Of a stretch of DNA of 64,000 nt, positions 1 through 64,000 are shown piece after piece. The stretch lies in the NCBI RefSeq assembly GCF_000421105.1, contig NZ_ATWF01000001.1, positions 1,499,407-1,563,406 of the forward strand. The letters run 5' to 3'. Both the position numbers and the translations under genes were made by a program. How positions within the stretch are numbered: the stretch's first letter is position 1; every line of letters begins with the position of its first letter. Origin of the DNA: Limisalsivibrio acetivorans. GTDB lineage: Bacteria; Chrysiogenota; Deferribacteres; Deferribacterales; Geovibrionaceae. The notes beneath the pieces were generated by a model. It saw only the letters and a program-made list of their open reading frames with translations. It searched no databases and was not told where the DNA came from.

Positions 1-1562
1 CTTACACATACAACGCTGTCCACCTTTTCAAGAGCCTCTGCAATCTTATAGCCTCCGGCGGAGCCGCCTACGGGGTTCTGTCCCCATGTAAACACCATCT
101 TCACAGGATAAGGCTTCCCCTCAAGGATTGCCTTGAACAGAAGACGCCTGTAATGGGATGTGTCGTGGAGGTAATACTCTGAAAACTGCCTGAAATACTC
201 ACCAACGGATTTAACCTTTGATTTGGGTGCCTTACGGTAGCTTCCCACCTTCATCTTTCGTGGGGTAAGCATTCCACCCTCTGCGGCAATGTTACCCAGC
301 ATAACGTTGAGCATAACGATAATCTTCTTATCGTTCATAGAATTGGCATACCTGGTGGTTCTGTAGCCCCTCTCGATGAACACAGCCGGCTTGTGTCTGT
401 TAAGGTTTTCTGCCACCCTTCTTATATCAGCGGCTTTAACATCACAGACCTTCTCTGCCCATTCTGGCGTATACTGCTCAGCGGTTTCGGCTATCATCTG
501 GAAGCCTGTCTTCACCTCACGCCCTTCATGCTCAAAGGTTCCGAAGAGCTGGCTACTTCCGGATACCTCTCGGTAAACGATATTTCCGCTGTCATCTGCA
601 ACCATATAATCGGCTTTTCCATCCACATCACGGAGCCCCAGTGGGAGTCCGGTGGCAGTGTCCACAAGCATGTCCGCATTCGTGTATTTTCTTATAAAAT
701 CTTCATCATAATATTTGTTCGATATAATAACGTTCATTACGCCTAACAAAAATGCGGAGTCTGTTCCGGGACGTATGGGGAGCCAGTCCTGATCGCTCTC
801 ACCTGCTTCGGAGGGCCTTCTGGGATCCACAACTGTAACACTGAGCCCGTTCTTCTTACCAAGGCCGAACATAGCCGCCCAGGGGAATGCCACGAGGCCA
901 CCGCCGGGGTTTCTGCTTATGAGAACACCGTACTTCGCCCTCTCGTAGTCCGGCGTCCATGAGGCTGAGCCCGACTTGGGCACACCCTTCTGCACACTTC
1001 CCCCCATGATGCCGCCGAAACTTACACCGAGGGAGTTTGCAAAACATGTATCGCCGTAGCCAACCGTATTGGGTGTTCCGTATGCTCCGAAGAAGAGCTT
1101 ATCCAGCCCTGCGGAACTTGTGAAACGGGGGAGATACGACACAGCCTCGGGATGACCTTCATCCCTGTATGATTTAAGCTTGTCCGCCACAAGAGCTATA
1201 GCTTCGTCCCATGTCGCCTTTCGGAACTTACCTTCCCCTCTTTCACCAACTCTTATGAGCGGTGACTTTATTCTGTCGGGGTTATAAAGGGCACCCATGG
1301 CGGCTCTACCCCTTCCGCAGATACTGGGGTGTGGGCTGTTCTTATTCGATTCGATGCGAACAAGCCTCCCCTCCTGAACATGGCCTACCATAGGACAGTG
1401 CTGTGCACACATACGACAACGCATGGAAACCTTTTCCATTATGCCGTAATCAACGGGTGTAAGCTCTGCGGCACTAGCCCTGGGCTGAAAACTCCCCAGG
1501 CCAGCACCGGCACCCACAGCAACAGCACTTTTCAGAAAAGAACGTCTGCTGAGCTTTGTCAT
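1..1562 (-). CDS. TAT-exported molybdopterin oxidoreductase catalytic subunit (PsrA/PhsA/TtrA-like), C-terminus missing
   Basis: Partial gene: the N-terminal ~520 residues are present and the rest lies left of the window. It starts with ATG at 1562 behind GGAG. The N-terminus carries a twin-arginine motif (SRRSFLKS), so the enzyme should be exported folded. A CxxCxxxC motif followed by a fourth Cys in SICGRG matches the [4Fe-4S] site of the DMSO-reductase superfamily. Cys173 in GDTCFAN sits where polysulfide and thiosulfate reductases place the molybdenum ligand. The sequence resembles the PsrA/PhsA/TtrA group, which reduces sulfur oxyanions or polysulfide, but related arsenate and selenate reductases cannot be excluded. 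Electron-transfer and membrane subunits would be expected further left. The substrate is unknown from this fragment. Confidence 0.85.
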   Translation of the reverse strand, partial: MTKLSRRSFLKSAVAVGAGAGLGSFQPRASAAELTPVDYGIMEKVSMRCRMCAQHCPMVGHVQEGRLVRIESNKNSPHPSICGRGRAAMGALYNPDRIKSPLIRVGERGEGKFRKATWDEAIALVADKLKSYRDEGHPEAVSYLPRFTSSAGLDKLFFGAYGTPNTVGYGDTCFANSLGVSFGGIMGGSVQKGVPKSGSASWTPDYERAKYGVLISRNPGGGLVAFPWAAMFGLGKKNGLSVTVVDPRRPSEAGESDQDWLPIRPGTDSAFLLGVMNVIISNKYYDEDFIRKYTNADMLVDTATGLPLGLRDVDGKADYMVADDSGNIVYREVSGSSQLFGTFEHEGREVKTGFQMIAETAEQYTPEWAEKVCDVKAADIRRVAENLNRHKPAVFIERGYRTTRYANSMNDKKIIVMLNVMLGNIAAEGGMLTPRKMKVGSYRKAPKSKVKSVGEYFRQFSEYYLHDTSHYRRLLFKAILEGKPYPVKMVFTWGQNPVGGSAGGYKIAEALEKVDSVVCV

Positions 1563-2055
1563 TCTCTTTCTCCAATAAACCTTTTTTGAGCCCTGTGAGC
1601 TCATAGTGTAAGAACCTCTCCTGCGGCTACAGAAAAAACCCAATGAATATCTGCCAGGATACGAACACCTGAAAATACTCATGATTCCAAGTACTTTCAT
1701 GCATGCTAAAAGACTGAGCCAATACCTGTCATTACACGCATTAATAATATGCATGACTATGGTTAATTTTTCCATAAAAGGTTAAACCAAGGTTAAATTA
1801 CAATGGGTTTCTTAAAGGAATGAAAGTCTATCTGACTGGTACACATATTGGATTAAAGGATATTCTGAACCATTGTTATGTAAAATACTTGTTAACCCTG
1901 CTTTATAACTTTGTTTTATGGAGCGCGGAAGGGCTTATTCATTAATATGTATACATAATATTGTTAAGATATTTATTATCCGCTCCTTTCCCACTGTCTA
2001 TCAAAATTTGACTATACTTAAAATAATAAACTTAGGCTTAACGGCATACCCGGAA
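1563..2055. other. AT-rich intergenic region without a gene
   Basis: 493 bases between the start of the molybdoenzyme gene and the end of the antiporter gene. A plus-strand ORF that begins at 1918 runs into the antiporter as antisense and has no coding character. The promoter of the molybdoenzyme gene must lie here. I saw no convincing sigma-54 or -35/-10 pair and no clear terminator for the antiporter gene. Confidence 0.6.
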
Positions 2056-3219
2056 TCAGACACGTATCCTAGCAGCAAGGTTCTTAAATACCGGCGGATA
2101 TATGAGTGCTGTGACTATGGCGGCAAGCACTATCGCCCCTGTGTCTTTGGGGGTATACCAGCCGAGTTCGCTCCCTATTCTACCCACCGCCACGAGCAGT
2201 GTCAGCGGGAAGGCCGTGGCAAATGGTATCATGGGCAGGTGCGCGGGGCGAAGGTTTGAGAGCAAAAGCAGCGGGGTTGCGACAATCCTGAGCAGGAGAA
2301 CCACCGCTGTTATCTCAAGGGCGGCCAGCAGTACCGAGACATCCTTAAGCACACCGATATCGAAATTCATACCCACATCGATGAAGAATACGGGAACGAG
2401 GAATCCGTACCCGAAGGTTCCGAGCCGCTCCTGAATCTCATGCCTCTGCCGAAATACAGCGGCAAAGATAAACCCGCCGAGGAACGCTCCGATTATCAGC
2501 TTGATATGGAATATGGCCGCAAGGGCTGTGAAGATGAGCATGTTTACCAGCGCACCCCGAACGCCCGTTTCGGTGACTGTACCGGTGGAGAGAAAGAACC
2601 TCTGCGTTGCAGGAAACCACCACATATAGAGGGTGAAAAGCTTTATTATTATGAATGCGATGAGCCCGAATCCAGCAACCTGTGCGAGATAGAGCCCGCC
2701 GTCCACGCTAAACCCGTACTCGAAGAGGGCGGTTGAAACCATCAGTCCGCTGAGGGTAACCACCTCGCCGATGCTTCCCATGATAAGGAGCATGCTCCCC
2801 GTTGGGGTTCCCATGAGGTTCATCTCTTTGAGTATGGGGAACAGAAGACCTATTGCTGTAGCAAGATAGATGAGGGAATACGACGGTTCCCTACCTGTGA
2901 CCGATGCCGCCGCCACAGCCAGCACCGCCACAGCGATGAAATACAGGAAATAAACCCCAAGGTTCCGTTTGCCGGTTTCTGCTATCTCATCGACATCTAT
3001 CTCCATACCCGCTAAATACATAAGCAGTATGAAGCCGAAGTCCGATAGAAAAGTGACTATACCCGTCTCAAGACCGGAACCTATGAATGTTCCGATGACG
3101 ATACCGTAGAGTATCTCCGCCACGGAGGATGGGAGAAAGTCGAACCTTCGCCCAATTATGGGCATAAGGAACGCTCCGGCGGAGATTAGCATCAGGAGTA
3201 CGGCTTCGTTGGTATGCAA
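2056..3219 (-). CDS. cation:proton antiporter, CPA2/Kef-type membrane domain
   Basis: 387 residues, almost entirely hydrophobic with about 11-12 membrane segments, lacking the cytoplasmic TrkA-N domain of full-length Kef proteins. The segment around LLMYLAGMEIDVDEI fits the CPA2 monovalent cation/H+ antiporter family, which exchanges Na+ or K+ for protons across the inner membrane. It starts with TTG at 3219 behind GGGGAG, which overlaps the stop of the RNase R gene. The gap to that gene is 3 nt, so the two are probably co-transcribed and translationally coupled. The ion transported cannot be read from the sequence. Confidence 0.85.
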   Translation of the reverse strand: MHTNEAVLLMLISAGAFLMPIIGRRFDFLPSSVAEILYGIVIGTFIGSGLETGIVTFLSDFGFILLMYLAGMEIDVDEIAETGKRNLGVYFLYFIAVAVLAVAAASVTGREPSYSLIYLATAIGLLFPILKEMNLMGTPTGSMLLIMGSIGEVVTLSGLMVSTALFEYGFSVDGGLYLAQVAGFGLIAFIIIKLFTLYMWWFPATQRFFLSTGTVTETGVRGALVNMLIFTALAAIFHIKLIIGAFLGGFIFAAVFRQRHEIQERLGTFGYGFLVPVFFIDVGMNFDIGVLKDVSVLLAALEITAVVLLLRIVATPLLLLSNLRPAHLPMIPFATAFPLTLLVAVGRIGSELGWYTPKDTGAIVLAAIVTALIYPPVFKNLAARIRV

Positions 3220-3222
3220 GTA

Positions 3223-5295
3223 TCACTCCCCGGCGAGGTAGAAATCCGCCTCTAGGATATCGTAGCTTATCCTCTCGGGGAACACCTCAATATTATCCCC
3301 TACCCTGTAGCGCTTACCCGTTCTTTTACCGAAAAGGGAGCCGGAAGAGTCGTCGAGGACATAGTAGTCATCGCTCAGGTTCTCCATGCGGACAAGCCCC
3401 TGTATCATAACCTTCTCAACAAATATAAACAGACCCGCATTGCTCACCCTGCTAATAAAGGCAGCATAGGGCTCGGTGTTGTGTTTTTCAAGGTACTCAA
3501 GAGCCTTGAACTTCTGTATCTCTCGTTCCGCCTGTTCTGCGTTCTGCTCGGTTTTGGAGGACTGCTCCGCCGCCCCCTCGAGGCTCTGCCTGTCCACGTT
3601 CCAATGGTCTCCAAAGAGCTCGGAGGCTAGAAGCCTGTGGATAACAAGGTCGGGATAACGCCTGATAGGACTGGTGAAATGGGTATAGGAGGCGGAGGCG
3701 AGGCCGAAGTGGCCGATGTTGTTCGTTGCATACTCCGCCTTTGCCATGGAGCGCACCAGCATATTCCCCAGTATATTACCGTATCTGGAGGCGTTTACAG
3801 TATCGCACAACTCCCGCACACTCCCCGGGTTCACATCCTTGATCGGGTGAACATCAACACCAAAGGAACGGCAAAGCTCCACATACTGCTCAAGTTTACG
3901 CTCGTCGGGGTTGCCGTGAACCCTGAACAGGGATACATCCCTCCTCTGCTCAAGGAACTCGCTCACAGCCTCGTTGGCCTCTATCATGAAGTTCTCGATG
4001 AGCCTGTGGGCCATATGCCTCTCGAGTGGGCGGATATCCTCAATCTCATCATTCTCGTTGAATACGAATTCGGGCTCGGGGAGATCGAAATCGAGCATCC
4101 CTTCCCTCGCCCTGCGCTTTATGATTATACCCGCAAGCTCTGCGGATATGGATATAAGATCTTTGAGCCTCTTGTCCCTCGGCTTCTCCTCACCATCCAG
4201 AACGCCTTTGACGTAGGTATAAGTGAGCCTCTTGTTACTCTGGATAACAGAACGGAAGAACTTCGAGGACTTGCGTCTACCCTGTTTATCGAACTCCATC
4301 CTTGCGGACATCGTCATACGCTTCGTTCTTGGGCGCAAACTGCAGAGGTCGTTGGAGAGCTTTTCGGGTAGCATCGGTATGGCAAATTCGGGGAAATAAC
4401 AGCTTGTACCCCGCCTGAACGCCTCCTTGTCCAGCTGGCTCCCCGGCCTGACAAAGTGGCTCACATCTGCGATATGAACCCAGAGGGTGTAGCCCTGAGC
4501 GGTTTTCTCTATGGAGACGGCGTCATCAAAATCCCTCGCCGTTTCGCCGTCGATGGTTACGGTGTAAAGCTCGGTGAGATCGGTGCGCTTACCCTTGTTG
4601 CGGACCATCTTGGCTGCATTATCCGCAACCTCCTTCTCCACACGTCCTGGGAATTCCCTGGGCAGATCGTATTTCGCCATCACTATCTCGTTATCTATAC
4701 CCTTCTCGCCGAGCTTTCCGATACGGCGGACAACCTTCCCCTCGGGGTTTCTGTTTTTATCTGGGTATACGAGTATCTCCACCTCAACAACGTCATCCTC
4801 CTCTGCACCGAAGGTCTGCTTGGGGGATATGATGATATCGTAGTTGAACCTTTTCTCGAAAGGAACGGCAAGGATATACCCTCGAACACGTTCTATGCGT
4901 GCCACAACGGTGGTCATGGAGCGCTTGAGGATAGTCATCACACGCCCCTCCTTCTTACCCTTGTATTTCTCGGGGCGGATGGCAACCCTGTCTCCGTGTA
5001 CAGCGCCGTTCATCTTCCTTGCGGGGATAAAGATGTCGTCACCGCCCTCATCGGGGGCAAGGAAGCCGAAGCCGTCCGGATGCACGTCCAGCTTCCCGTT
5101 TATGGTCTTCTCGTTTCCGGCGGCGGCGTATTTACCCGATTTATGCCGGAATATCTCCCCGCGCCGCTCAAGTTCCTTGAGAAGACGCTTAGCCTGCCTT
5201 CTCTCGAGGCGGGCCTGCTTCATTATCATATTAAGGGAGACGGGTGATTTGCTTTTTTCTATAATTCTCAGAATCTTAGTTGAGATATCACTCAA
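3223..5295 (-). CDS. rnr: ribonuclease R (3'-5' exoribonuclease)
   Basis: 690 residues with the full RNase R order. A winged-helix N-terminus (about 5-60) is followed by cold-shock OB domains (GKLDVHPDGFGFLAPDEGG near 67-85), then the RNB catalytic domain with DFDDA at 255-259, whose aspartates bind the catalytic Mg2+, then a C-terminal S1 domain. It degrades structured RNA processively from the 3' end in the cytoplasm. The TTG start at 5295 lies inside the last codons of the upstream regulator gene and has AAGGA eight bases before it. That gives an 8-nt overlap and implies coupling. The lysine-rich tail seen in E. coli RNase R is absent, as in many shorter orthologues. Confidence 0.95.
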   Translation of the reverse strand: MSDISTKILRIIEKSKSPVSLNMIMKQARLERRQAKRLLKELERRGEIFRHKSGKYAAAGNEKTINGKLDVHPDGFGFLAPDEGGDDIFIPARKMNGAVHGDRVAIRPEKYKGKKEGRVMTILKRSMTTVVARIERVRGYILAVPFEKRFNYDIIISPKQTFGAEEDDVVEVEILVYPDKNRNPEGKVVRRIGKLGEKGIDNEIVMAKYDLPREFPGRVEKEVADNAAKMVRNKGKRTDLTELYTVTIDGETARDFDDAVSIEKTAQGYTLWVHIADVSHFVRPGSQLDKEAFRRGTSCYFPEFAIPMLPEKLSNDLCSLRPRTKRMTMSARMEFDKQGRRKSSKFFRSVIQSNKRLTYTYVKGVLDGEEKPRDKRLKDLISISAELAGIIIKRRAREGMLDFDLPEPEFVFNENDEIEDIRPLERHMAHRLIENFMIEANEAVSEFLEQRRDVSLFRVHGNPDERKLEQYVELCRSFGVDVHPIKDVNPGSVRELCDTVNASRYGNILGNMLVRSMAKAEYATNNIGHFGLASASYTHFTSPIRRYPDLVIHRLLASELFGDHWNVDRQSLEGAAEQSSKTEQNAEQAEREIQKFKALEYLEKHNTEPYAAFISRVSNAGLFIFVEKVMIQGLVRMENLSDDYYVLDDSSGSLFGKRTGKRYRVGDNIEVFPERISYDILEADFYLAGE

Positions 5296-6682
5296 GATCG
5301 TGGTCCTTCACCTTTTTACGGAAGGTGTTCCGGTTTATTCCCAATAGTTTGGCGGAAACTGACTTGTTCCCGGAGGTTCTGTCCAGCACAGCCTTTATCA
5401 GCGGATACTCGACAATCTTCATGTATTCCTCAAATGCGTTGTAGCTCTCCGCCAGTGCCTCACTCTCAAGTATATTAGAGGCGAGCTTGCTGAGCTCGGA
5501 GGAGAGGGAGCCTCCCCCCGATTCCTCAACGGTCTTAAAGAGCTTCTCCGGCAGACACGAGGGGGTTATCTCCTCGGTCTCCGAGTTCACAATAGCATAC
5601 TGTATAACATTCTCAAGCTCACGGATGTTTCCGGGCCAGCGGTACTTAGTGAGTGCGGTCATACTCTCCTTGGAGAGGGCAAGGACACGGTTCTTTATCC
5701 CGCTGTGCTTGCGCAGGAAATGCCCCGCAAGGTATGGAATATCCTCCTTACGCTCCCTTAGAGGAGGGAGGTCGATGCTCACCACATTGAGCCTGTAGAA
5801 AAGATCCTCACGGAACTTTGATCCCCGTACAAGCTCCTCAAGATCCTTGTTGGAGGCGGCGATAATCCTCGTATCTAGATTAACTGTCCTGCTCGAGCCT
5901 ATGGGTGTTATCTCCTTCTCCTGTATAACCCTGAGCAGTTTGGACTGCAGCCCGAAATCCATCTCAGATATCTCATCCAGAAAAATGGTTCCGTGATGCG
6001 CCTCCTCGAACTTACCCTTTTTATCGGTTATCGCCCCTGTGAATGAGCCTTTTATGTGGCCGAAAAGTTCGCTTTCCAGAAGCTCCGAAGGGATGGCGGC
6101 CATGTTTATGGGGATAAAGGCCCTGTCGTTGCGGTTGCTCTGCTCATGGATCATCCTTGCGATAACCTCTTTTCCTGTTCCGGATTCACCGTTTATCAGG
6201 ACATTTATGTTCGCACCCGATATCTTGCCTATAAGCTTGTAGATCTCAAGCATCTTCCGGTTCTTGGTTTCATAATCGTAAACCTCCGGATCCAGCTCCA
6301 CACTAACCGTTTTCCCGCCGGAGAGGGAGTATATCTTATTCTTGAGTTCAACAAGATCAAAGGGCTTGGGGAAGAAATCCGTAGCGCCGGACTTAATGCT
6401 CTCAATAACATTGGAGCCCGTATCCTGTGCGGTCATAATGAGGAAATGAACGAGGGGAAACTTCTCCGACCATTCACGCACAAGCTCTATACCGTTCACA
6501 TCGCCGAGGAATATGTCCACAAAGCATATGTCTATACTCTCACCCTCAAGCACAGCCAGACCGTCAACGCTGTTGTCTGCGGTGATGATGTTCACTCTCT
6601 CGTCGGAGAGGCCTTCCTTAAAGAGCCACAGGATGTTCTCTTCATCGTCAATAACAAGCACGTTTACTCTGTTCTTCATCAA
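5288..6682 (-). CDS. sigma-54-dependent response regulator, NtrC family
   Basis: 464 residues. The receiver domain (1-120) has the acidic pair Asp12-Asp13, phosphoacceptor Asp56, and the Thr and Lys of active receivers. The AAA+ domain has Walker A GESGTGKE (165-172), the sigma-54 contact loop GSFTGA (212-217) with Ser for the usual Ala, Walker B GTIFLDEI and an arginine-finger segment. A Fis-type helix-turn-helix closes the protein (NKSVSAKLLGINRNTFRKK). It should activate sigma-54 promoters after phosphorylation. The likely partner is the kinase gene immediately upstream on the same strand (6816-8885), whose own promoter region holds a sigma-54-like site, which would make the pair autoregulated. 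The target genes are unknown. Confidence 0.92.
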   Translation of the reverse strand: MMKNRVNVLVIDDEENILWLFKEGLSDERVNIITADNSVDGLAVLEGESIDICFVDIFLGDVNGIELVREWSEKFPLVHFLIMTAQDTGSNVIESIKSGATDFFPKPFDLVELKNKIYSLSGGKTVSVELDPEVYDYETKNRKMLEIYKLIGKISGANINVLINGESGTGKEVIARMIHEQSNRNDRAFIPINMAAIPSELLESELFGHIKGSFTGAITDKKGKFEEAHHGTIFLDEISEMDFGLQSKLLRVIQEKEITPIGSSRTVNLDTRIIAASNKDLEELVRGSKFREDLFYRLNVVSIDLPPLRERKEDIPYLAGHFLRKHSGIKNRVLALSKESMTALTKYRWPGNIRELENVIQYAIVNSETEEITPSCLPEKLFKTVEESGGGSLSSELSKLASNILESEALAESYNAFEEYMKIVEYPLIKAVLDRTSGNKSVSAKLLGINRNTFRKKVKDHDLE

Positions 6683-6712
6683 AAAAATCCCTACCGTTAA
6701 AGAAATAATTGT

Positions 6713-6755
6713 AACAGTACAGTACTCCCCCGAAAAAGGAGGGATCTATACTGTT
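6713..6755 (-). promoter_or_regulatory. hairpin between sensor kinase and regulator genes
   Basis: The 133-base gap between the kinase stop and the regulator start holds an inverted repeat. AACAGTA at 713-719 pairs with TACTGTT at 749-755, and the inner CTCCCC/GGAGGG segments pair imperfectly around an A-rich loop. There is no T-run behind it in the minus direction, so it is more likely an mRNA processing or expression-tuning structure than a full terminator. Confidence 0.4.
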
Positions 6756-6815
6756 ATTCTACACCAACCGCACTCGTTTATGATCCTGAAATAATAATAA
6801 GTGTACAATATTTAA

Positions 6816-8885
6816 TCAGTCTTTCAGCTCGGCTTCAACAGTAAATATCTTCCAGCCCTCATTACTCTTCACACTAAGCTCACCGTAAACCTGATCCACA
6901 AGCCCCGTAACCAGCTGTAGACCAAGGCTTTCGCACTCCTCTGGCCTAAAGTTATCGGGTAAAGGTTTACCGTTATCACCGATGGAAAGTTTTATGCGAC
7001 CATCTTCCTTTTTCTCAAGCTTAACACCAATTACCCCTTGCTTCCCTTCGGGGAAGGCGTGCTTTAGGCTGTTTGAGATGAGTTCATTGGCAATCAGCCC
7101 GAAGGGAACGGACATATCTATTGTCAGATAGACCGTATCGCATTCGAACTCCGGCGTTATCCTGTCCGATGCGCTGAAGGAGGATATAAGCCTGTTTGCA
7201 AGATCCACAAGATAGTTACCGAAGCAGGTTCCCGAAAGGTTTTCAGACTTATAGAGCATCTCGTGTATCAGCGCCATGGCGTGGATACGGTTCTGGCTTT
7301 CGGTGTAGAGCTCCTGATTCTTTGTGCTTGTGTCCTTCTCCGCTTCCAGACTCAGGATACCGGAGACAACCTGCAGGTTGTTCTTTACCCTATGGTGTAT
7401 CTCTCTCAGAAGCACATCCCGCTCCTGCAGACGCTCACGCAGCTCCTGCTCGGTATGCTTCAGCTCGGTGATATCCTGGGCGACACAGACGAGGTAGGGC
7501 TTGCCACTCGGTTCCTCTGCTATCTCCGAAACGGACCAGTTGAAAACACGCCAGTCACCGAACTTGGTGACACACTCCGATATAAAGACACCCTCCGCCC
7601 TGCCGCCTGAGCAGATGGCAGTGAACTTACTTCTGAATTCTGCGCAGTCCAGAACCTCCAGGATATTCCGGTGGGAGGTCTCCAGGCTGGACCAGCCCAG
7701 TAGTCGCTCACAGGCAGGGTTCCAGCTCTCAACCAGCCACGCTCCCTCATCCCTGTGGCAAATGATTGTACAGAGAGGACTGTTCTGCATATAATGGCTG
7801 AGAAGCCTCTCATTAAACCTTGCCTTCTTGACACGGGAGAGATCACGCAGGCTTTCGACTATGCCTGTCATATTACCGGAAGAATCACGCATGGGAGAGG
7901 ATGTCACATGAAGGGGGATTTGCCTGCCAGCGGCACCCTCCACAACCTTCTCGAACTCGATAATCTCCTCACCCTTGTCGATAAAAAAGCGCAGGGGGCA
8001 TTTATCCGTATCACACTGCATGCCGGGAAGAACCTCACCGCATTTCGACCCGCGGTAGTCATCCTTATCACCACCGAAGAGTGTCACAAAGGTGTCGTTA
8101 ACATCCTTGATAGTACAATCTCTATCGATAACGGCCATTCCGTCGTAGGTTGTATTAAAGATCCGCTCAAGCTCATTTCTGGAACGCAAAAGCTCCCTCT
8201 GCCCTATGTTCCTCATATATGAGCCAGCCTTGAAGATAAGCATAATAAGCAATCCCAGCAAAAACAGGACTATATTCTGGATTCTGTGAAAATTCAGTGA
8301 TTTGTGTACATTCCGATTGATCGCTTCAAGAAGAACTGCCTCCGTCTCGGAGTTGAATCGGATAAGCTTATCCAAAACCTCCACAGCACCCGCAAACACA
8401 TTAGTGAACTCACTGTACACATAGAAGAATTCCGCATAGCTCTCTGCCTCGGCAATCAGTTCGGCGTATCCCCTAACCTCCCGGGTATAGATAGAAAAGC
8501 TCTCCACAAGACCTTTGTACTCCGACAGCTTATCACTCCGAAACCTTGGCAGGATAACACGCAGCATATACTCCTCATAGGCTCTGTGCCTCTCCTGTGT
8601 CTCTACAAAATGTCTGGCAAGCCTTAGAGAACTCTTTTGAAGATCCAAGCCTGTATTGGCAATCTCAGGGCTTATGAGTCTGTTAGCCGTATCGTAGAGC
8701 TCATAGGTAACGCTTATGTTTTCCCGCCCGTATCCCTCCACAATGCCGTGGAGATCGTCCATATAGTCGCTGGTGCGCTCATTATGAAAGATCATTATCA
8801 AAAGGAGGAGAATGAGGGCGATCACAAGAACAAGCTGGATCTTATAGAGAAATCTATGATTGGGTAGTAACTCTTTTATCTTCAA
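6816..8885 (-). CDS. membrane sensor histidine kinase, two PAS domains, HisKA_2 type
   Basis: 689 residues. Two membrane segments (about 16-33 and 205-220) flank a helical periplasmic sensor. Two PAS domains follow, then a HisKA_2-type dimerisation domain with EIHHRVKNN (His497-His498) and a HATPase domain with the N-box NELISNSLKHAF. The first PAS domain holds a cysteine cluster (SKCGEVLPGMQCDTDKCPL) similar in placement to cysteines in two other PAS proteins of this window. The start is TTG at 8885 behind AAGGGG. It lies just upstream of the NtrC-type regulator and is its probable partner. HisKA_2 kinases often signal to non-canonical partners, so the pairing is inference. Confidence 0.88.
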   Translation of the reverse strand: MKIKELLPNHRFLYKIQLVLVIALILLLLIMIFHNERTSDYMDDLHGIVEGYGRENISVTYELYDTANRLISPEIANTGLDLQKSSLRLARHFVETQERHRAYEEYMLRVILPRFRSDKLSEYKGLVESFSIYTREVRGYAELIAEAESYAEFFYVYSEFTNVFAGAVEVLDKLIRFNSETEAVLLEAINRNVHKSLNFHRIQNIVLFLLGLLIMLIFKAGSYMRNIGQRELLRSRNELERIFNTTYDGMAVIDRDCTIKDVNDTFVTLFGGDKDDYRGSKCGEVLPGMQCDTDKCPLRFFIDKGEEIIEFEKVVEGAAGRQIPLHVTSSPMRDSSGNMTGIVESLRDLSRVKKARFNERLLSHYMQNSPLCTIICHRDEGAWLVESWNPACERLLGWSSLETSHRNILEVLDCAEFRSKFTAICSGGRAEGVFISECVTKFGDWRVFNWSVSEIAEEPSGKPYLVCVAQDITELKHTEQELRERLQERDVLLREIHHRVKNNLQVVSGILSLEAEKDTSTKNQELYTESQNRIHAMALIHEMLYKSENLSGTCFGNYLVDLANRLISSFSASDRITPEFECDTVYLTIDMSVPFGLIANELISNSLKHAFPEGKQGVIGVKLEKKEDGRIKLSIGDNGKPLPDNFRPEECESLGLQLVTGLVDQVYGELSVKSNEGWKIFTVEAELKD

Positions 8886-8926
8886 TTGGCCGCCCCTTGT
8901 TGTGTCTCCACCTATAGTAACACTCA

Positions 8927-8942
8927 GGCAGCATATGCGCCA
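8927..8942 (-). promoter_or_regulatory. sigma-54-type promoter (-24/-12) for the sensor kinase gene
   Basis: Read on the minus strand the site is TGGCGCATATGCTGCC. It has GG and GC spaced by ten bases and matches the sigma-54 consensus TGGCACG-N4-TTGC at nearly every fixed position (CTGC for TTGC). It ends about 42 bases before the TTG start, leaving room for a short leader. The neighbouring regulator gene encodes a sigma-54 activator. Confidence 0.55.
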
Positions 8943-8966
8943 GATACTAATTACACCCGATTCCTG

Positions 8967-8995
8967 TTGTAAAGAAATTGTTTAAGGATTATTAT
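8967..8995 (+). promoter_or_regulatory. sigma-70-type promoter for the HD-GYP gene
   Basis: TTGTAA at 8967-8972 and TATTAT at 8990-8995 are separated by 17 bases. Transcription would begin near 9002, which excludes the TTG at 9001 as start codon and supports the ATG at 9025. Confidence 0.45.
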
Positions 8996-9024
8996 TATTT
9001 TTGAACACACAAGCAAGGAGTCCC

Positions 9025-10275
9025 ATGAAAACCGAAGAGAAGATACATATAAACGAACTTAAGCCCGGAATGACAGTTACCAAAACCGACAAACAGGGGC
9101 TTTACTTCCCGTTCTTCGACAAGGAAATCACCGATCAGCGCCCGATAAATGTACTCAAGAATTCCGGCGTATCATACGTTTACATCCTAAACGAGGCTGA
9201 ACACGACACAGAGGAAGAGACCGCCGAGATCCTTGGTGAAACATACTCCCAGCTCCTTGGTAAGCCAGTTGATAAATCGGATTTCATCTTCACAGACGCA
9301 CCCGGCCTTTCCGATATAATGGAGGCGAAGGAGGTTTTCGGCAGGGCGAAGGAATCCGCCAGAAAACTACTGAATACACTCCGGATGGGAGGCAAGCTCG
9401 ATGTGGCAGGAGCCAGAACACTGACACGGGAGATGGTCTCCTACTGTTCGGAGAAACCCAAGGTTTTCTCAACAATGACCCAGCTTCGTGTTCAGGATGA
9501 TTACACCTTCAGCCACTCCCTCAACGTCTGCATCATATCCATAGCCCTCGGCAAAAGGCTCGGTAAAGGGGGAAAGGATCTTGAGAAAATAGGTCTTGCC
9601 GGGCTTCTGCAAAACATCGGGATGATGAAGATACCAGAAGCTATAGTAAACAAGCCGGACAAACTCACAGACGAAGAATATACAACCATCAAAAAGCACG
9701 TGGAGATTGGTGCAAAAATGCTTCAGGATGCCGGCTTTGATAAGGATATCGTAACAGCCGTTCTGCACCACCACGAGAAGTCCGACGGCTCCGGCTATCC
9801 ATACGGCTTAACCGAAAGGGATATATCACCCATTGCAAAGCTTACCTCAATCGCAGATGTCTACGATGCCGTAACCTCTAAGAAATCCTACAGTGAAGGC
9901 AAAACACCCTCCGAAGCACTCAAGATGATATTCAGCTGGTCGGGGAGGCACTTCAACGAAACCCTCGTTAAGTTCTTCATCAACACTGTGGGGATCTATC
10001 CGGCGGGAACCGTTGTTCTGCTTGATTCTCAGGAGACTGGCGTTGTTCTCGAACAGGGGAAAGGGGATCTAACAAAGCCGAAGATCCTCATCGTTAAGGA
10101 CACCGCAGGAACAATAGCACACAACCCCGTTGTCTTTGATCTGGGAAGGATGAATATAAAGACAGGAAAACCGCTCAAGAAGATAATCTCAAGCATAAAC
10201 CCCAAGGACGCCGGTATCTCTCCGGAGGAGGTTATAAGCTCCTTCACAGAGAGATACAGAAAGTCCATGGGCTGA
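9025..10275 (+). CDS. HD-GYP-family protein with degenerate HD doublet
   Basis: 416 residues from ATG 9025, which has AAGGAG at 9015-9020. An in-frame TTG at 9001 is a poorer start. The N-terminal ~100 residues match the DUF3391 domain often found before HD-GYP domains (KIHINELKPGMTVTK). The HD-GYP domain follows, and normally hydrolyses cyclic di-GMP. The downstream signature HHHEKSDGSGYP and the IADVYDAVTS motif are intact. The defining HD of LLHDIGK, however, reads Gln196-Asn197 (LLQNIGMMKIP), with Met where Lys is usual. Loss of both metal ligands predicts a catalytically weak or dead protein that may act as a c-di-GMP receptor. It is a stand-alone gene, divergent from the sensor kinase. 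Confidence 0.88.
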   Translation: MKTEEKIHINELKPGMTVTKTDKQGLYFPFFDKEITDQRPINVLKNSGVSYVYILNEAEHDTEEETAEILGETYSQLLGKPVDKSDFIFTDAPGLSDIMEAKEVFGRAKESARKLLNTLRMGGKLDVAGARTLTREMVSYCSEKPKVFSTMTQLRVQDDYTFSHSLNVCIISIALGKRLGKGGKDLEKIGLAGLLQNIGMMKIPEAIVNKPDKLTDEEYTTIKKHVEIGAKMLQDAGFDKDIVTAVLHHHEKSDGSGYPYGLTERDISPIAKLTSIADVYDAVTSKKSYSEGKTPSEALKMIFSWSGRHFNETLVKFFINTVGIYPAGTVVLLDSQETGVVLEQGKGDLTKPKILIVKDTAGTIAHNPVVFDLGRMNIKTGKPLKKIISSINPKDAGISPEEVISSFTERYRKSMG

Positions 10276-10283
10276 TTCTTTTC

Positions 10284-11699
10284 CTATATTTCGAGTATCT
10301 TTATCAGGTTCGTGGTTCCGGGTTTTCCGAGGGGGAAGCCTGCGGTTATAACGAGTCTGGACCCTTCAAAAGCGATATTATTCTCAACACACCACTTCGA
10401 TGCGAACTCGAACATGTTGTCTGTATTTGTGAATTCCGGCGAGATGACCGGCATAACCGCCCATAACAGCCTCATCTTGCGTACTGCCTCCACATCGGGG
10501 GCGAGGGCGATCACCGGCAGGGATGGACGGTAGCGAGATACACCCATGGCTGTAAAGCCTGTTCTGGTATAGGTAACAATGGCCGAACACTCCAGGTTTT
10601 TGGCAATATCCGCCGCCGCACTACCTATGGCCAGGGATATCCCGTCATAGGTGCTCCTGACCCTCCCCTGACAGTATTGGTCGCAACGCTTCTCCGTGAC
10701 CAGAGCGATGGCGCAGAGGGTTTTCACAGACTCCACAGGATACTCGCCCACGGCTGTTTCATCGCTGAGCATCAATGCATCGCTACCGTCCATGATGGCA
10801 TTCGCCGCATCACTGGTTTCCGCTCTAGTGGGCCTGGGGTTCTTAACCATAGAGGAGAGCATCTGAGTAGCTGTGATAACAACCTTCCCCGCCTTCATTG
10901 CAGAATCGATAATCTCCTTCTGCACAAGGGGAACCTCCTCATGGGGCATCTCAACACCCAGATCACCCCGGGCAACCATGATTCCGTCCACATGGCGAAG
11001 TATTCCTTCCATCTCAAGGATAGCCTTCGGCTTCTCAATCTTAGCGATGAGATAGGGGGAGCGGCCAGATTCGTTTATAAGCTTCCTCGCCTCGATAACA
11101 TCCGCCTCGTTCTGTACAAAGGAGACTGCAACAATATCGATTCCCTGCTCCATGCCGAACTTGAGATCGCTCCGGTCCTTCTCCGTGATAGCAGGAATGC
11201 GAAGGTTTGATGTGGGGAGGTTAATACCTTTCTTTGAAAAGAGCCTCCCACCGTGGATAACCTCGCAGTGGACCCTTTCATACTCGATGCTTTTAACACG
11301 CATCTCCATGGTTCCATCGGCGAGGAGTATCCTATCACCCTCACGAACATCGTCTGCTATATAGCGGTAACTCACGGGGATACTCTCCCCGTCATACTCC
11401 TCACCAGATCTAAGCACTGCTGTTTCACCGGGAACAAGGCGCAGGCCCTCTTCGGGGATGTGCCCCACCCGTATTTTGGGACCGCCCAAGTCCTGCAGTA
11501 TCGCAATCTCTCTTCCGCAGTCCTCGGCTGTTTTTCTTATTTTCTTGATAATCTCTCTGTAGGCATCCTGATTCCCATGGGAAAAGTTCAGACGTATAAC
11601 ATCGAGACCGGCCTCAATGATCTCCCTGAGTTTACCCTCCCCATCAAGGGACGGACCGTAGGTGCATACTACTTTAGTTTTTCGGTGTATATGCTTCAA
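10284..11699 (-). CDS. pyk: pyruvate kinase
   Basis: Converts phosphoenolpyruvate and ADP to pyruvate and ATP, the last step of glycolysis. The start is placed at TTG 11699: a perfect AAGGAGG (11706-11712) precedes it by six bases and gives a 471-residue protein beginning LKHIHRKTKVVCTYGPS, the usual family N-terminus. A longer frame from GTG 11753 lacks a ribosome site. Substrate and metal motifs are present (VIRLNFSHGN, the Lys-containing IAKIEKPKA segment, MVARGDLGVE, TATQML). The C-terminal domain is complete. The gene converges on the HD-GYP gene with an 8-base gap and no visible terminator between them. Confidence 0.95.
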   Translation of the reverse strand: MKHIHRKTKVVCTYGPSLDGEGKLREIIEAGLDVIRLNFSHGNQDAYREIIKKIRKTAEDCGREIAILQDLGGPKIRVGHIPEEGLRLVPGETAVLRSGEEYDGESIPVSYRYIADDVREGDRILLADGTMEMRVKSIEYERVHCEVIHGGRLFSKKGINLPTSNLRIPAITEKDRSDLKFGMEQGIDIVAVSFVQNEADVIEARKLINESGRSPYLIAKIEKPKAILEMEGILRHVDGIMVARGDLGVEMPHEEVPLVQKEIIDSAMKAGKVVITATQMLSSMVKNPRPTRAETSDAANAIMDGSDALMLSDETAVGEYPVESVKTLCAIALVTEKRCDQYCQGRVRSTYDGISLAIGSAAADIAKNLECSAIVTYTRTGFTAMGVSRYRPSLPVIALAPDVEAVRKMRLLWAVMPVISPEFTNTDNMFEFASKWCVENNIAFEGSRLVITAGFPLGKPGTTNLIKILEI

Positions 11700-11705
11700 A
11701 GCGGG

Positions 11706-11725
11706 CCTCCTTCTTTTAAAGAAGG
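11706..11725 (-). promoter_or_regulatory. hairpin sequestering the pyk ribosome-binding site
   Basis: On the minus strand CCTTCTT pairs with AAGAAGG around a three-base loop, and the second arm overlaps the Shine-Dalgarno AAGGAGG of pyk. The pairing is short (7 bp) but perfect and could limit initiation at the TTG start. Confidence 0.35.
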
Positions 11726-11786
11726 TTAGCATGGCGGGGGGGATGTTTTCCACAGAAGAATAGTGATATAAATGTCAGGCAGGGTA

Positions 11787-12101
11787 TTAAAGAGCAGCCC
11801 TGTTCAGCTCCTCTTCCTCAACTTCGATGTTTACGCAGATATGACAGACAACGCCGGTTTCAGCACATTTCCCCGCTTTATAAACGGAGCTTGCGCCGTA
11901 TGTGCTTTCCATAGCCTCTTCAACAGCCTTTTTCACTGTTTTAAGGAACCCCTCTCTGTTGTCCACAAAGCTAAGATCCCGCTCATGCAGGCCACGGAAG
12001 AAATCCTCAGGGCTTTGGCCGCTGATGAACTCCTCTGAGTAATCAAAACTGAAAACACCGGGCGCTGTCTTACACCCCAGAAACAGTTTTATCGTCTGCA
12101 A
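11787..12101 (-). CDS. small protein of unknown function
   Basis: 104 residues from TTG 12101, which is preceded by GGAG seven bases upstream (QTIKLFLGCKTAPGVFSF...). A longer frame to 12185 has no ribosome site. The protein is soluble, has a predicted helical acidic middle, and ends with a Cys-containing segment (KCAETGVVCHIC) and an acidic tail. I recognise no family. It lies 87 bases upstream of pyk on the same strand and could share a transcript. The antisense frame at 11772-12038 has no ribosome site and is less protein-like. Confidence 0.6.
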   Translation of the reverse strand: MQTIKLFLGCKTAPGVFSFDYSEEFISGQSPEDFFRGLHERDLSFVDNREGFLKTVKKAVEEAMESTYGASSVYKAGKCAETGVVCHICVNIEVEEEELNRAAL

Positions 12102-12250
12102 TTGTCTCTCCAAAAATAAACTAAAAACGGTGCAGTTTCGCTCTAAAAGGGCAGAATTCATGCTCATACCGAATGATAACCGCACAATGGTTTAATGAAC
12201 GTTAAGGGTGGAAAAAACCGGATGACAAACCGATTCGCAAATACACACAA

Positions 12251-12275
12251 CTCTTTTATAGAACGAATAAAAGAG
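12251..12275. other. hairpin in the divergent intergenic region before murI
   Basis: CTCTTTTAT and ATAAAAGAG form a perfect 9-bp inverted repeat around a 7-base loop, in the 316-base gap 12102-12417. No T-run follows on either strand. It could be an operator or an RNA structure. Apart from this and the murI promoter I see nothing else in the gap. Confidence 0.35.
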
Positions 12276-12334
12276 GCCGTGCAAAACACACACCCCTATA
12301 CATCACTTCTTCTCTATAGATAACCTTATCACAT

Positions 12335-12364
12335 TTGAATTGTGCATGCGATTTTTTTTATAAA
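12335..12364 (+). promoter_or_regulatory. sigma-70-type promoter of murI
   Basis: TTGAAT at 12335-12340 and TATAAA at 12359-12364 with an 18-base spacer. The -10 box overlaps the in-frame ATG at 12364, so that codon would not be transcribed and the real murI start must lie further in. Confidence 0.5.
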
Positions 12365-12417
12365 TGATGAGAAAAAAATTGCTTATACCATCGGCGTTGC
12401 AGTATAGTTCTCAAATG

Positions 12418-13200
12418 TCAGTTGGAGTTTTCGATTCCGGTGTCGGCGGCCTTACGGTCTTCCGCTCCGTATCCGCAGCCTTTCCTGAGCTGGATCTGTA
12501 CTACCTCGGCGACACCGCAAGGGTCCCCTACGGTAACAGATCCAGGGAAACCATCATCCGCTACAGCATGGAGTGCGCCGGTCATCTTATCAATGAATGC
12601 GGATGCAGCGCCGTTATCGTTGCATGCAACACCGCTTCCTCTTTCGCCCTTGAGGTTCTAAGGGAGAGGTTCAGCATACCCGTTCTGGGAGTTGTACGAC
12701 CCGGTGCTTCAAGGGCGCTCTCCTTAAGCTCAGCAGGAAGGATTGGAGTTATCGGCACAAGGGCAACGGTGCGCAGCTCCTCATATAGAAACACGCTTAA
12801 CGAAATGAACGGCAGGGAGCTGGACATAATAGAGAAGGCGTGCCCCCTCTTCGTACCTCTCGTGGAGGAGATGCTTGTGGAGGGGGAGATACCCAAGCTT
12901 GTTGTTAATAGTTATCTTGATGAAATGGTCAACGACAGGGGGATCGACACCCTCATCCTCGGCTGCACCCACTACCCTGTTCTCAAGCCCCTGATACAGG
13001 ATATATACCCGGAACTCAGAATAGTGGACTCCTCCGAGGTTATCATTGAACATATGCGCGAGGCCGGTCTAAATGGTTCAGAGAAGGGTGTAAGAAGGCT
13101 TCTGGTAACCGATGAATCCCCAGCCTTTGAGCTCCTGAGAAATGAGCTCGCCGGTGATGCAGAAACCGAGCTCATAAGGCTTGCCCAGAATATTTACTGA
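12418..13200 (+). CDS. murI: glutamate racemase
   Basis: 260 residues from ATG 12418, starting MSVGVFDSGVGGLTV as family members do. It interconverts L- and D-glutamate for peptidoglycan synthesis in the cytoplasm. The two catalytic cysteines are visible: Cys71 in VACNTAS and Cys183 in LGCTHYP. A longer frame from 12364 is unlikely because the promoter -10 box covers that ATG. No clear Shine-Dalgarno precedes 12418, so expression may be low. The gene stands alone, divergent from the small gene at 11787-12101. Confidence 0.93.
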   Translation, partial: SVGVFDSGVGGLTVFRSVSAAFPELDLYYLGDTARVPYGNRSRETIIRYSMECAGHLINECGCSAVIVACNTASSFALEVLRERFSIPVLGVVRPGASRALSLSSAGRIGVIGTRATVRSSSYRNTLNEMNGRELDIIEKACPLFVPLVEEMLVEGEIPKLVVNSYLDEMVNDRGIDTLILGCTHYPVLKPLIQDIYPELRIVDSSEVIIEHMREAGLNGSEKGVRRLLVTDESPAFELLRNELAGDAETELIRLAQNIY

Positions 13201-13355
13201 ATGTTCAAATATCCATATCGAATAAAAACGCCTCCCCATATACTACTAATACAAAAAGATAATGCCACCATTTTGCTCATATAATATTTTAACATTATCC
13301 CTTGAAAAGATATGTACTATTCATATATTATAAACTGTAACAAACGAACGCTAGT

Positions 13356-13541
13356 TCACACAGGAAGGGCCAAGTTGTTAATAACATTTAAGTAGCCCCC
13401 GATGTCGGTAATGTCATCTCTGGATGGCTTCGTGGAGCCGGCAAGCGGGGGCATTTTATTTTGTTTAACTATTCCGTATATGACCAGTGAGCAGGATTGT
13501 ATGGGGACTTGAAATTTTTGGAATGTAAGCCATACGGGCAA
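13356..13541 (-). pseudogene. possible remnant of a class I cytochrome c C-terminus
   Basis: In the 358-base gap 13201-13558 a 61-codon minus-strand frame contains NKMPPLAG followed by SRDDITDIGGYL. This matches the distal end of class I cytochromes c, where Met is the heme ligand and a DIxxYL helix follows. No CxxCH motif precedes it, since upstream lies the stop of the neighbouring gene. A GC-rich inverted repeat (GCCCCCG/CGGGGGC) brackets the segment. It may be a fragment of a lost gene or chance. The rest of the gap is AT-rich with no gene. Confidence 0.25.
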
Positions 13542-13558
13542 GCGTATAAGGAGCTGGA

Positions 13559-14005
13559 CTACTCCTCCGGCACCTGGCTGAAACGGAGGGACGCTCTTAT
13601 GATCTGCCCACTTCGAAGACCCATATTTATATTCTTCTTGATCCTCTTCTCCGCACGGCGCAGTATCCTCTGAACCGTCAGCTCCTGTGCCTCATACTCC
13701 TCCAAAAGCTCCACAGCCTCTGCGCTGATTCTTTCCGTCTTTTCCACAAGCTCTTCGTTCACAGACTTATGGGAGGGCTGGAGCAGGAGATATGCGTTAA
13801 ATGTGTGTCCATCTCGAAAGTTAATCGTGCCGACCTCCAGCGGATAAACACCAACCACGCCGGAATATCTGTTTTCTGTGGTAACGCTCCATTCGGCGGA
13901 CATCTTGAACCCGCCACCTTTGTTTTCTTCTGTCTTGAATACTGTTTTCGCCTGCACCGAAAGAGCAAATGATATGATAATAAGAAGAACAGCTGCTTTT
14001 TTCAT
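13559..14005 (-). CDS. exported protein of unknown function at the end of the flagellar operon
   Basis: 148 residues with a clear Sec signal peptide (MKKAAVLLIIISFALSVQA). The mature part begins with a beta-rich region (NRYSGVVGVYPLEVGTINF) and ends with a long charged helix (EKTERISAEAVELLEEY). No family recognised. It follows fliQ by 3 nt on the same strand, so it is almost certainly co-transcribed with the export-apparatus genes. A periplasmic role linked to the flagellum is an inference from position only. Confidence 0.75.
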   Translation of the reverse strand: MKKAAVLLIIISFALSVQAKTVFKTEENKGGGFKMSAEWSVTTENRYSGVVGVYPLEVGTINFRDGHTFNAYLLLQPSHKSVNEELVEKTERISAEAVELLEEYEAQELTVQRILRRAEKRIKKNINMGLRSGQIIRASLRFSQVPEE

Positions 14006-14008
14006 TAT

Positions 14009-14281
14009 TTACCTGCCTATATACGCATGGAGATTGGAGAAGAGATTCACCGTAAAAGCCACAAGCTTCTGAAGCATCCATGGCGAGAATATGATAACCG
14101 CACCAACAACGGATAGGATCTTGGGGATGAAGGTAAGAGTCATCTCCTGAATCTGGGTAACAGACTGAAAGATACTAACAATAAGCCCAATGGCAAGCCC
14201 CGAAAGAAGCATGGGGGATGCAATAAGGATCGCCATCTTAAGCGATTCCGAAAGAAGGGTGATAACCATATCCGAAGTCAT
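14009..14281 (-). CDS. fliQ: flagellar export apparatus protein FliQ
   Basis: 90 residues with two membrane helices (about 15-37 and 55-77), the normal size. FliQ is part of the FliPQR export gate in the inner membrane at the base of the flagellum. The segment LIVSIFQSVTQIQEMTLTFIPK is the family hallmark. It lies 54 bases downstream of fliP. fliR and flhB, which often follow, are not in this cluster. Confidence 0.93.
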   Translation of the reverse strand: MTSDMVITLLSESLKMAILIASPMLLSGLAIGLIVSIFQSVTQIQEMTLTFIPKILSVVGAVIIFSPWMLQKLVAFTVNLFSNLHAYIGR

Positions 14282-14335
14282 AGATTGCCTCCTCCACTAA
14301 TATAAACTTTATGAGGATCGCTGGAAACAGAAAAA

Positions 14336-15067
14336 TTAAAGGAAACTCTTCACAAGGGATGTGACGATAAGCCCCCAACCGTCCACAAGTACGAAAAGCA
14401 GGATCTTGAACGGAACAGAGATCATAATCGGCGGTAGCATCATCATACCCATGGAGAGAAGAACGCTCGCCACAACAAAATCTATGATAAGGAACGGAAG
14501 ATACAACATAAAGCCCATCTGGAATGCGGTCTGCAACTCACTCACCACAAAGGATGGAAGCAGAACCGAATCGGGGATATCGTCAACCGTCTTAGGCCGC
14601 TCTGTACCAGAAATATCCAGGAAAACACGAACATCCTCACGACGGGTATTATAGAGCATGAACTCACGTATCGGCTTACGAACCCGCTCATACATCTCGT
14701 TGAATGTGATCTCTTCGTTGAAATACGGTGCCAGACCCTCCTCATAAACCTGGTTGAATACCGGGGTCATGATGAAAAACGTGAGAAAGAGAGTAAGCCC
14801 AATAAGAACCTGGTTGGGGGGCATCTGCTGGGTTCCCATGGCCGTACGGAGGAATGAGAACACGATGAGGATCCTCGTGAACGATGTCATAAGCACGAGT
14901 ATGGCAGGTGCAAGGCTCAAAATGGTTATGAACAGTATTATCTGCAGGGTAACGGCCACATCCTGCGGGTTCTGCCCCTGTTCCACCCCGAAGGTGAAGC
15001 TCGGAAGGGGGAGAGGCTCTGCGGCGAAGGCGGATGTGCTTAAAAGAAGCAGAAAAACTGTTATCAA
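14336..15067 (-). CDS. fliP: flagellar export apparatus protein FliP
   Basis: 243 residues with an N-terminal signal peptide (TVFLLLLSTSAFA) and four membrane segments. The conserved SFTRILIVFSFLRTAMGTQQ and FLIIDFVVASVLLSMGMMM blocks identify FliP, core of the type III export gate. The start is TTG 15067, overlapping the fliO stop codon as TTGA, so translation is coupled to fliO. Confidence 0.95.
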   Translation of the reverse strand: MITVFLLLLSTSAFAAEPLPLPSFTFGVEQGQNPQDVAVTLQIILFITILSLAPAILVLMTSFTRILIVFSFLRTAMGTQQMPPNQVLIGLTLFLTFFIMTPVFNQVYEEGLAPYFNEEITFNEMYERVRKPIREFMLYNTRREDVRVFLDISGTERPKTVDDIPDSVLLPSFVVSELQTAFQMGFMLYLPFLIIDFVVASVLLSMGMMMLPPIMISVPFKILLFVLVDGWGLIVTSLVKSFL

Positions 15068-15858
15068 CGCTCTCTTAGTGATTTCAGCTTCTCCTTTATC
15101 TGGTTTCTCGAAACGTCTATATCGGCCTTAAGCTCTCCACCTTTCTTGAAGAAGTTGAAGTAGCTCGAGAACTCTGTCTTGCGGGAGAAGCCGGCCTTGA
15201 TCACCTCTATCTCCTCCTCGTCGGTTATCTTATCCACAAGGTTTATCCCCATGTCTGTAACACCCATAATGTACAGTGCGTTGCCCAGCTCATAGAAATA
15301 TAGGCTCTTGCGTATCTCAAGATCCGCCTTGCCTAGCAGTCTCCCAGAACCGGGGATATCGGAGAAAACCTTCCGTTTCATAAAGCTTTTAAACATCCAG
15401 AAGATAACGAGTATCATGATAACAACGAAGATGAGACCCGTAACAATACGCAGGTAGGACCCTGCGTTTATCTCCTGATTCCCCTCACCATCGGCGGTCT
15501 GAACGCCCTCCAGCGGGAAGGAAACGGTGAGCTTGCCGTTGTTGGAAAGAACATCCGGCTCTATAAGAGTTCTCTCAAAGTCTACTATAAGTTTCTTACG
15601 TGTGCCGTCGGATTTTATATAAGCCTTATCTACGGGGCTATCCCAGAAATCCTCACTGTACTCAATATCTTCGGCTGTATCAAAGCTTATGATGTAAGAG
15701 TTATCCAGCTTGATACTGCGGACATTGGAATATCCCTTCTCAAACTGGATGGATATGTACAGGTGCTTATCCCCCAGCTCTGACTTCACCTCGGCAGAGT
15801 GTGCCGGAATGGTTATGTACAAAACAATAAGAAGAATCGCGGGGAGGAGCCTAGTCAT
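15064..15858 (-). CDS. fliO: FliO-like flagellar assembly protein with a large periplasmic N-terminal domain
   Basis: 264 residues: signal peptide, a ~110-residue periplasmic domain, one membrane helix (about 140-160), then a cytoplasmic FliO domain (GSGRLLGKADLEIRKSLYFYELGNALYIMGVT). FliO helps FliP assemble. The usual FliO is about 90-130 residues. The extra N-terminal domain is beta-rich and resembles AMIN-type peptidoglycan or envelope-binding domains (SNVRSIKLDNSYIISFDT; KKLIVDFERT), a comparison made by eye. It overlaps fliN by 8 nt and fliP by 4 nt. Confidence 0.85.
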   Translation of the reverse strand: MTRLLPAILLIVLYITIPAHSAEVKSELGDKHLYISIQFEKGYSNVRSIKLDNSYIISFDTAEDIEYSEDFWDSPVDKAYIKSDGTRKKLIVDFERTLIEPDVLSNNGKLTVSFPLEGVQTADGEGNQEINAGSYLRIVTGLIFVVIMILVIFWMFKSFMKRKVFSDIPGSGRLLGKADLEIRKSLYFYELGNALYIMGVTDMGINLVDKITDEEEIEVIKAGFSRKTEFSSYFNFFKKGGELKADIDVSRNQIKEKLKSLRER

Positions 15859-16153
15859 AAATTCCGTCTTTATACATCTCGGTGAGGGTTTCCTTATTGA
15901 GGATCTCGGTGATCCTCACCGCAAATCGATCATCAAGGACCATAACCTCGCCCAGTGCAAGAGGTTTATTGTTCACAAGATAATCCACAGGCTCACCCGA
16001 GGTTTTATTGAACTTAAGGATGGTTCCCTTCTCCCAGTTCAGCATCTCACGTATGCTGACCTTCTTACGGCCGAGCTCGACCATAACGTCAAAGAGAACC
16101 TCTCCGAACTGTGATTTTACGTATTCATTATCGTAATTCTTCTCGGAACTCAC
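15851..16153 (-). CDS. fliN: flagellar motor switch protein FliN
   Basis: 100 residues covering the SpoA/FliMN C-terminal domain (VELGRKKVSIREMLNWEKGTI; NNKPLALGEVMVLDDRFAVR). FliN forms the lower C-ring that couples chemotaxis signals and export to rotor switching. GTG start at 16153, overlapping the fliL stop by 4 nt. Only a short N-terminal extension is present. fliM is not in this cluster. Confidence 0.92.
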   Translation of the reverse strand: MSSEKNYDNEYVKSQFGEVLFDVMVELGRKKVSIREMLNWEKGTILKFNKTSGEPVDYLVNNKPLALGEVMVLDDRFAVRITEILNKETLTEMYKDGIYD

Positions 16154-16656
16154 TGAACCACAAACTCCGTAAGATAAACATTAAGCACCTGCCCCTTGGT
16201 GAGCAGGGAGTTAAGCCTTCTGGTTATCTGCTGTTTTAGTATCATCTTCCCCTGTGAGGAATTGACCTCCTCAAAGCGCTTGGATGAAAGTATAGTCAAT
16301 ATTGCATCCCTCAGCTGGGGCTTTCTTGCATCCATCTCTTCCTTGAGCTCCTTGGACTGGCCAAGCTCCACCTGCAGGGTAACACGAAGGTATCTGCTTC
16401 CACCCGGGTCCGCAAGGTTTACTATAAAGCTGTCAAAGGGATAAAGCTCTCCTATCTGCTGAGGCTCATTTGTGGGAACCTGCTCGTTCTGCTGTGCCGA
16501 AGGATTCTCCGCAGGTTTCTCCTTAAAGAGGAACATATAAGCTCCAAATCCGCCCCCTCCGAGAATAATCAGGACAACGAGGAGAATGATAATAAGCTTC
16601 AGCTTGGATTTCTTTTTCCCGCCCCCTTCCTGTTGGGCATTCTCTTCATCTGCCAT
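16150..16656 (-). CDS. fliL: flagellar basal body-associated protein FliL
   Basis: 168 residues: a short Lys-rich cytoplasmic N-terminus, one membrane helix (about 23-45), a Pro/Asn/Gln-rich linker and the stomatin-like FliL domain (YPFDSFIVNLADPGGSRYLRVTLQVEL) ending in VYLTEFVVQ. FliL surrounds the stator at the motor. It begins at the last base of motB and overlaps fliN, consistent with one transcript. Confidence 0.93.
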   Translation of the reverse strand: MADEENAQQEGGGKKKSKLKLIIILLVVLIILGGGGFGAYMFLFKEKPAENPSAQQNEQVPTNEPQQIGELYPFDSFIVNLADPGGSRYLRVTLQVELGQSKELKEEMDARKPQLRDAILTILSSKRFEEVNSSQGKMILKQQITRRLNSLLTKGQVLNVYLTEFVVQ

Positions 16657-17414
16657 TAAAATCCTCCATCTTCCTCTGTGTTTTCATCTTCGAATATATT
16701 CTTTCTACTCTCGGAAAGTTCGGGGCTGACAAGGTTCACCTCAACTCTCCGGTTCTTAGCTCTGTTCTCCTGCGTTATATTCGGCAGAAGTGGATGATAC
16801 TCACCGTAGCCTGATGCAGCAAGTGTCTGGGGATTGACCCCCTGGTCTATCATAAACTTAACCACCGAAACAGCCCTTGCCGTAGAGAGCTCCCAGTTTG
16901 AGGGGAACCTTGCGGACCTGCTCGGCGTGTCGTCGGTGTGCCCCTCGACCAGTGCATTATACGGCGAGCTTTCGATCACCGCAGAGAGCTTTGAGAGAAG
17001 CGGTCTCGCCTCCGGTCTCAGCTCTGCGCTGCCGGGTCCAAAAAGTACAGAATCCATAATACGTACAGAGACGCCCTTCTTGGTCTCCACCACGGTCACA
17101 ACCTTTGAGAGGTTTGCAGATTTAACATAGCTCTTGATGGTGGCGATGGTTTTTGTCTGCACGTTATTCTTCGTGTCCACAAAACTGATGCGGGACACGA
17201 TATCCTCAGCGGTCATCTCGGTTTTACTACCGTGCTGAAGTATACCCATAGAGCCCTGCAGAGAGCCGAGGGCCTCTTTAATCTTTCTTTTATCCATGGA
17301 GGACATAGCTAGAAGGAGAACGAAGAACGTAAGTAGAAGCATATTCATATCGGTGAAAGTGGCCATCCACTTGGGTGCGCCCTTTTCACACTCGGGGCAT
17401 TTCTTCTTTCCCAC
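16656..17414 (-). CDS. motB: flagellar stator protein MotB
   Basis: 252 residues. A single N-terminal membrane helix carries the ion-conducting Asp22 (ATFTDMNMLLLTFFVLLLAM). The C-terminal OmpA-like domain binds peptidoglycan (LVEGHTDDTPS; NWELSTARA; YGEYHPL; NRRVEVNL). A CPEC cysteine pair precedes the helix, unusual for MotB. GTG start at 17414 behind AGGAGG. It pairs with motA 8 bases upstream. Whether the motor uses H+ or Na+ cannot be decided here. Confidence 0.94.
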   Translation of the reverse strand: MGKKKCPECEKGAPKWMATFTDMNMLLLTFFVLLLAMSSMDKRKIKEALGSLQGSMGILQHGSKTEMTAEDIVSRISFVDTKNNVQTKTIATIKSYVKSANLSKVVTVVETKKGVSVRIMDSVLFGPGSAELRPEARPLLSKLSAVIESSPYNALVEGHTDDTPSRSARFPSNWELSTARAVSVVKFMIDQGVNPQTLAASGYGEYHPLLPNITQENRAKNRRVEVNLVSPELSESRKNIFEDENTEEDGGF

Positions 17415-17422
17415 ACGGCCTC

Positions 17423-18187
17423 CTAGTCAAACTGGGACTTGCGCTTTCCGGGGGATAGATAGGCATTGAGCTTCTGTTCCACAATCCTGGGGTTGTCCCC
17501 CGCCTGGATAGCCATAATTCCTGCTATCATAATCTCCCTCATGAGGATCTCCTCTGCGGAGCGGACCTTGAGCTTTCCGGTAATGGGCCCTGCAAACATG
17601 TTCATGATTATGGCGCCGTAGAATGTTGTAAGCAGTGCCACAGCCATCGAGGGGCCGATGGAGGAGGGGTCGTTAAGCGACTGCATCATCGCCACAAGGC
17701 CCACAAGGGTTCCGATCATACCCATCGCAGGTGCAAAGTCTCCCATCGCACCGAAGATGGAGGCTCCCAGCTTGTGCCTTTCCTCCATATAGTCTAGCTC
17801 TGTTTCCAGAATCGTTTTTATAACCTCAGGCTCAGTGCCGTCAACGGCAAGTCGTATGCCCTTCTTCAAAAAGTCATCGTCAAGCTCATCCTCTGCAGAT
17901 TCAAGGGAGAGGATACCGTCACGCCTGGCCTTGACAGCAAAGCCAACCAGCTGTTGTATAAGCTCGCCAAGGTCCTCGGACTTATGGAGAAATGCCTTGC
18001 TCAGCACCTTCCCCATACTGGCGATCTGTGCCATGGGGAAGTTGATCATAACAACACCCAAGGTTCCCCCGATAACGATAAGAACCGATGGGTAGTCGAT
18101 ATAAACACCCACTCCGGCTCCAATAATCAGAGCAACAACGATCAGAACGTAGGCCAGCACAAATCCAATTATCGTAGAAAGATCCAT
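17423..18187 (-). CDS. motA: flagellar stator protein MotA (PomA-like)
   Basis: 254 residues, the length of the short PomA/MotA type, with four membrane segments. The cytoplasmic loop carries the charged residues that contact the rotor, and the last two helices hold MGMIGTLVGLVAMM and AVALLTTFYGAIIMN, which form the ion path with MotB. It is the first gene after the flgE terminator and appears to have its own promoter (18255-18283). Confidence 0.94.
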   Translation of the reverse strand: MDLSTIIGFVLAYVLIVVALIIGAGVGVYIDYPSVLIVIGGTLGVVMINFPMAQIASMGKVLSKAFLHKSEDLGELIQQLVGFAVKARRDGILSLESAEDELDDDFLKKGIRLAVDGTEPEVIKTILETELDYMEERHKLGASIFGAMGDFAPAMGMIGTLVGLVAMMQSLNDPSSIGPSMAVALLTTFYGAIIMNMFAGPITGKLKVRSAEEILMREIMIAGIMAIQAGDNPRIVEQKLNAYLSPGKRKSQFD

Positions 18188-18254
18188 AGACTTCTTCCGT
18201 GACTATTTATGAAGAAACAGCGTTATAAGCATCTTGTAAATTTTCACTAATCTA

Positions 18255-18283
18255 AAGATACAGGATGAGAAAAGAAACATCAA
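18255..18283 (-). promoter_or_regulatory. promoter upstream of motA
   Basis: On the minus strand TTGATG, a 17-base spacer and TATCTT, ending about 68 bases before the motA start and just downstream of the flgE terminator. It would let the motA-to-fliQ genes be transcribed separately from fliK-flgD-flgE. Confidence 0.4.
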
Positions 18284-18299
18284 TAGAAATGTAGAGGTG

Positions 18300-18325
18300 A
18301 AAAAGGCGGGGAAAACCCCGCCTTT
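18300..18325 (-). terminator. rho-independent terminator after flgE
   Basis: Minus-strand stem GGCGGGG/CCCCGCC with a 4-base loop, flanked by AAA/TTT and followed by a T-run. It lies 12 bases beyond the flgE stop. Confidence 0.85.
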
Positions 18326-18336
18326 ATGATTATTTA

Positions 18337-21168
18337 TTAACGTTTAAGGGTGAGAAGCTCCTGCAGCATCTCATCACTGGTTGTAACCACCCTGGAGTTC
18401 GCCTGATACCCTCTCTGGGTCGTGATCATACTCACAAATTCCCTGGAGAGATCCACGTTTGAGTTCTCAAGGGCTCCCGAAGCTATGTCTCCGCGGAAGC
18501 TTGTCTGAGGCTTCCCGATAGCTGCTTCACCAGAGTTGCCTGTCTCGGCAAAAACCGTATCACCCACCTTCATAAGACCCTGTGGGTTTGTGAAGATAGC
18601 AAGGCTCACCTGGGCAAGGGTTCTAACGTTTCCGTTGGTATAGTAACCCACGATCTCACCTGCAGGGTTGAAGAGAGTCTGCTCAAGCTGCCCCACAGAG
18701 TAACCGTCCTGCTCTGTACTGCTCACCGAGGACTGCTCGGCGGAGATGTAGATCCCGTCATACTGGGAGGGGGTTCCAAGATTCATCTCGATGTCGCTGA
18801 TGGTTCCGGCCCCGTTTGCTGTATCGTAGTTGAAGGTAAGGTCCGCCATTCTGGTTCCGGCTGTACTTGTCACATAGTTGAATGAGCCGTCTGCATTGAA
18901 GTGCAGCAGGATCTCATCACCGCCGGTCTGGTTGAATGAAACGTTTGCGTTCGGGTCCGCTGCCTCAATGTTCAGTTTCCAGATGTTATTGGTGGAGTCC
19001 TCAAGGGTATATTCATATTTAAGAACGTGTGATTCACCCTGGGCATCGTATATGGTCTGGGATGTGTTGAGTGAACCTCCGTCTGCACTCTGGAGCGTCT
19101 GATACTCGAAATAGTCGTAAAACTTGGCGTAGTCTCCGCCGCCTACAACCTCAAACTTCATCCAGTCGATCTCGTTCGGCTCACCATCCTCACCGGTAAC
19201 CTGAAGCTTGCCGCTGTTCTCCTCGATATCACCCATATACTTAGCCAGCTGTGATTCTGTGGCGGAGGGATAGCCCATATAGTCCGCCATCATCTTCCGC
19301 ATATCGTCCAGAGTCTTGCCGTCTGCTGGTATTGTACCCGTGCCGGGTATGGAATCCCCGCCTACGGAGGCATTGAACTGGAGAATAGCTGTATCATCCA
19401 GGCCGAGGGATTCGCCGGAGCTGGTGTAAAGGTTGGTGAGCTCGTCCTCACCCTTAGCGTATCGGTAGAACTCTTCGGAATAGCCGAAATCGTTCGCTTC
19501 AATAAAACCTGGGTCGTTATCTGGGTCTGAGGGACCGAGGCTCATGGAACCTGAGGGGATCATGTTGTTCTCGAATACGGAGCCTGAATACGCCTTATCA
19601 ACCATAAAGCCTGAGAGGTCCATTCCGCTCACTGTTCCAGTGGCTGAATCGTATGTTCCAAGGTTCTGATACTCGAAACGCCCTTTATCCTCGTCGAACT
19701 GAACTGCGAAATCGCTGGCACGTAGAACGTTACCGTCGATGGCCTGCTCAATGGAGGCCGCCATCTCAGAAAGGGTGCTGAAATCCCTTCCAGCGTAGAC
19801 GGTGTCTTCGAAGAACATGTTATCACTGCTTCTACTGGTTGAGATCTCATTATAAGTTCCGGAGAGGGACTGCATTATTACCGAAAGATAGGGGCTTCCG
19901 CTGAATGAGTTAACCTGTACATCAACGCCGTTGTCCGTTTCTCTGGTTATCTTGAATGTACCATTAGTTATATCTACATTAAAGTCTGTGCCTGCCGCCG
20001 CTGTGGTGTCAAAAGTAATGGTCTCACCCGCTGCCCATGAACCTCCCCAAGCTGCACCGGGGATAGTTACATAGGGTCTGTCGGTGGCGGGGTTCATGGG
20101 TGAGAAGTCCTGCCCGACGATACCGGTACCGATAAGCCCCTCTGTGGCTCCGGTCACTGTATAGCGGGTGGGATCTGCGGGATCGATCTGGATTGTCCAG
20201 TTATCTGTAACCGCACCATGACTGCTTGCGCTAACCATCGTTTCGTCAAAGGTTCCGCCCACGGTGGTCTCAACAAAGTTGTTAGCAACGGCATTATTGC
20301 CTGCGGCCCCTTCCATCAGATCCTCTATCCTTGTACGAAGCTGACCCATGGTTTTGAAGTCCGTTCCGTAGGTGAGTGTCTCGGGATTGCCGTTCACATA
20401 CATAAGAAGCGATGAATCAACCTCAAGATTAAGGTTAACGTCGGAATCATTATACATAAATCCCATGTCGGTAATCTCGGTACCGTGTGCCTTGATCCTC
20501 ACAGGCTCGTTATCCACAAGGTCCATCTTGATACCGTTTGTACTGAAGATTGAAAAAACATCGTTCGCTGTATTTGCAGTATGTAGTAGAGAGGGATACT
20601 CAAGGATAGAAGGATCCGCCTGTGTATTAAGAACCGCGTTCATGGAAACCTCGGAAGTTGGGTTCGCCTGAACGGTCTGGTAGTTGGCATCTATGACGAT
20701 GTCGCTAACCTCGGTACTGTCCTGCACCTCTCCGGTGGCGGGATCCGCCATCCATCCCTGCACAGTGTAACCGGCGGGGGTAACAAGGGTGCCGTGACGG
20801 TCGAAGTTGAAGTCACCGGCCCTTGAATAGTACATCTCATTCGCCCCCTCGCCTCTCACAACAAAGAAACCGTCACCCTGAATTGCAAGGTCTGTGGTCT
20901 TTGAGGTTGTGGAGAGTGTACCGGGTTCGAATATGTTATCCACGGCGGCGAGGTAGCCACCAAGACCAACCTGCCTTGGGTTGATTCCGCCGTTGTTGTC
21001 CGTAGGGGCTTTACCCCCTGTGAGCGTCTGGCTGAGGAGGGACTGGAATATAGCTCTTCCCCCCTTGAAGCCCGTTGTATTCACGTTTGATATATTGTTT
21101 CCGATAACATCCATCGCTTTCTGGTTAACATCCAGACCTGTGATGGCGGAATAGAGTGATCTCATCAT
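18337..21168 (-). CDS. flgE: flagellar hook protein FlgE, very large
   Basis: 943 residues, more than twice the ~400 of enteric FlgE. The N-terminal rod/hook motif (MRSLYSAITGLDVNQKAMDV, then GNNISNVNTTGFKGGRAIFQ) and the C-terminal hook helix (DLSREFVSMITTQRGYQANS) are intact, so it should polymerise into the hook. The extra length lies in the central variable, surface-exposed domains, rich in Thr, Ser, Asp and Gly. Similar enlargement is known in Campylobacterota hooks. Two consecutive ATG codons follow GGAGG, and either could serve. It follows flgD by 17 bases. Confidence 0.95.
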   Translation of the reverse strand: MMRSLYSAITGLDVNQKAMDVIGNNISNVNTTGFKGGRAIFQSLLSQTLTGGKAPTDNNGGINPRQVGLGGYLAAVDNIFEPGTLSTTSKTTDLAIQGDGFFVVRGEGANEMYYSRAGDFNFDRHGTLVTPAGYTVQGWMADPATGEVQDSTEVSDIVIDANYQTVQANPTSEVSMNAVLNTQADPSILEYPSLLHTANTANDVFSIFSTNGIKMDLVDNEPVRIKAHGTEITDMGFMYNDSDVNLNLEVDSSLLMYVNGNPETLTYGTDFKTMGQLRTRIEDLMEGAAGNNAVANNFVETTVGGTFDETMVSASSHGAVTDNWTIQIDPADPTRYTVTGATEGLIGTGIVGQDFSPMNPATDRPYVTIPGAAWGGSWAAGETITFDTTAAAGTDFNVDITNGTFKITRETDNGVDVQVNSFSGSPYLSVIMQSLSGTYNEISTSRSSDNMFFEDTVYAGRDFSTLSEMAASIEQAIDGNVLRASDFAVQFDEDKGRFEYQNLGTYDSATGTVSGMDLSGFMVDKAYSGSVFENNMIPSGSMSLGPSDPDNDPGFIEANDFGYSEEFYRYAKGEDELTNLYTSSGESLGLDDTAILQFNASVGGDSIPGTGTIPADGKTLDDMRKMMADYMGYPSATESQLAKYMGDIEENSGKLQVTGEDGEPNEIDWMKFEVVGGGDYAKFYDYFEYQTLQSADGGSLNTSQTIYDAQGESHVLKYEYTLEDSTNNIWKLNIEAADPNANVSFNQTGGDEILLHFNADGSFNYVTSTAGTRMADLTFNYDTANGAGTISDIEMNLGTPSQYDGIYISAEQSSVSSTEQDGYSVGQLEQTLFNPAGEIVGYYTNGNVRTLAQVSLAIFTNPQGLMKVGDTVFAETGNSGEAAIGKPQTSFRGDIASGALENSNVDLSREFVSMITTQRGYQANSRVVTTSDEMLQELLTLKR

Positions 21169-21185
21169 AAGGACACCTCCCTCAC

Positions 21186-21899
21186 CTAACTTCCTCTAAC
21201 CGAGATAATCTTGTCTGAACCGACCTTTTCACCGTATACGCTGAAAACGATCTTTCCGCCGTCCAGTGTTGCGCTGTCCACAACGCCGTTGGCATATGTC
21301 TGTGTTTCAAGCTCGTTGCCATCCACATCAACTGCATTGACCCTGAACTTATAAACACCGGGCTCAACCATATTGCCTTCCGCATCGGAACCATCCCAGT
21401 AGAAGGTGTTTTTGCCCTGATCGTAGGAACCTGCCTGGAAAGTGTTTACCACCCTCCCCGCTTTATCCATTATCGAAATCTCGGTTTTAAACGATGCCTG
21501 ATCGGGAAGCTCGAACTGCATTGCTCCGACCTCACCGTCGAAGACGATATTGTTGCCTTCGTAATCAACGGTCTTACCTATGAAGCTGGATGCTGAGAAA
21601 AGGTTATTTACCCCCTGGGCGCCTGTCATGGTATCGCTGAGCTTGCTGATGGATTCATTCATATTAACAAGCTGCTCGAGCTGAGAGAACTGGCTTGTCT
21701 GACTGGTGAGCTCAGAGTTCTTCATCGGCTCAAGGGGATCCTGGTTCTGAAGTTCAGTTACCAGAAGGTTGAGGAAATCCTGTTGATCCATTTCGCCGTG
21801 ATCGTTATCGACGTTGTTTTTTTCCTCAGGAGCCTGCCCGCCATTGAGCAGCTCATACATATTTTTGTCCACGGTTGTTCCGTTGGATACGTTCATCAT
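21186..21899 (-). CDS. flgD: flagellar hook-capping protein FlgD
   Basis: 237 residues. The N-terminal capping segment (QDFLNLLVTELQNQDPLEPM, then KNSELTSQTSQFSQLEQL) and the Tudor/FnIII-like C-terminal half (NTFYWDGSDAEGN; GVYKFRVNAVD) are typical. FlgD caps the growing hook and allows FlgE to assemble. ATG-ATG start behind GGAGG. It sits between fliK and flgE in the usual hook-operon order. Confidence 0.95.
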   Translation of the reverse strand: MMNVSNGTTVDKNMYELLNGGQAPEEKNNVDNDHGEMDQQDFLNLLVTELQNQDPLEPMKNSELTSQTSQFSQLEQLVNMNESISKLSDTMTGAQGVNNLFSASSFIGKTVDYEGNNIVFDGEVGAMQFELPDQASFKTEISIMDKAGRVVNTFQAGSYDQGKNTFYWDGSDAEGNMVEPGVYKFRVNAVDVDGNELETQTYANGVVDSATLDGGKIVFSVYGEKVGSDKIISVRGS

Positions 21900-21928
21900 G
21901 GTAAATCCTCCGTGATGCTCAAGCAGCT

Positions 21929-23047
21929 TTAGGCGTATATACCTCTGCTGCTGTCGTCCTCTTCATCCTCTTCGGGGGTGTCCCCGCCTGCGTCGGCGGA
22001 TGATGAGCCTTTCTTATTTGAGCTGTCCTGCTGAAATTCTTCCCTCGGGTCCCTGTCTGCGAAGAGGAATTCCATCTTCTCCAGGATTATCCCCTTCTCT
22101 TCAAGATGCTGACGTATCTGATCCGTATGCGAGCTCATAAGGGCCTTCGCTTCCTGACTCTCAAAGCTTACCTTTGCGGTTATCTTGCCTGAGTTGTCCA
22201 CAAGCTCGATATTCATCCTGCCCAAATCTTTCGGAACAAGCTGAATCGAAAGCTTCTTTGCCTCCTGGCTCTTAGCAACCTCGATCATCTCTGCAATCTT
22301 CAGGATCTCCTTTGGGTTTCTTACCTCAATCTCTTGTGGTATCGCTGTGGGCTTTGCGATCTGCTGTTTCTCTCCACCTCTTATAGTCTGGTCGAAGAGA
22401 GAGCCGTCATTAAAGCCGGTAAGCTTAGGTTTTTCATCGGAACCGGGCATGTTTGCCTCAATGGTTCCCTCTGTGCGGACAAAGCGGAAAACCTGCTCCT
22501 TCTTCTCGCCATTCTGCTGTGAGGCAAGCTCTTTCAGCTTTGCCTCAAGAACCTCCAGCTCTTCCTGGGTGAGCTCTGTGCTCATCTGCTCCATCACATT
22601 GCTGTTCTGCATAGCGAGTGCCAGATTTTTGTTCTGCTGGTTTCCGGCGGAATTGCTGAAGCCTTCAGCATTCTTTACGAAGAGCGTTTCGGCGAGCTTA
22701 ATCATAGTTTCCTGCACACCTATTCCGTTCATCTTCAGGACCTCCTGCAGATGTTCCAGAAATTCAGCCGCCTCCTCCTCAGAATCGATACCCGCCAGAG
22801 CCTCTTTAAGCTCCGCCTTCTGTTCCTCGGGGATATCCAGATTATCTATCACCTCTTCGGGCGTTTCTGCCTGCGTCGATTGTTCACTGCCGCTATCTCG
22901 CTGTCCGTTTCCTGCCTCTGTGCGGTTAAGGTATTTCTTCATCATACCTTCGAAAGCGCCTGGGCCGTCATTCGGTACTGCGGATATGTCTTTGCCGGGT
23001 GCAGCGGATGTCTGCTGCATCATTCCAATCATGGACAATAGTTCCAT
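21929..23047 (-). CDS. fliK: flagellar hook-length control protein FliK
   Basis: 372 residues from ATG 23047. The in-frame GTG at 23053 lies one base from GGAGG, too close to initiate, whereas the ATG has seven-base spacing. The N-terminal two thirds is low-complexity, Glu/Gln-rich ruler sequence. The C-terminal Flg_hook domain (IQLVPKDLGRMNIELVDNSGKI; LMSSHTDQIRQHLEEKGI) switches export specificity from hook to filament. It ends in an acidic Ser/Asp tail and is first gene of the fliK-flgD-flgE unit. Confidence 0.9.
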   Translation of the reverse strand: MELLSMIGMMQQTSAAPGKDISAVPNDGPGAFEGMMKKYLNRTEAGNGQRDSGSEQSTQAETPEEVIDNLDIPEEQKAELKEALAGIDSEEEAAEFLEHLQEVLKMNGIGVQETMIKLAETLFVKNAEGFSNSAGNQQNKNLALAMQNSNVMEQMSTELTQEELEVLEAKLKELASQQNGEKKEQVFRFVRTEGTIEANMPGSDEKPKLTGFNDGSLFDQTIRGGEKQQIAKPTAIPQEIEVRNPKEILKIAEMIEVAKSQEAKKLSIQLVPKDLGRMNIELVDNSGKITAKVSFESQEAKALMSSHTDQIRQHLEEKGIILEKMEFLFADRDPREEFQQDSSNKKGSSSADAGGDTPEEDEEDDSSRGIYA

Positions 23048-23085
23048 ATCCACACCTCCGGCTTCTCAATAGAAAAAAAAGTGCC

Positions 23086-23112
23086 AAAAGTTTTTCAGCT
23101 TTCTGCCGATAG
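23086..23112 (+). promoter_or_regulatory. sigma-28 (FliA)-like promoter on the strand opposite fliK
   Basis: AAAAGTTT at 23086-23093, an 11-base spacer, and GCCGATAG at 23105-23112 match the enteric sigma-28 consensus TAAAGTTT-N11-GCCGATAA at 14 of 16 positions. It points right, away from fliK, into the 200-base gap before the lpxB 3' end. No gene of obvious quality follows. It could produce a small or antisense RNA, or be coincidental. Confidence 0.4.
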
Positions 23113-23312
23113 TATTATACGGGTCAAAACATACGGTCCTGCACAATATAGTCAAGCTTCACCAACACCTTATGACTATACCTCAACTCTGCGAGCATCG
23201 ATAGCAGTCCTCCACGATGAGTCTAAGGGATCAGGAACATATTTTCCGTAATTCTGAAATATTGAAGAGAATAGGCTTATGCAGTAGGCGTATAGGCTGG
23301 TTTATGAATGGA

Positions 23313-24443
23313 TCAGGAGAGTTTTTCCCTTTCCGAGAGGAAGGAATAAATTTCCCAAGCCGCTTTTTCCGAAGGATTGAGGCCGATAAAAGGCTCTGCC
23401 ACTCTCTCCAGATCACTTTTAACCGTTTCATAGGATCCGAAAACCTTTTCGGTGCTGTCTATAATTCTGGAAGGGACAAGATCCTCCTGAAGGCATTCGG
23501 GCACAATTCCTCTACCCGCTATAAGGTTAGGCAGTCCGAGGAACTTGATCTTTAATACTATCTTTCCGATTATCTGGCTTACGATTCCCACCTTATACAA
23601 CACAACCATGGGCGTACCCAGCACAGCAGCCTCAAGGGTGGCCGTACCTGAACAGATCCAGAGCAAATCGGCATGCTTCATTATATCGTAGGTGAGCTCG
23701 GCAACTTTGAAATTCTTACCCCTAAGGTGCTCCATTATCTTCTCATCGGGTACAGAGGACGCCTTTGACACAATAAACTGGTAATCTTCCCCCATATTTT
23801 CTGCACTCTTCAGCATTACTGGAAGCAGAGTGTCCACCTCACGAAACCTGGAGCCAGGCAGAAGACCGATTATCTTTTTAGAAGGATCAAGACCGGCATC
23901 CTCCAGAAAGGAGTCCCTTTCGGTGTATTTGAGTTCAATACTGTCTACGATAGGATTTCCAATAAACCGTGCGTTTATACCCTCTTTTTTGAAAAGCTCC
24001 TCCTCAAAGGGGAGTATGCAGAGAAGAAGATCTACGCACTCACGGATTGTATTCACCCGCTTGTAGTTCCACGCCCATACCTGTGGTGCGATAAAGAATA
24101 TGACAGGGATACCCTTTTCACGAATCTTTTTGGCAAAACGAAGATTAAAACCGGGGTAATCCACTAGCAGAACAGCATCGGGCTTCACTTCATCGAGTTT
24201 TTCCAGAAGATCATCACGCACTTTGAAAAGGAAGGGGAGTTTTTTCAGGATCCCGTCAAGACCGATGACGGAGAGTTCATCTATACTGTAGTACTGAACC
24301 TGCCCAAGCTCGGCAAGCTTTCTGCCGCCTGTACCGTAAAGCTCAAATGCACAATGCCTGGCCAGCTTCTTAAACATGCTGGAGGCATGGTTATCGCCGG
24401 ACTGTTCGCCGGCGATAACGAAAAACTTCTTACATGTCGACAT
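23313..24443 (-). CDS. lpxB: lipid-A-disaccharide synthase
   Basis: 376 residues, normal length. Joins UDP-diacylglucosamine and lipid X to form the lipid A disaccharide, at the inner face of the inner membrane. Family blocks are clear: FFVIAGEQSGDNHASSMFK at the N-terminus, LVDYPGFNLRFAKK, YFIAPQVWAWN-like (FFIAPQVWAWNYKRV), GLLPGSRFREV and the CSGTATLEAAVLGTPMVV donor-binding segment. The start overlaps the end of pilQ by 14 nt, so it is the last gene of the pil run. Shows the organism makes lipid A. Confidence 0.95.
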   Translation of the reverse strand: MSTCKKFFVIAGEQSGDNHASSMFKKLARHCAFELYGTGGRKLAELGQVQYYSIDELSVIGLDGILKKLPFLFKVRDDLLEKLDEVKPDAVLLVDYPGFNLRFAKKIREKGIPVIFFIAPQVWAWNYKRVNTIRECVDLLLCILPFEEELFKKEGINARFIGNPIVDSIELKYTERDSFLEDAGLDPSKKIIGLLPGSRFREVDTLLPVMLKSAENMGEDYQFIVSKASSVPDEKIMEHLRGKNFKVAELTYDIMKHADLLWICSGTATLEAAVLGTPMVVLYKVGIVSQIIGKIVLKIKFLGLPNLIAGRGIVPECLQEDLVPSRIIDSTEKVFGSYETVKSDLERVAEPFIGLNPSEKAAWEIYSFLSEREKLS

Positions 24444-26802
24444 AAGGTGTTATGAAAACAAGAAGTTCGCTTCTTGTAACCCTTTTCGTTTTACCCTTGA
24501 AAAGGTATCCAAGTACAGGGATGTCCTTGAAGCCGGGAACGCCGGTATCTATTGTCGACTGCTCATCCTGATACAGTCCGCCGATAACCGTTGTCTCTCC
24601 ATTCGCAAGGAGCACCTTTGTCTCGGCCTTCTTCTCATCGGATGTGGCTGTGTTTGCCGTTACCTCGCCGAGGGAGCTTTTCTCAACATCGATATCCAGA
24701 AATACCATCTTGTTTGATGTTATTTGAGGCCTAACGGTGAGCTTGATTCCAACATCGATCTCCTCGGCCTCGGCGTTATCCCCCGAAGGAACGATAAGCG
24801 CTGTGCTTCCGCTCTTAATAGTGGCTTCCATGTTATCAAGGGTTGTCACACGGGGGCTTGATATGGTCTTGGCCTTGTTCTGGGTTTCAAGGGCGCTGAG
24901 CGCAAGGTCCAGCCCGAAGGTTCCCGTGCGGTTAAGGAGCGAAAGACCGATAGTACCCACAGCACCAGCTGCCGGGATATTCACCATGTATCCGCTGGAA
25001 TCCCCTCCGACATCTACCTGATTAGGGAAGTGAACCTTGGTTGTATCGTTAACGGAGGCACCCCACTGTATACCCAGCCCGAGGCTGTTAATGTCCGTAA
25101 CCTCAACTATGCGAGCCTCGATGGTAACCTGGGGCGTTCTTTTATCAACACTCTTCATAAGGCGCTTAACTTCCTGAATCGCCTCTTTGGTATCTGTTAT
25201 AACAAAGCTGTTTGTACGGGCCTCAACCTCAACCTTGCCTCGGTTTGAAAGGACCGATTGGATAATACCCACAAGCTCACCCGCAGTGGCGAAATTAACA
25301 CTAACGACCTCTGTCTGAAGAGGTGCAAGGTTTTTCGCCTCCATCTCGGCACGTTTTCTCGCCTCTATCTCCGCCTGACGCTGCTGGTATCTGGTTGAGG
25401 AGATAACCCAGGCAATGTTCCCTTCTTCAACTAGGGTTAGGTTTCTGTCCCGCAGGATAAGTTTAAGGGCTGTCTCGTAATCAACATCCTTCAAAAAAAG
25501 GGTAACCTCTCCTTTGACTCCTTCGCCGAAGATGAGGTTCATGTCCCTTCCATAATAGATAAGACGGATCGCCTCACGGATATCCATTTCCTTCATGTTA
25601 AGGGTTATGAGGTTGTCCTTGTTCACCTCTTGCTTACTATCTCCCTCTTTCTTTTCAGGGGCCTTTGCAAGCTCCATAGCTGCCCTTGCAAACTCCTCGT
25701 AGCTTGCGCTTATGAGAAGGCCCTCGGGGGTTGTATCCACCCTTGCGAAGATATCCGCAGAGGGCTCGAGGACGAGAACGGGCTTGCCGTCTATCTTAAC
25801 AAGCTCTATCTCGCTGAATGGCATATTGCTGAAGCTGAATCTGTTCTTAACGTTGCCGAGCATCTTTACATCACTTTCAAACTCAAGGTGAAGGGCGTTG
25901 TTTACTATCTTTTTGGTGTAGCTCACCCGGCCAACAAATTTGACCACGATGCTCTGTATATTCTTGTAGTTAAGGGTATCTATGGATGCTATATAGCGCT
26001 CCTCTTCGGGAGCTGCCGCCATGTCGCTGGTTATAGTCAGCTTGGAGCCGTTCTGTCCTGCGAAAACAGGTACCCTGCTGAACACATCCACGAGGAAGCG
26101 AACCTTCTTGGGGGGATAGTATTCGCCAACTTTAATACCGGAGACCACGCCGTTTCCGGGGTATGCCTTCTTACCGAGACTGCTTTTGACATCGAAGAGG
26201 TCCACAAAGAGGGTGTTATCGTCAAGGTAGCCGTAGTCGTACCTAGCCACACCGTCCAGACCTATCTCAAGGTGGAGAGTTCCGTCATTGGATTTATCTG
26301 CGAATGATTTAACAGCATCTGCGAGACCTACCTTTTCGGGGGCTAGGTTCTCAACATCCATGCCATAGCTTCCAAGGGTATCTGATTTCAGATCAGGGAG
26401 TGCAGTGCGGAAGGTTACGCCGAGGGTGTTGTTGTCATCCATGGAGTAATCGTAATCCACATTCTCTGTAAGCAGTATCTCAATCTGGCTCATCGCCTTG
26501 CCGGGGGTAAACACAATCCCCTCGACGACTGTGTCGGAGAAGTTGTAGTGAAGAACCTCTTCGCTGAATTTTGCGTCCGGGGCAAAGACAACTATCTTAT
26601 AGGGGCTCTTGGAGTAAAGCACACGAAAGCCCACCGGCTCACTCGCTCGAACCGTTGCTCCGTATTCACCGTCTCCCAGATCTACAATCCTGAAATTCTT
26701 TATCTCCGTTGCAGGCTTCTCATCCGCAACAGGCTGCTTGCCTGCGCAGGATACAAGAAGCATAACTGCAGCTATAAAAATTGCTAATCTGTATGCCCTC
26801 AT
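24430..26802 (-). CDS. pilQ: type IV pilus secretin PilQ
   Basis: 790 residues. The N-terminus has a lipobox-like end (MLLVSCAG). Tandem AMIN domains (to about 350) bind peptidoglycan. An STN/secretin N0 domain (ITLNMKEMDIREAIRLIYYG), an N1/KH domain (NSFVITDTKEAIQEVKRLMK) and the C-terminal secretin barrel (KTISSPRVTTLDNMEATIKSG; ELLVFITPYV) follow. It forms the outer-membrane channel for the pilus. Overlaps pilP by 4 nt and lpxB by 14 nt. Confidence 0.95.
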   Translation of the reverse strand: MRAYRLAIFIAAVMLLVSCAGKQPVADEKPATEIKNFRIVDLGDGEYGATVRASEPVGFRVLYSKSPYKIVVFAPDAKFSEEVLHYNFSDTVVEGIVFTPGKAMSQIEILLTENVDYDYSMDDNNTLGVTFRTALPDLKSDTLGSYGMDVENLAPEKVGLADAVKSFADKSNDGTLHLEIGLDGVARYDYGYLDDNTLFVDLFDVKSSLGKKAYPGNGVVSGIKVGEYYPPKKVRFLVDVFSRVPVFAGQNGSKLTITSDMAAAPEEERYIASIDTLNYKNIQSIVVKFVGRVSYTKKIVNNALHLEFESDVKMLGNVKNRFSFSNMPFSEIELVKIDGKPVLVLEPSADIFARVDTTPEGLLISASYEEFARAAMELAKAPEKKEGDSKQEVNKDNLITLNMKEMDIREAIRLIYYGRDMNLIFGEGVKGEVTLFLKDVDYETALKLILRDRNLTLVEEGNIAWVISSTRYQQRQAEIEARKRAEMEAKNLAPLQTEVVSVNFATAGELVGIIQSVLSNRGKVEVEARTNSFVITDTKEAIQEVKRLMKSVDKRTPQVTIEARIVEVTDINSLGLGIQWGASVNDTTKVHFPNQVDVGGDSSGYMVNIPAAGAVGTIGLSLLNRTGTFGLDLALSALETQNKAKTISSPRVTTLDNMEATIKSGSTALIVPSGDNAEAEEIDVGIKLTVRPQITSNKMVFLDIDVEKSSLGEVTANTATSDEKKAETKVLLANGETTVIGGLYQDEQSTIDTGVPGFKDIPVLGYLFKGKTKRVTRSELLVFITPYVDM

Positions 26803-27356
26803 GACTTCTTCTCCCCGTTTTCTTCGTCCTCTTTTTCCTGATAAGGATCTAGCTGTATCTCACGAACTTCGGTTTTCTTGTTGCCGAAGATATCCTCGGT
26901 TACGTCCCTGAGCCTTATAAAATCAGAGCCGATGAACAGTATCCTGCTCCTGTTTAAGCCCATCTCATCCCCGGCACGAAGATAGTAGGTGTCTTTGCCG
27001 AGGGAGGCCACTGCGATATTACCCACCTCGCCGGTGAGAATACCCCTGATCTTGATCTCATCAACACTTGCCAGCAGAAGCGGGTTGCTGGTTTCCTCTT
27101 CAAGCTCCCTGCTCTGCTTATATTCCTCCACGACGCTGTAGAAGGGATCCTTCTCAAACTCGTAGTCGGGCTGGACATAGTTTATGCTGAACAGCTGAAT
27201 AAGCTCCTTTTCCTGATCCAGGAGCTTCTGCTTATTCACCTCAATAGGCTTGGCTGGCTTTTCCTTTGCCCTTTGGCGCATGATCTCATCCCGATCGATA
27301 TCAACACAGGAAACCACAACCATCAGGGCCGCAAGAACTGAGATTATCCTCATCAT
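26799..27356 (-). CDS. pilP: type IV pilus assembly lipoprotein PilP
   Basis: 185 residues with a lipoprotein signal ending in VVVSC (Cys17), then an extended linker and the PilP beta-sandwich (DEIKIRGILTGEVGNIAVASL; YYLRAGDEMG). PilP links the inner-membrane PilN/PilO pair to the PilQ secretin in the periplasm. The tail is strongly acidic (EKEDEENGEKKS). It overlaps both neighbours by 4 nt. Confidence 0.92.
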   Translation of the reverse strand: MMRIISVLAALMVVVSCVDIDRDEIMRQRAKEKPAKPIEVNKQKLLDQEKELIQLFSINYVQPDYEFEKDPFYSVVEEYKQSRELEEETSNPLLLASVDEIKIRGILTGEVGNIAVASLGKDTYYLRAGDEMGLNRSRILFIGSDFIRLRDVTEDIFGNKKTEVREIQLDPYQEKEDEENGEKKS

Positions 27357-27922
27357 TGTGCACCCCCTGAGTCGAAACGGTATGAATTAAGCGTCGCATT
27401 AACACTCAGACCTCGGTCTCCGTCTTTGGTCTTGGTATTAATAAGGCTGAAGCTCTGAACGTTTACGATCTTGTCCAGATAGTTCAGATCATACAGATAA
27501 CGTACGAGGTTCTGATAGTCCGTAACCATATTCATGCTGAAATTGACGCTTGAATGGAAGTTATCCACCCTCTTCTCACCCGCCGGCTGGAACATATTAA
27601 CCTTGACCTTGTCCTTTTCGGCAAGTCCGACAACTTCGTCATAAAGAAGGTAGTAGCTCTTCTCGTTGGGGAGAACCTGCAGAACCGTATTGAACTGTCT
27701 TTGCAGTATCTCCAGCTGTTCTTTAAAGTCATCGTAGCTCAATTCGTAGGGGCGGAGCTTGTTTATCTGGACGATGAGCCCGTCGTACTCCTCCTCAAGG
27801 GAGGTGAGTCTCTCTTCCTGGGGGATATATTTAAAGTAGTAGTATCCGCCCGCAATGGCGAGGAGGAGAATTATCTCAATGATGAGTCTGAATCTGAATG
27901 GGATATTCTGCAGTTTCTTCAT
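27353..27922 (-). CDS. pilO: type IV pilus assembly protein PilO
   Basis: 189 residues: one N-terminal membrane helix (about 12-28), coiled coil (EERLTSLEEEYDGLIVQINK) and a ferredoxin-like periplasmic domain (VNMFQPAGEKRVDNFHSS; MVTDYQNLVRYLYDL). It pairs with PilN in the inner-membrane alignment complex. Start and stop codons overlap the neighbouring pil genes. Confidence 0.92.
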   Translation of the reverse strand: MKKLQNIPFRFRLIIEIILLLAIAGGYYYFKYIPQEERLTSLEEEYDGLIVQINKLRPYELSYDDFKEQLEILQRQFNTVLQVLPNEKSYYLLYDEVVGLAEKDKVKVNMFQPAGEKRVDNFHSSVNFSMNMVTDYQNLVRYLYDLNYLDKIVNVQSFSLINTKTKDGDRGLSVNATLNSYRFDSGGAQ

Positions 27923-28464
27923 TAATCCAACCTCACGCCTGCGGCAATCACAAAGTTGTTCACCTCAACGTTGTCCTTGGTGTCCTTATCCGCCTTGTTC
28001 AGGTCGATATTGGTGAACATGCCTGTCTCGTAGAGATTCATCACGAAGTTATTAACAGAGGCAACCCTCAACGAGCTGCAGTTCAAGGTAACGCTGGCAC
28101 CGGAGTAATTGAGCTTGGAGAGCCACACATCCTCCGGGAGTGAATGCTCTATATTAGTAAGTATCTTATAATAGCCTTTCTGACCTTCCTTAAGGGAACG
28201 GACTATGTCGATCTTCTTCTGAAGCTCGGCCATCTGCTTCTGGAACTTATCAACATCCCGCTTAACACGCTGAAGCTGCTTGAGCTCCCTCTGCTTCTTG
28301 TTAACCTGCTCCTCAAGGAAGGCTGTTTTCGCCTTCATAGTCATATCAACAACGACCACAGCCGCAATAACAGCACAAACGGCAAGCACAAAGGCGAACA
28401 GCTCAATATGTATCGCCTTAAGCTTCTTCTTCTTTTTTCTGCCGAGCAGGTTAACCTTTATCAT
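27922..28464 (-). CDS. pilN: type IV pilus assembly protein PilN
   Basis: 180 residues. The cytoplasmic N-terminal IKVNLLGRKKKKK matches the PilM-binding INLLP-type motif. Then come a membrane helix (about 22-45), a coiled coil (ELKQLQRVKRDVDKFQKQM) and a periplasmic domain (LPEDVWLSKLNYSGASVTLN). It connects PilM to PilO/PilP. It overlaps pilM by 4 nt. Confidence 0.93.
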   Translation of the reverse strand: MIKVNLLGRKKKKKLKAIHIELFAFVLAVCAVIAAVVVVDMTMKAKTAFLEEQVNKKQRELKQLQRVKRDVDKFQKQMAELQKKIDIVRSLKEGQKGYYKILTNIEHSLPEDVWLSKLNYSGASVTLNCSSLRVASVNNFVMNLYETGMFTNIDLNKADKDTKDNVEVNNFVIAAGVRLD

Positions 28465-29501
28465 TTGTCCTTCACACTCCTGAGCGCAAGTCCGGCGGCA
28501 ACGTTAAAGGAATACAGGTTTTCCTCAAGCATACCCCTGTCCACAGAGCCTGAAATGTCCATTCTGGCAAAGGGATCAAAGAAGCTCGCATCCGCTTCAA
28601 TTACCTCTTCCACTCTTTCTCTCAAGCCGTCCAGCGAGCTGACGCCTCCGCAGAGGAAACAGCGGGAGGGCTTGGTCTGGCTGTTAGATTCGTACATTTC
28701 GATTGTATTTTTAATCTCAAGAGCTATCTGGTTGTTGAAGCTTTCCACAATCTCCTTAAGCTCGGGTCTACCCTGAACAGCTTCGTTGTCATGCTTAAGC
28801 TGTTCCGCCTCTTCATAGGGAACTGTGAGCCCCTGGCTGATCATCTCGGTAAGGTTTCTTCCGCCCTTGAGGATCTCACGGGAGAACTCGTAGTTGCCGT
28901 CTCTTACAAAGATTAGGAGTGTATTTGAATGTCCAATATTAACGATCATCGAGGCTTCTTCATCCACCTCGTAGTTGGCAATAAAGCAGTTCATAAGCGC
29001 AAAAACCTCAAGGTCCACCACAAGGGGCTTGAGCTTTGCCGCTTCAAGAACGGATTTGAAATCTACAATGAGGTCCTTTCGTGCAACCGCCAGAACAAGG
29101 TCTGTCTCCCCCTCTTCATCGTTGATATGAACAACCTCGTAGTCGATGCTTACATCTTCGATATCCATCTGGATATACTGCTCAGCCTCCCACATAAAGG
29201 TTTCGCTGAGCTCATCGGGATCGCTTATGGGCACTGTGAGGCGCTTTGCGATAACACTGTTCCCCTTCAGGGCGGTGGCAACGTCTTTGGTGGAAAACTT
29301 ACCCTGCTTAAAAGCAGCGGTGACAGCTTCGGTTACCTCGCCGTAATCCATAATAGTGCCTTCCACGATAACATCGGGGGTAAGCGGCACTTCCACGGCA
29401 CTTTTCACCGTATAGCCCTTCCTCTTCGGCTTCAGCTCCACAAGCTTCACAGAACTGCTTCCGATGTCGATTCCAATTAGCTGCTGCTTTGAGCTAAACA
29501 T
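28461..29501 (-). CDS. pilM: type IV pilus assembly ATPase-fold protein PilM
   Basis: 346 residues of actin/FtsA fold. The phosphate-1 motif LIGIDIGSSSVKLVELK, the phosphate-2 region MIVNIGHSNTLLIFVRDG and CFLCGGVSSLDGLRERV are present. PilM is cytoplasmic and binds the N-terminus of PilN. It follows hisI with no gap, making hisI-pilM-N-O-P-Q-lpxB contiguous. Confidence 0.95.
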   Translation of the reverse strand: MFSSKQQLIGIDIGSSSVKLVELKPKRKGYTVKSAVEVPLTPDVIVEGTIMDYGEVTEAVTAAFKQGKFSTKDVATALKGNSVIAKRLTVPISDPDELSETFMWEAEQYIQMDIEDVSIDYEVVHINDEEGETDLVLAVARKDLIVDFKSVLEAAKLKPLVVDLEVFALMNCFIANYEVDEEASMIVNIGHSNTLLIFVRDGNYEFSREILKGGRNLTEMISQGLTVPYEEAEQLKHDNEAVQGRPELKEIVESFNNQIALEIKNTIEMYESNSQTKPSRCFLCGGVSSLDGLRERVEEVIEADASFFDPFARMDISGSVDRGMLEENLYSFNVAAGLALRSVKDK

Positions 29502-29831
29502 CTATTCTCCCTGATAGAGGTTAGTATAAAAGCAGGACCACTCGCCCGTGTGACAGGCAGCACCTTTCTGATTTACAACATAAAGGAGCGTATCACCATC
29601 GCAGTCAAGGGCAACACTCTTAACAAACTGAAGGTTTCCAGAGCTCTCACCCTTTTTCCAGAGGCTCTTTCTGCTTCTGGAGTAATAATGGGCAAAGCCT
29701 GTTTCCTTTGTAAGCCGGAGTGCCTCCTCATTCGCATAGGCGAGCATAAGCACATCCTTGGTGTCTGCATCCTGAACCACAACAGGAAGGAGTCCGTCCT
29801 GTTTTACCCAATCTATTTGCGGTACTTCCAT
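29502..29831 (-). CDS. hisI: phosphoribosyl-AMP cyclohydrolase
   Basis: 109 residues; opens the purine ring of phosphoribosyl-AMP in histidine synthesis. Metal ligands are visible in [13 protein letters not shown] and the [12 protein letters not shown] cysteines, with the substrate segment [18 protein letters not shown]. It is the single-domain form without HisE. It is separated from any other his gene and embedded between a cytochrome gene and pilM, which is unusual. Confidence 0.94.
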
Positions 29832-29863
29832 AGCCTTACGTCTCTTTTCGTCTGATTTTTTTT

Positions 29864-30163
29864 TTACTTAACTGAGAAATTCTCGTAGAGAACCTTTTTA
29901 ACACGTTTCTCTTCGGATTCAGTCAACTTAAGCCCACGCATTTTCATGCCGTAGACCAGCCTATCCCATTCGGATTTGGGTCTTTTTTTTGCATATACAA
30001 CATCGGGGGCATGACACGTCCCGCACTTGTTATCAATTATATCAAATTTTTTTTCAGATTGCCCGCTGCACCCGTATAAAACACTAACAAATACGAGGAA
30101 GCAGCTCGCCAGCAGGCATGTCCACAACACGCCGACCACCGATTGACGTTTCAATAATAACAC
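29864..30163 (-). CDS. small monoheme c-type cytochrome lipoprotein
   Basis: 99 residues from GTG 30163, chosen because it includes the basic n-region (LKRQ) of a long signal peptide ending in a lipobox (VLYGC, Cys32). A single heme-binding motif CGTCH follows ([29 protein letters not shown]). After this comes a WDRLVYGM-type helix, but no obvious distal Met-Pro-Pro ligand, so the second axial ligand is uncertain (Met in KMRG is possible). It overlaps the end of hypE by 80 nt. Likely periplasmic electron carrier anchored to a membrane. Confidence 0.8.
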
Positions 30164-31070
30164 GTTTATCCCCTGTTATCGTGCCGACGAGGGCACTTTT
30201 TTCACCCTCCGGCGTTTCTTTCAGAGTGTTAAGCAGTTTCGTGGAGTCATCAGATGATACAATTATAACAGCTAATCCTTCGTTCGCAACACTCAGAGGG
30301 TCGAAGCCAAGCATATCACATAAATTTGCAACATCCTCTGACAATGGAATATCATCCTCCCTAAGCAGTATGCCCATTCCGGACTGTTCTGCAATCTCGT
30401 TCAGAACCGCCGCCCCACCCCCTCGGGTAGCATCACGAACGAACTTGACATCGTAATCCCAGATCCTCTCAAGCATTCCGTTAAGCGGAGCGCAATCCGA
30501 TTCTATGTTACCGGAGAAACCAAGCTCACCCCTCTCTATAAGAACCGATACCCCATGTCTTGCAATATCCGAGGTGAAGATAACAGCATCACCCTCACAC
30601 ACCCGCTCAAATGAGGCAGTGTCCATTATGACCTCGCCTATGCCCGCAGTGTTTATAAGCAGGCCGTCAGCACCGTTTCTGTCCACAACCTTTGTATCAC
30701 CGCAGGCTATAAGCACGCCCGCCCTTTCAGATGTCTCCTTTATTGAATCCAGAACCCTTTCGAGCTGCTCAAAAGGATAGCCCTCGGGGATAATAAGCCC
30801 GAGCGAAAGGAAACGGGGCCTGGCACCGCTAACAGCCAGATCGTTCACAGTTCCGCAGACGGCAAGCTTTCCGATATCTCCGCCGGGGAAGAATTCCGGA
30901 CGTACAACATAGCTGTCGGTGGTGAAGGCGACCTTCCCCTTTATGTCAAGGTGGGCCGCATCTGGTAGACCCTTGTTATATTCATTCCCAAAGCGGGTCT
31001 GGATCATCTCCTTCACGAAGGAAGCACTGGCCGAACCGCCGCTTCCAAGGGAGAGGGTAACTCTATCCAA
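30084..31070 (-). CDS. hypE: [NiFe]-hydrogenase maturation protein HypE
   Basis: 328 residues, complete. The N-terminal SLGSGGSASASFVKEMIQ and ATP-binding AIR-synthase fold (FTTDSYVVRPEFFPGGDIGKLA; GDTKVVDRN) are typical. The chain ends in the invariant PRIC, whose C-terminal Cys carries the thiocarboxamide that is dehydrated to cyanide for the hydrogenase Fe site. The TTG start at 31070 follows AAAGGAGG by eight bases. No other hyp or hydrogenase genes are in the window. Its presence implies a [NiFe] hydrogenase elsewhere. Confidence 0.95.
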   Translation of the reverse strand: MDRVTLSLGSGGSASASFVKEMIQTRFGNEYNKGLPDAAHLDIKGKVAFTTDSYVVRPEFFPGGDIGKLAVCGTVNDLAVSGARPRFLSLGLIIPEGYPFEQLERVLDSIKETSERAGVLIACGDTKVVDRNGADGLLINTAGIGEVIMDTASFERVCEGDAVIFTSDIARHGVSVLIERGELGFSGNIESDCAPLNGMLERIWDYDVKFVRDATRGGGAAVLNEIAEQSGMGILLREDDIPLSEDVANLCDMLGFDPLSVANEGLAVIIVSSDDSTKLLNTLKETPEGEKSALVGTITGDKRVIIETSIGGRRVVDMPAGELLPRIC

Positions 31071-31100
31071 CTCTCCATCCTCCTTTCTTTAACTGCCCAG

Positions 31101-31129
31101 ACTATAAACCATTTTCATCAAACATTCAA
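31101..31129 (-). promoter_or_regulatory. promoter of the hypE-cytochrome-hisI-pil-lpxB run
   Basis: Minus-strand TTGAAT, 17-base spacer, TATAGT, ending 31 bases before the hypE start. All following genes to lpxB are spaced by 32 bases or less, so this could drive the whole set. Confidence 0.55.
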
Positions 31130-31206
31130 AGACTGTGTTAGCAATAAAATCCCTTTTTTGCTTTATTAAACCATAAGAAAATTGTATGATTATCAGATAA
31201 TAATTA

Positions 31207-31234
31207 TTGCATATTTAAAAATGACAGTTATCTT
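31207..31234 (+). promoter_or_regulatory. promoter of the PAS kinase gene
   Basis: TTGCAT, 16-base spacer, TATCTT. Transcription would start near 31241, thirty bases before the ATG at 31271. Confidence 0.35.
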
Positions 31235-31270
31235 TGACATATAAGCACCACATTATGCAGCAGGTTTGAT

Positions 31271-32368
31271 ATGAACAATGATTTATCCGGCGAAGAAACG
31301 CTAATCCAAGAGCTATCGTACTGCGGTCCTCTTCTGAAAACACTTCTGGACAACACAAACGATGGCATTGCCCTCCTCAACAAAAACCGTGAAATGGTTA
31401 TATCTAATGCAAAACTGAGAGAAATTGCTGGGAATAAAGATGTATCAGAGATCAAAGGCCTTCTGCCGGGTGAGATCTTCCAGTGTGTTGCCCTTGAGGA
31501 CGAATCCCATGTTTGCGGAAGAACCGAGTTCTGCACACAATGCGGAGCAAACAGAGCCATAAGGAACAGTCTTACTGGAAATGAAGACGAGCAGGCGTGC
31601 AGCATCCTTAAGAAAAACGGCGATGCGCTGGAGCTGATGGTCAAAACAGCCCCTATAAAACTGAACGGACAATACTATATTCTTGCCGTTATCCGTGACG
31701 AAAGCAGAGAGAGCAGACGAAGGATGCTTGAGAGACTTTTCTTTCATGATATCAACAACATCCTTTCCGGATTCCAGACAATTGTAGACATGCTCGGCGA
31801 TGACTGCACTGCGGAGGAAGCCTCCGAACTTCTTCAGCTGCTAGGCAGAACATCGAACTCGTTTATCGATGAGATCAACTCCCAAAAACTGCTCTCAGAT
31901 GCAGAGAATGGCGAGCTGACTACCCATAAAGAGGAATTTTCATCACTATCAACGCTTAATAACGCTGCCACCTTCTATGAGAAACTTGGCGTTGCCAAGG
32001 ACAGAAACATACGAGTCTCCATCGACGGCGATGATTTCAAGATCGTTTCCGACAGAACCCTCGTTAACCGTGTTCTCGGCAATATGATCAAAAACGCACT
32101 AGAGGCTACCCATAAAGGTGGAACCGTAACCCTAAGCTCAAGCCAAAAGAACGGCAAAGGTATTTTCTCTGTCCACAATCCCGGATTCATGCGCAAAGAG
32201 GTACAGCTCCAGATCTTCAAACGCTCATTCTCAACAAAAGGAATCGGCAGAGGGCTTGGCACATACAGCATTAAGCTTCTCACAGAAAGGTATCTTAAGG
32301 GCTCGGCCTCATTCAGCACAGACGAGCAATCAGGGACCGTATTCTCCATAGAACTCCCCTTATACTGA
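31271..32368 (+). CDS. soluble PAS-domain histidine kinase
   Basis: 365 residues without membrane segments. The N-terminal PAS domain (about 18-140) has a four-cysteine cluster (FQC ... HVCGRTEFCTQCGANRAI) that could bind a metal, an Fe-S cluster, or respond to redox. The H-box is LFFHDINNIL with His159. The ATPase domain has the N-box NRVLGNMIKNALEA and G2 box GRGLGTYSIKLL. The G1 box reads HNPG rather than DxGxG, as in a known kinase subfamily. It has no adjacent regulator and lies before the large tagged lipoprotein gene, 124 bases away. Confidence 0.85.
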   Translation: MNNDLSGEETLIQELSYCGPLLKTLLDNTNDGIALLNKNREMVISNAKLREIAGNKDVSEIKGLLPGEIFQCVALEDESHVCGRTEFCTQCGANRAIRNSLTGNEDEQACSILKKNGDALELMVKTAPIKLNGQYYILAVIRDESRESRRRMLERLFFHDINNILSGFQTIVDMLGDDCTAEEASELLQLLGRTSNSFIDEINSQKLLSDAENGELTTHKEEFSSLSTLNNAATFYEKLGVAKDRNIRVSIDGDDFKIVSDRTLVNRVLGNMIKNALEATHKGGTVTLSSSQKNGKGIFSVHNPGFMRKEVQLQIFKRSFSTKGIGRGLGTYSIKLLTERYLKGSASFSTDEQSGTVFSIELPLY

Positions 32369-32492
32369 ATTGAGAGGCACAATCAGTTTTTTTTCTCGTC
32401 ATTTTTGTTATACTTTTTACGAATCTGCCGATTTTGAAAAAGGCTGTACCTATACCAAATATAAACGTTCTACACAAATAAGGGGTGTACCT

Positions 32493-35090
32493 ATGCGTAT
32501 CAAAGGGTTGTTACTCGCCGCAATGGCTTTCTTCGTCATATCATGCGGTTCCGGTTCCGAGGTTGAAAACAAACAGACAGAAACAGGTGGAAGCGCTGCT
32601 CTTAATGAGATTCAGTATATGTTCGAGGACGGGATATACAAGCCCCTCGGAACTCTTGAGGACGACGGTGACGGGATACCGCTTGCAACAGCTGAGCTGG
32701 ATCAACAGGAACCGGTTACTCTATACATTGAAAGCCATAAGCTCTGGTTTGTGGTATGGGAGGACTGGAGAAACGAAACAACCACCGGCTCGGATCTCTA
32801 CGGAAAGTTTGTAACTTCCAGCGGAACAACATGCGGAAATGAGTTCATCATATCAGGCTCACCCGGACTTCAGACAGCACCCGATATAGCGTACAGGCCC
32901 TCAAGTAGTTCTATTATCGTCTCGTGGCAGGATTCAAGGGGGGATGACGACAGCGGATACGTATATTACAAGACCATAGATATACCAGCCGGCTATCCCG
33001 ACACCTGCGATGAAAGCACGCTCACCCACGGGAATGAGAAAGAAGTAGGCTTCACACCCCTAACCCAAAATCTCCAGCTAGTTGCCACAGACGGACTAAT
33101 CCTGAGAGAAAAGCCCTCTATTTCGTACAACAAGAACAAAGACACCCTTGTGATGGTATGGATCGAGAAGAGAAACACTCCCCATTACCTCCAATATGAT
33201 GCCTTCGACAACGATACGGTTATCTACCCCTTCAACAGCGGAAGAAACAAGTATGTCGGCTACGTATCCGTTGATGCAACAGACCTGGATCTGGGCGGTG
33301 CAGGCGTTATTCCCGGTAGCAATATTATACACAGCTCAAACCCCCAGATAAACGATGGAACAACATCACTAAGGGTCTATTACAGGCTCATGGGCTGGGA
33401 CCCCGAACTCATTCATTTCGAAGAGTTTGTTGACCTTAACAACCCTGATATAGACTGCGACGACTCAACAGGTGAATGTACAGCGGTATTCGAAGCTAAG
33501 CGACTCGCCCACATACTCCAGTGCGACTTTAACAGCGGCCTTATATCCTGCTCATTCAGCGAGGACTCTGAGGTTAACCAGGATGTGAAAACACATATCT
33601 ACTCACTCACAATGAATGAGTTCCTCTCCTCTGCAAAGACAAGTGAGAGGATAGACCACACCTTCGAAGGTGGCGTTTATAATTACACCACCACAGAGGC
33701 ATACTACCCCAGCATCATGTTCGACAGTATCTCAAACCGCCACCTCGTGGCATGGGAAGATGCCAGAGATGACGACAATACCAAGATATACGGTCAGCTC
33801 CTTTACAGCACAGGAGGACTCTACAACCACAACATTCAGATCGGGGTAGACCCCGGTGACTCAACCCATAAACAGACCAACCCCGTTGTAACCTTCGACC
33901 CTGTAAACCAGCGCTACTTCGTTTCATGGCAGGATGCACGTACTGGTGAGAACTCCATAGAAAACATCGATGTTTACGGACAGTTCCTCGACTACGACGG
34001 CTCACTCAGGGGTGACAACTTCCCCATAGCAACTGCACAGTTCAACCAGTACAGCCCCTCCGTTGCGTTCAATACGTCCAACAGTCAGTACCTCTCAGTC
34101 TGGAAGGATGCAAGGAGCCTCGACAATAACACATGCGGAGCTGGCGAAGACGAACCCTGCGGTTCTGACATCTTCGGAATCCGCTTCACCCTAGGCCAGC
34201 CCCAGTTAAAGCTCATAAACCCCGATAATGGAAGTGACCTCAACCCTGCACTCCTTAACTTCGGAACAACCGCCACAGGCGAAACCGTAACTAAATCCTT
34301 CACCATCAAGAACAGCGGTGACGACATGCTCGAGATAAAGTGCTTCCAGGAGCTGGACTCACCCTTCGAGTATAAGAACATACCCGAACAGCTTGTTTCC
34401 TGCGACTCAGGCTCCCTCGAGATTGTCCCCTCATCCTCGCAGAGCTTTAACGTAGACTTCAAGCCTACGACAAACGGAACATTCAACTCACAATTCACCA
34501 TATACTCAAACGCCGGATACAAAGATATATACGTTTCCGGTTCTGCGCTTACCGCAGATATGAGCATAACCGAAGGTGACAATGCAACGGACGGTACCCT
34601 TAACTTCGATAACGTTACCGTGGGCCAGGGGAACACACTCACATTCACCATCAGAAACACCGGCTCTGTGGACTACACCATAGACTCCATAACAGGCGTT
34701 GCCTCACCCTTCACACTCAATCAGGCGGCATCACTCCCTATAACCCTTGCCGCAACCCAGAGCCAGCAGTTCAGCGTCACGTTCGTCCCCACTGCGGCTG
34801 TAAACTACACGAACAAGATCAATATCAACACCAGCCTGGTCGGAACATCAGGAACTCTCACACTCAAGGGAACAGGTATCGAGGAAGATACCACCGGAGA
34901 CGGCGGTGATAACGATACCGACACTGGCGGAGACGGTGACGGCGGTGATACCGGCGGAGATGGTGATACCGGAACAACAACGGATACCGAGCCACAGGGT
35001 GGATGCTCCGCAGGTAGCGGCAGCAACTGGCTTATCGCACTCCTCGCACTGGCAGGAATGCTCAAGCTCGCCAGAAGAAGGGAAGCCTAA
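32493..35090 (+). CDS. large cell-surface lipoprotein with W-x-D-x-R repeats, anchor-D domains and CSAG C-terminal tag
   Basis: 865 residues from ATG 32493 behind AAGGGGTG; an upstream in-frame ATG at 32370 lacks a ribosome site. The lipobox VISC gives lipid-modified Cys18. Residues ~60-600 hold at least six copies of a blade-like motif (WEDWRNE, WQDSRGD, WIEKRNT, WEDARDD, WQDARTG, WKDARSL), several followed by D-x-YG, suggesting a beta-propeller. Two HYDIN-like choice-of-anchor-D domains follow (LLNFGTTATGETVTKSFTIK; GTLNFDNVTVGQGNTLTFTI), then an acidic Gly/Asp/Thr linker, and the tag GGCSAG plus hydrophobic helix plus RRREA, with 28 residues from Cys838 to the end. Function unknown; probably displayed outside the cell. 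Confidence 0.88.
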   Translation: MRIKGLLLAAMAFFVISCGSGSEVENKQTETGGSAALNEIQYMFEDGIYKPLGTLEDDGDGIPLATAELDQQEPVTLYIESHKLWFVVWEDWRNETTTGSDLYGKFVTSSGTTCGNEFIISGSPGLQTAPDIAYRPSSSSIIVSWQDSRGDDDSGYVYYKTIDIPAGYPDTCDESTLTHGNEKEVGFTPLTQNLQLVATDGLILREKPSISYNKNKDTLVMVWIEKRNTPHYLQYDAFDNDTVIYPFNSGRNKYVGYVSVDATDLDLGGAGVIPGSNIIHSSNPQINDGTTSLRVYYRLMGWDPELIHFEEFVDLNNPDIDCDDSTGECTAVFEAKRLAHILQCDFNSGLISCSFSEDSEVNQDVKTHIYSLTMNEFLSSAKTSERIDHTFEGGVYNYTTTEAYYPSIMFDSISNRHLVAWEDARDDDNTKIYGQLLYSTGGLYNHNIQIGVDPGDSTHKQTNPVVTFDPVNQRYFVSWQDARTGENSIENIDVYGQFLDYDGSLRGDNFPIATAQFNQYSPSVAFNTSNSQYLSVWKDARSLDNNTCGAGEDEPCGSDIFGIRFTLGQPQLKLINPDNGSDLNPALLNFGTTATGETVTKSFTIKNSGDDMLEIKCFQELDSPFEYKNIPEQLVSCDSGSLEIVPSSSQSFNVDFKPTTNGTFNSQFTIYSNAGYKDIYVSGSALTADMSITEGDNATDGTLNFDNVTVGQGNTLTFTIRNTGSVDYTIDSITGVASPFTLNQAASLPITLAATQSQQFSVTFVPTAAVNYTNKININTSLVGTSGTLTLKGTGIEEDTTGDGGDNDTDTGGDGDGGDTGGDGDTGTTTDTEPQGGCSAGSGSNWLIALLALAGMLKLARRREA

Positions 35091-35123
35091 AAGTTAGACC
35101 ATAATTCGTTATATAGTGTTATC

Positions 35124-35155
35124 AGAGCCCCCTCAATTGAGGGGGCTCTTTCTTT
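35124..35155 (+). terminator. terminator after the large lipoprotein gene
   Basis: A perfect 26-base palindrome (arms AGAGCCCCCTC and complement around AATT) followed by TTCTTTATTT, 33 bases past the stop. Confidence 0.9.
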
Positions 35156-35192
35156 ATTTATCTACGTAATTTCCCAGATTAATTAAAAAAAC

Positions 35193-35542
35193 ATCGCAGG
35201 GAACTTTTTGGGAACAAAGTTCCCCGCACCCCTCAAAAACTCACCTTAATCTATCTGAATAATTTCCCATCCATGGAAATTATTCTGCCGTTCGAAGAAA
35301 GAGGCTTCCTTCTCACTTACGCAAGCGAGCTTTCATCCATGAAAGCTTATGCTAATCACTCAAATAAAGATAATCATCAATGTTGATACACAACAGGCTT
35401 CCAAGGATGGAAGCCCTGAAGTGAGGAATATGAAGCTATGCTTCATATTCTGTAACGGAAGTAAGCGGAGCGAAGGCTTTGCCAAGCGTAGCGGCAATGG
35501 AATTTCCATGGATGGAAAATTCCATAGATTAAATCAGACCAA
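35193..35542. repeat. hairpin-rich dispersed repeat, copy A
   Basis: 350 bases, about 85-90% identical by eye to copy B at 36009-36346. It begins with a 9-bp hairpin (GGGAACTTT/AAAGTTCCC, 35199-35224). An inner part, 35246-35532, is bounded by inverted ends TTAATCTAT...ATAGATTAA that extend inward through a shared CATCCATGGAAATT-like block. Inside lie a 10-bp stem (35258-35284), a 9-bp stem (around 35340), a 7-bp stem (35396-35415) and an 11-bp stem (35426-35450). Several loops contain CCATCCATGG or its complement. It resembles a MITE or complex REP element. The short ORFs in it are not convincing genes. Confidence 0.8.
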
Positions 35543-36008
35543 TTACGACGCAGATCGTTATAAGGCATGCTGTCACGTGCCCGATGCGAGCAAAACAACG
35601 TGCCCCGTGTGAACCTGTTTTGCCAGTAATCATAACTCACGACACTAAGATATTGTGACCACGTCCCTTTCTTTTCTTCCCCCGAATGTTTTTAAGCCGA
35701 GCAAGTGCTTACTTTTCCGCCAGGAATATTTCCCGCACGATAACCATTGCTGAATGTATGAATAATGGCTTCGGTTATCTGTGATAAGTTAATAACCTCC
35801 TCAGAATCAGGAAATATTCAGGAAAAGGGAGTACGAAGCGAGGGAACCGTTATCAGTTATCAGTATTTTATTTAAATGCTGATAACAATGACGGATTAAA
35901 AACCCTGAGGGAATAATTTTGCATACTTTTGCGCCAAAAGTATGGCGTGCTTTAGCACGAAACACATAAATTAGTGACTAATTTCTAATTTAAGTATGAA
36001 AGCAAAAG
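35543..36008. other. non-coding spacer between the repeats, dense in hairpins
   Basis: 466 bases without a plausible gene. It has several inverted repeats: CATACTTTTG/CAAAAGTATG around a 3-base loop near 35922-35944, CGTGCT/AGCACG near 35946-35961, GCAAAACA/TGTTTTGC near 35588-35625, and an interrupted ATAACCATT/AATGG..GGTTAT pair near 35740-35780. Base composition and hairpin density resemble the flanking repeats, so it may be further decayed mobile or repeat DNA. Confidence 0.5.
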
Positions 36009-36346
36009 ATCGCAGGGAACTTTTTAGGGAACAAAGTTCCCCGCACCCCTCAAAAACCCACCTTAATCTATCTGAATAATTTCCCGTCCATGAAAAATAT
36101 TCTGCCGTTCGAAGAAAGAGACTTCCTTCTCACTTACGCAAGCGAGCTTTCGTCCATGAAATTTTATACTAATCATGCAAATAAGGTTGATACGCAACAG
36201 GCTTCCATGGATGGAAGCCCTGAAGTGAGGAATATGAAGCTATGCTTCATATTCTGTAACGGAAGTAAGCGGAGCGAAGGCTTTGCCAAGCGAAGCGGCA
36301 ATGGAATTTCCATGGATGGAAAATTCCATAGATAAAATCAGACCAA
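36009..36346. repeat. hairpin-rich dispersed repeat, copy B
   Basis: 338 bases, direct repeat of copy A. The inner element spans 36063-36336 with inverted ends TTAATCTAT and ATAGATAAA. The 11-bp and 7-bp hairpins are preserved exactly, whereas the first inner stem and the AGCTTTC stem are disrupted by substitutions. It lacks 13 bases present in copy A near its middle. It ends about 100 bases before hemL. Confidence 0.8.
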
Positions 36347-36383
36347 GGTAAATTCCATAAATAGATTATCCCTGCACTTTCCC

Positions 36384-36412
36384 TTGTATGCATTCCCATG
36401 ATCCTTTATAAA
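36384..36412 (+). promoter_or_regulatory. promoter of the hemL-atp operon
   Basis: TTGTAT, 17-base spacer, TATAAA. Transcription would begin near 36419, about 30 bases before the hemL ATG, which is preceded by GGGAGG. Confidence 0.55.
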
Positions 36413-36449
36413 TTCATTACCTCAAAATTTAATTCATGGGAGGATTATT

Positions 36450-37718
36450 ATGGATATTTTCAAGGAATCGCTAAACTACATGCCCGGCGGTGTAAACAGT
36501 CCGGTGCGGGCTTTCGGCTCAGTAGGGGGCGACCCTGTGGTTATAGAGAGTGCGAAGGGCTCTAAGGTATACGATGTTGATGGTCAGGAGTACATCGATT
36601 ATGTAAGCTCATGGGGGCCCATGATCCTTGGCCATCGTGACGAGGATGTCTACAAAGCCATCGTGGAAACCGCAGACAAAGGCTCAAGCTTCGGCACACC
36701 CACAAAGCAGGAGCTTGATATGGCAAGGATGATAACAGAGATGGTTCCCGGCGTCGACATGGTACGCCTCGTAAGCTCCGGCACAGAGGCACTCATGAGT
36801 GCCATACGTCTTGCCAGGGCATATACCAAGCGTGACAAGATCATCAAGTTCGAAGGCTGCTACCACGGCCACTCCGACAGCCTGCTTGTTAAAGCGGGAA
36901 GCGGTGCGCTCACATTCAACCAGCCCAGCAGCCCCGGTGTACCCGAGGATTTCGCAAAACATACACTTATTGCCCAGTACAACGACCTCGCCACCGTGCG
37001 TGACCTATTCAAGGAGAACAAGGACGAGATCGCATGCGTACTTGTGGAACCTGTTGCAGGCAACATGGGGCTCGTACTCCCCGAGAAAGGTTTCCTTGAA
37101 GGACTTCGTGAACTTTGTGATGAAAACGGCGCAACACTTCTCTTCGACGAGGTTATCACCGGTTTTCGCCTCAGCTCCGGCGGCGCACAGAAGTATTACG
37201 GCGTAACTCCCGACATCACAACAATGGGTAAGATCATCGGCGGCGGTCTTCCTGTTGGTGCTTACGGTGCAAAAAAGGAACTCATGGAGATGGTTTCACC
37301 CACTGGCCCCGTATATCAGGCTGGAACCCTCGCCGGAAACCCCCTTGCCTGTGCTGCTGGTATCGCAACGCTTAAAAAGCTTAACCAGCCCGGCTTCTAT
37401 GAAAATCTTAAGTCAAAGGCTGATATACTCTGGAACGGCATGCGTGAAAACAGCGAAAAGCTTGGCCTTAAATACGCATTCAACAGCATAGAATCACTCG
37501 GTTGCCTCTTCTTCGTTGAGGGTGGTGTTCACGCTTTCAGTGACGCTGTAAAGACCGATACAGACAAGTACGCCAAGTTTTTCCACGCCATGCTTAAGAG
37601 GGGAATCGCCCTCGCCCCCGCACAGTTTGAGTGCATGTTTGTTTCTGCGGCTCACAGTGAAGCGGATATCGAAAAAACACTGGCTGCACATTACGACAGC
37701 CTCAAAGAGATTGGATGA
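36450..37718 (+). CDS. hemL: glutamate-1-semialdehyde 2,1-aminomutase
   Basis: 422 residues, full length. PLP enzyme of the C5 pathway that makes 5-aminolevulinate for heme and cobamides. Family motifs: NYMPGGVNSPVRAFGSVGG at the N-terminus, SWGPMILGH, FEGCYHGHSDSLLVKAGSG, LLFDEVITGFRL and the PLP-lysine segment TTMGKIIGGGLPVGAYGAK. First gene of a run that continues into ATP synthase genes and a multiheme cytochrome. The tetrapyrrole link to the downstream cytochrome is suggestive. The stop overlaps the next start as ATGA. Confidence 0.96.
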   Translation: MDIFKESLNYMPGGVNSPVRAFGSVGGDPVVIESAKGSKVYDVDGQEYIDYVSSWGPMILGHRDEDVYKAIVETADKGSSFGTPTKQELDMARMITEMVPGVDMVRLVSSGTEALMSAIRLARAYTKRDKIIKFEGCYHGHSDSLLVKAGSGALTFNQPSSPGVPEDFAKHTLIAQYNDLATVRDLFKENKDEIACVLVEPVAGNMGLVLPEKGFLEGLRELCDENGATLLFDEVITGFRLSSGGAQKYYGVTPDITTMGKIIGGGLPVGAYGAKKELMEMVSPTGPVYQAGTLAGNPLACAAGIATLKKLNQPGFYENLKSKADILWNGMRENSEKLGLKYAFNSIESLGCLFFVEGGVHAFSDAVKTDTDKYAKFFHAMLKRGIALAPAQFECMFVSAAHSEADIEKTLAAHYDSLKEIG

Positions 37719-38044
37719 AACTTGTAATTATCGTTTTGAACAAGACAGAACTTCTTGAAGAAGTTATCGAATATTTCGTGGAATCCGGCGTTAAGGGTGG
37801 TACAGTCGTGGACTCGGTGGGGATGGGAAAGATCTTCGCCTACGACATACCGATCTTCGCCGGCTTCCGTGATCTTATGGTGGGCACGAGAGCTAACAAT
37901 AAGACTATCCTCACCACCATAGACGATGCCCTTGCGGAGGACTTCATGGAGGGGCTCGACAGGATCATCCATTTCGACGAGCCCGGAACAGGGGTAGCCT
38001 TCCTTCAGGATATCCATAAAACCTACGGACTTTCAGGGAGATAA
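37715..38044 (+). CDS. P-II-like small protein
   Basis: 109 residues of alternating beta and alpha elements resembling the P-II/ferredoxin-like fold (KLVIIVLNKTELLEEVIEYF; GGTVVDSVGMGKIF). P-II-like proteins usually form trimers and sense nucleotides or metabolites. The exact subfamily is not recognised, and the T-loop modification Tyr of GlnB is not evident. It overlaps hemL by 4 nt and precedes atpZ by 6 nt, so it belongs to the operon. Confidence 0.6.
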   Translation: MKLVIIVLNKTELLEEVIEYFVESGVKGGTVVDSVGMGKIFAYDIPIFAGFRDLMVGTRANNKTILTTIDDALAEDFMEGLDRIIHFDEPGTGVAFLQDIHKTYGLSGR

Positions 38045-38050
38045 ACAGGA

Positions 38051-38296
38051 ATGCTGAATAAGGATAAAGAGAGCAAAACCAAGAAGGCGGACAAGCTTCT
38101 GCACGCCAGTTCAATTGGAATGTCCTTTGTTTTCAGTATAGTTATAGGAACGGGGATGGGAGTCTGGCTGGACAGCACCTTCGGTACAAAACCGTATCTT
38201 ACTCTGATATTCATGGTTTTAGGTATCGCCGCAGGATTCAAAAATATGTTTTATTTCATGCGCAAGGCTGGGCTGTTCGATGAAGACAGCGAATAA
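38051..38296 (+). CDS. atpZ: AtpZ/AtpI-family ATP synthase accessory protein
   Basis: 81 residues with two membrane helices (about 20-40 and 48-68) separated by a short loop (DSTFGTKPYL). It belongs to the AtpZ/AtpI family of small proteins found before Fo genes and implicated in c-ring assembly or Mg2+ handling. It overlaps the next gene by 17 nt. Confidence 0.85.
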   Translation: MLNKDKESKTKKADKLLHASSIGMSFVFSIVIGTGMGVWLDSTFGTKPYLTLIFMVLGIAAGFKNMFYFMRKAGLFDEDSE

Positions 38297-38633
38297 AATT
38301 TTCATTATATCGTTGATCTTTTTTCTTATATTGTATACAGTATGCAGGTTCAAGCTGGGAATAGAATTAGCAACCGGGGTTCTATACGGCTACATATTGG
38401 CTGTATTGAACTTTTACGCCCTCGCCCGCAAAGTCACTGGAATGCTTGAAGGGGGTTCCTTCGGGTTTGCAGTCCTGAACTCTCAAATCAGGCTGCTTAT
38501 CACTGGCGCAATCCTCTGGGCTGCCATTGAATTTTACGGTGCGAACGTGGTCGGACTGCTCGTTGGGCTCTCCATAATACCCATTAGTATACCGGCGGTT
38601 GTGTTATATAAAAGCTTTCGGGAGAACGACTAA
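38280..38633 (+). CDS. atpI: ATP synthase protein I (AtpI-like)
   Basis: 117 residues with four membrane helices, matching the ATP-synt_I family (GVLYGYILAVLNFYALARKV; INSQIRLL-like LNSQIRLLITGAILWAAIEF). Such proteins assist assembly of the c-ring. Its stop overlaps the atpB start (TAATG). Confidence 0.85.
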   Translation: MKTANKIFIISLIFFLILYTVCRFKLGIELATGVLYGYILAVLNFYALARKVTGMLEGGSFGFAVLNSQIRLLITGAILWAAIEFYGANVVGLLVGLSIIPISIPAVVLYKSFREND

Positions 38634-39304
38634 TGCAACACCCACTTAACATTTCCATGTTGCTGCCCATGGGTATATCGCATACCTATTGGCATGTCAT
38701 CATGACCTTTATCGTACTTTTACTAACTCTCCTTCTCGGAACCATGGCCATGCGTGCCAGTAGTGAGGTTCCCGGAAGAGGCCAGAATGTCTTTGAACTG
38801 CTGGTCGGCGGTGTTTACAACATGGGTGTGGACATCATGGGAGAAGAGGGAAGGCCCTACGTACCCCTCATTTTCGGAATCGGAGTATACGTCCTATTTT
38901 CAAACTGGATGGGACTCGTACCCGGATTCCTTGCCCCCACGTCAAACCTTAACACCACCATTGCACCTGCCGTTGTGGTTTTTCTTACCTATCAGTTCAT
39001 CGGCTTCAGAAAACACGGTGCGGGCTATATCAAGCATTTCATGGGCCCTGTGGCTCTGCTTGCGCCCCTTATGTTCGTTATCGAGGTTATCGGCCACCTT
39101 GCTAGGCCCCTTTCGCTCTCCATGCGTCTCTTCGGTAACATCTTCGGTGAGGATCTGGTAATCATCATCCTTTTCATGCTGGTTCCCTACATTGTACCTC
39201 TGCCGATGTTTTTTCTCGGTCTTTTCACAGGCGCCCTTCAGGCGTATGTGTTTATGATGCTCTCAATGATCTATATCAGTGGTGCACTTGAAGAAGCACA
39301 CTAG
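38633..39304 (+). CDS. atpB: ATP synthase Fo subunit a
   Basis: 223 residues, five to six membrane helices. The essential Arg is in the conserved LSLSMRLFGNIFGEDL segment. GALQAYVFMMLSMIYI near the end is also a family hallmark. It forms the half-channels next to the c-ring. As in other lineages with split operons, the b, delta and F1 subunits are not here. Confidence 0.96.
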   Translation: MQHPLNISMLLPMGISHTYWHVIMTFIVLLLTLLLGTMAMRASSEVPGRGQNVFELLVGGVYNMGVDIMGEEGRPYVPLIFGIGVYVLFSNWMGLVPGFLAPTSNLNTTIAPAVVVFLTYQFIGFRKHGAGYIKHFMGPVALLAPLMFVIEVIGHLARPLSLSMRLFGNIFGEDLVIIILFMLVPYIVPLPMFFLGLFTGALQAYVFMMLSMIYISGALEEAH

Positions 39305-39331
39305 GATAAACATAACCAGGAGGAACACCAA

Positions 39332-39649
39332 ATGTCCAAAGCAGTAAGAATCGTACTTAACGTAGTAGCAGTAATGGCTCTTTTCTCAGTGAGCGCTTTC
39401 GCAGCAGAGAACGGCGGCGAAACCTACAAGTGGGCTCACTACATCGCAGCAGGCTTCGGTATGGGTATCGCAGCATTCGGTACCGGTATGGGACAGGGTA
39501 AAGCTATCAGCAGCGCAGTTGAAGGTATTTCCAGAAACCCTAGCGCTTCCGGTAAAATCTCCACTACCATGATTATCGGTCTTGCACTTATCGAGTCACT
39601 CGCTATCTACGCCCTCGTTGTAGCACTTATCCTGCTCTTCGTGGTTTAA
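39332..39649 (+). CDS. atpE: ATP synthase Fo subunit c with an N-terminal signal-like extension
   Basis: 105 residues. About 24 N-terminal residues form a cleavable signal-like segment ([14 protein letters not shown]) before the two-helix hairpin. The ion site reads Gln55 in MGQGK on helix 1 and Glu88-Ser89...Tyr93 in IESLAIY on helix 2. Gln, Glu-Ser and Tyr match the ligands of Na+-binding c-rings, but Thr51 replaces the Pro of the Na+-type PxxxQ motif, so the coupling ion is undecided. Strong AGGAGG ribosome site, as needed for a multicopy subunit, and a terminator follows. Confidence 0.96.
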
Positions 39650-39664
39650 TCAAGGCTTTAATCA

Positions 39665-39696
39665 GGGGCTTCCCAGCGGGGAGCCCCTTTGTTTGT
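39665..39696 (+). terminator. terminator after atpE
   Basis: GGGGCTTCCC and GGGGAGCCCC pair (one G-U) around AGC, followed by TTTGTTTGTT. It lies between atpE and the cytochrome gene and may be partial, giving lower expression downstream. Confidence 0.85.
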
Positions 39697-39715
39697 TATT
39701 TTCTAGGAGGCTGTT

Positions 39716-41227
39716 ATGTGGCGGAAACTAAAGGAATTCAGCCGTAAGGATCCTCTCATATTTGTTCTGGCTATTGTTTTTATTGTAACTGCCGGAGCTG
39801 TGGGCGGAGTGCAGATAATGCATATGACCAGTACGGCAAAGTTCTGTAGAACTTGTCATCCCGAGGAACATGTTGGAGTCTTGGGCGAATACTACACTTG
39901 GGATAAGAACATCCACAGCAAGGTTGATGTAAGCTGCCTTGACTGTCACGGCGAACCCGGAGTAATGGGTTACCTTTACGCACACGTTGTTGCAGGCACA
40001 AAAAGCCTGGTTTATGAGGTTTTCGCTTCAGAGGAAACGAAGATCGAAATGCTCACCCATGCTGCCAGCGATCCCCATGCAGCGGAGCATGCCGCACCTG
40101 ATGAGACCTGTCTCTTCTGTCATACGGATAAATACAATGAAAAATTCCGCAGAGAGAACATCATGTCCATCGGTGCACACTTCAGACATATCGATGAAGT
40201 TTACAACCCCGATTACAGAGAATCCTACGGTATGCCCGACATACTCTCCGACGGCGTGACCGGCGGTGTCGAGCCTAACCATAAAGTACATACAGAAGAT
40301 GCCGGCCTTGTCTGTGCAGAATGCCACCTCGGCGTTGCACACGGCGGCGAACTCTACAATCGTCCCGAAATGGACACATGTTTCGAGTGCCACGATGAGG
40401 TCCGGGCGGAGTATGAAACCATACCTGCAAACGAAGACTGTGCCGCGTGCCACACCATGAACGAAGAGGTTCAGAACGGGACACTTGTTGAGGGCGTGGA
40501 AGAGCTTCCCTGGTATATGGCAAGCCTTGAATGCGGTGACTGCCACATGGATGCCTACACTCCCCCCAACTCCGACGGATGTATAAACTGTCACGGAGAT
40601 GCCTTCTACGGCCAGATGCTCTTCGATATCCAAAAGGACTATGAAGAGAAGCTTAAAGCTCTTAACAAGAGATACAAGCCCCTCTTTGAGCAGAGAGAGC
40701 ATATGGAGCCCGGCAGAATGGCTATATTTAACGAATACAACGATATCGTGAAGATCCTTCAGAGAGAAGGTTCCAAGGGTGTACATAACCCAGAGTACTT
40801 CGACATGCTCTTCGAAAAAGCCGCAGAGCTTGAGGAAGAGATCCACAACTGGACAGTTCCCGTTGAGGACAAACTTCTTCCCCATGCTGATCAGCAGGCT
40901 ATGCACGAAGAAGAGGAGAAGGAGGAGGAGCCCGCAGGACCGATCAACTCTCCCGAGCACATGGAGATTGTGGAGGCTGTGGACACCATAAATCTTGCCG
41001 AAAGATACGTTGCAGACCCCTCAAAGCCAGCTGTTATATTCCAGCACAAGATGCACGCAGAGAACCTTGCATGTACCGAGTGCCACGCCGAGCCTGAAAT
41101 GGGCACACTCAAGGTAGAGATTGGAGAGGTTAAGGGGATGAAGAACGCATTCCACGATAAACTCTGCATCGACTGCCACAAGGAAAGAAGAGTGAGCAGA
41201 TCCTGCAACACATGCCACGCTAAATAA
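39716..41227 (+). CDS. membrane-anchored 11-heme c-type cytochrome
   Basis: 503 residues with one N-terminal membrane helix (about 13-32) followed by a NapC/NirT-like opening (STAKFCRTCHPEE, then VDVSCLDCHGEP). Eleven CxxCH motifs are present: CRTCH, CLDCH, CLFCH, CAECH, CFECH, CAACH, CGDCH, CINCH, CTECH, CIDCH and CNTCH. A heme-free region of about 150 residues, highly charged and helical (KDYEEKLKALNKRYKPLFEQ), separates hemes 8 and 9. It probably carries electrons from the quinol pool into periplasmic acceptors. The substrate is unknown. A terminator follows the gene. Confidence 0.92.
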   Translation: MWRKLKEFSRKDPLIFVLAIVFIVTAGAVGGVQIMHMTSTAKFCRTCHPEEHVGVLGEYYTWDKNIHSKVDVSCLDCHGEPGVMGYLYAHVVAGTKSLVYEVFASEETKIEMLTHAASDPHAAEHAAPDETCLFCHTDKYNEKFRRENIMSIGAHFRHIDEVYNPDYRESYGMPDILSDGVTGGVEPNHKVHTEDAGLVCAECHLGVAHGGELYNRPEMDTCFECHDEVRAEYETIPANEDCAACHTMNEEVQNGTLVEGVEELPWYMASLECGDCHMDAYTPPNSDGCINCHGDAFYGQMLFDIQKDYEEKLKALNKRYKPLFEQREHMEPGRMAIFNEYNDIVKILQREGSKGVHNPEYFDMLFEKAAELEEEIHNWTVPVEDKLLPHADQQAMHEEEEKEEEPAGPINSPEHMEIVEAVDTINLAERYVADPSKPAVIFQHKMHAENLACTECHAEPEMGTLKVEIGEVKGMKNAFHDKLCIDCHKERRVSRSCNTCHAK

Positions 41228-41253
41228 CTTTCTTTAACAATTAATAACTTAAG

Positions 41254-41282
41254 GGCGGCTCATTAAGAGCCGCCTTTTTTTT
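41254..41282 (+). terminator. terminator after the 11-heme cytochrome gene
   Basis: GGCGGCTC/GAGCCGCC with a 5-base loop, followed by eight T residues. Confidence 0.93.
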
Positions 41283-41464
41283 GTTTATAATCGGTAAAAA
41301 TCATTACGTTTACCCATCTGCTCAATATATTATGCCTTAGAAATAATGAGTTACAGGTGTACTATAATTCGCTCTAAAGCGAGTGTTCTTAACCTTGGTT
41401 TAACTTGCCACATATTCGATTAAATGATAGATTAAATGATAATTTTTGAATATAGGGGTTCTGA

Positions 41465-42673
41465 ATGGGATTTTTCAGCGGTAGAAATAACGATGAAAGG
41501 GATGTACTGAGAGATATTATCAGAGAAGAGCTTGAGAAGGGCTTTTTCATTACCGATGATAATGTGGAGAAGACAATAAATGAAGGCTCTGCAAAGGAGC
41601 TTGCAGGTCTTTTCAGGGATATTAAGCAATCCGAGGCAGATTTCTTTAAAGCCCCCCTCAACGACTTCCCTTCGGCTGTTTTTGCCGTTAACCCGAAGAG
41701 GCGGTTTCTTTACTACAACAATGTACTCCTTGACATGATAGGTTGGTCCGCCTCTGAGGTAGAACAAGTGGAAGGGCCGGCGGATGCTGGTCGCATGTTC
41801 TCACCAAACGACCCTACAGACTGTCAGGTCTGCAAAACTGTTAAGTATTTTGAGGATGAAGGACATTCCGGTTCAAAGGAAGCACAGGTAACCAGCAGAA
41901 ACGGTCATGTGATACCCGTGTTTGTAACTGTAGTACCCATATTCAAAAACGGACAGCTCTCCCACACCTTTGGCTTTGTACAGAGTCGTGAGGAGGAGTT
42001 TGAGCGCAGGCGTGAATACATGATGCAGGAGTCTGCCCCCATAATCGCAGCCCTTGAACAGATCGCAAACAGGAACATCACCGAAGAGCTCCACCTTAGT
42101 GAAGACAGCGAGCTGAAACAGCTTGAGGAGCCGGTTAATCAGATAGTGCACAACCTGAACGAAATACTTTCTGCAATCAATGAATCCTCCGCCTCCGCCT
42201 CCGATCTCTCCTCAAAGATAAACAGTGATGTGGACATAATGACAATGTGGCATGAGAACGACTTCGTATCGGGTCTCGGCTCCCTTGAGGAGATAAGCAA
42301 CGCTCTGGAATCCTCCTCTGCTGAGATTGAGGGGATCGTCGGGCTTATCAAGGATATAGCTGATCAAACTAATCTGCTTGCGCTAAACGCCTCCATCGAG
42401 GCTGCAAGGGCTGGTGAGATGGGAAGGGGCTTTGCTGTGGTTGCAGACGAGGTAAGGAAACTCGCCGAGCGTAGTCAGGCATCCACGAGCGAGATATCCG
42501 ACATCATCTCAAGCATAAGAGGGAAGGCGATTACCATGGTGGAGAACGTGGAGAACTCCAAGGAGCAGGGTGAGAAGCTCAAGGACTACTTCGACAGCAT
42601 CCAGGGGAACTGCCGGAATATCGATGAGGCAACCTCAAAGCTGAACTCCTACCTTGAGGAATTCAGCTTCTAA
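41465..42673 (+). CDS. soluble methyl-accepting chemotaxis protein with PAS domain
   Basis: 402 residues, no membrane helix. A short coiled N-terminus precedes a PAS domain (about 65-175) that contains Cys120 and Cys123 ([10 protein letters not shown]). A shortened MCP signalling domain follows, with the conserved hairpin tip [21 protein letters not shown] and [16 protein letters not shown]. It should sense a cytoplasmic or redox cue and signal to CheA. The signalling domain is short and the C-terminus lacks a CheR-tether pentapeptide. ATG at 41465 behind AGGGG. Confidence 0.9.
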
Positions 42674-42678
42674 GGTAT

Positions 42679-42855
42679 TTACAGACCTGCAAAAAGCGGT
42701 GCAAGAGCGAGAACAGCAAAGCCGGAGACGATGAGCCAGAAAGAGTTCAGAGATACTCCGGATATGCTCACTATATTAAATTCCATAAGTAGCCCGAGAA
42801 CCCCAAGAAAGGTTCCTAGAAGCCATGTGATAAACTTAGGTGCGGTAAGTTTCAT
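42679..42855 (-). CDS. 58-residue membrane protein
   Basis: Small gene on the minus strand: ATG 42855 with a strong GGGGGGAG ribosome site six bases upstream, stop at 42679. The product begins MKLTAPKFITWLLGTFLGVL and has two hydrophobic helices (about 8-26 and 36-56) separated by a short loop. It converges on the chemoreceptor gene with a 5-base gap. No family recognised, though small two-helix proteins of this type are common near energy-metabolism genes. Confidence 0.7.
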   Translation of the reverse strand: MKLTAPKFITWLLGTFLGVLGLLMEFNIVSISGVSLNSFWLIVSGFAVLALAPLFAGL

Positions 42856-42982
42856 TATCTCCCCCCGTATTTTTTAGCGCCCTATTCTATTCGGCTTAAG
42901 GGGCTCTTTCAACAGTTTTAAAACAGATGTACCCCATCCATATAAAAAAATAGATTTTCTTCACGCCGAACATTATGTATAA

Positions 42983-43762
42983 ATGCCCATGGTCAGAAAA
43001 TTCGCCGTACTACTAACAATTTTTCTTATCGCTTCTTTTTCCTATGCAGAGCAGAGGATTATAAGCCTTGCGCCTAACATCACCGAGATCCTGTACGCCC
43101 TAGGCGCTGGTGAAAAGGTGGCGGGGGTTACCGAATTCTGCAACTATCCCCTGGAGGCGGCTCAAAAACCGAGTGTGGGTGGATACAGCAGACCCAGCCT
43201 TGAGAAGGTTCTGAGCCTGAATCCTGACTATGTACTCGGCATGCGTGAGGGATACACCAAGGCCCTCAAGGAGAAGCTGGACAGCCTTGGGATAAAGAAC
43301 CGGTTCTTCAAGGCGGATAACCTTGGCGAGATCCTGAATATGATTGATGAGATCGCCGGAATAACCGGAACCGACCATTCCGATGTTATCCAGCCTATAC
43401 TCAAAACCTTCCGCAGTAAGCCGGAGGAGACCGTTCAGGGGCTTTATCTGGTGTCCACGGACCCCGTTTTCGCAGTTGGCGCAGGAAGCTTTATCAACGA
43501 TACCATGAGCTGTGCCGGGATACGGAATCTGCTTGAGGCGAGCGGAGCGAAGTATCCTAAAACCAGCCTCGAATCGATATACAGGCTCAACCCCGATGTG
43601 ATCATAGTTCCCGGGAGCGCATCGATTAAGGAGTTTGAGGACAAGCTTGGGCGCCTTAAGCTCACCTCAAAGGTTATAAAGGTGGACGCTGACCTTTACA
43701 GCAGAGCATCCTCAAGGATAGGCAGGGCATGTCTGGATCTTCGGCAAAGACTGGCGGAATAA
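42983..43762 (+). CDS. btuF: periplasmic cobalamin-binding protein BtuF-like
   Basis: 259 residues with a Sec signal peptide (VRKFAVLLTIFLIASFSYA). The fold is the class III periplasmic binding protein (RIISLAPNITEILYALGAG; VAGVTEFCNYP; KPSVGGYSRPSLEKVLSLNP), as in BtuF and siderophore-binding proteins. B12 specificity is inferred from the cobalamin riboswitch and surface genes downstream. TATAAA at 42978-42983 would place transcription start near the second in-frame ATG (42989), so the message could be leaderless and start MVRKF. It overlaps btuC by 34 nt. Confidence 0.85.
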   Translation: MPMVRKFAVLLTIFLIASFSYAEQRIISLAPNITEILYALGAGEKVAGVTEFCNYPLEAAQKPSVGGYSRPSLEKVLSLNPDYVLGMREGYTKALKEKLDSLGIKNRFFKADNLGEILNMIDEIAGITGTDHSDVIQPILKTFRSKPEETVQGLYLVSTDPVFAVGAGSFINDTMSCAGIRNLLEASGAKYPKTSLESIYRLNPDVIIVPGSASIKEFEDKLGRLKLTSKVIKVDADLYSRASSRIGRACLDLRQRLAE

Positions 43763-44718
43763 CCCCCACACGCCTCACAATCCTTTTTTTGATACTCTCA
43801 GCCCTATCTTTTGCCGGGTGCTGGCTCGCACTCTCCTTCGGAGGGGAATTCATACCCCCACACAGGATCGCTGACGGCGGAATAATAATTTCAAAGCTCA
43901 GAGTACCACGCATTATGGCGGATTTCATGGTGGGCGGCGGCCTGTCCATTGTGGGACTCGCCTTCCAGACCTATTTCCGAAACCCGCTGGCTGAGCCTTT
44001 TACACTCGGCATATCGGGTGGAGCAGCCGTGGGTGTGGTTTTGGCAATGCTCATCGGGGCGGAGTTCATCTTTGCAAGGCAGATATTCAGCTTCGCCTTT
44101 GCCGCATTAACGGTTTTCGCTGTCTACGGCTTTTCCGGGAGGTTCCGCAGTTTCAGCCCATCGACACTTATACTAGGCGGAGTTGGGCTTAACTTTCTGT
44201 TCTCCGCCGTGATATCCCTTGTTAATTCTGTCATGAGCGAGCACTTCACAAAGAACCTCGTACTCTGGTACATGGGGGATACAACCCTTGTGGGATTTAA
44301 TTCTGCGGTGATATCTCTAATAGCCGTATCCCTGCTCAGCCTGCTTCTGTATCTCGATTCCGCCCGCCTTAACATATATACCCTTGGTGATGAAACGGCT
44401 GTGAACTCCGGGATAAGTGTAACCAGTCTGGGTAAGCGCATATTTCTCACCGGCTCGGCTATAACAGCCATAAGCGTCAGCCTATGCGGCTCCATCGGCT
44501 TTGTGGGGATCGTGGTTCCGCATATTATCAAACGCTTCACAGGGGGGGACCACCGCATATCCATGCCCTTCGCCTTCTTTATGGGTGGTCTCTTTGTGGC
44601 TGTGACAGATACCTTCTTCAAAACGGTTTTCTTCCCCGTTGAGGTTCCCGTGGGTGCTGTTACTGCTCTCATCGGTGCGCCTGTGTTTATCCGTGTGCTC
44701 AGGAGGGAGGTTCTGTGA
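43729..44718 (+). CDS. btuC: cobalamin ABC transporter permease BtuC-like
   Basis: 329 residues of the FecCD/BtuC family with about nine to ten membrane helices. Hallmarks are the RVPRIMADFMVGGGLSIVG-like segment near the first coupling helix, RNPLAEPFTLGISGGA, and CGSIGFVGIVVPHIIKRFTG near the ATPase contact. Imports the substrate delivered by the binding protein. The stop overlaps the btuD start by 4 nt. Confidence 0.9.
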   Translation: MSGSSAKTGGITPTRLTILFLILSALSFAGCWLALSFGGEFIPPHRIADGGIIISKLRVPRIMADFMVGGGLSIVGLAFQTYFRNPLAEPFTLGISGGAAVGVVLAMLIGAEFIFARQIFSFAFAALTVFAVYGFSGRFRSFSPSTLILGGVGLNFLFSAVISLVNSVMSEHFTKNLVLWYMGDTTLVGFNSAVISLIAVSLLSLLLYLDSARLNIYTLGDETAVNSGISVTSLGKRIFLTGSAITAISVSLCGSIGFVGIVVPHIIKRFTGGDHRISMPFAFFMGGLFVAVTDTFFKTVFFPVEVPVGAVTALIGAPVFIRVLRREVL

Positions 44719-45467
44719 TAGAGATAAACGGCCTCAACTTCAGCTACGGGGATTCCTTCACCCTCGATGTGGAGAGCCTCAGCCTTCCGACGGGTGAGAT
44801 CGGCATGATAATTGGTCCAAATGGAAGCGGAAAGTCCACCCTGTTGAGGCTTATATGCGGAATAATCAAAGATTTCGAAGGAAAGATACACATCAACGGG
44901 CACAATATAAGTGAGCTTGACGAGCGGGAGACTGCCAAGCTCATCTCCTATGTGGGTCCGGCAAATAGGGGCGTGGCGGGGCATACAGTACAGGACATCG
45001 TGGCCACCGGTCGCTACCCGTATACGGGTGGATTCGGCATACTCACCGAAGAGGACAATCGGATGGTGGAGCACGCCCTCGATGTTGTGGGTCTGCTAAA
45101 ACGCCGTGGAGACTGTATAACAAGCCTCTCCTCCGGTCAGCAGCAGAGAGCTTTCATAGCAAGGGCTGTGGCGCAGGATACCCCTGTTATTGCCCTCGAT
45201 GAGCCCACAGCAAACCTTGACCCACGTTACCGCAAACGTATCATGGAGATACTGCTTGAGCTCAAAGTGAGACGTACCGTGGTTATAGTTGAACACGACC
45301 TTAACATGGCAGTCCGGATGGGCAACACCCTGACAGGCTTCGTTGATGGTAAAAAACTTCTTGAAATGAAAGAGCCTTACAGCGGTCTCAAAGAGAGATT
45401 GAGCGAGCTCTACGATACAGACTTGAATATATTCTACGTTGATGGTAGATTCTTCATAGACTTTTGA
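44715..45467 (+). CDS. btuD: cobalamin ABC transporter ATPase BtuD-like
   Basis: 250 residues. Walker A IGPNGSGKST, Q-loop region, signature LSSGQQQR, Walker B VIALDEPTANLDP and the H-switch VIVEHDLNMA are all intact. GTG start at 44715 overlapping btuC. It powers uptake through BtuC. The B12 riboswitch begins right after its stop, so this operon itself is not behind the riboswitch unless it has one upstream, and I saw none. Confidence 0.92.
   Translation: MIEINGLNFSYGDSFTLDVESLSLPTGEIGMIIGPNGSGKSTLLRLICGIIKDFEGKIHINGHNISELDERETAKLISYVGPANRGVAGHTVQDIVATGRYPYTGGFGILTEEDNRMVEHALDVVGLLKRRGDCITSLSSGQQQRAFIARAVAQDTPVIALDEPTANLDPRYRKRIMEILLELKVRRTVVIVEHDLNMAVRMGNTLTGFVDGKKLLEMKEPYSGLKERLSELYDTDLNIFYVDGRFFIDF
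45423..45451 (+). promoter_or_regulatory. possible promoter driving the riboswitch transcript
   Basis: TTGAAT, 17-base spacer, TAGATT, inside the last codons of btuD. Transcription would start near 45458, about 20 bases before the riboswitch P1 stem. Confidence 0.35.
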
Positions 45468-45478
45468 GCCAAACATTT

Positions 45479-45614
45479 TCCGTTTCGGGGAAGTCCGGTG
45501 AAAATCCGGCACTGTCCCGCAACTGTAAGCCGGACGAAAGCCCGTTGGAACCCACTGCCTTATGGCGGGAAGGGGGGCGACTAGGAGGATGGCGAGTCAG
45601 GATACCCGGACGGG
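45479..45614 (+). ncRNA. cobalamin (B12) riboswitch
   Basis: All core blocks are present in order: GGGAAGTCCGGTGAAAATCC, CTGTCCCGCAACTGTAAGC, CACTGCC, GGCGGGAAGG, and GAGTCAGGATACC. The ends pair as P1 (CCGTTTCGGG with CCCGGACGG). Such RNAs bind adenosyl- or other cobalamins and shut off uptake genes when B12 is plentiful. Downstream lie a strong AAGGAGG at 45646 and the DUF4465/btuB surface genes. No strong terminator stem with T-run is visible, so control is probably at translation. Confidence 0.95.
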
Positions 45615-45657
45615 GGATCTCAAAGTACTAAAACCTTACGCGGATAAGGAGGTACCC

Positions 45658-45678
45658 ATGCTGTCATTCCGATATTAA
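45658..45678 (+). CDS. six-residue leader ORF (MLSFRY) behind the riboswitch
   Basis: ATG at 45658 has a perfect AAGGAGG (45646-45652) with five-base spacing, the best ribosome site of the region, yet the frame ends after six codons. The true gene starts 63 bases later with TTG. The leader may couple riboswitch control of ribosome binding to the downstream gene, or it may be the relic of an earlier start. Confidence 0.4.
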   Translation: MLSFRY

Positions 45679-45741
45679 TCTTCAATTAAACCCGTTCAAT
45701 CAAGCACCCGTATACCTATAATCTTACAAAGGAGTTCTACA

Positions 45742-47676
45742 TTGAGAGTAATAGCCTCTACACTCCTCATTATCCTGTGTGCTGTCAGTGCCTTTGCATC
45801 TTTCACAGGATTTGAGGATATAAGCCTGGACAACGAATCATACTGGAACGGCTCCGACGGTTCCGGTGATCTCATAAGCAACGGAATCATCTTCGGCAAC
45901 AACTACAACGCAGACTGGATGAGCTGGGACGGCTTCGCCTGTTCCAACGTAACCGACAACCAAACTGCGGACTGGTCAAACCAGTATTCTGCAATCACAG
46001 GGAGCGGAATTAACGCCTCAGACAACTACGGCGTTGCCTACAACGGCTACACCGAAGCCCCTGAGATAACCATGCCCGAGAGCGGCAGGGTCACAGGCTT
46101 CTTCATAAGCAACTCCACCTATGCCTACAACTCCATGAAGCACGGAGACGACTTCGCCAAGAAGTTTGGCGGTGAAATAGGGGAGGATCCCGACTGGTAC
46201 GCCGTAACCGCAGTGGGATATGACGAAACTGGAACCGAAACGGGGAGAACAGACTTTTACCTCGCAGATTACCGCGGGGAGGATGACTATATCGTCAACA
46301 ACTGGCGGTGGTTCGATCTCTCAGAGCTGGGCAGCGATGTGAAAACCGTTGAATTTGAATTCGCCTCTTCCGACATGGGTGACTTCGGTATGAACACCCC
46401 CGCCTATTTTGTTCTGGATAACTTCAACGCAAAAACGGAACAGATCAGCTTCGAGGATACTTCCACAACTGCGGGTTCCTACAAAAACGGCTCGGATGTT
46501 TCCGGCGAATACATATCGGGTAACCTCCGCTTTGCAAACAACTACAACGCAGACTGGATGAGCTGGGAGGGCTTCGCCCTTTCATCGGTGGATGCACCCG
46601 CAACGAAGGGCTACATGAACCAGTATGCCGCCGTAACAGGGGGAGGCGTACTATCCGACACCTACGCAGTGGCCTACAGCGGATACACCGCCGAGCCCGT
46701 AATAACCCTCCCTGCAGAGGGGAGCGTATCCGGTCTCTATATAACAAACACCGCCTACGCTTTCTGGAGCATGCTTGAGGGTGATGATTTTGCCAAGAAG
46801 TTCGGCGGTGAAACGGAGGACGACCCCGACTGGTTCAAGGCAACCTTCACAGGCAGGGATGCAGAGGGTAACGCCACGGGGAGTGTTGATGTTTATCTCG
46901 CCGATTACCGCTTCGAAGAGAGTGGTGATGACTATATCCTCAGAAGCTGGAAGTGGGTTGACTTAAGCCCCCTCGGCGATGTGAAGGATGTCACGGTGAG
47001 CTTTTCCGGCTCGGATATGGGCGATTTCGGGCTGAATACACCCGCCTACGCCGCCCTAGACTATATCAACTCCGCAGAGCTTTCAAACAGCGACCTCAAC
47101 GGCAACGGAGTTTCCGATGACCATGAAGCTCCCGCAACGGCGGATCTCGATGATGACGGAACCCCCGATGCCTTCCAGGATAATGCACTCTCAACCATAA
47201 CTAACAACGGTGAGACCATTACAGCTACAGCACTTTCAGGAACGCTTAAATCCCTGAGTGCCGAGGCAGTTACAGAGAGAGCCGCCTATACATTCGCTAC
47301 CCCTTCGGTGAGCATAACAGCCGAAGGTCAGCAGGCGGATATAAATATATATCCCGAAAACGGGCTTAACGGCGCCGATACGGTCTTCATCCGAAAAGCA
47401 ACAGGATGGCAGGAAGCTGAGGACGGCATAACCGCCTCAAACTATTTCGGCATAACAGCCTATGACGGCGGGGTATACGATACCGACGGTCTTGAAAACG
47501 GCGAGATCAACCTTATCCTTGCCGCCGGAACCGTTGACGAAGATACCGGCACAGATGATGACACCAGCTCCGGCGGTGGCGGGGGTGGATGTTCAGCGGG
47601 TGGAGGCGACTCCCTCGGCTGGCTCCTGCTCGCACTCTCCCTCGGAGTAATAACAATAAGAAGGAAAGAGCAATAA
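45742..47676 (+). CDS. surface protein with two DUF4465 domains and CSAG C-terminal tag (B12-regulated)
   Basis: 644 residues from TTG 45742 behind AAAGGAG. A Sec signal peptide (IASTLLIILCAVSAFA) is followed by two tandem ~220-residue copies of the DUF4465 domain. Each contains NNYNADWMSW(D/E)GFA, NQY(S/A)A(I/V)TG, DDFAKKFGGE and DMGDFG(M/L)NTPAY. A Ca2+-binding-like loop DLNGNGVSDDHE follows, then a beta domain, a Gly-rich linker, and the tag GGCSAG-helix-RRKEQ with 28 residues from Cys617 to the end. Position behind the B12 riboswitch and before a BtuB-like receptor suggests it captures or presents cobamides at the cell surface. That role is inference. Confidence 0.9.
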   Translation: MRVIASTLLIILCAVSAFASFTGFEDISLDNESYWNGSDGSGDLISNGIIFGNNYNADWMSWDGFACSNVTDNQTADWSNQYSAITGSGINASDNYGVAYNGYTEAPEITMPESGRVTGFFISNSTYAYNSMKHGDDFAKKFGGEIGEDPDWYAVTAVGYDETGTETGRTDFYLADYRGEDDYIVNNWRWFDLSELGSDVKTVEFEFASSDMGDFGMNTPAYFVLDNFNAKTEQISFEDTSTTAGSYKNGSDVSGEYISGNLRFANNYNADWMSWEGFALSSVDAPATKGYMNQYAAVTGGGVLSDTYAVAYSGYTAEPVITLPAEGSVSGLYITNTAYAFWSMLEGDDFAKKFGGETEDDPDWFKATFTGRDAEGNATGSVDVYLADYRFEESGDDYILRSWKWVDLSPLGDVKDVTVSFSGSDMGDFGLNTPAYAALDYINSAELSNSDLNGNGVSDDHEAPATADLDDDGTPDAFQDNALSTITNNGETITATALSGTLKSLSAEAVTERAAYTFATPSVSITAEGQQADINIYPENGLNGADTVFIRKATGWQEAEDGITASNYFGITAYDGGVYDTDGLENGEINLILAAGTVDEDTGTDDDTSSGGGGGGCSAGGGDSLGWLLLALSLGVITIRRKEQ

Positions 47677-49622
47677 AAGCCATATATTCGCTCTGTATAG
47701 CACTCACAATGCTTGTGATCCCGGTCGGAACCGCAACCGGCCGGGATCGTTCCTACACCCTTGAGGAATACGTTGTAACCGCGGGAAGAACAGGTTCCTA
47801 TGCGGAGAATATCCCTTCGGCGGCGAGCGTCATCACACCAGATAATATTGCCGAATCGGGCGCAGTGAGTGCAGGGGAGCTTATCGCCATGTACACCGGC
47901 GCAACGGTTCGCAGTCTGGGGAGTGGAACGGTAATCGATCTCAGAGGAATGGGGGACACAGCCGCCTCATCGGTGGTTATCCTCGTGGATGGTGTACGTA
48001 TCAACCATGCTGACATGAGCGGTGCAGACCTTAAATCGATCCCTGTTGAGGATATCGAAAGGGTAGAGATCCTCAAAAGCAGCGGGCAGACATCCTACGG
48101 GAACGGAGCTGTCGGCGGTGTTGTTAATATTATCACCAAAGAATCATCTAAATCCTCCCTCAGTGGTGAATACGGAAGCTATGATGAGAAGTCCGCTGCA
48201 TTCATTACAGGTGGAGAGAGTGATGGCTTTATTTTTAAATTCCTCGCAAAGAGCTATCAAACCGGGGGTTTCAGGGATAATGGATGGGAGAAGCACAAGA
48301 CAGGCTCCGCCTCCTTCACCTTCGAACCGGACTACACCCTCACCTACGGCGCCAGACTAAGCTTCACAGACAGCTCCTACGGGCTCCCGGGCGGTGTTTC
48401 CATCGATGACCTTGATGGTGACAGAGATTCAGCCGGCCGCCCCGATGATTACGGCGATACATCGAATGAACGTGCCCTGTTCCATGTGGAAAAATTTATC
48501 GGAGAATACCAGATTAACGCAAAAGCGGGCTTCGCCAAGCGTCATTCCCCATTCGTAATGGGCTATTCCCCCCTGCTCCCCATAGACGAACAGAGGGGGC
48601 TTACTGAGGAGGATACGGCGGATCTGAGCCTTGTTCTCACAACGGAAAGGGAAGTTTTCGGCAGAACTACTGAGATAAGTGCAGGTGGAGATATATTCAT
48701 GTCGGATTACGTAAGGTCCGACCCCTCCTCCGGCTCCAGACATAACTCCAATACCAGAAGCGGCGGTGTATTTATAAGCGCAGAATCGGAAATAGCCCCC
48801 GGAACACTTCTGACTGCAGGGATAAGATACTCCATCCATTCCGGCATTTACCGTGAAGACTCACATAAAAGCTTCTCCGGCGAGAAGATCTGGATAAACG
48901 GTGAGGAGCACCGCAGGGAAAACTCCGAGTACTCCTGGGAGCTCGGAGCAGTGCACGATATGGGGGATTATAACCTTTTTGCATCCTTCGCCCGCTCCTT
49001 CCGCATGCCTAACACCGATGAATACGCCAAGGCGGCGGAGGAGCTTAAGCCCCAGACCGGACTCCATGCAGATGCAGGAATCCGCTACTCGGCCAATGAC
49101 ACAAATCTCTCAGCATCCCTCTTCGCCATAGTTATCGATGATGAACTGTACTACGGCGAGGATGAATCGGGTGAACCGCTGAACAGAAACTACGGCGACA
49201 AAACAATGCGGAAGGGAGCGGAGATTTCAGCATCGAAATCATTCGCACAGCTGAGGCTTAAGGGAACCTACACATATACCGATGCAAAGTTTAAAAACTC
49301 CGGCAGACAGATACCTCTGGTACCTGAACATAAAGCAACGGCGGTTTTAAAGTATTCTCTTGGCGAGGGTCTTCTCTTAGGGGCCGATGCCGTATACGTT
49401 TCCTCTAGGCTGGATGGAAACGATACCGGCTCCCGGGATTACGCCGGTCTCGATGCCTACGGAGTGTTTGGACTTAATATATCTTACAAGTACAAGAACA
49501 TACGCCTCACAGCCTCGGCGGACAACATATTCGATGAGGGATACGAATCCGCCGCCTACAGCGAAACATACTATCCCATGCCCGGCAGGACGTTCCGTGC
49601 CGGAGCGGAGGTTGAATTCTGA
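47673..49622 (+). CDS. btuB: TonB-dependent outer-membrane receptor, BtuB-like
   Basis: About 649 residues. The signal peptide KAIYSLCIALTMLVIPVGTATG is followed by a Ton-box-like LEEYVVTAGR. Then come the plug domain (PSAASVITPDNIAESGAVSA; VVILVDGVRINHADMSG; SYGNGAVGGVVNIITK) and a barrel ending in GAEVEF with terminal Phe. The most natural start is ATA at 47673: it lies seven bases after AAGGA and overlaps the previous stop as ATAA. Other in-frame options are ATG 47589, which adds 28 Arg-rich residues, or ATG 47709, which cuts the signal peptide. B12 transport is inferred from the riboswitch and btuFCD. Confidence 0.88.
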   Translation: MKAIYSLCIALTMLVIPVGTATGRDRSYTLEEYVVTAGRTGSYAENIPSAASVITPDNIAESGAVSAGELIAMYTGATVRSLGSGTVIDLRGMGDTAASSVVILVDGVRINHADMSGADLKSIPVEDIERVEILKSSGQTSYGNGAVGGVVNIITKESSKSSLSGEYGSYDEKSAAFITGGESDGFIFKFLAKSYQTGGFRDNGWEKHKTGSASFTFEPDYTLTYGARLSFTDSSYGLPGGVSIDDLDGDRDSAGRPDDYGDTSNERALFHVEKFIGEYQINAKAGFAKRHSPFVMGYSPLLPIDEQRGLTEEDTADLSLVLTTEREVFGRTTEISAGGDIFMSDYVRSDPSSGSRHNSNTRSGGVFISAESEIAPGTLLTAGIRYSIHSGIYREDSHKSFSGEKIWINGEEHRRENSEYSWELGAVHDMGDYNLFASFARSFRMPNTDEYAKAAEELKPQTGLHADAGIRYSANDTNLSASLFAIVIDDELYYGEDESGEPLNRNYGDKTMRKGAEISASKSFAQLRLKGTYTYTDAKFKNSGRQIPLVPEHKATAVLKYSLGEGLLLGADAVYVSSRLDGNDTGSRDYAGLDAYGVFGLNISYKYKNIRLTASADNIFDEGYESAAYSETYYPMPGRTFRAGAEVEF

Positions 49623-51172
49623 TGAAAGTTCTATATACGGCAATCCTTCTCATAGTATCATCCCTCGCCTTCGCCGGCCCCTACACCGATGAAGGGGGAA
49701 TACCCTTAGACTCTGAGGATATAGCAGGCTGGGCGCAAACGGTCATAGACTACTCACCCGGCTCGGAGGTGGATTCCACATGGATGAACACCGCAAACGC
49801 CCTCGGTCGTGCCGAAGGGAAAGCGGACACCGTTGTATCCCTCGGCAGAGGGGGGAGCATTACCCTGAGCTTTGAAAGACCATTCATAGACGGCCCCGGC
49901 TGGGATATAGCGGTATACGAGAACTCCTTCGCACCCGATTTTCTGGAGCTTGCTTTTGTGGAGATAAGCGAAGACTGCGAAAGCTTCCTGCGGTTCCCAG
50001 CTGTATCGCTAACACCCGGCCCCGTCTCCGCCTACGGCAAAAGCGACCCCACGGATATATACAACCTCGCAGGGAAGTACAAGGCCGGTCTCGGAACACC
50101 CTTTGATATATCCGGCATCGAAGAAGCGCCTGAGGAGATAAACTGCCTGCGCATAGTTGATATAATAGGTGACGGCTCCTCCACAGATTCCGAAGGGAAC
50201 ATTATTTTCGACCCCTATCCAACGGTATCCTCCGCAGGTTTTGATCTGGACGGAGTATCCGTTCGATACTTCGCGGAATCCGAGGGTTCACCACCGTCAC
50301 CCCCCGAGACCAGTATCTCTTATCCGGAGGGTTATGCCGCCCTCGTATCCCTTTCGAACTACAGCGATCCGGATAATGAGCCCATGGCCGGGGCAAAGTT
50401 CACGGTTTATAACGATACCCCCATAATCCATACCGAAACGGAGAATCCTGTTCTTCCCCTCCCCCGCTCCCTTTTCATCAACGGCGATGAGGCATGTGTT
50501 CAGGCCATCTTTGTGGATGCATCGGGCTTATCCTCCGTAATCGGGGAGGAGGTATGCTTCACCCCCGAACTGACAGAGCGGAATGGATACGGCATAGAGA
50601 CCGCATCACTAATCACCGATGGTTCGGACCTCAACGGAAACGGCATGGCGGACGCTGATGAAATGGCTAGCGGAGTGGTTCCGCTGACAAACGGTGAAAT
50701 ATCCCTGACCATCACATCGTCCGATCATCTGAACGCAGCAGGTTTCGAACAGGGGAGCTTCATACTCAACTATGAAACACCTGAGCTGAGCGCTGAGGCA
50801 TGCTCCAGTATAACCGTCGGAAGTATCAGGACACAGAGTAGTTCCGGTGGTGTAAAAGAGCATAACCTTACGGACGGATGTGCAGAATTATTTATTTCAG
50901 ACGGCTCCAGTCTGGATGCGGACGGCGTTATAAACGGACGTGTTATCGTGATTGCAGAGGCCGAAAGTATAGAGATACCCGAAAACGGAAACGCAGGTGT
51001 CGGAGGCGGGGGGTGCTCTGCCGGCTCATCATTTTTCAGTGTTCCATTACTTCTTCTCGCTGTTGTATTGCAAAGAATGCTCCAAAAGCTTAATATATTA
51101 TCATACAATAGAGACAAGAGGGGAAAAAGACATAGACACAAGAACAGCCCTCAAGGCTTTGGAGCTGGTTGA
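49622..51172 (+). CDS. second B12-locus surface protein with CSAG tag and extended tail
   Basis: 516 residues; its ATG is one base from the btuB stop. A signal peptide (LYTAILLIVSSLAFA) precedes a beta domain (DTVVSLGRGGSITLSFERPF; DIAVYENSFAPDFLELAFVE) that I have seen in surface proteins near cobalamin loci of other phyla (recollection, not checked). A Pro-rich linker, a Ca2+-loop-like DLNGNGMADADE and a second beta domain follow, then Gly-rich GGGGCSAG and a hydrophobic helix. Unlike its two relatives it runs on for 52 residues after the Cys, with a basic tail (RDKRGKRHRHK) that overlaps the next operon's promoter. Function beyond B12 association is unknown. Confidence 0.82.
   Translation: MKVLYTAILLIVSSLAFAGPYTDEGGIPLDSEDIAGWAQTVIDYSPGSEVDSTWMNTANALGRAEGKADTVVSLGRGGSITLSFERPFIDGPGWDIAVYENSFAPDFLELAFVEISEDCESFLRFPAVSLTPGPVSAYGKSDPTDIYNLAGKYKAGLGTPFDISGIEEAPEEINCLRIVDIIGDGSSTDSEGNIIFDPYPTVSSAGFDLDGVSVRYFAESEGSPPSPPETSISYPEGYAALVSLSNYSDPDNEPMAGAKFTVYNDTPIIHTETENPVLPLPRSLFINGDEACVQAIFVDASGLSSVIGEEVCFTPELTERNGYGIETASLITDGSDLNGNGMADADEMASGVVPLTNGEISLTITSSDHLNAAGFEQGSFILNYETPELSAEACSSITVGSIRTQSSSGGVKEHNLTDGCAELFISDGSSLDADGVINGRVIVIAEAESIEIPENGNAGVGGGGCSAGSSFFSVPLLLLAVVLQRMLQKLNILSYNRDKRGKRHRHKNSPQGFGAG
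51068..51096 (+). promoter_or_regulatory. promoter of the degenerate-kinase operon
   Basis: TTGCAA, 17-base spacer, TAATAT, inside the 3' end of the preceding gene. Transcription would start near 51103, fifteen bases before a GAGGGG ribosome site at 51118-51123. Confidence 0.45.
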
Positions 51173-54059
51173 TGAGCCTGTTATCATTTGCTCACCCTGC
51201 GGAGATATTCTTTTTGCAAACAGGAGCCTCTATTCATTAACGGGATTCAGCGATAAGCTTGAGTCCACCAAGGAACTTGGGGAAACCTTTGCGGATGACT
51301 TCCTTAATGAGGCTGGTGAAGCTGATACCTTAAGGGACTACAGCTCGGTAATAATTAATTCATCTGGAAGTGTTCTCATTGTCTCTGTTCATATGGAGAA
51401 GAGGGAGGATATTATCCTGACCCTTGAGAAGTCAGAGGTCAAGCCTCTCCCTCCGGAAGTATCCTATCTGACACTGCTCACCCAGCATGATTCGCTCCTG
51501 TTCGCCGTAACTGTTAACGGTATTATCGAGTATACCTCCTCCGGACTCTCTAAGCTTCTGGGCTATTCGAAGGCGGAGGTGCGGGGGACAAGCTTCAGCG
51601 ATTTCGTGACGGAAGAGAGCAGGCCCCGCATTTCTCTATTTGCAATGGGCACAAAGATGCCTGCACCCACCGTTAGCATAACTACAGAGAGTGGCACCGT
51701 TGAGGCGGCGCTGAATGCCAGCTACGGCGAAGTTAATGGCCGTGTGGCCGCTGTTATAACCGTTAAGCCCTTTGAAGAAGCTCAACAGGAGAAGATGGAG
51801 GAGAATGAGCGTCTTCCGCTTATAAGCATCAATAAAAACACCGGTCTCATAACCAGAGTAAGCCAGGCGGCGGCTCATCAATTCAGTATCAGAGCAGGAG
51901 AAAGTGCGGCAGAGATCTTTCCAGGGTTCAGTACCAGCCTCTTTGAGAGGGCAGGTGAGGTTTCATTATCTCTTAAAACAGCCGAAAGAATCCTGCGGGT
52001 TCACCTTTCTCTGTCCTCAAGCTCGGGTGGTGAACTCACCTTTCTTATCAGGAATATATCAGACAGTAAGTATTCAAAGGCGGCCGCCTCAATGATGGAA
52101 AGGTTTGCCAGGAGCATCAAATCCGCTTCGGGGGTGGGTGAGGTAAGCCTTAATATAATTAGCATTGTAAAGGAGATTCCCTTTGTTAAGTATGCCGGAA
52201 CATACCTGAGAGAGGAGGACGGATCCTACAGGCTGGGTCACCACTTCGGTATATCAGAGAATTTTGCGGTATTAACAGAAACAGTAACCCAGGAGCATCC
52301 GGCTCACAGGTTCCTATCCTTCAAAGACCCTATGATAAACTTCACACACATCGATCCCAGGGTACGAAGCCTTGTGGAAGCCGAATCGATGGAGACGTTG
52401 ATCTCAATCCCCGTTCACCTTGACGGGAAGACCGAGATATCTATCAATCTCGCATCGGATGAATTGTTCGACATCCCCGAGGAGATATTCTACCTTCTCA
52501 AAACCATATCATACGGAGCCGGCTGCGCCCTTAAACGGATAAAAACGGACAAAGGTGAGTTCGGAAGCGACATCTCCGCACTTAAGGAACAGCTCATAAG
52601 GGAAACACGTGAACTGAAGAAGGTGAGTGAAAGCCTTGAGCGAAGCGAAAACACCTTCCGGCAGATGGTGGAACAGACTCCCGAGCCTGTTATCCTCCAC
52701 AGCTTTAGCGGCGGGATTATAATGATTAATGATGCCGCATCGCTGGCTTTGTCCATCAATCCTGGCTCAGTTGAGGGATGGAGCATATACGATCTTAACT
52801 GGAATGCCGATAGAAACGACCTGCAAAAGACATTCCTCCGTCTCCAGCCCGGCCAGCGTACAACGCTGGAGTGCTCTTCGGGAAGCGGGGAGGATGAGCG
52901 GTTGCTGGAATTCAGTATAGGTCTGGTGGATTACGACGATGCCCCCGCCTTTCTACTCATGGGCAGGGATATAACGGAGAAAAGAAGGAGCGAGACACTT
53001 CTGAGGGAACGTGAAAGGCTTTTCAGGCTACTATCAGAGAACTCCCCCGCAGGGCTTTTTATCGCCCAGGATGGTGAGCTGGAATACAGCAACCCGGCCT
53101 TTGAGGCGATGCTGGGCTATGTTCAGGGGGAGCTTAAAGGGGAGACCTTCCCGGAGGGGATAATCGCCGAGAAGGACATCGGTACTCTGCTATCCTCAAT
53201 GGAAAGTGTTTTAACCGGCCGGATGAGGTACAGTGCTTCATCTTTGGAAGCTCTGCACAGGGAGGGTTCCTTTAAAAATCTTCGCATATTCGGCTCTGCC
53301 GGATTCCTAAGCTCCAGACCATGCTTCATCGGTCTTGCCGTTGACATAACCGAGCAGTCTATACAAGAGAGCATGGTTATGCACAAGGCGAAACTTGCTG
53401 CTATGGGTGAGATGCTGGTTAACATCTCCGGACAATGGAAACCCTCACTCAATAAGGTTATCAAAGGGACGGAGGATATGCGCACCCATATCTGCAAGGA
53501 GCCGCCGGATATCAAGTCCCTCTCCGAAACGCTGGAGGAGATGAACCGGATACTTGTTTTTATGGATGAAAGGCTTGAGGATCTTGATACGGTAACCGCA
53601 CCCGACTCAGGTACAGGGCATTTCAACGCCGCAGAGGTTTCCGCAAAAACAGCCGCAGTTGCCGAGAGTATTATGAACAGCAGAGGGATCAGCTTTGTTC
53701 AGGATTTCAGCTTTGACAAGAGGGTAAAGGGGAATCCTTCCCGCTTCTCCCAGGTTCTTATGAATATATTGACCAACGCTGTAAACACCCTTACCGAAAG
53801 GAAAATTACCGAACCAAGGGTTCAAATAGAAACCTTTTCGCTGGATGGCAGCATCGCCGTAAGGATATCCGATAACGGCGGCGGTGTGCACGAGAAAGAC
53901 TTTAACAAGATATTCGAACCTTACTACTCCGGCAGCGGAGACTCCCACGGGCTCGGTCTTTATATAGCCAAAAGGATCATTGAAAAGGATATGGACGGCC
54001 TCCTCCATGTTAGAAATGACAGCAGGGGAGCTGTTTTTACCATAGTCCTTCGGAGCTGA
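51132..54059 (+). CDS. multi-PAS/GAF sensor protein with kinase domain lacking the phospho-acceptor His
   Basis: About 975 residues if started at ATA 51132, eight bases after GAGGGG. The first later start is TTG 51159, without a properly spaced ribosome site, and the open frame extends back to 50997. Two to three PAS-like domains are followed by a GAF domain, coiled coil, two more PAS domains, a HisKA-like segment and an ATPase domain. The H-box normally reads IAHQW in this type. Here it is NISGQWKPSLN, with Gly767 in place of His. The ATPase boxes (NILTNAVNTL, DNGGG, HGLGLYI) look intact. It is soluble, and is first of three nearly abutting genes. Confidence 0.85.
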   Translation: MDTRTALKALELVDEPVIICSPCGDILFANRSLYSLTGFSDKLESTKELGETFADDFLNEAGEADTLRDYSSVIINSSGSVLIVSVHMEKREDIILTLEKSEVKPLPPEVSYLTLLTQHDSLLFAVTVNGIIEYTSSGLSKLLGYSKAEVRGTSFSDFVTEESRPRISLFAMGTKMPAPTVSITTESGTVEAALNASYGEVNGRVAAVITVKPFEEAQQEKMEENERLPLISINKNTGLITRVSQAAAHQFSIRAGESAAEIFPGFSTSLFERAGEVSLSLKTAERILRVHLSLSSSSGGELTFLIRNISDSKYSKAAASMMERFARSIKSASGVGEVSLNIISIVKEIPFVKYAGTYLREEDGSYRLGHHFGISENFAVLTETVTQEHPAHRFLSFKDPMINFTHIDPRVRSLVEAESMETLISIPVHLDGKTEISINLASDELFDIPEEIFYLLKTISYGAGCALKRIKTDKGEFGSDISALKEQLIRETRELKKVSESLERSENTFRQMVEQTPEPVILHSFSGGIIMINDAASLALSINPGSVEGWSIYDLNWNADRNDLQKTFLRLQPGQRTTLECSSGSGEDERLLEFSIGLVDYDDAPAFLLMGRDITEKRRSETLLRERERLFRLLSENSPAGLFIAQDGELEYSNPAFEAMLGYVQGELKGETFPEGIIAEKDIGTLLSSMESVLTGRMRYSASSLEALHREGSFKNLRIFGSAGFLSSRPCFIGLAVDITEQSIQESMVMHKAKLAAMGEMLVNISGQWKPSLNKVIKGTEDMRTHICKEPPDIKSLSETLEEMNRILVFMDERLEDLDTVTAPDSGTGHFNAAEVSAKTAAVAESIMNSRGISFVQDFSFDKRVKGNPSRFSQVLMNILTNAVNTLTERKITEPRVQIETFSLDGSIAVRISDNGGGVHEKDFNKIFEPYYSGSGDSHGLGLYIAKRIIEKDMDGLLHVRNDSRGAVFTIVLRS

Positions 54060-54060
54060 C

Positions 54061-55092
54061 ATGGATAAAAATATTATAGATGAATTCAACCTCAGATTTA
54101 AGGATATCCCGTTGGCCGCCGCACTCAGTAGGAGGGGTAGTTGTTTCGAAGCGGTCAACGCCGCCTTTTGCTCACTTCTGGGCTACAAAGAGGATGAACT
54201 TACAGCCCTCAGGCCTTCGGATATCTCTCACCCGGGGGATTATAAAAGGGAAGTTGAACGGATTATCAACATGAAACAGAACGAAGAAGAGAGCCTGCGC
54301 TTGGACAAGAGATACATCCATCGCAGAGGGGATATTATACACTGCCGCTGTGTTTTTTTCCCCTTCGGCAGCGAAGGGCATGTTGCCGGCCTAATAGAGG
54401 ATTACTCAGGAATCATTGACGAATACCGAAGCTCTAATTCAGAGATGGATAAACTCAAACGCTCAGACAGCGTAAAATCCTCCCTCATCTCCGGAATAGC
54501 GAAGGAGTTGAGGGAGCCTCTGCATATGATACTGAGCTACTCAGCCTTTGGTATAGAACGTCTGGACAAGGTTTCGTCCGAAAAAATAAGAAGGTACTTC
54601 AAAAACATCGATTCCGCGGCAAAGGATATTCTCAGGTTCTCCAACGAGCTCTTTGATCTGGGTACACTAAGCCTTTTCGAAAAGCTGGAGACTGGAACTG
54701 CGGATATATATGGCGCAGTTATGAAGTCGGTCGATGAAACAACCGATAACTATCCCGGGTTTGTGCTGGACATAGAGCGCCCTCCAGGCGAGGTAACCGG
54801 TGTGGTGTGTGATTCTGCAAAGCTTGAGAGGATCGTTACCATACTGCTCGATAACGCCGCCTCCTTAAGTGGCGAGAAGAAGAGGTGCAGGGCTGAAATA
54901 GAAAAAGACCCGGAGAACGATACACGCATCATTTTAAGCTTTCGATCACCTAAATGTCTGGAATCCATGTCATATGTAGAACTCACAGAGATGATAGCCC
55001 GCGATACCGTCGAAAGGATGGGGGGGTGGCTTGAAACGGAAACATCCGGCGGGGAATATATCCAAAGGATTATACTGAACAGAGTGTTATAG
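54061..55092 (+). CDS. PAS-domain pseudokinase
   Basis: 343 residues: a PAS domain (about 10-125), a HisKA-like helix pair and a remnant ATPase domain. The H-box SHELRTPL reads AKELREPL, with Lys148 for the phospho-acceptor His. The N-box is recognisable (ILLDNAASLS), but no DxGxG or G2 Gly-rich loop follows (LSFRSPKCLESMSYVEL), so ATP binding is doubtful. It starts two bases after the preceding stop. The domain is probably used for binding or dimerisation rather than catalysis. Confidence 0.82.
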   Translation: MDKNIIDEFNLRFKDIPLAAALSRRGSCFEAVNAAFCSLLGYKEDELTALRPSDISHPGDYKREVERIINMKQNEEESLRLDKRYIHRRGDIIHCRCVFFPFGSEGHVAGLIEDYSGIIDEYRSSNSEMDKLKRSDSVKSSLISGIAKELREPLHMILSYSAFGIERLDKVSSEKIRRYFKNIDSAAKDILRFSNELFDLGTLSLFEKLETGTADIYGAVMKSVDETTDNYPGFVLDIERPPGEVTGVVCDSAKLERIVTILLDNAASLSGEKKRCRAEIEKDPENDTRIILSFRSPKCLESMSYVELTEMIARDTVERMGGWLETETSGGEYIQRIILNRVL

Positions 55093-55093
55093 G

Positions 55094-56524
55094 ATGAGCA
55101 GAAAAGAAACGATACTGATCGCCGGCGGCAGCATGGTGGAAAGGGAGATACTTGAGGAAACACTTGGGGAAGAGTTTCACGTTCTTCAAAGCAGTGGTTA
55201 CTCTGAAGCGGTAGAGCTGTGCTCCCGTGAGAATCCGCTCCTGATACTGGCGGATATCGATCGGGGAATAGAGCAGAGTGCGGAGCTTTTCAGCCGTCTG
55301 AAAAAGAACCGGGTTACAGCGGATACCCCGCTTATTGCGCTCACTGCATCCTCAATGCCCGATGATAAGCTGTTGATATACCGCTCTGGTGCTGATGACT
55401 GCATTATCAAGCCCTATACATCCGAAGAGATACGGATAAAGCTATCCCTTTTCAATACAAGGACTCCCCAATGTATGAACGGATATACCCTTGATACTAA
55501 GGAAGGAATAATGAATCTCTCCTCTCCGTGGAAGAGTTTGCTCGGTATATCACCATCAAGAAAATCTGCGGATGTTGAAACATTGCGGATGATGATGGAT
55601 GAAAAAGAGAGGGACTTTCACCTTAAACATCACGAAAAGGCTCTCAGAGACAGGTTTTCCTCCATGGAGTATACCCTCGAAGTATCAGGAGAGTTTATCA
55701 ATGTTTTTGAATCTGCCAGGAGCTTTTCCGATGATGGGGTTCTTTACTGCTCAATGGGGGATATAACTCATCTATGCAGGAGGATTGAGGGGCTTAAAGG
55801 GGAGAACTCTTTCTACGAAGGGATACTGGAAGAGCTCCCTATGCTTGTCTCTGCAAGGGATGAAACGGGGAGGTACAGATACGTTAACAAAGCCTTCATG
55901 GAGTTCACCGGTAAAAAAACCGAGGAGCTCTACGGAAGATACCCCGAAGAGGCATGGAGCAGAGAGATCTCGCTTATCCATATGCGTGCGGACAGGGAGC
56001 TGCTGGAGAAGAAGGAGCCTCTCGAGTACGAAGCGGGATACCCTTACAAAGATGGCTCCTCAAGGACTGTTTTTTGTCATAAAGCCCTGGTGCCATACAA
56101 CAAAGGCAGAAGTGCAATGATAAACTCTGTTTTTGATCTTACAAACTTCCGCACTGCTGAAAAGCTGAACACGGACATCAAGGCGATGGCCGCCTCCTCC
56201 AGAGGGATAAGCAAAACGCTTGATTCCATAATACTCCCCGCTGCTTTCATATCCAGCCAGGGTCATATACTCCATTCTAACATGCTCATGGAGGCGGCTT
56301 TCCGCAAAGGAAGCGTTATTAGGGGTTCTGAGATTGCAAATCTGTTCGATGGGAACGAAAAGAAGAAGGTTCAGCAGATCCTTGACTTGGAGAAGACGGG
56401 CTATGCGATGACCTCCATAAGCTCGGGCTCACGCAGGAGTGCGCACTTCACCTTCATAAGCGATAAGGACAACGTATTCGAAGGCTTTATCGTGTCCTTC
56501 TCCGAGGAGGAGAGGGCTAGATAA
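55094..56524 (+). CDS. pseudo-receiver protein with PAS domains
   Basis: 476 residues. Residues 5-118 form a receiver fold (ETILIAGGSMVEREILEETL ... PLIALTASSMPDDKL ... GADDCIIKPYTSEEI). Asp54, Thr84 and Lys106 remain, but the Mg2+-binding acidic pair is replaced by Gly11-Gly12. Three PAS-like regions follow; the best (about 245-355) includes DETGRYRYVNKAFMEFTGKK. There is no output or DNA-binding domain. It begins two bases after the previous gene, completing a three-gene unit. Its end overlaps a small minus-strand frame by 8 nt. Confidence 0.8.
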   Translation: MSRKETILIAGGSMVEREILEETLGEEFHVLQSSGYSEAVELCSRENPLLILADIDRGIEQSAELFSRLKKNRVTADTPLIALTASSMPDDKLLIYRSGADDCIIKPYTSEEIRIKLSLFNTRTPQCMNGYTLDTKEGIMNLSSPWKSLLGISPSRKSADVETLRMMMDEKERDFHLKHHEKALRDRFSSMEYTLEVSGEFINVFESARSFSDDGVLYCSMGDITHLCRRIEGLKGENSFYEGILEELPMLVSARDETGRYRYVNKAFMEFTGKKTEELYGRYPEEAWSREISLIHMRADRELLEKKEPLEYEAGYPYKDGSSRTVFCHKALVPYNKGRSAMINSVFDLTNFRTAEKLNTDIKAMAASSRGISKTLDSIILPAAFISSQGHILHSNMLMEAAFRKGSVIRGSEIANLFDGNEKKKVQQILDLEKTGYAMTSISSGSRRSAHFTFISDKDNVFEGFIVSFSEEERAR

Positions 56525-56633
56525 CCCTTTTCAGAATCATGTACAGGATAATGAGAAGAAACTGGGCGTAAATAATTACGCCCAGTAGATTCATGTTATC
56601 CTTCTTTATAAATTTCTTAAACCTTTCCAGCAT
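56517..56633 (-). CDS. possible 38-residue membrane protein downstream of the chemoreceptor
   Basis: ATG 56633 to stop 56517. The product starts MLERFKKFIKKDNMNLLGV and has one hydrophobic helix (about 15-33) ending in KRVI. A weak AGGT precedes the start. The frame also contains a 10-bp hairpin (56562-56585) that may be the chemoreceptor terminator, so the ORF could be incidental. Confidence 0.35.
   Translation of the reverse strand: MLERFKKFIKKDNMNLLGVIIYAQFLLIILYMILKRVI
56562..56585 (-). terminator. hairpin downstream of the heme chemoreceptor gene
   Basis: CTGGGCGTAA and TTACGCCCAG pair around a 4-base loop; on the minus strand TTTCTTCTC follows. It also stands 38 bases past the convergent pseudo-receiver gene, so it may serve both strands. 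Confidence 0.5.
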
Positions 56634-56642
56634 ATCTACCTG

Positions 56643-58358
56643 TTATATATTGAACTTGCTCACCGTGGACTGCAGGTCAGAGGCAAGCTTGCTTAGCTGT
56701 TCCACTGCGGCTGCTGTCTCCTGTGATGCGAGGGAATTCTCGCCAGCAATATTGGAGATATTCTCGATACTCTCCGCCATCATGCCCATGGCGCTCGCCT
56801 GCTCATCGGTGGCCTTTGCGATCTGCTCGACCTCAGAGGACACAGACTCCACATTTTCCTTAATCACATCAAGGGCCTGTCTCGCCTCTCCAGCTTTGAC
56901 CTTACCCTGTTCCACCTGCTCGACACCTTCATGCATGCCCGCAACAGCTCCGCCTGTATCAGCCTGGATGCCCTGGATCATATCAGCGATCTCCTGGGTG
57001 GCCTTAACGGTTTTCTCAGCCAGCTTGCGAACTTCATCGGCCACGACTGCAAATCCCCTTCCGTGCTCACCAGCTCTGGCCGCTTCAATGGCGGCGTTAA
57101 GCGCAAGAAGGTTTGTCTGGTCGGCTATATCATCGATTACCTGAATGATCTGGCCTATCTGTTCGCTCGACTCGCCAAGCTTGCGTACGGTTTCGGAAGC
57201 ATCCTCAACGGTTCTTGCAATCTCCTCCATCATATCTCTGGTTTCATCCACAAGGGCGTGCCCCTGCACAACGGATTCCCTCGCCTCGTTGGCACTGCGG
57301 GAAACGCTTCCGGCATTATCGGCAACCTCGGCCACCGTAGCGTTAACCTCCTCCACTGCCGATGCGGTACTTGCAACCTGCTCAGCCTGATCCGTTGCAC
57401 CTTTGGCGATGGTTTCCGCATTGCTCGAGAGCTCTGCGGAGGTGGAGGCGAGGCTGTCTATACTGTCCACTACGGTACGAAGGGCGTTACTGCTGGCATC
57501 CACCATACGGTTAACGGCCCTTCCAAGCTCACCAACCTCATCACTGGAACCGGCTTCAACGCTGACGGTGTAGTCACCCTCGGCTATCTTTTCGAAGACC
57601 TTGCCCATAGCCTCCAGCCTGCGGAAGATGAAGCGGCTGTTTATAAGGTAAAGTATTATAATAATTGCGATGGTTGCGGGGAGCATTATCATAAGCTGCT
57701 GTATAAGTCCCTTATGGATGGCCGCAAAGACGGGTGCTGTGGGGAGAAAGACCTCGAAGGCTCCATGTATCTCACCAGCTCTCCAGTTTTCCATCTTTGT
57801 CCCTGTGGGGTCTCGTCCATCATCACGCCCCCAGTACTCGGAGGATCTGGCGGGGTCACCGTGGCATGTCTCGCACTCGGTCGTCAGCCTGATAGCCTTG
57901 AAGTACCGAAGCATGCCTGATTTCTTATCGTGCACAGTATATTCGGGAGTGGTCCCTGAGCCGGTATCGAGCTCCTTGAGTTTATTAAGTACTTCGGATT
58001 CAATGGCATCTGGTTCGTTTTTCGGATTCCTTGGAGATACTTTGGGAACTTTGAACTTAAGGCCAGCCTCTTCGGACTTAAGCTCCATAACTGTTATGGA
58101 AGCAATAATAGGAACGGTGAGAAGGAACTTATCCACGTCCTCCCTCGCCTCTTCCATATCAAAAACACCTTCGTTAAGCTGTTTTGCTCCCCATTGTCTG
58201 ACACCTTCGGAGGCAAGCACAAAGCTTCTCGCCCTCTCAAATTCAGCTTCAAACATATGCTCTTTTGTCAGAAAGTAGTTGAATACAAGGATTGCACCAA
58301 CACCTAAACTCACAATCAAAGCCACGAGAATAGCTATCTTTGCATTAAGCTTCATCAA
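56643..58358 (-). CDS. methyl-accepting chemotaxis protein with periplasmic c-type heme domain
   Basis: 571 residues. A membrane helix (about 8-30) is followed by a periplasmic sensor of the Tll0287-like/DUF3365 type. It contains Cys162-Glu-Thr-Cys165-His166 (ECETCHGDP), a c-type heme attachment site. Then come a second membrane helix (about 215-237), a HAMP domain and a full MCP signalling domain ([37 protein letters not shown]). It probably directs movement in response to redox state or a heme ligand such as NO or CO. No CheR pentapeptide at the C-terminus (SKFNI). Confidence 0.92.
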
Positions 58359-58489
58359 TAACCCCCTAAGGTTGTCTTAATTAAATCTACACCACATGGT
58401 GCAGGAAAGCAAAAGAAATCAATCTGCTGAAACTGCCTAACTTTCAGTTACTCAAACATTATATTGATATTCCATACCATAAAATGAAA

Positions 58490-58520
58490 TCCCCGGGAAA
58501 TCCGGAAGGAAACCCGGGGA
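58490..58520 (-). terminator. terminator after leuA
   Basis: Minus-strand stem TCCCCGGG/CCCGGGGA with a 15-base loop, followed by TTTCATTTTA, 24 bases beyond the leuA stop. Confidence 0.75.
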
Positions 58521-58543
58521 ATTATTTATTCATAGTTCAATTA

Positions 58544-60100
58544 CTAAACTCCCTTATCGGCCACCTTTTCCGCCTTCTGGTCCTTTCTGGAGAGATAGCG
58601 GTTCATGGCATTGAGATAAGCTTCTGCACTGGCAACGACAACGTCCGTTGAGGAACCTCTGCCTGTAACATCGTATCCGCACTCTTCGAACTCGGCTGAT
58701 ACCACGACCTCACCCTGGGCATCCTTACCCTCGGTTACGGCGTTTATACGGTAGCTCTTAAGCCTGCCGGCTATATCTGCGATACGCTCGATCGCCTTGA
58801 AGCATGCATCCACAGGCCCGTCACCGATGGAGGCATCGGTAACAGTTACGCCGTCGCCGTTGGAGAGCTGTACGGTGGCGGTGGGAATGGCGGAGTTACC
58901 GCTGGAGAAGCTTACGCTGCCGAGGGTGTAGAACTCCTTGCCACCCTTGAACTGCTGTTCGATGAGGGTTTCAAGATCTTCGTCATAAACCTCTTTCTTC
59001 TTGTCCGCAAGCTCCTTGAACTTGTTGTAAGCCTTCTCGATCTGATCCTTTTCAAGGGTGAAACCGAGGTCCTCGATACGCTTAACAAGGGCGTGTCTGC
59101 CAGAGTGCTTGCCGAGAACAAGGGCGTTTGAGGGATAGCCCACACTTTCGGGGGTCATGATCTCATAGGTGGTTCTGTTCTTGAGAACGCCGTCCTGATG
59201 GATCCCCGCTTCATGGGCAAATGCGTTCTTACCCACAATCGCCTTGTTCGGCTGAACTCCGACTCCTGTGATGGATGTGAGCAGGCGGCTGGTTCTGTAA
59301 ATCTCTTTAGTGTTCACACCGAGCTCGATGTCATCGAAAAGGTCCTTACGGGTGTTTATGGCCATAACAACCTCTTCGAGGGAGGCGTTTCCGGCACGCT
59401 CACCGATACCGTTCACAGTACATTCGATCTGGGTCGCTCCCGCCTTAACGGCAGCGATGGAGTTTGCAACCGCCAGCCCGAGGTCGTTGTGGCAGTGGAC
59501 GCTTATCCTTGCCTTATCAACGTTGGGAACCTTGTTCATGATCGTGGAGATAACCTTCTCGAACTCCATGGGAACCGTATAGCCCACTGTGTCAGGTATG
59601 TTTACTGTGCTTGCGCCGGCATTGATAACCGTCTCCACAACCTTGCAGAGGAAATCGAGGTCACTGCGGATGGCGTCCTCTGCGCTGAACTCCACATCCT
59701 CACAGAGGTTTCTGGCGAACTTTACAGAATCTTCGGCTATCTGCAGAACCTCTTCGGGTGATTTCTTGAGCTTGTGTTCCATGTGGATGTTGCTGGTGGC
59801 GATGAAGGTGTGGATGCGAGGGCGAACGGCATGCTTAAGAGCATCCCAGCCCACCTCGATATCCTTTTTGTTTGCACGGCAGAGCCCTGCCACAGCAGAG
59901 TTTTTCACTGTCTGGGCAACCTTTGATACAGCCTCAAAATCGCCGGGGGATGATATGGGAAAGCCCGCCTCCATAACGTCCACGCCAAGTTTCTCAAGCT
60001 GGATTGCCATACGGAGCTTCTCATCCACGTTCATGCTGAATCCGGGTGCCTGTTCGCCGTCTCTCAAAGTTGTGTCAAAAACCATTATCTTTCTGCTCAT
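58544..60100 (-). CDS. leuA: 2-isopropylmalate synthase
   Basis: 518 residues from ATG 60100, which has GGAGG with six-base spacing; a longer frame to 60148 adds an unrelated tail. First committed step of leucine synthesis: acetyl-CoA plus 2-oxoisovalerate. The catalytic [15 protein letters not shown] motif, the [13 protein letters not shown] metal-binding segment, [15 protein letters not shown] and the C-terminal leucine-binding regulatory domain ([13 protein letters not shown]) are present. A terminator just upstream (60251-60283) suggests an independent promoter, possibly TTGACG near 60170. Confidence 0.96.
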
Positions 60101-60250
60101 TGTATTCCTCCGATTATTTTTATCTTTATATTTAAAACATTCTGCCAATTTGTTCTGTAATCGTCAAAGTATAAACGGCTTCATAGCCTATCTACCCCCT
60201 ATTTCTATCATCTCTGTCCCTTTCTAAGGGAAATTTTCTGCATTTATCCA

Positions 60251-60283
60251 TAAAAAAAGCCCCTTTCCTTAAGGAAAGGGGCT
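60251..60283 (-). terminator. terminator after pssA
   Basis: A perfect 26-base palindrome (AGCCCCTTTCC, TTAA, complement) followed on the minus strand by seven T residues. It separates psd-pssA from leuA, unless it acts as a leader attenuator for leuA. Confidence 0.9.
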
Positions 60284-60316
60284 CTTGAAACCTGTTTAGA
60301 CTATATAGACTCTTTT

Positions 60317-61048
60317 CTATATATTCTGCGCCTCTTCCTCAAGGTGTAGTCGATTCTTCCTGAATAGAACATAGATTAGGCCGCTTAGGGCATAACCTAG
60401 GGATAGTAGGAATAGGAAAACCTCGGGGTACAGGCCTAGTACGAATATGATGAGAACAACGCCCACAAGGGTATTAAAAGGCTTTGAGCTTATGCCTTCA
60501 ATGTTTTTAAAGCTGTAGTATGGGATATTGCTCACCATGAGAAAGCCCACGATATAGATCATGAACGTGAACCAGAGGGGTACTTCGATGCTTGAAGGAT
60601 CCCCGAATATATGATTGGCAAAGAGCACGCTTGTAACGATAACACCCGCAGCCGCAGGGCTGGGGAGACCGATAAAGAACTTGCTGCTGAGCCTTTTGGT
60701 CTGCACATTGAAGCGGGCAAGCCGGAGTGCGGCGCACGCTATGAAGAGGAAGGCGGCCATCCAGCCGAGTCTTCCGTAGGGCTTGAGTGCCCATTGATAA
60801 ACGAGGAGTGCCGGAGCAACGCCGAAGGAAACGAGATCCGCCAGAGAATCGAGCTGAATGCCGAAGTCGCTGGAGGCGTTCAATATTCGGGCTACCTTAC
60901 CGTCCATTCCGTCGAAGAGGAAGGCGAGCAGGGTTGCATAGGCGGCTATGACATACTCTCCGTTCAGGGTCGCAACAATACTGTAGAAACCGCTGAAAAG
61001 ACCGAGAAGAGTAATAATGTTGGGGAAAACCAACGTCTTTTTCATCAT
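60317..61048 (-). CDS. pssA: CDP-diacylglycerol-serine O-phosphatidyltransferase
   Basis: 243 residues, six to eight membrane helices. The CDP-alcohol phosphatidyltransferase motif is clear: DGMDGKVARILNASSDFG followed by QLDSLADLVSFG. Makes phosphatidylserine in the inner membrane. It follows psd, which uses its product, by 22 bases, so the pair provides phosphatidylethanolamine. Confidence 0.95.
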   Translation of the reverse strand: MMKKTLVFPNIITLLGLFSGFYSIVATLNGEYVIAAYATLLAFLFDGMDGKVARILNASSDFGIQLDSLADLVSFGVAPALLVYQWALKPYGRLGWMAAFLFIACAALRLARFNVQTKRLSSKFFIGLPSPAAAGVIVTSVLFANHIFGDPSSIEVPLWFTFMIYIVGFLMVSNIPYYSFKNIEGISSKPFNTLVGVVLIIFVLGLYPEVFLFLLSLGYALSGLIYVLFRKNRLHLEEEAQNI

Positions 61049-61070
61049 AACCTGAGCCTGCCCTCCTTAT

Positions 61071-61712
61071 TTATTCGCCGCCGGTGCCTGTATATTTAGC
61101 AAGTACACTCTCACCCGCTTTTACAGTATCACCCTTTTTAACGAGTATGTCAAAAGAAACGGGGAGGAAATGGTCCACACGGGAGCTGAACTTGATTATC
61201 CCAAGCCTGTCGCCGTAATGAACATGATCGCCCACATTCCAGTAGCAGACGGTTCTGCGGGCAACGAGGCCTGCGATCTGCTTGACGATCATCTTGCCGT
61301 ACTTAGTATCAACATGGATTATGTTTTGTTCGTTGCGCAGGGGTGCATCGGGTCTATCTGCAGGAACGTACTCGCCCGGCTTGTGGACTATCTTCGTAAT
61401 ATCGCCGGCAATGGGCATACGGTTCACATGCACATTGAACAGATTCATGAAGACGCTCACCTTTCTATAGGCGATTCCGTCCACCTCGGTCTCCTCAATG
61501 TCGATAACCTTGCCGTCTGCACCCGAGACTGCAATATCGTCATAGGGTGGGATGTCCCTCTCCGGATCACGGAAGAACCAAAGAAACATGGCAAAAAGAA
61601 AAAAAGCAACAGCCATAAGGAGACCTTTGGGGATAAGCCAAAGGACAAAGAATGCAACCAAAGCGCCGATTATGAAAGGAAAACCCTCTTTAGCTATCAA
61701 GACTCTATACAC
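61071..61712 (-). CDS. psd: phosphatidylserine decarboxylase (short proenzyme form)
   Basis: 213 residues of the short PSD family. Two N-terminal hydrophobic stretches are followed by the catalytic region (RKVSVFMNLFNVHVNRMPIAG; GLVARRTVCYWNVGDHVHYG) and the self-cleavage segment IIKFSSRVDHFLP, where a Ser becomes the pyruvoyl group. It converts phosphatidylserine to phosphatidylethanolamine. The start is uncertain: GTG 61712 lies very close to AAGAGG, and a TTG four codons later (61700) has better spacing. Confidence 0.93.
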   Translation of the reverse strand: MYRVLIAKEGFPFIIGALVAFFVLWLIPKGLLMAVAFFLFAMFLWFFRDPERDIPPYDDIAVSGADGKVIDIEETEVDGIAYRKVSVFMNLFNVHVNRMPIAGDITKIVHKPGEYVPADRPDAPLRNEQNIIHVDTKYGKMIVKQIAGLVARRTVCYWNVGDHVHYGDRLGIIKFSSRVDHFLPVSFDILVKKGDTVKAGESVLAKYTGTGGE

Positions 61713-61770
61713 CTCTTATTTAATACCGAGCACAATCTATGCAGATATGAAACCGCCGAAGCGCTTATTC

Positions 61771-61826
61771 AATACCCGGTGCTGTTTCTAAGTAAAAACT
61801 ACCGGTTCCTGTTAATACCCGGTGCT
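61771..61826. repeat. 43-base-period direct repeats upstream of psd
   Basis: AATACCCGGTGCT occurs at 61771-61783 and exactly again at 61814-61826. AAAAACT followed by a C/G-rich CCGG block recurs behind each. A looser copy (AATACCGAGCAC) lies nearer to psd. They sit in the 204-base gap between psd and ilvC and could be operator sites or decayed tandem repeats. Confidence 0.5.
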
Positions 61827-61860
61827 AGTACTGTAAACAAAAACTGCCCGGACTGCTTAC

Positions 61861-61888
61861 AAAACGGGCGGCCAAGAAAGCCGCCCGT
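61861..61888 (-). terminator. terminator after ilvC
   Basis: Minus-strand stem ACGGGCGGC/GCCGCCCGT with a 7-base loop followed by TTTTGT, 29 bases beyond the ilvC stop. Confidence 0.85.
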
Positions 61889-61916
61889 TGATATCTGTAA
61901 CTAACCTTAAATTAGA

Positions 61917-62933
61917 TTAATTTTTGTCTTTGTCAACTATCTTGTTCTTTCCGAGCCAGCTCATCATCCCTCTAAGCTTGGAGCCAACCTCTTCGATGGG
62001 ATGCTCCTCGCCGAGCCTTGTGAGTGCGTTGAAGTTGGGGCGGTTTGCCTTGTTCTCAAGCATCCAGTCTCTGGCGAATTCGCCTGACTTTATCTCGTAA
62101 AGGATCTGCTTCATAGTCTCCTTGACTTCGGGAGTGATAACTCTGGGCCCCCTAGTCATATCGCCGTACTGGGCGGTGTTGCTGATGGAGTAGCGCATGT
62201 TGGAGATGCCCCCTTCATAGAGAAGGTCTACGATGAGCTTAACCTCATGGAGGCACTCGAAGTATGCCATCTCGGGTGAGTATCCGTCCTCAACGAGTGT
62301 TTCGTAACCGTACTTGATAAGCTGGGTAAGACCTCCGCAGAGAACAACCTGCTCGCCGAAGAGATCCGTTTCGGTCTCTTCCTGGAAAGATGTCTCAAGA
62401 ACGCCTGCTCTCGCACCGCCGATTGCTGCGGCATAGCTGAGGGCAACCTCACGGGAATCGCCTGTGGCATCCTGATGGATAGCGATAAGGCAGGGAACGC
62501 CGCCACCCTTCTCGTATTCCGCACGAACGAGGTGACCGGGGCCCTTGGGGGCGATCATGATAACGTTCACATCTGCGGGGGGTACGATCTGGTTGAAGTG
62601 TATGTTGAAACCATGGGCGAAGGCGAGGTATGTATCGGGCTTGATGTTGGGAGCGATCTCCTCTCTGTAGAGGTCACCCTGGATCTCATCGGGTGCGAGA
62701 ATCATTATTACATCCGCCCACTTAGCCGCCTCTGCAATCTCCATGGGCTTGATACCGGCGGCTTCAACCTTCTTCCAGCTGGAGCTACCCTTTCTAAGAC
62801 CGACAGCCACATCAACACCGCTCTCCTTGAGGTTGTTGCTGTGTCCGTATCCCTGGCTTCCGTAACCTATAACTGCAACCTTTTTCCCCTTTATGAGTTC
62901 AAGGTTTGCATCCTTCTCGTAGTATGCTTTCAT
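61917..62933 (-). CDS. ilvC: ketol-acid reductoisomerase (class I)
   Basis: 338 residues, the short class I form. Rossmann motif [40 protein letters not shown] and the acidic metal-binding helix ([24 protein letters not shown]) are intact. NADPH-dependent step in valine, leucine and isoleucine synthesis. ATG start behind GGAGG. It has terminators on both sides (after ilvN and after itself), so a separate promoter or partial read-through is expected. Confidence 0.97.
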
Positions 62934-63000
62934 TATGTTCCTCCGACAAAATATTAAAGATTTTTATATCATCTATAAACTAAATTCAAAGCTTAAAAAA

Positions 63001-63018
63001 GGGGGGCTTTACCCCCCC
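63001..63018 (-). terminator. terminator between ilvN and ilvC
   Basis: A six-G/six-C stem with a 5-base loop followed on the minus strand by a T-run (TTTTTT), eight bases beyond the ilvN stop. It would separate ilvBN and ilvC transcripts or lower ilvC expression. Confidence 0.8.
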
Positions 63019-63025
63019 TGCATTT

Positions 63026-63520
63026 TTATCTGTCGCTGGTGGCCTTGCTGCCCCGGGCTATTGCTACACTTCCGGTGCGAACCACCTCGATAACTCCATA
63101 CGGTTCAAGGACATTCAGAAAAGCCATATTCTTGTCCTTGCTTCCTGTTATCTCCACCACAAGGGAATCGCCGTTGAGATCGATGATCTTACCCCTGAAG
63201 GTGTTTACAATGTTGAATATCTCAGGCCTTGTTCTTCCGTTGGCATGGATCTTAACGAGGAGCATCTCCCGCTCGATGTGGTCCATCGTTACAACATCAC
63301 GAACCTTGAGCACGTTTACAAGCTTGCGAAGCTGTTTGATAATCTGCTCCACAACCCTATCGTCACCCCTTGTTACGATGGTCATAACGGAGAGTCCGCT
63401 CTCCATTGTCTCCCCCACCGAGAGGCTCTCGATATTGTATCCCCTTCCGCTGAAGAGTCCTGAAATCCTTGAGAGAACGCCGAACTTATTTTCCACAAGT
63501 ATGGATATGATATGTCTCAT
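63026..63520 (-). CDS. ilvN: acetolactate synthase small (regulatory) subunit
   Basis: 164 residues: an N-terminal ACT domain (HIISILVENKFGVLSRISGLF; RGYNIESLSVGETMESGLSV) and the C-terminal ALS regulatory domain. It activates the large subunit and mediates feedback inhibition by valine. It follows ilvB by 12 bases. Confidence 0.96.
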   Translation of the reverse strand: MRHIISILVENKFGVLSRISGLFSGRGYNIESLSVGETMESGLSVMTIVTRGDDRVVEQIIKQLRKLVNVLKVRDVVTMDHIEREMLLVKIHANGRTRPEIFNIVNTFRGKIIDLNGDSLVVEITGSKDKNMAFLNVLEPYGVIEVVRTGSVAIARGSKATSDR

Positions 63521-63532
63521 CTGCTCAACCCC

Positions 63533-64000
63533 CTACTTGAAGACCATTTCGTTTATGGCTGCACCGGCGGGAACCATGGGGAAAACGTTCTCTTCCCTGT
63601 CCACACGGAAGTCAAGCAGCACGGGCTTGTTCTCTATCTTGAGTGATTCCTTGATGACACCCTCAACATCCGCAGGGCTCTCCGCTCTGAGACCGGGGCA
63701 TCCGAAGGAATCGGCCAGTTTAATGAAATCGGGCTGGCAGTCGAGACAGCTGTTTGAGTATCTCTTATTGAAGAAGAGATCCTGCCACTGGCGTATCATG
63801 CCGAGGAAGCGGTTATTAAGGATGGCGACCTTTACACCGACCCTGTACTGAACCGCAGTACAAATCTCCTGGATGTTCATCATGAAGCTGCCATCACCTG
63901 CAATGTCAAAGACATGCTTATCGGGGCAGCCGAGCTTGGCTCCGATAGCAGCAGGGAAGCCGTATCCCATAGTACCGAGACCGCCGGAGGAGATGAACTG
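63533..64000 (-). CDS. ilvB: acetolactate synthase large subunit, C-terminal part
   Basis: Partial: the last ~155 codons are present, with the start right of the window. The thiamine-diphosphate binding region is visible (SSGGLGTMGYGFPAAIGAKL; FDIAGDGSFMMN; LNNRFLGMIRQWQDLFF). Condenses pyruvate or 2-oxobutyrate with pyruvate in branched-chain amino acid synthesis. First gene, in the visible order, of ilvB-ilvN-ilvC. Confidence 0.96.
   Translation of the reverse strand, partial: QFISSGGLGTMGYGFPAAIGAKLGCPDKHVFDIAGDGSFMMNIQEICTAVQYRVGVKVAILNNRFLGMIRQWQDLFFNKRYSNSCLDCQPDFIKLADSFGCPGLRAESPADVEGVIKESLKIENKPVLLDFRVDREENVFPMVPAGAAINEMVFK

Follow-up and report, generated by a model that had tools for sequence, protein, structure and literature searches.

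Three adjacent genes of Limisalsivibrio acetivorans, designated P1, P2, and P3, may be the last genes of a cobalamin-riboswitch operon for B12 capture at the outer membrane and may encode a soluble signaling module that works without His-Asp phosphotransfer. We favor this reading tentatively. The genes and the altered or intact active-site positions are listed below, with coordinates given for the window, the whole 64,000-nucleotide stretch of DNA that was analyzed.

51133 or 51159..54059, + strand: P1, PAS-PAS-(GAF-like)-PAS-PAS-DHp-CA pseudo-histidine kinase (Pfam PAS; HATPase_c, 2.6e-18)
53430..53432, + strand: P1 G761 (GGA) in the place of the H-box His (homologues HQWRQPL, P1 GQWKPSL)
53763..53951, + strand: N, G1 (DNGGG), F, and G2 (GLGL) boxes of the P1 CA domain, intact (alignment, codon check)
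54061..55092, + strand: P2, PAS-DHp-degenerate CA pseudo-histidine kinase (HisKA, 8.4e-6)
54502..54504, + strand: P2 K148 (AAG) in the place of the H-box His (homologues HE(I/L)RTPL, P2 KELREPL)
55094..56524, + strand: P3, pseudo-receiver followed by PAS domain(s) (Response_reg, 9.5e-9; PAS_4, 7.4e-12)
55124..55129, + strand: P3 G11-G12 (GGC GGC) in the place of the acidic pair (alignment, codon check)

A single base separates P1 from P2 and another single base separates P2 from P3; a preliminary description of this DNA had given gaps of two bases and one. The same description regarded the three proteins as soluble and their frames as open. Both points were borne out, with no membrane-spanning stretch in any of the three (maximum Kyte-Doolittle 1.35) and not one stop or frameshift in about 1,785 codons. 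Around the first PAS domain of P1, neither ATG nor GTG is present as a start codon. The candidate starts are an ATA at 51133, about ten bases past AGAGGGG, and a TTG at 51159, both inside the 3' end of the preceding gene. The GAF-like stretch of P1 is a weak match (E 0.098), and P2 has no Pfam match to HATPase_c. Neither a DNA-binding nor an enzyme output domain was found in P3, and none of the three proteins has a recognized output domain. Thus, the output is presumably protein binding.

The active-site residues were read from alignments to homologues, from relatives as well as from the same genome, and the codons were checked. These readings agree with the substitutions originally described: Gly for His in the first H-box, Lys for His in the second protein, which also lacks a DxGxG box, and Gly-Gly for the acidic pair of the receiver. 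In the CA domain of P2 the N-box Asn is kept (N265), and the G1, F, and G2 boxes are gone, as is the ATP lid. The phospho-acceptor His of an orthodox histidine kinase is therefore absent from both P1 and P2, and the full set of N, G1, F, and G2 boxes is found in P1 and not in P2. A pseudo-histidine kinase, that is, a DHp-CA fold with no phospho-acceptor His, is recognizable in P1 by sequence and in P2 by sequence and structural model. An orthodox receiver has the acidic pair, Asp, Thr/Ser, and Lys; P3 departs from it through the Gly-Gly and retains D54 (55253), T84 (55343), and K106 (55409). Pseudo-receivers (PsR) are defined as Response_reg matches missing at least one of five residues, a class that includes P3 (PF00072, 35.9 bits, cut-off 30.2, with DD replaced). 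The earlier statement of lost phosphotransfer residues in every protein is correct in that each has losses, but it overlooks the ATP boxes of P1 and the three residues that P3 has kept. With these boxes intact, P1 should still bind nucleotide. Because each protein lacks residues used in passing phosphate, the trio probably signals through protein binding rather than phosphate transfer.

The AlphaFold2 model of P2, built from a 22-sequence alignment (pLDDT 84.9, pTM 0.53), has a PAS domain, a helical hairpin, and a lidless CA-like sheet. Among the Foldseek matches to this model are PAS/LOV kinases and the pseudokinase DivL (4q20). For P3, the AlphaFold prediction was confident for the receiver alone (pLDDT about 94). 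The rest was mostly below 60, and no claim is therefore made for the fold of residues 120-476.

P1-P3 are the last members of a six-gene run that follows a cobalamin riboswitch and is joined by overlaps or one-base gaps. The features upstream of the trio are as follows.

45465..45627, + strand: cobalamin riboswitch aptamer (RF00174, 82.8 bits, gathering score 31.5, E 2.3e-19)
45742..47676, + strand: surface protein with two DUF4465 domains (BtuJ-type B12-binding) and a Gly/Cys C-terminal anchor (PF14717, 341.6 bits, cut-off 25)
47589..49622 (ORF limits), + strand: TonB-dependent receptor in a BtuB-like place (PF00593, PF07715)
49622..51172, + strand: secreted protein with a Gly-rich/TM/basic tail; its gene overlaps the receptor gene by 1 nt and also overlaps P1

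The aptamer is the sole RF00174 match in the genome and is preceded by btuF-, btuC-, and btuD-like genes. Binding of vitamin B12 by DUF4465 proteins has been shown for divergent members (PMC13398666), and such proteins are found in riboswitch operons of Bacteroides (PMC12751083). The TonB-dependent receptor, the true start of which is probably nearer 47660, matches TIGR01779 (TonB-B12) with a score under the cut-off. The secreted protein is a candidate B12-capture protein, with no Pfam or NCBIfam match and, in the phylum, no full-length relative but a match to its tail only. The basic part of this tail is unusually long. The DUF4465 gene seems to start at TTG 45743, and a short leader frame (MLSFRY, window 45645-45680) with a strong ribosome site lies between it and the riboswitch. 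At the other end of the run, the gene convergent with the trio (window 56643-58358, - strand) encodes a chemotaxis receptor whose sensor domain is Tll0287-like and has a CETCHG motif.

Searches of the run for internal promoters and terminators gave matches at the level of shuffled sequences, and a simple fold of the riboswitch expression platform was no better than shuffles. Because the genes overlap and no convincing terminator was seen within the run, we infer that the operon is one transcript. Since P1 overlaps the B12 cluster behind the riboswitch, the trio is probably made when B12 is scarce. No other DUF4465 protein was found across 50 genomes of the phylum, and hence the capture genes appear to be lineage-specific and perhaps acquired, a distribution that suggests gain by transfer. 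In seven sampled relatives, the regions 3' of the cobalamin riboswitch had no match to P1, P2, or P3, which, like the unusual start of P1, counts against the favored reading. Cobamide-uptake operons of Bacteroides likewise unite a cobalamin riboswitch, a DUF4465 protein (BtuJ), and a TonB receptor (BtuB). However, the DUF4465 protein here would be anchored by its C-terminal tail, unlike in the Bacteroides operons, and the paper on those operons does not mention kinase or two-component genes (PMC12751083). In the literature, we found no report of signaling proteins of the P1-P3 kind in B12 acquisition.

When the active sites were read across the genome, 3 of the 91 receiver matches had a noncanonical pocket, P3 among them. 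The other two pseudo-receivers (C1:425269-425595 and C1:1956549-1956872) have EN/S and DT/E, respectively, as acidic pair/Asp. The His is absent from 3 of 77 DHp-type kinases (P2 counted in), namely, P1, P2, and a dCache kinase on contig 2 with Gln for His (C2:54730). A HisKA-only protein encoded near a CheA gene (C1:2228330-2228524, open frame of 315 aa) has Asn at the His position, and its addition brings the total to about 4 of 78. In a permutation of labels, two pseudokinases and a pseudo-receiver fell within 4 kb of each other in 55 of 200,000 trials (about 3e-4, a figure that would be somewhat higher with the fourth pseudokinase counted). This low frequency indicates that the clustering is unlikely to be an independent accident.

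The pseudokinase on contig 2 belongs to a cluster of an active REC-kinase, the dCache pseudokinase, and an active dCache kinase, where "dCache" denotes our reading of a two-TM periplasmic sensor and not a Pfam result.

L058 11979-14108 (contig 2 of the same genome): dCache-like membrane pseudokinase, His replaced by Gln, G boxes lost

In two relatives from the family (L059 and L060), the syntenic first kinase is also a pseudokinase, with SEKLNTM or SDKLKTM and no G boxes, so that a pseudokinase adjoining an active kinase of the same kind is syntenic in three genomes. The DHp-CA parts of the two relatives' proteins are 79% identical, and gene-wide omega is about 0.1, with dS near saturation. 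The contig 2-type pseudokinase thus appears to be conserved in the family under purifying selection, and the low omega suggests that selection can retain pseudokinases in this lineage. We also considered whether the trio might be a local duplicate of this REC-HK/pseudo-HK/HK cluster and rejected this, since P2 alone is nearest to it and P1 is of the HQWRQPL class.

A search of 60 relatives, 50 of them from the same phylum, returned mostly paralogue-level matches (20-35%). The 50 genomes of the phylum yielded neither an orthologue of P1, P2, or P3 nor an orthologous trio. GTDB contigs were also scanned twice by peptide pattern, a method that detects close relatives only, and no relative of the trio emerged. 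Against plasmids, P2 had 22-27% matches to ordinary PAS kinases, among the matches listed. The preliminary description had proposed a conserved assembly. The residue losses, the open frames, and the poor fit of neutral decay on which it drew all stand, but the syntenic trio that conservation would predict was sought in these genomes and contigs and none was found, leaving that part of the interpretation unsupported.

P1-P3 together have 158 nonsense-equivalent sites, and the probability of encountering no stop would be 0.2 at 1% neutral divergence and 0.04 at 2%. The expectation voiced earlier, that decay would bring stops, is thus well founded, with a chance below 5% at 2% divergence that none would be present. 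The changes from H to G, H to K, and DD to GG require at least six specific base changes. Stops would be expected before so many specific changes, which makes plain neutral decay unlikely. Synonymous codon usage in P1-P3 is near that of the neighboring genes and better than in shifted frames. From this one genome we infer selection on the trio. It is quite improbable, in our judgment, that the trio is a signaling cluster in early decay, with selection relaxed and the three genes being lost. The failure to find orthologues among the 50 genomes of the phylum, the P1 start, and the codon score of P2, the lowest among the genes compared, are points in favor of early decay. However, the uninterrupted frames, the number of specific changes required, and the intact CA domain of P1 all argue against it.

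Another explanation, conceivable but unlikely, is that the three proteins form no complex of their own and that each is a decoy or partner of active kinases encoded elsewhere, in heterodimers that lower or redirect the output of those kinases. In its favor, P1 is nearest to the HQW(R/K)QPL kinases, which are abundant in its own genome, P2 is nearest to the active/pseudo dCache pair on contig 2 (33% over 138 residues), and there is precedent in ChrS and HrrS for a pseudokinase forming heterodimers with an active kinase (PMC9491836). The tight packing of the three genes and their shared degeneration, however, suggest a joint function. It is very improbable that the trio is still partly conventional, with the CA domain of P1 acting within a heterodimer to phosphorylate another kinase's His, and the Asp of P3 being phosphorylated despite the loss of the acidic pair. 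The intact boxes of P1 and the retention of D54, T84, and K106 in P3 would allow such a role. However, the phosphoryl group is coordinated by Mg2+, for which the acidic pair is the binding site (PMC12632262), FixT and Osp, which have the same loss, are not phosphorylated (PMC9430884), and P2 has neither the His nor an ATP site.

If instead the trio is a soluble module free of phosphotransfer, its PAS domains would sense a cytoplasmic cue, and nucleotide binding by P1 would serve as a conformational switch, as in NifL. The helical hairpins (DHp) of P1 and P2 may pair as dimers, and the metal-free receiver of P3 would dock on such a hairpin, as in FixT/Osp and DivK-DivL. The output would be the binding of another protein, the simplest candidate being an active kinase or regulator encoded elsewhere.

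Each of these steps has a counterpart in a known protein. DivL of Caulobacter, which has neither kinase nor phosphatase activity and acts as a sensor of a response regulator (PMC4211667), resembles the trio in having PAS domains, a DHp hairpin, and a replaced acceptor His (Tyr in DivL) and in not needing catalysis. However, the CA domain of DivL is complete and DivL binds DivK~P, whereas P2 has lost the lid and G boxes, and the two are not orthologous. Osp, which has no acidic pair and keeps the Asp, binds the CckA transmitter and inhibits CckA (PMC9430884). FixT and Osp are like P3 in their receiver fold, retained Asp, and missing acidic pair, but they are single-domain proteins, whereas P3 has the extra PAS domain(s). 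The GHKL domain of NifL binds ADP, and NifL traps NifA (PMC12540587). P1 shares with NifL the PAS domains, a kinase-like H region, and a nucleotide-binding GHKL domain, which in NifL serve to trap a protein with no phosphotransfer. However, P1 scores 38.8 bits against TIGR02938, below the cut-off of 242.45, and no NifA-like partner adjoins it.

The cluster is unusual and the operon that it seems to belong to is unexpected; the parts are known, and the novelty is their combination and the B12 link and location. A fuller proposal, possible but somewhat unlikely, is that P1-P3 make up a complete phosphate-free "pseudo two-component" complex under a cobalamin riboswitch, which would link a PAS-sensed state to B12 capture or to remote kinases by binding alone. 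Individual pseudokinases and individual pseudo-receivers are already known, and how bacterial pseudo-receivers switch has been called a mystery (PMC12632262). The trio, in which the two kinase-like proteins and the receiver are all pseudo-enzymes, would permit a test of this question with three soluble proteins. The riboswitch offers a ready on/off signal for such a test and suggests a physiological role for the trio in B12 acquisition.
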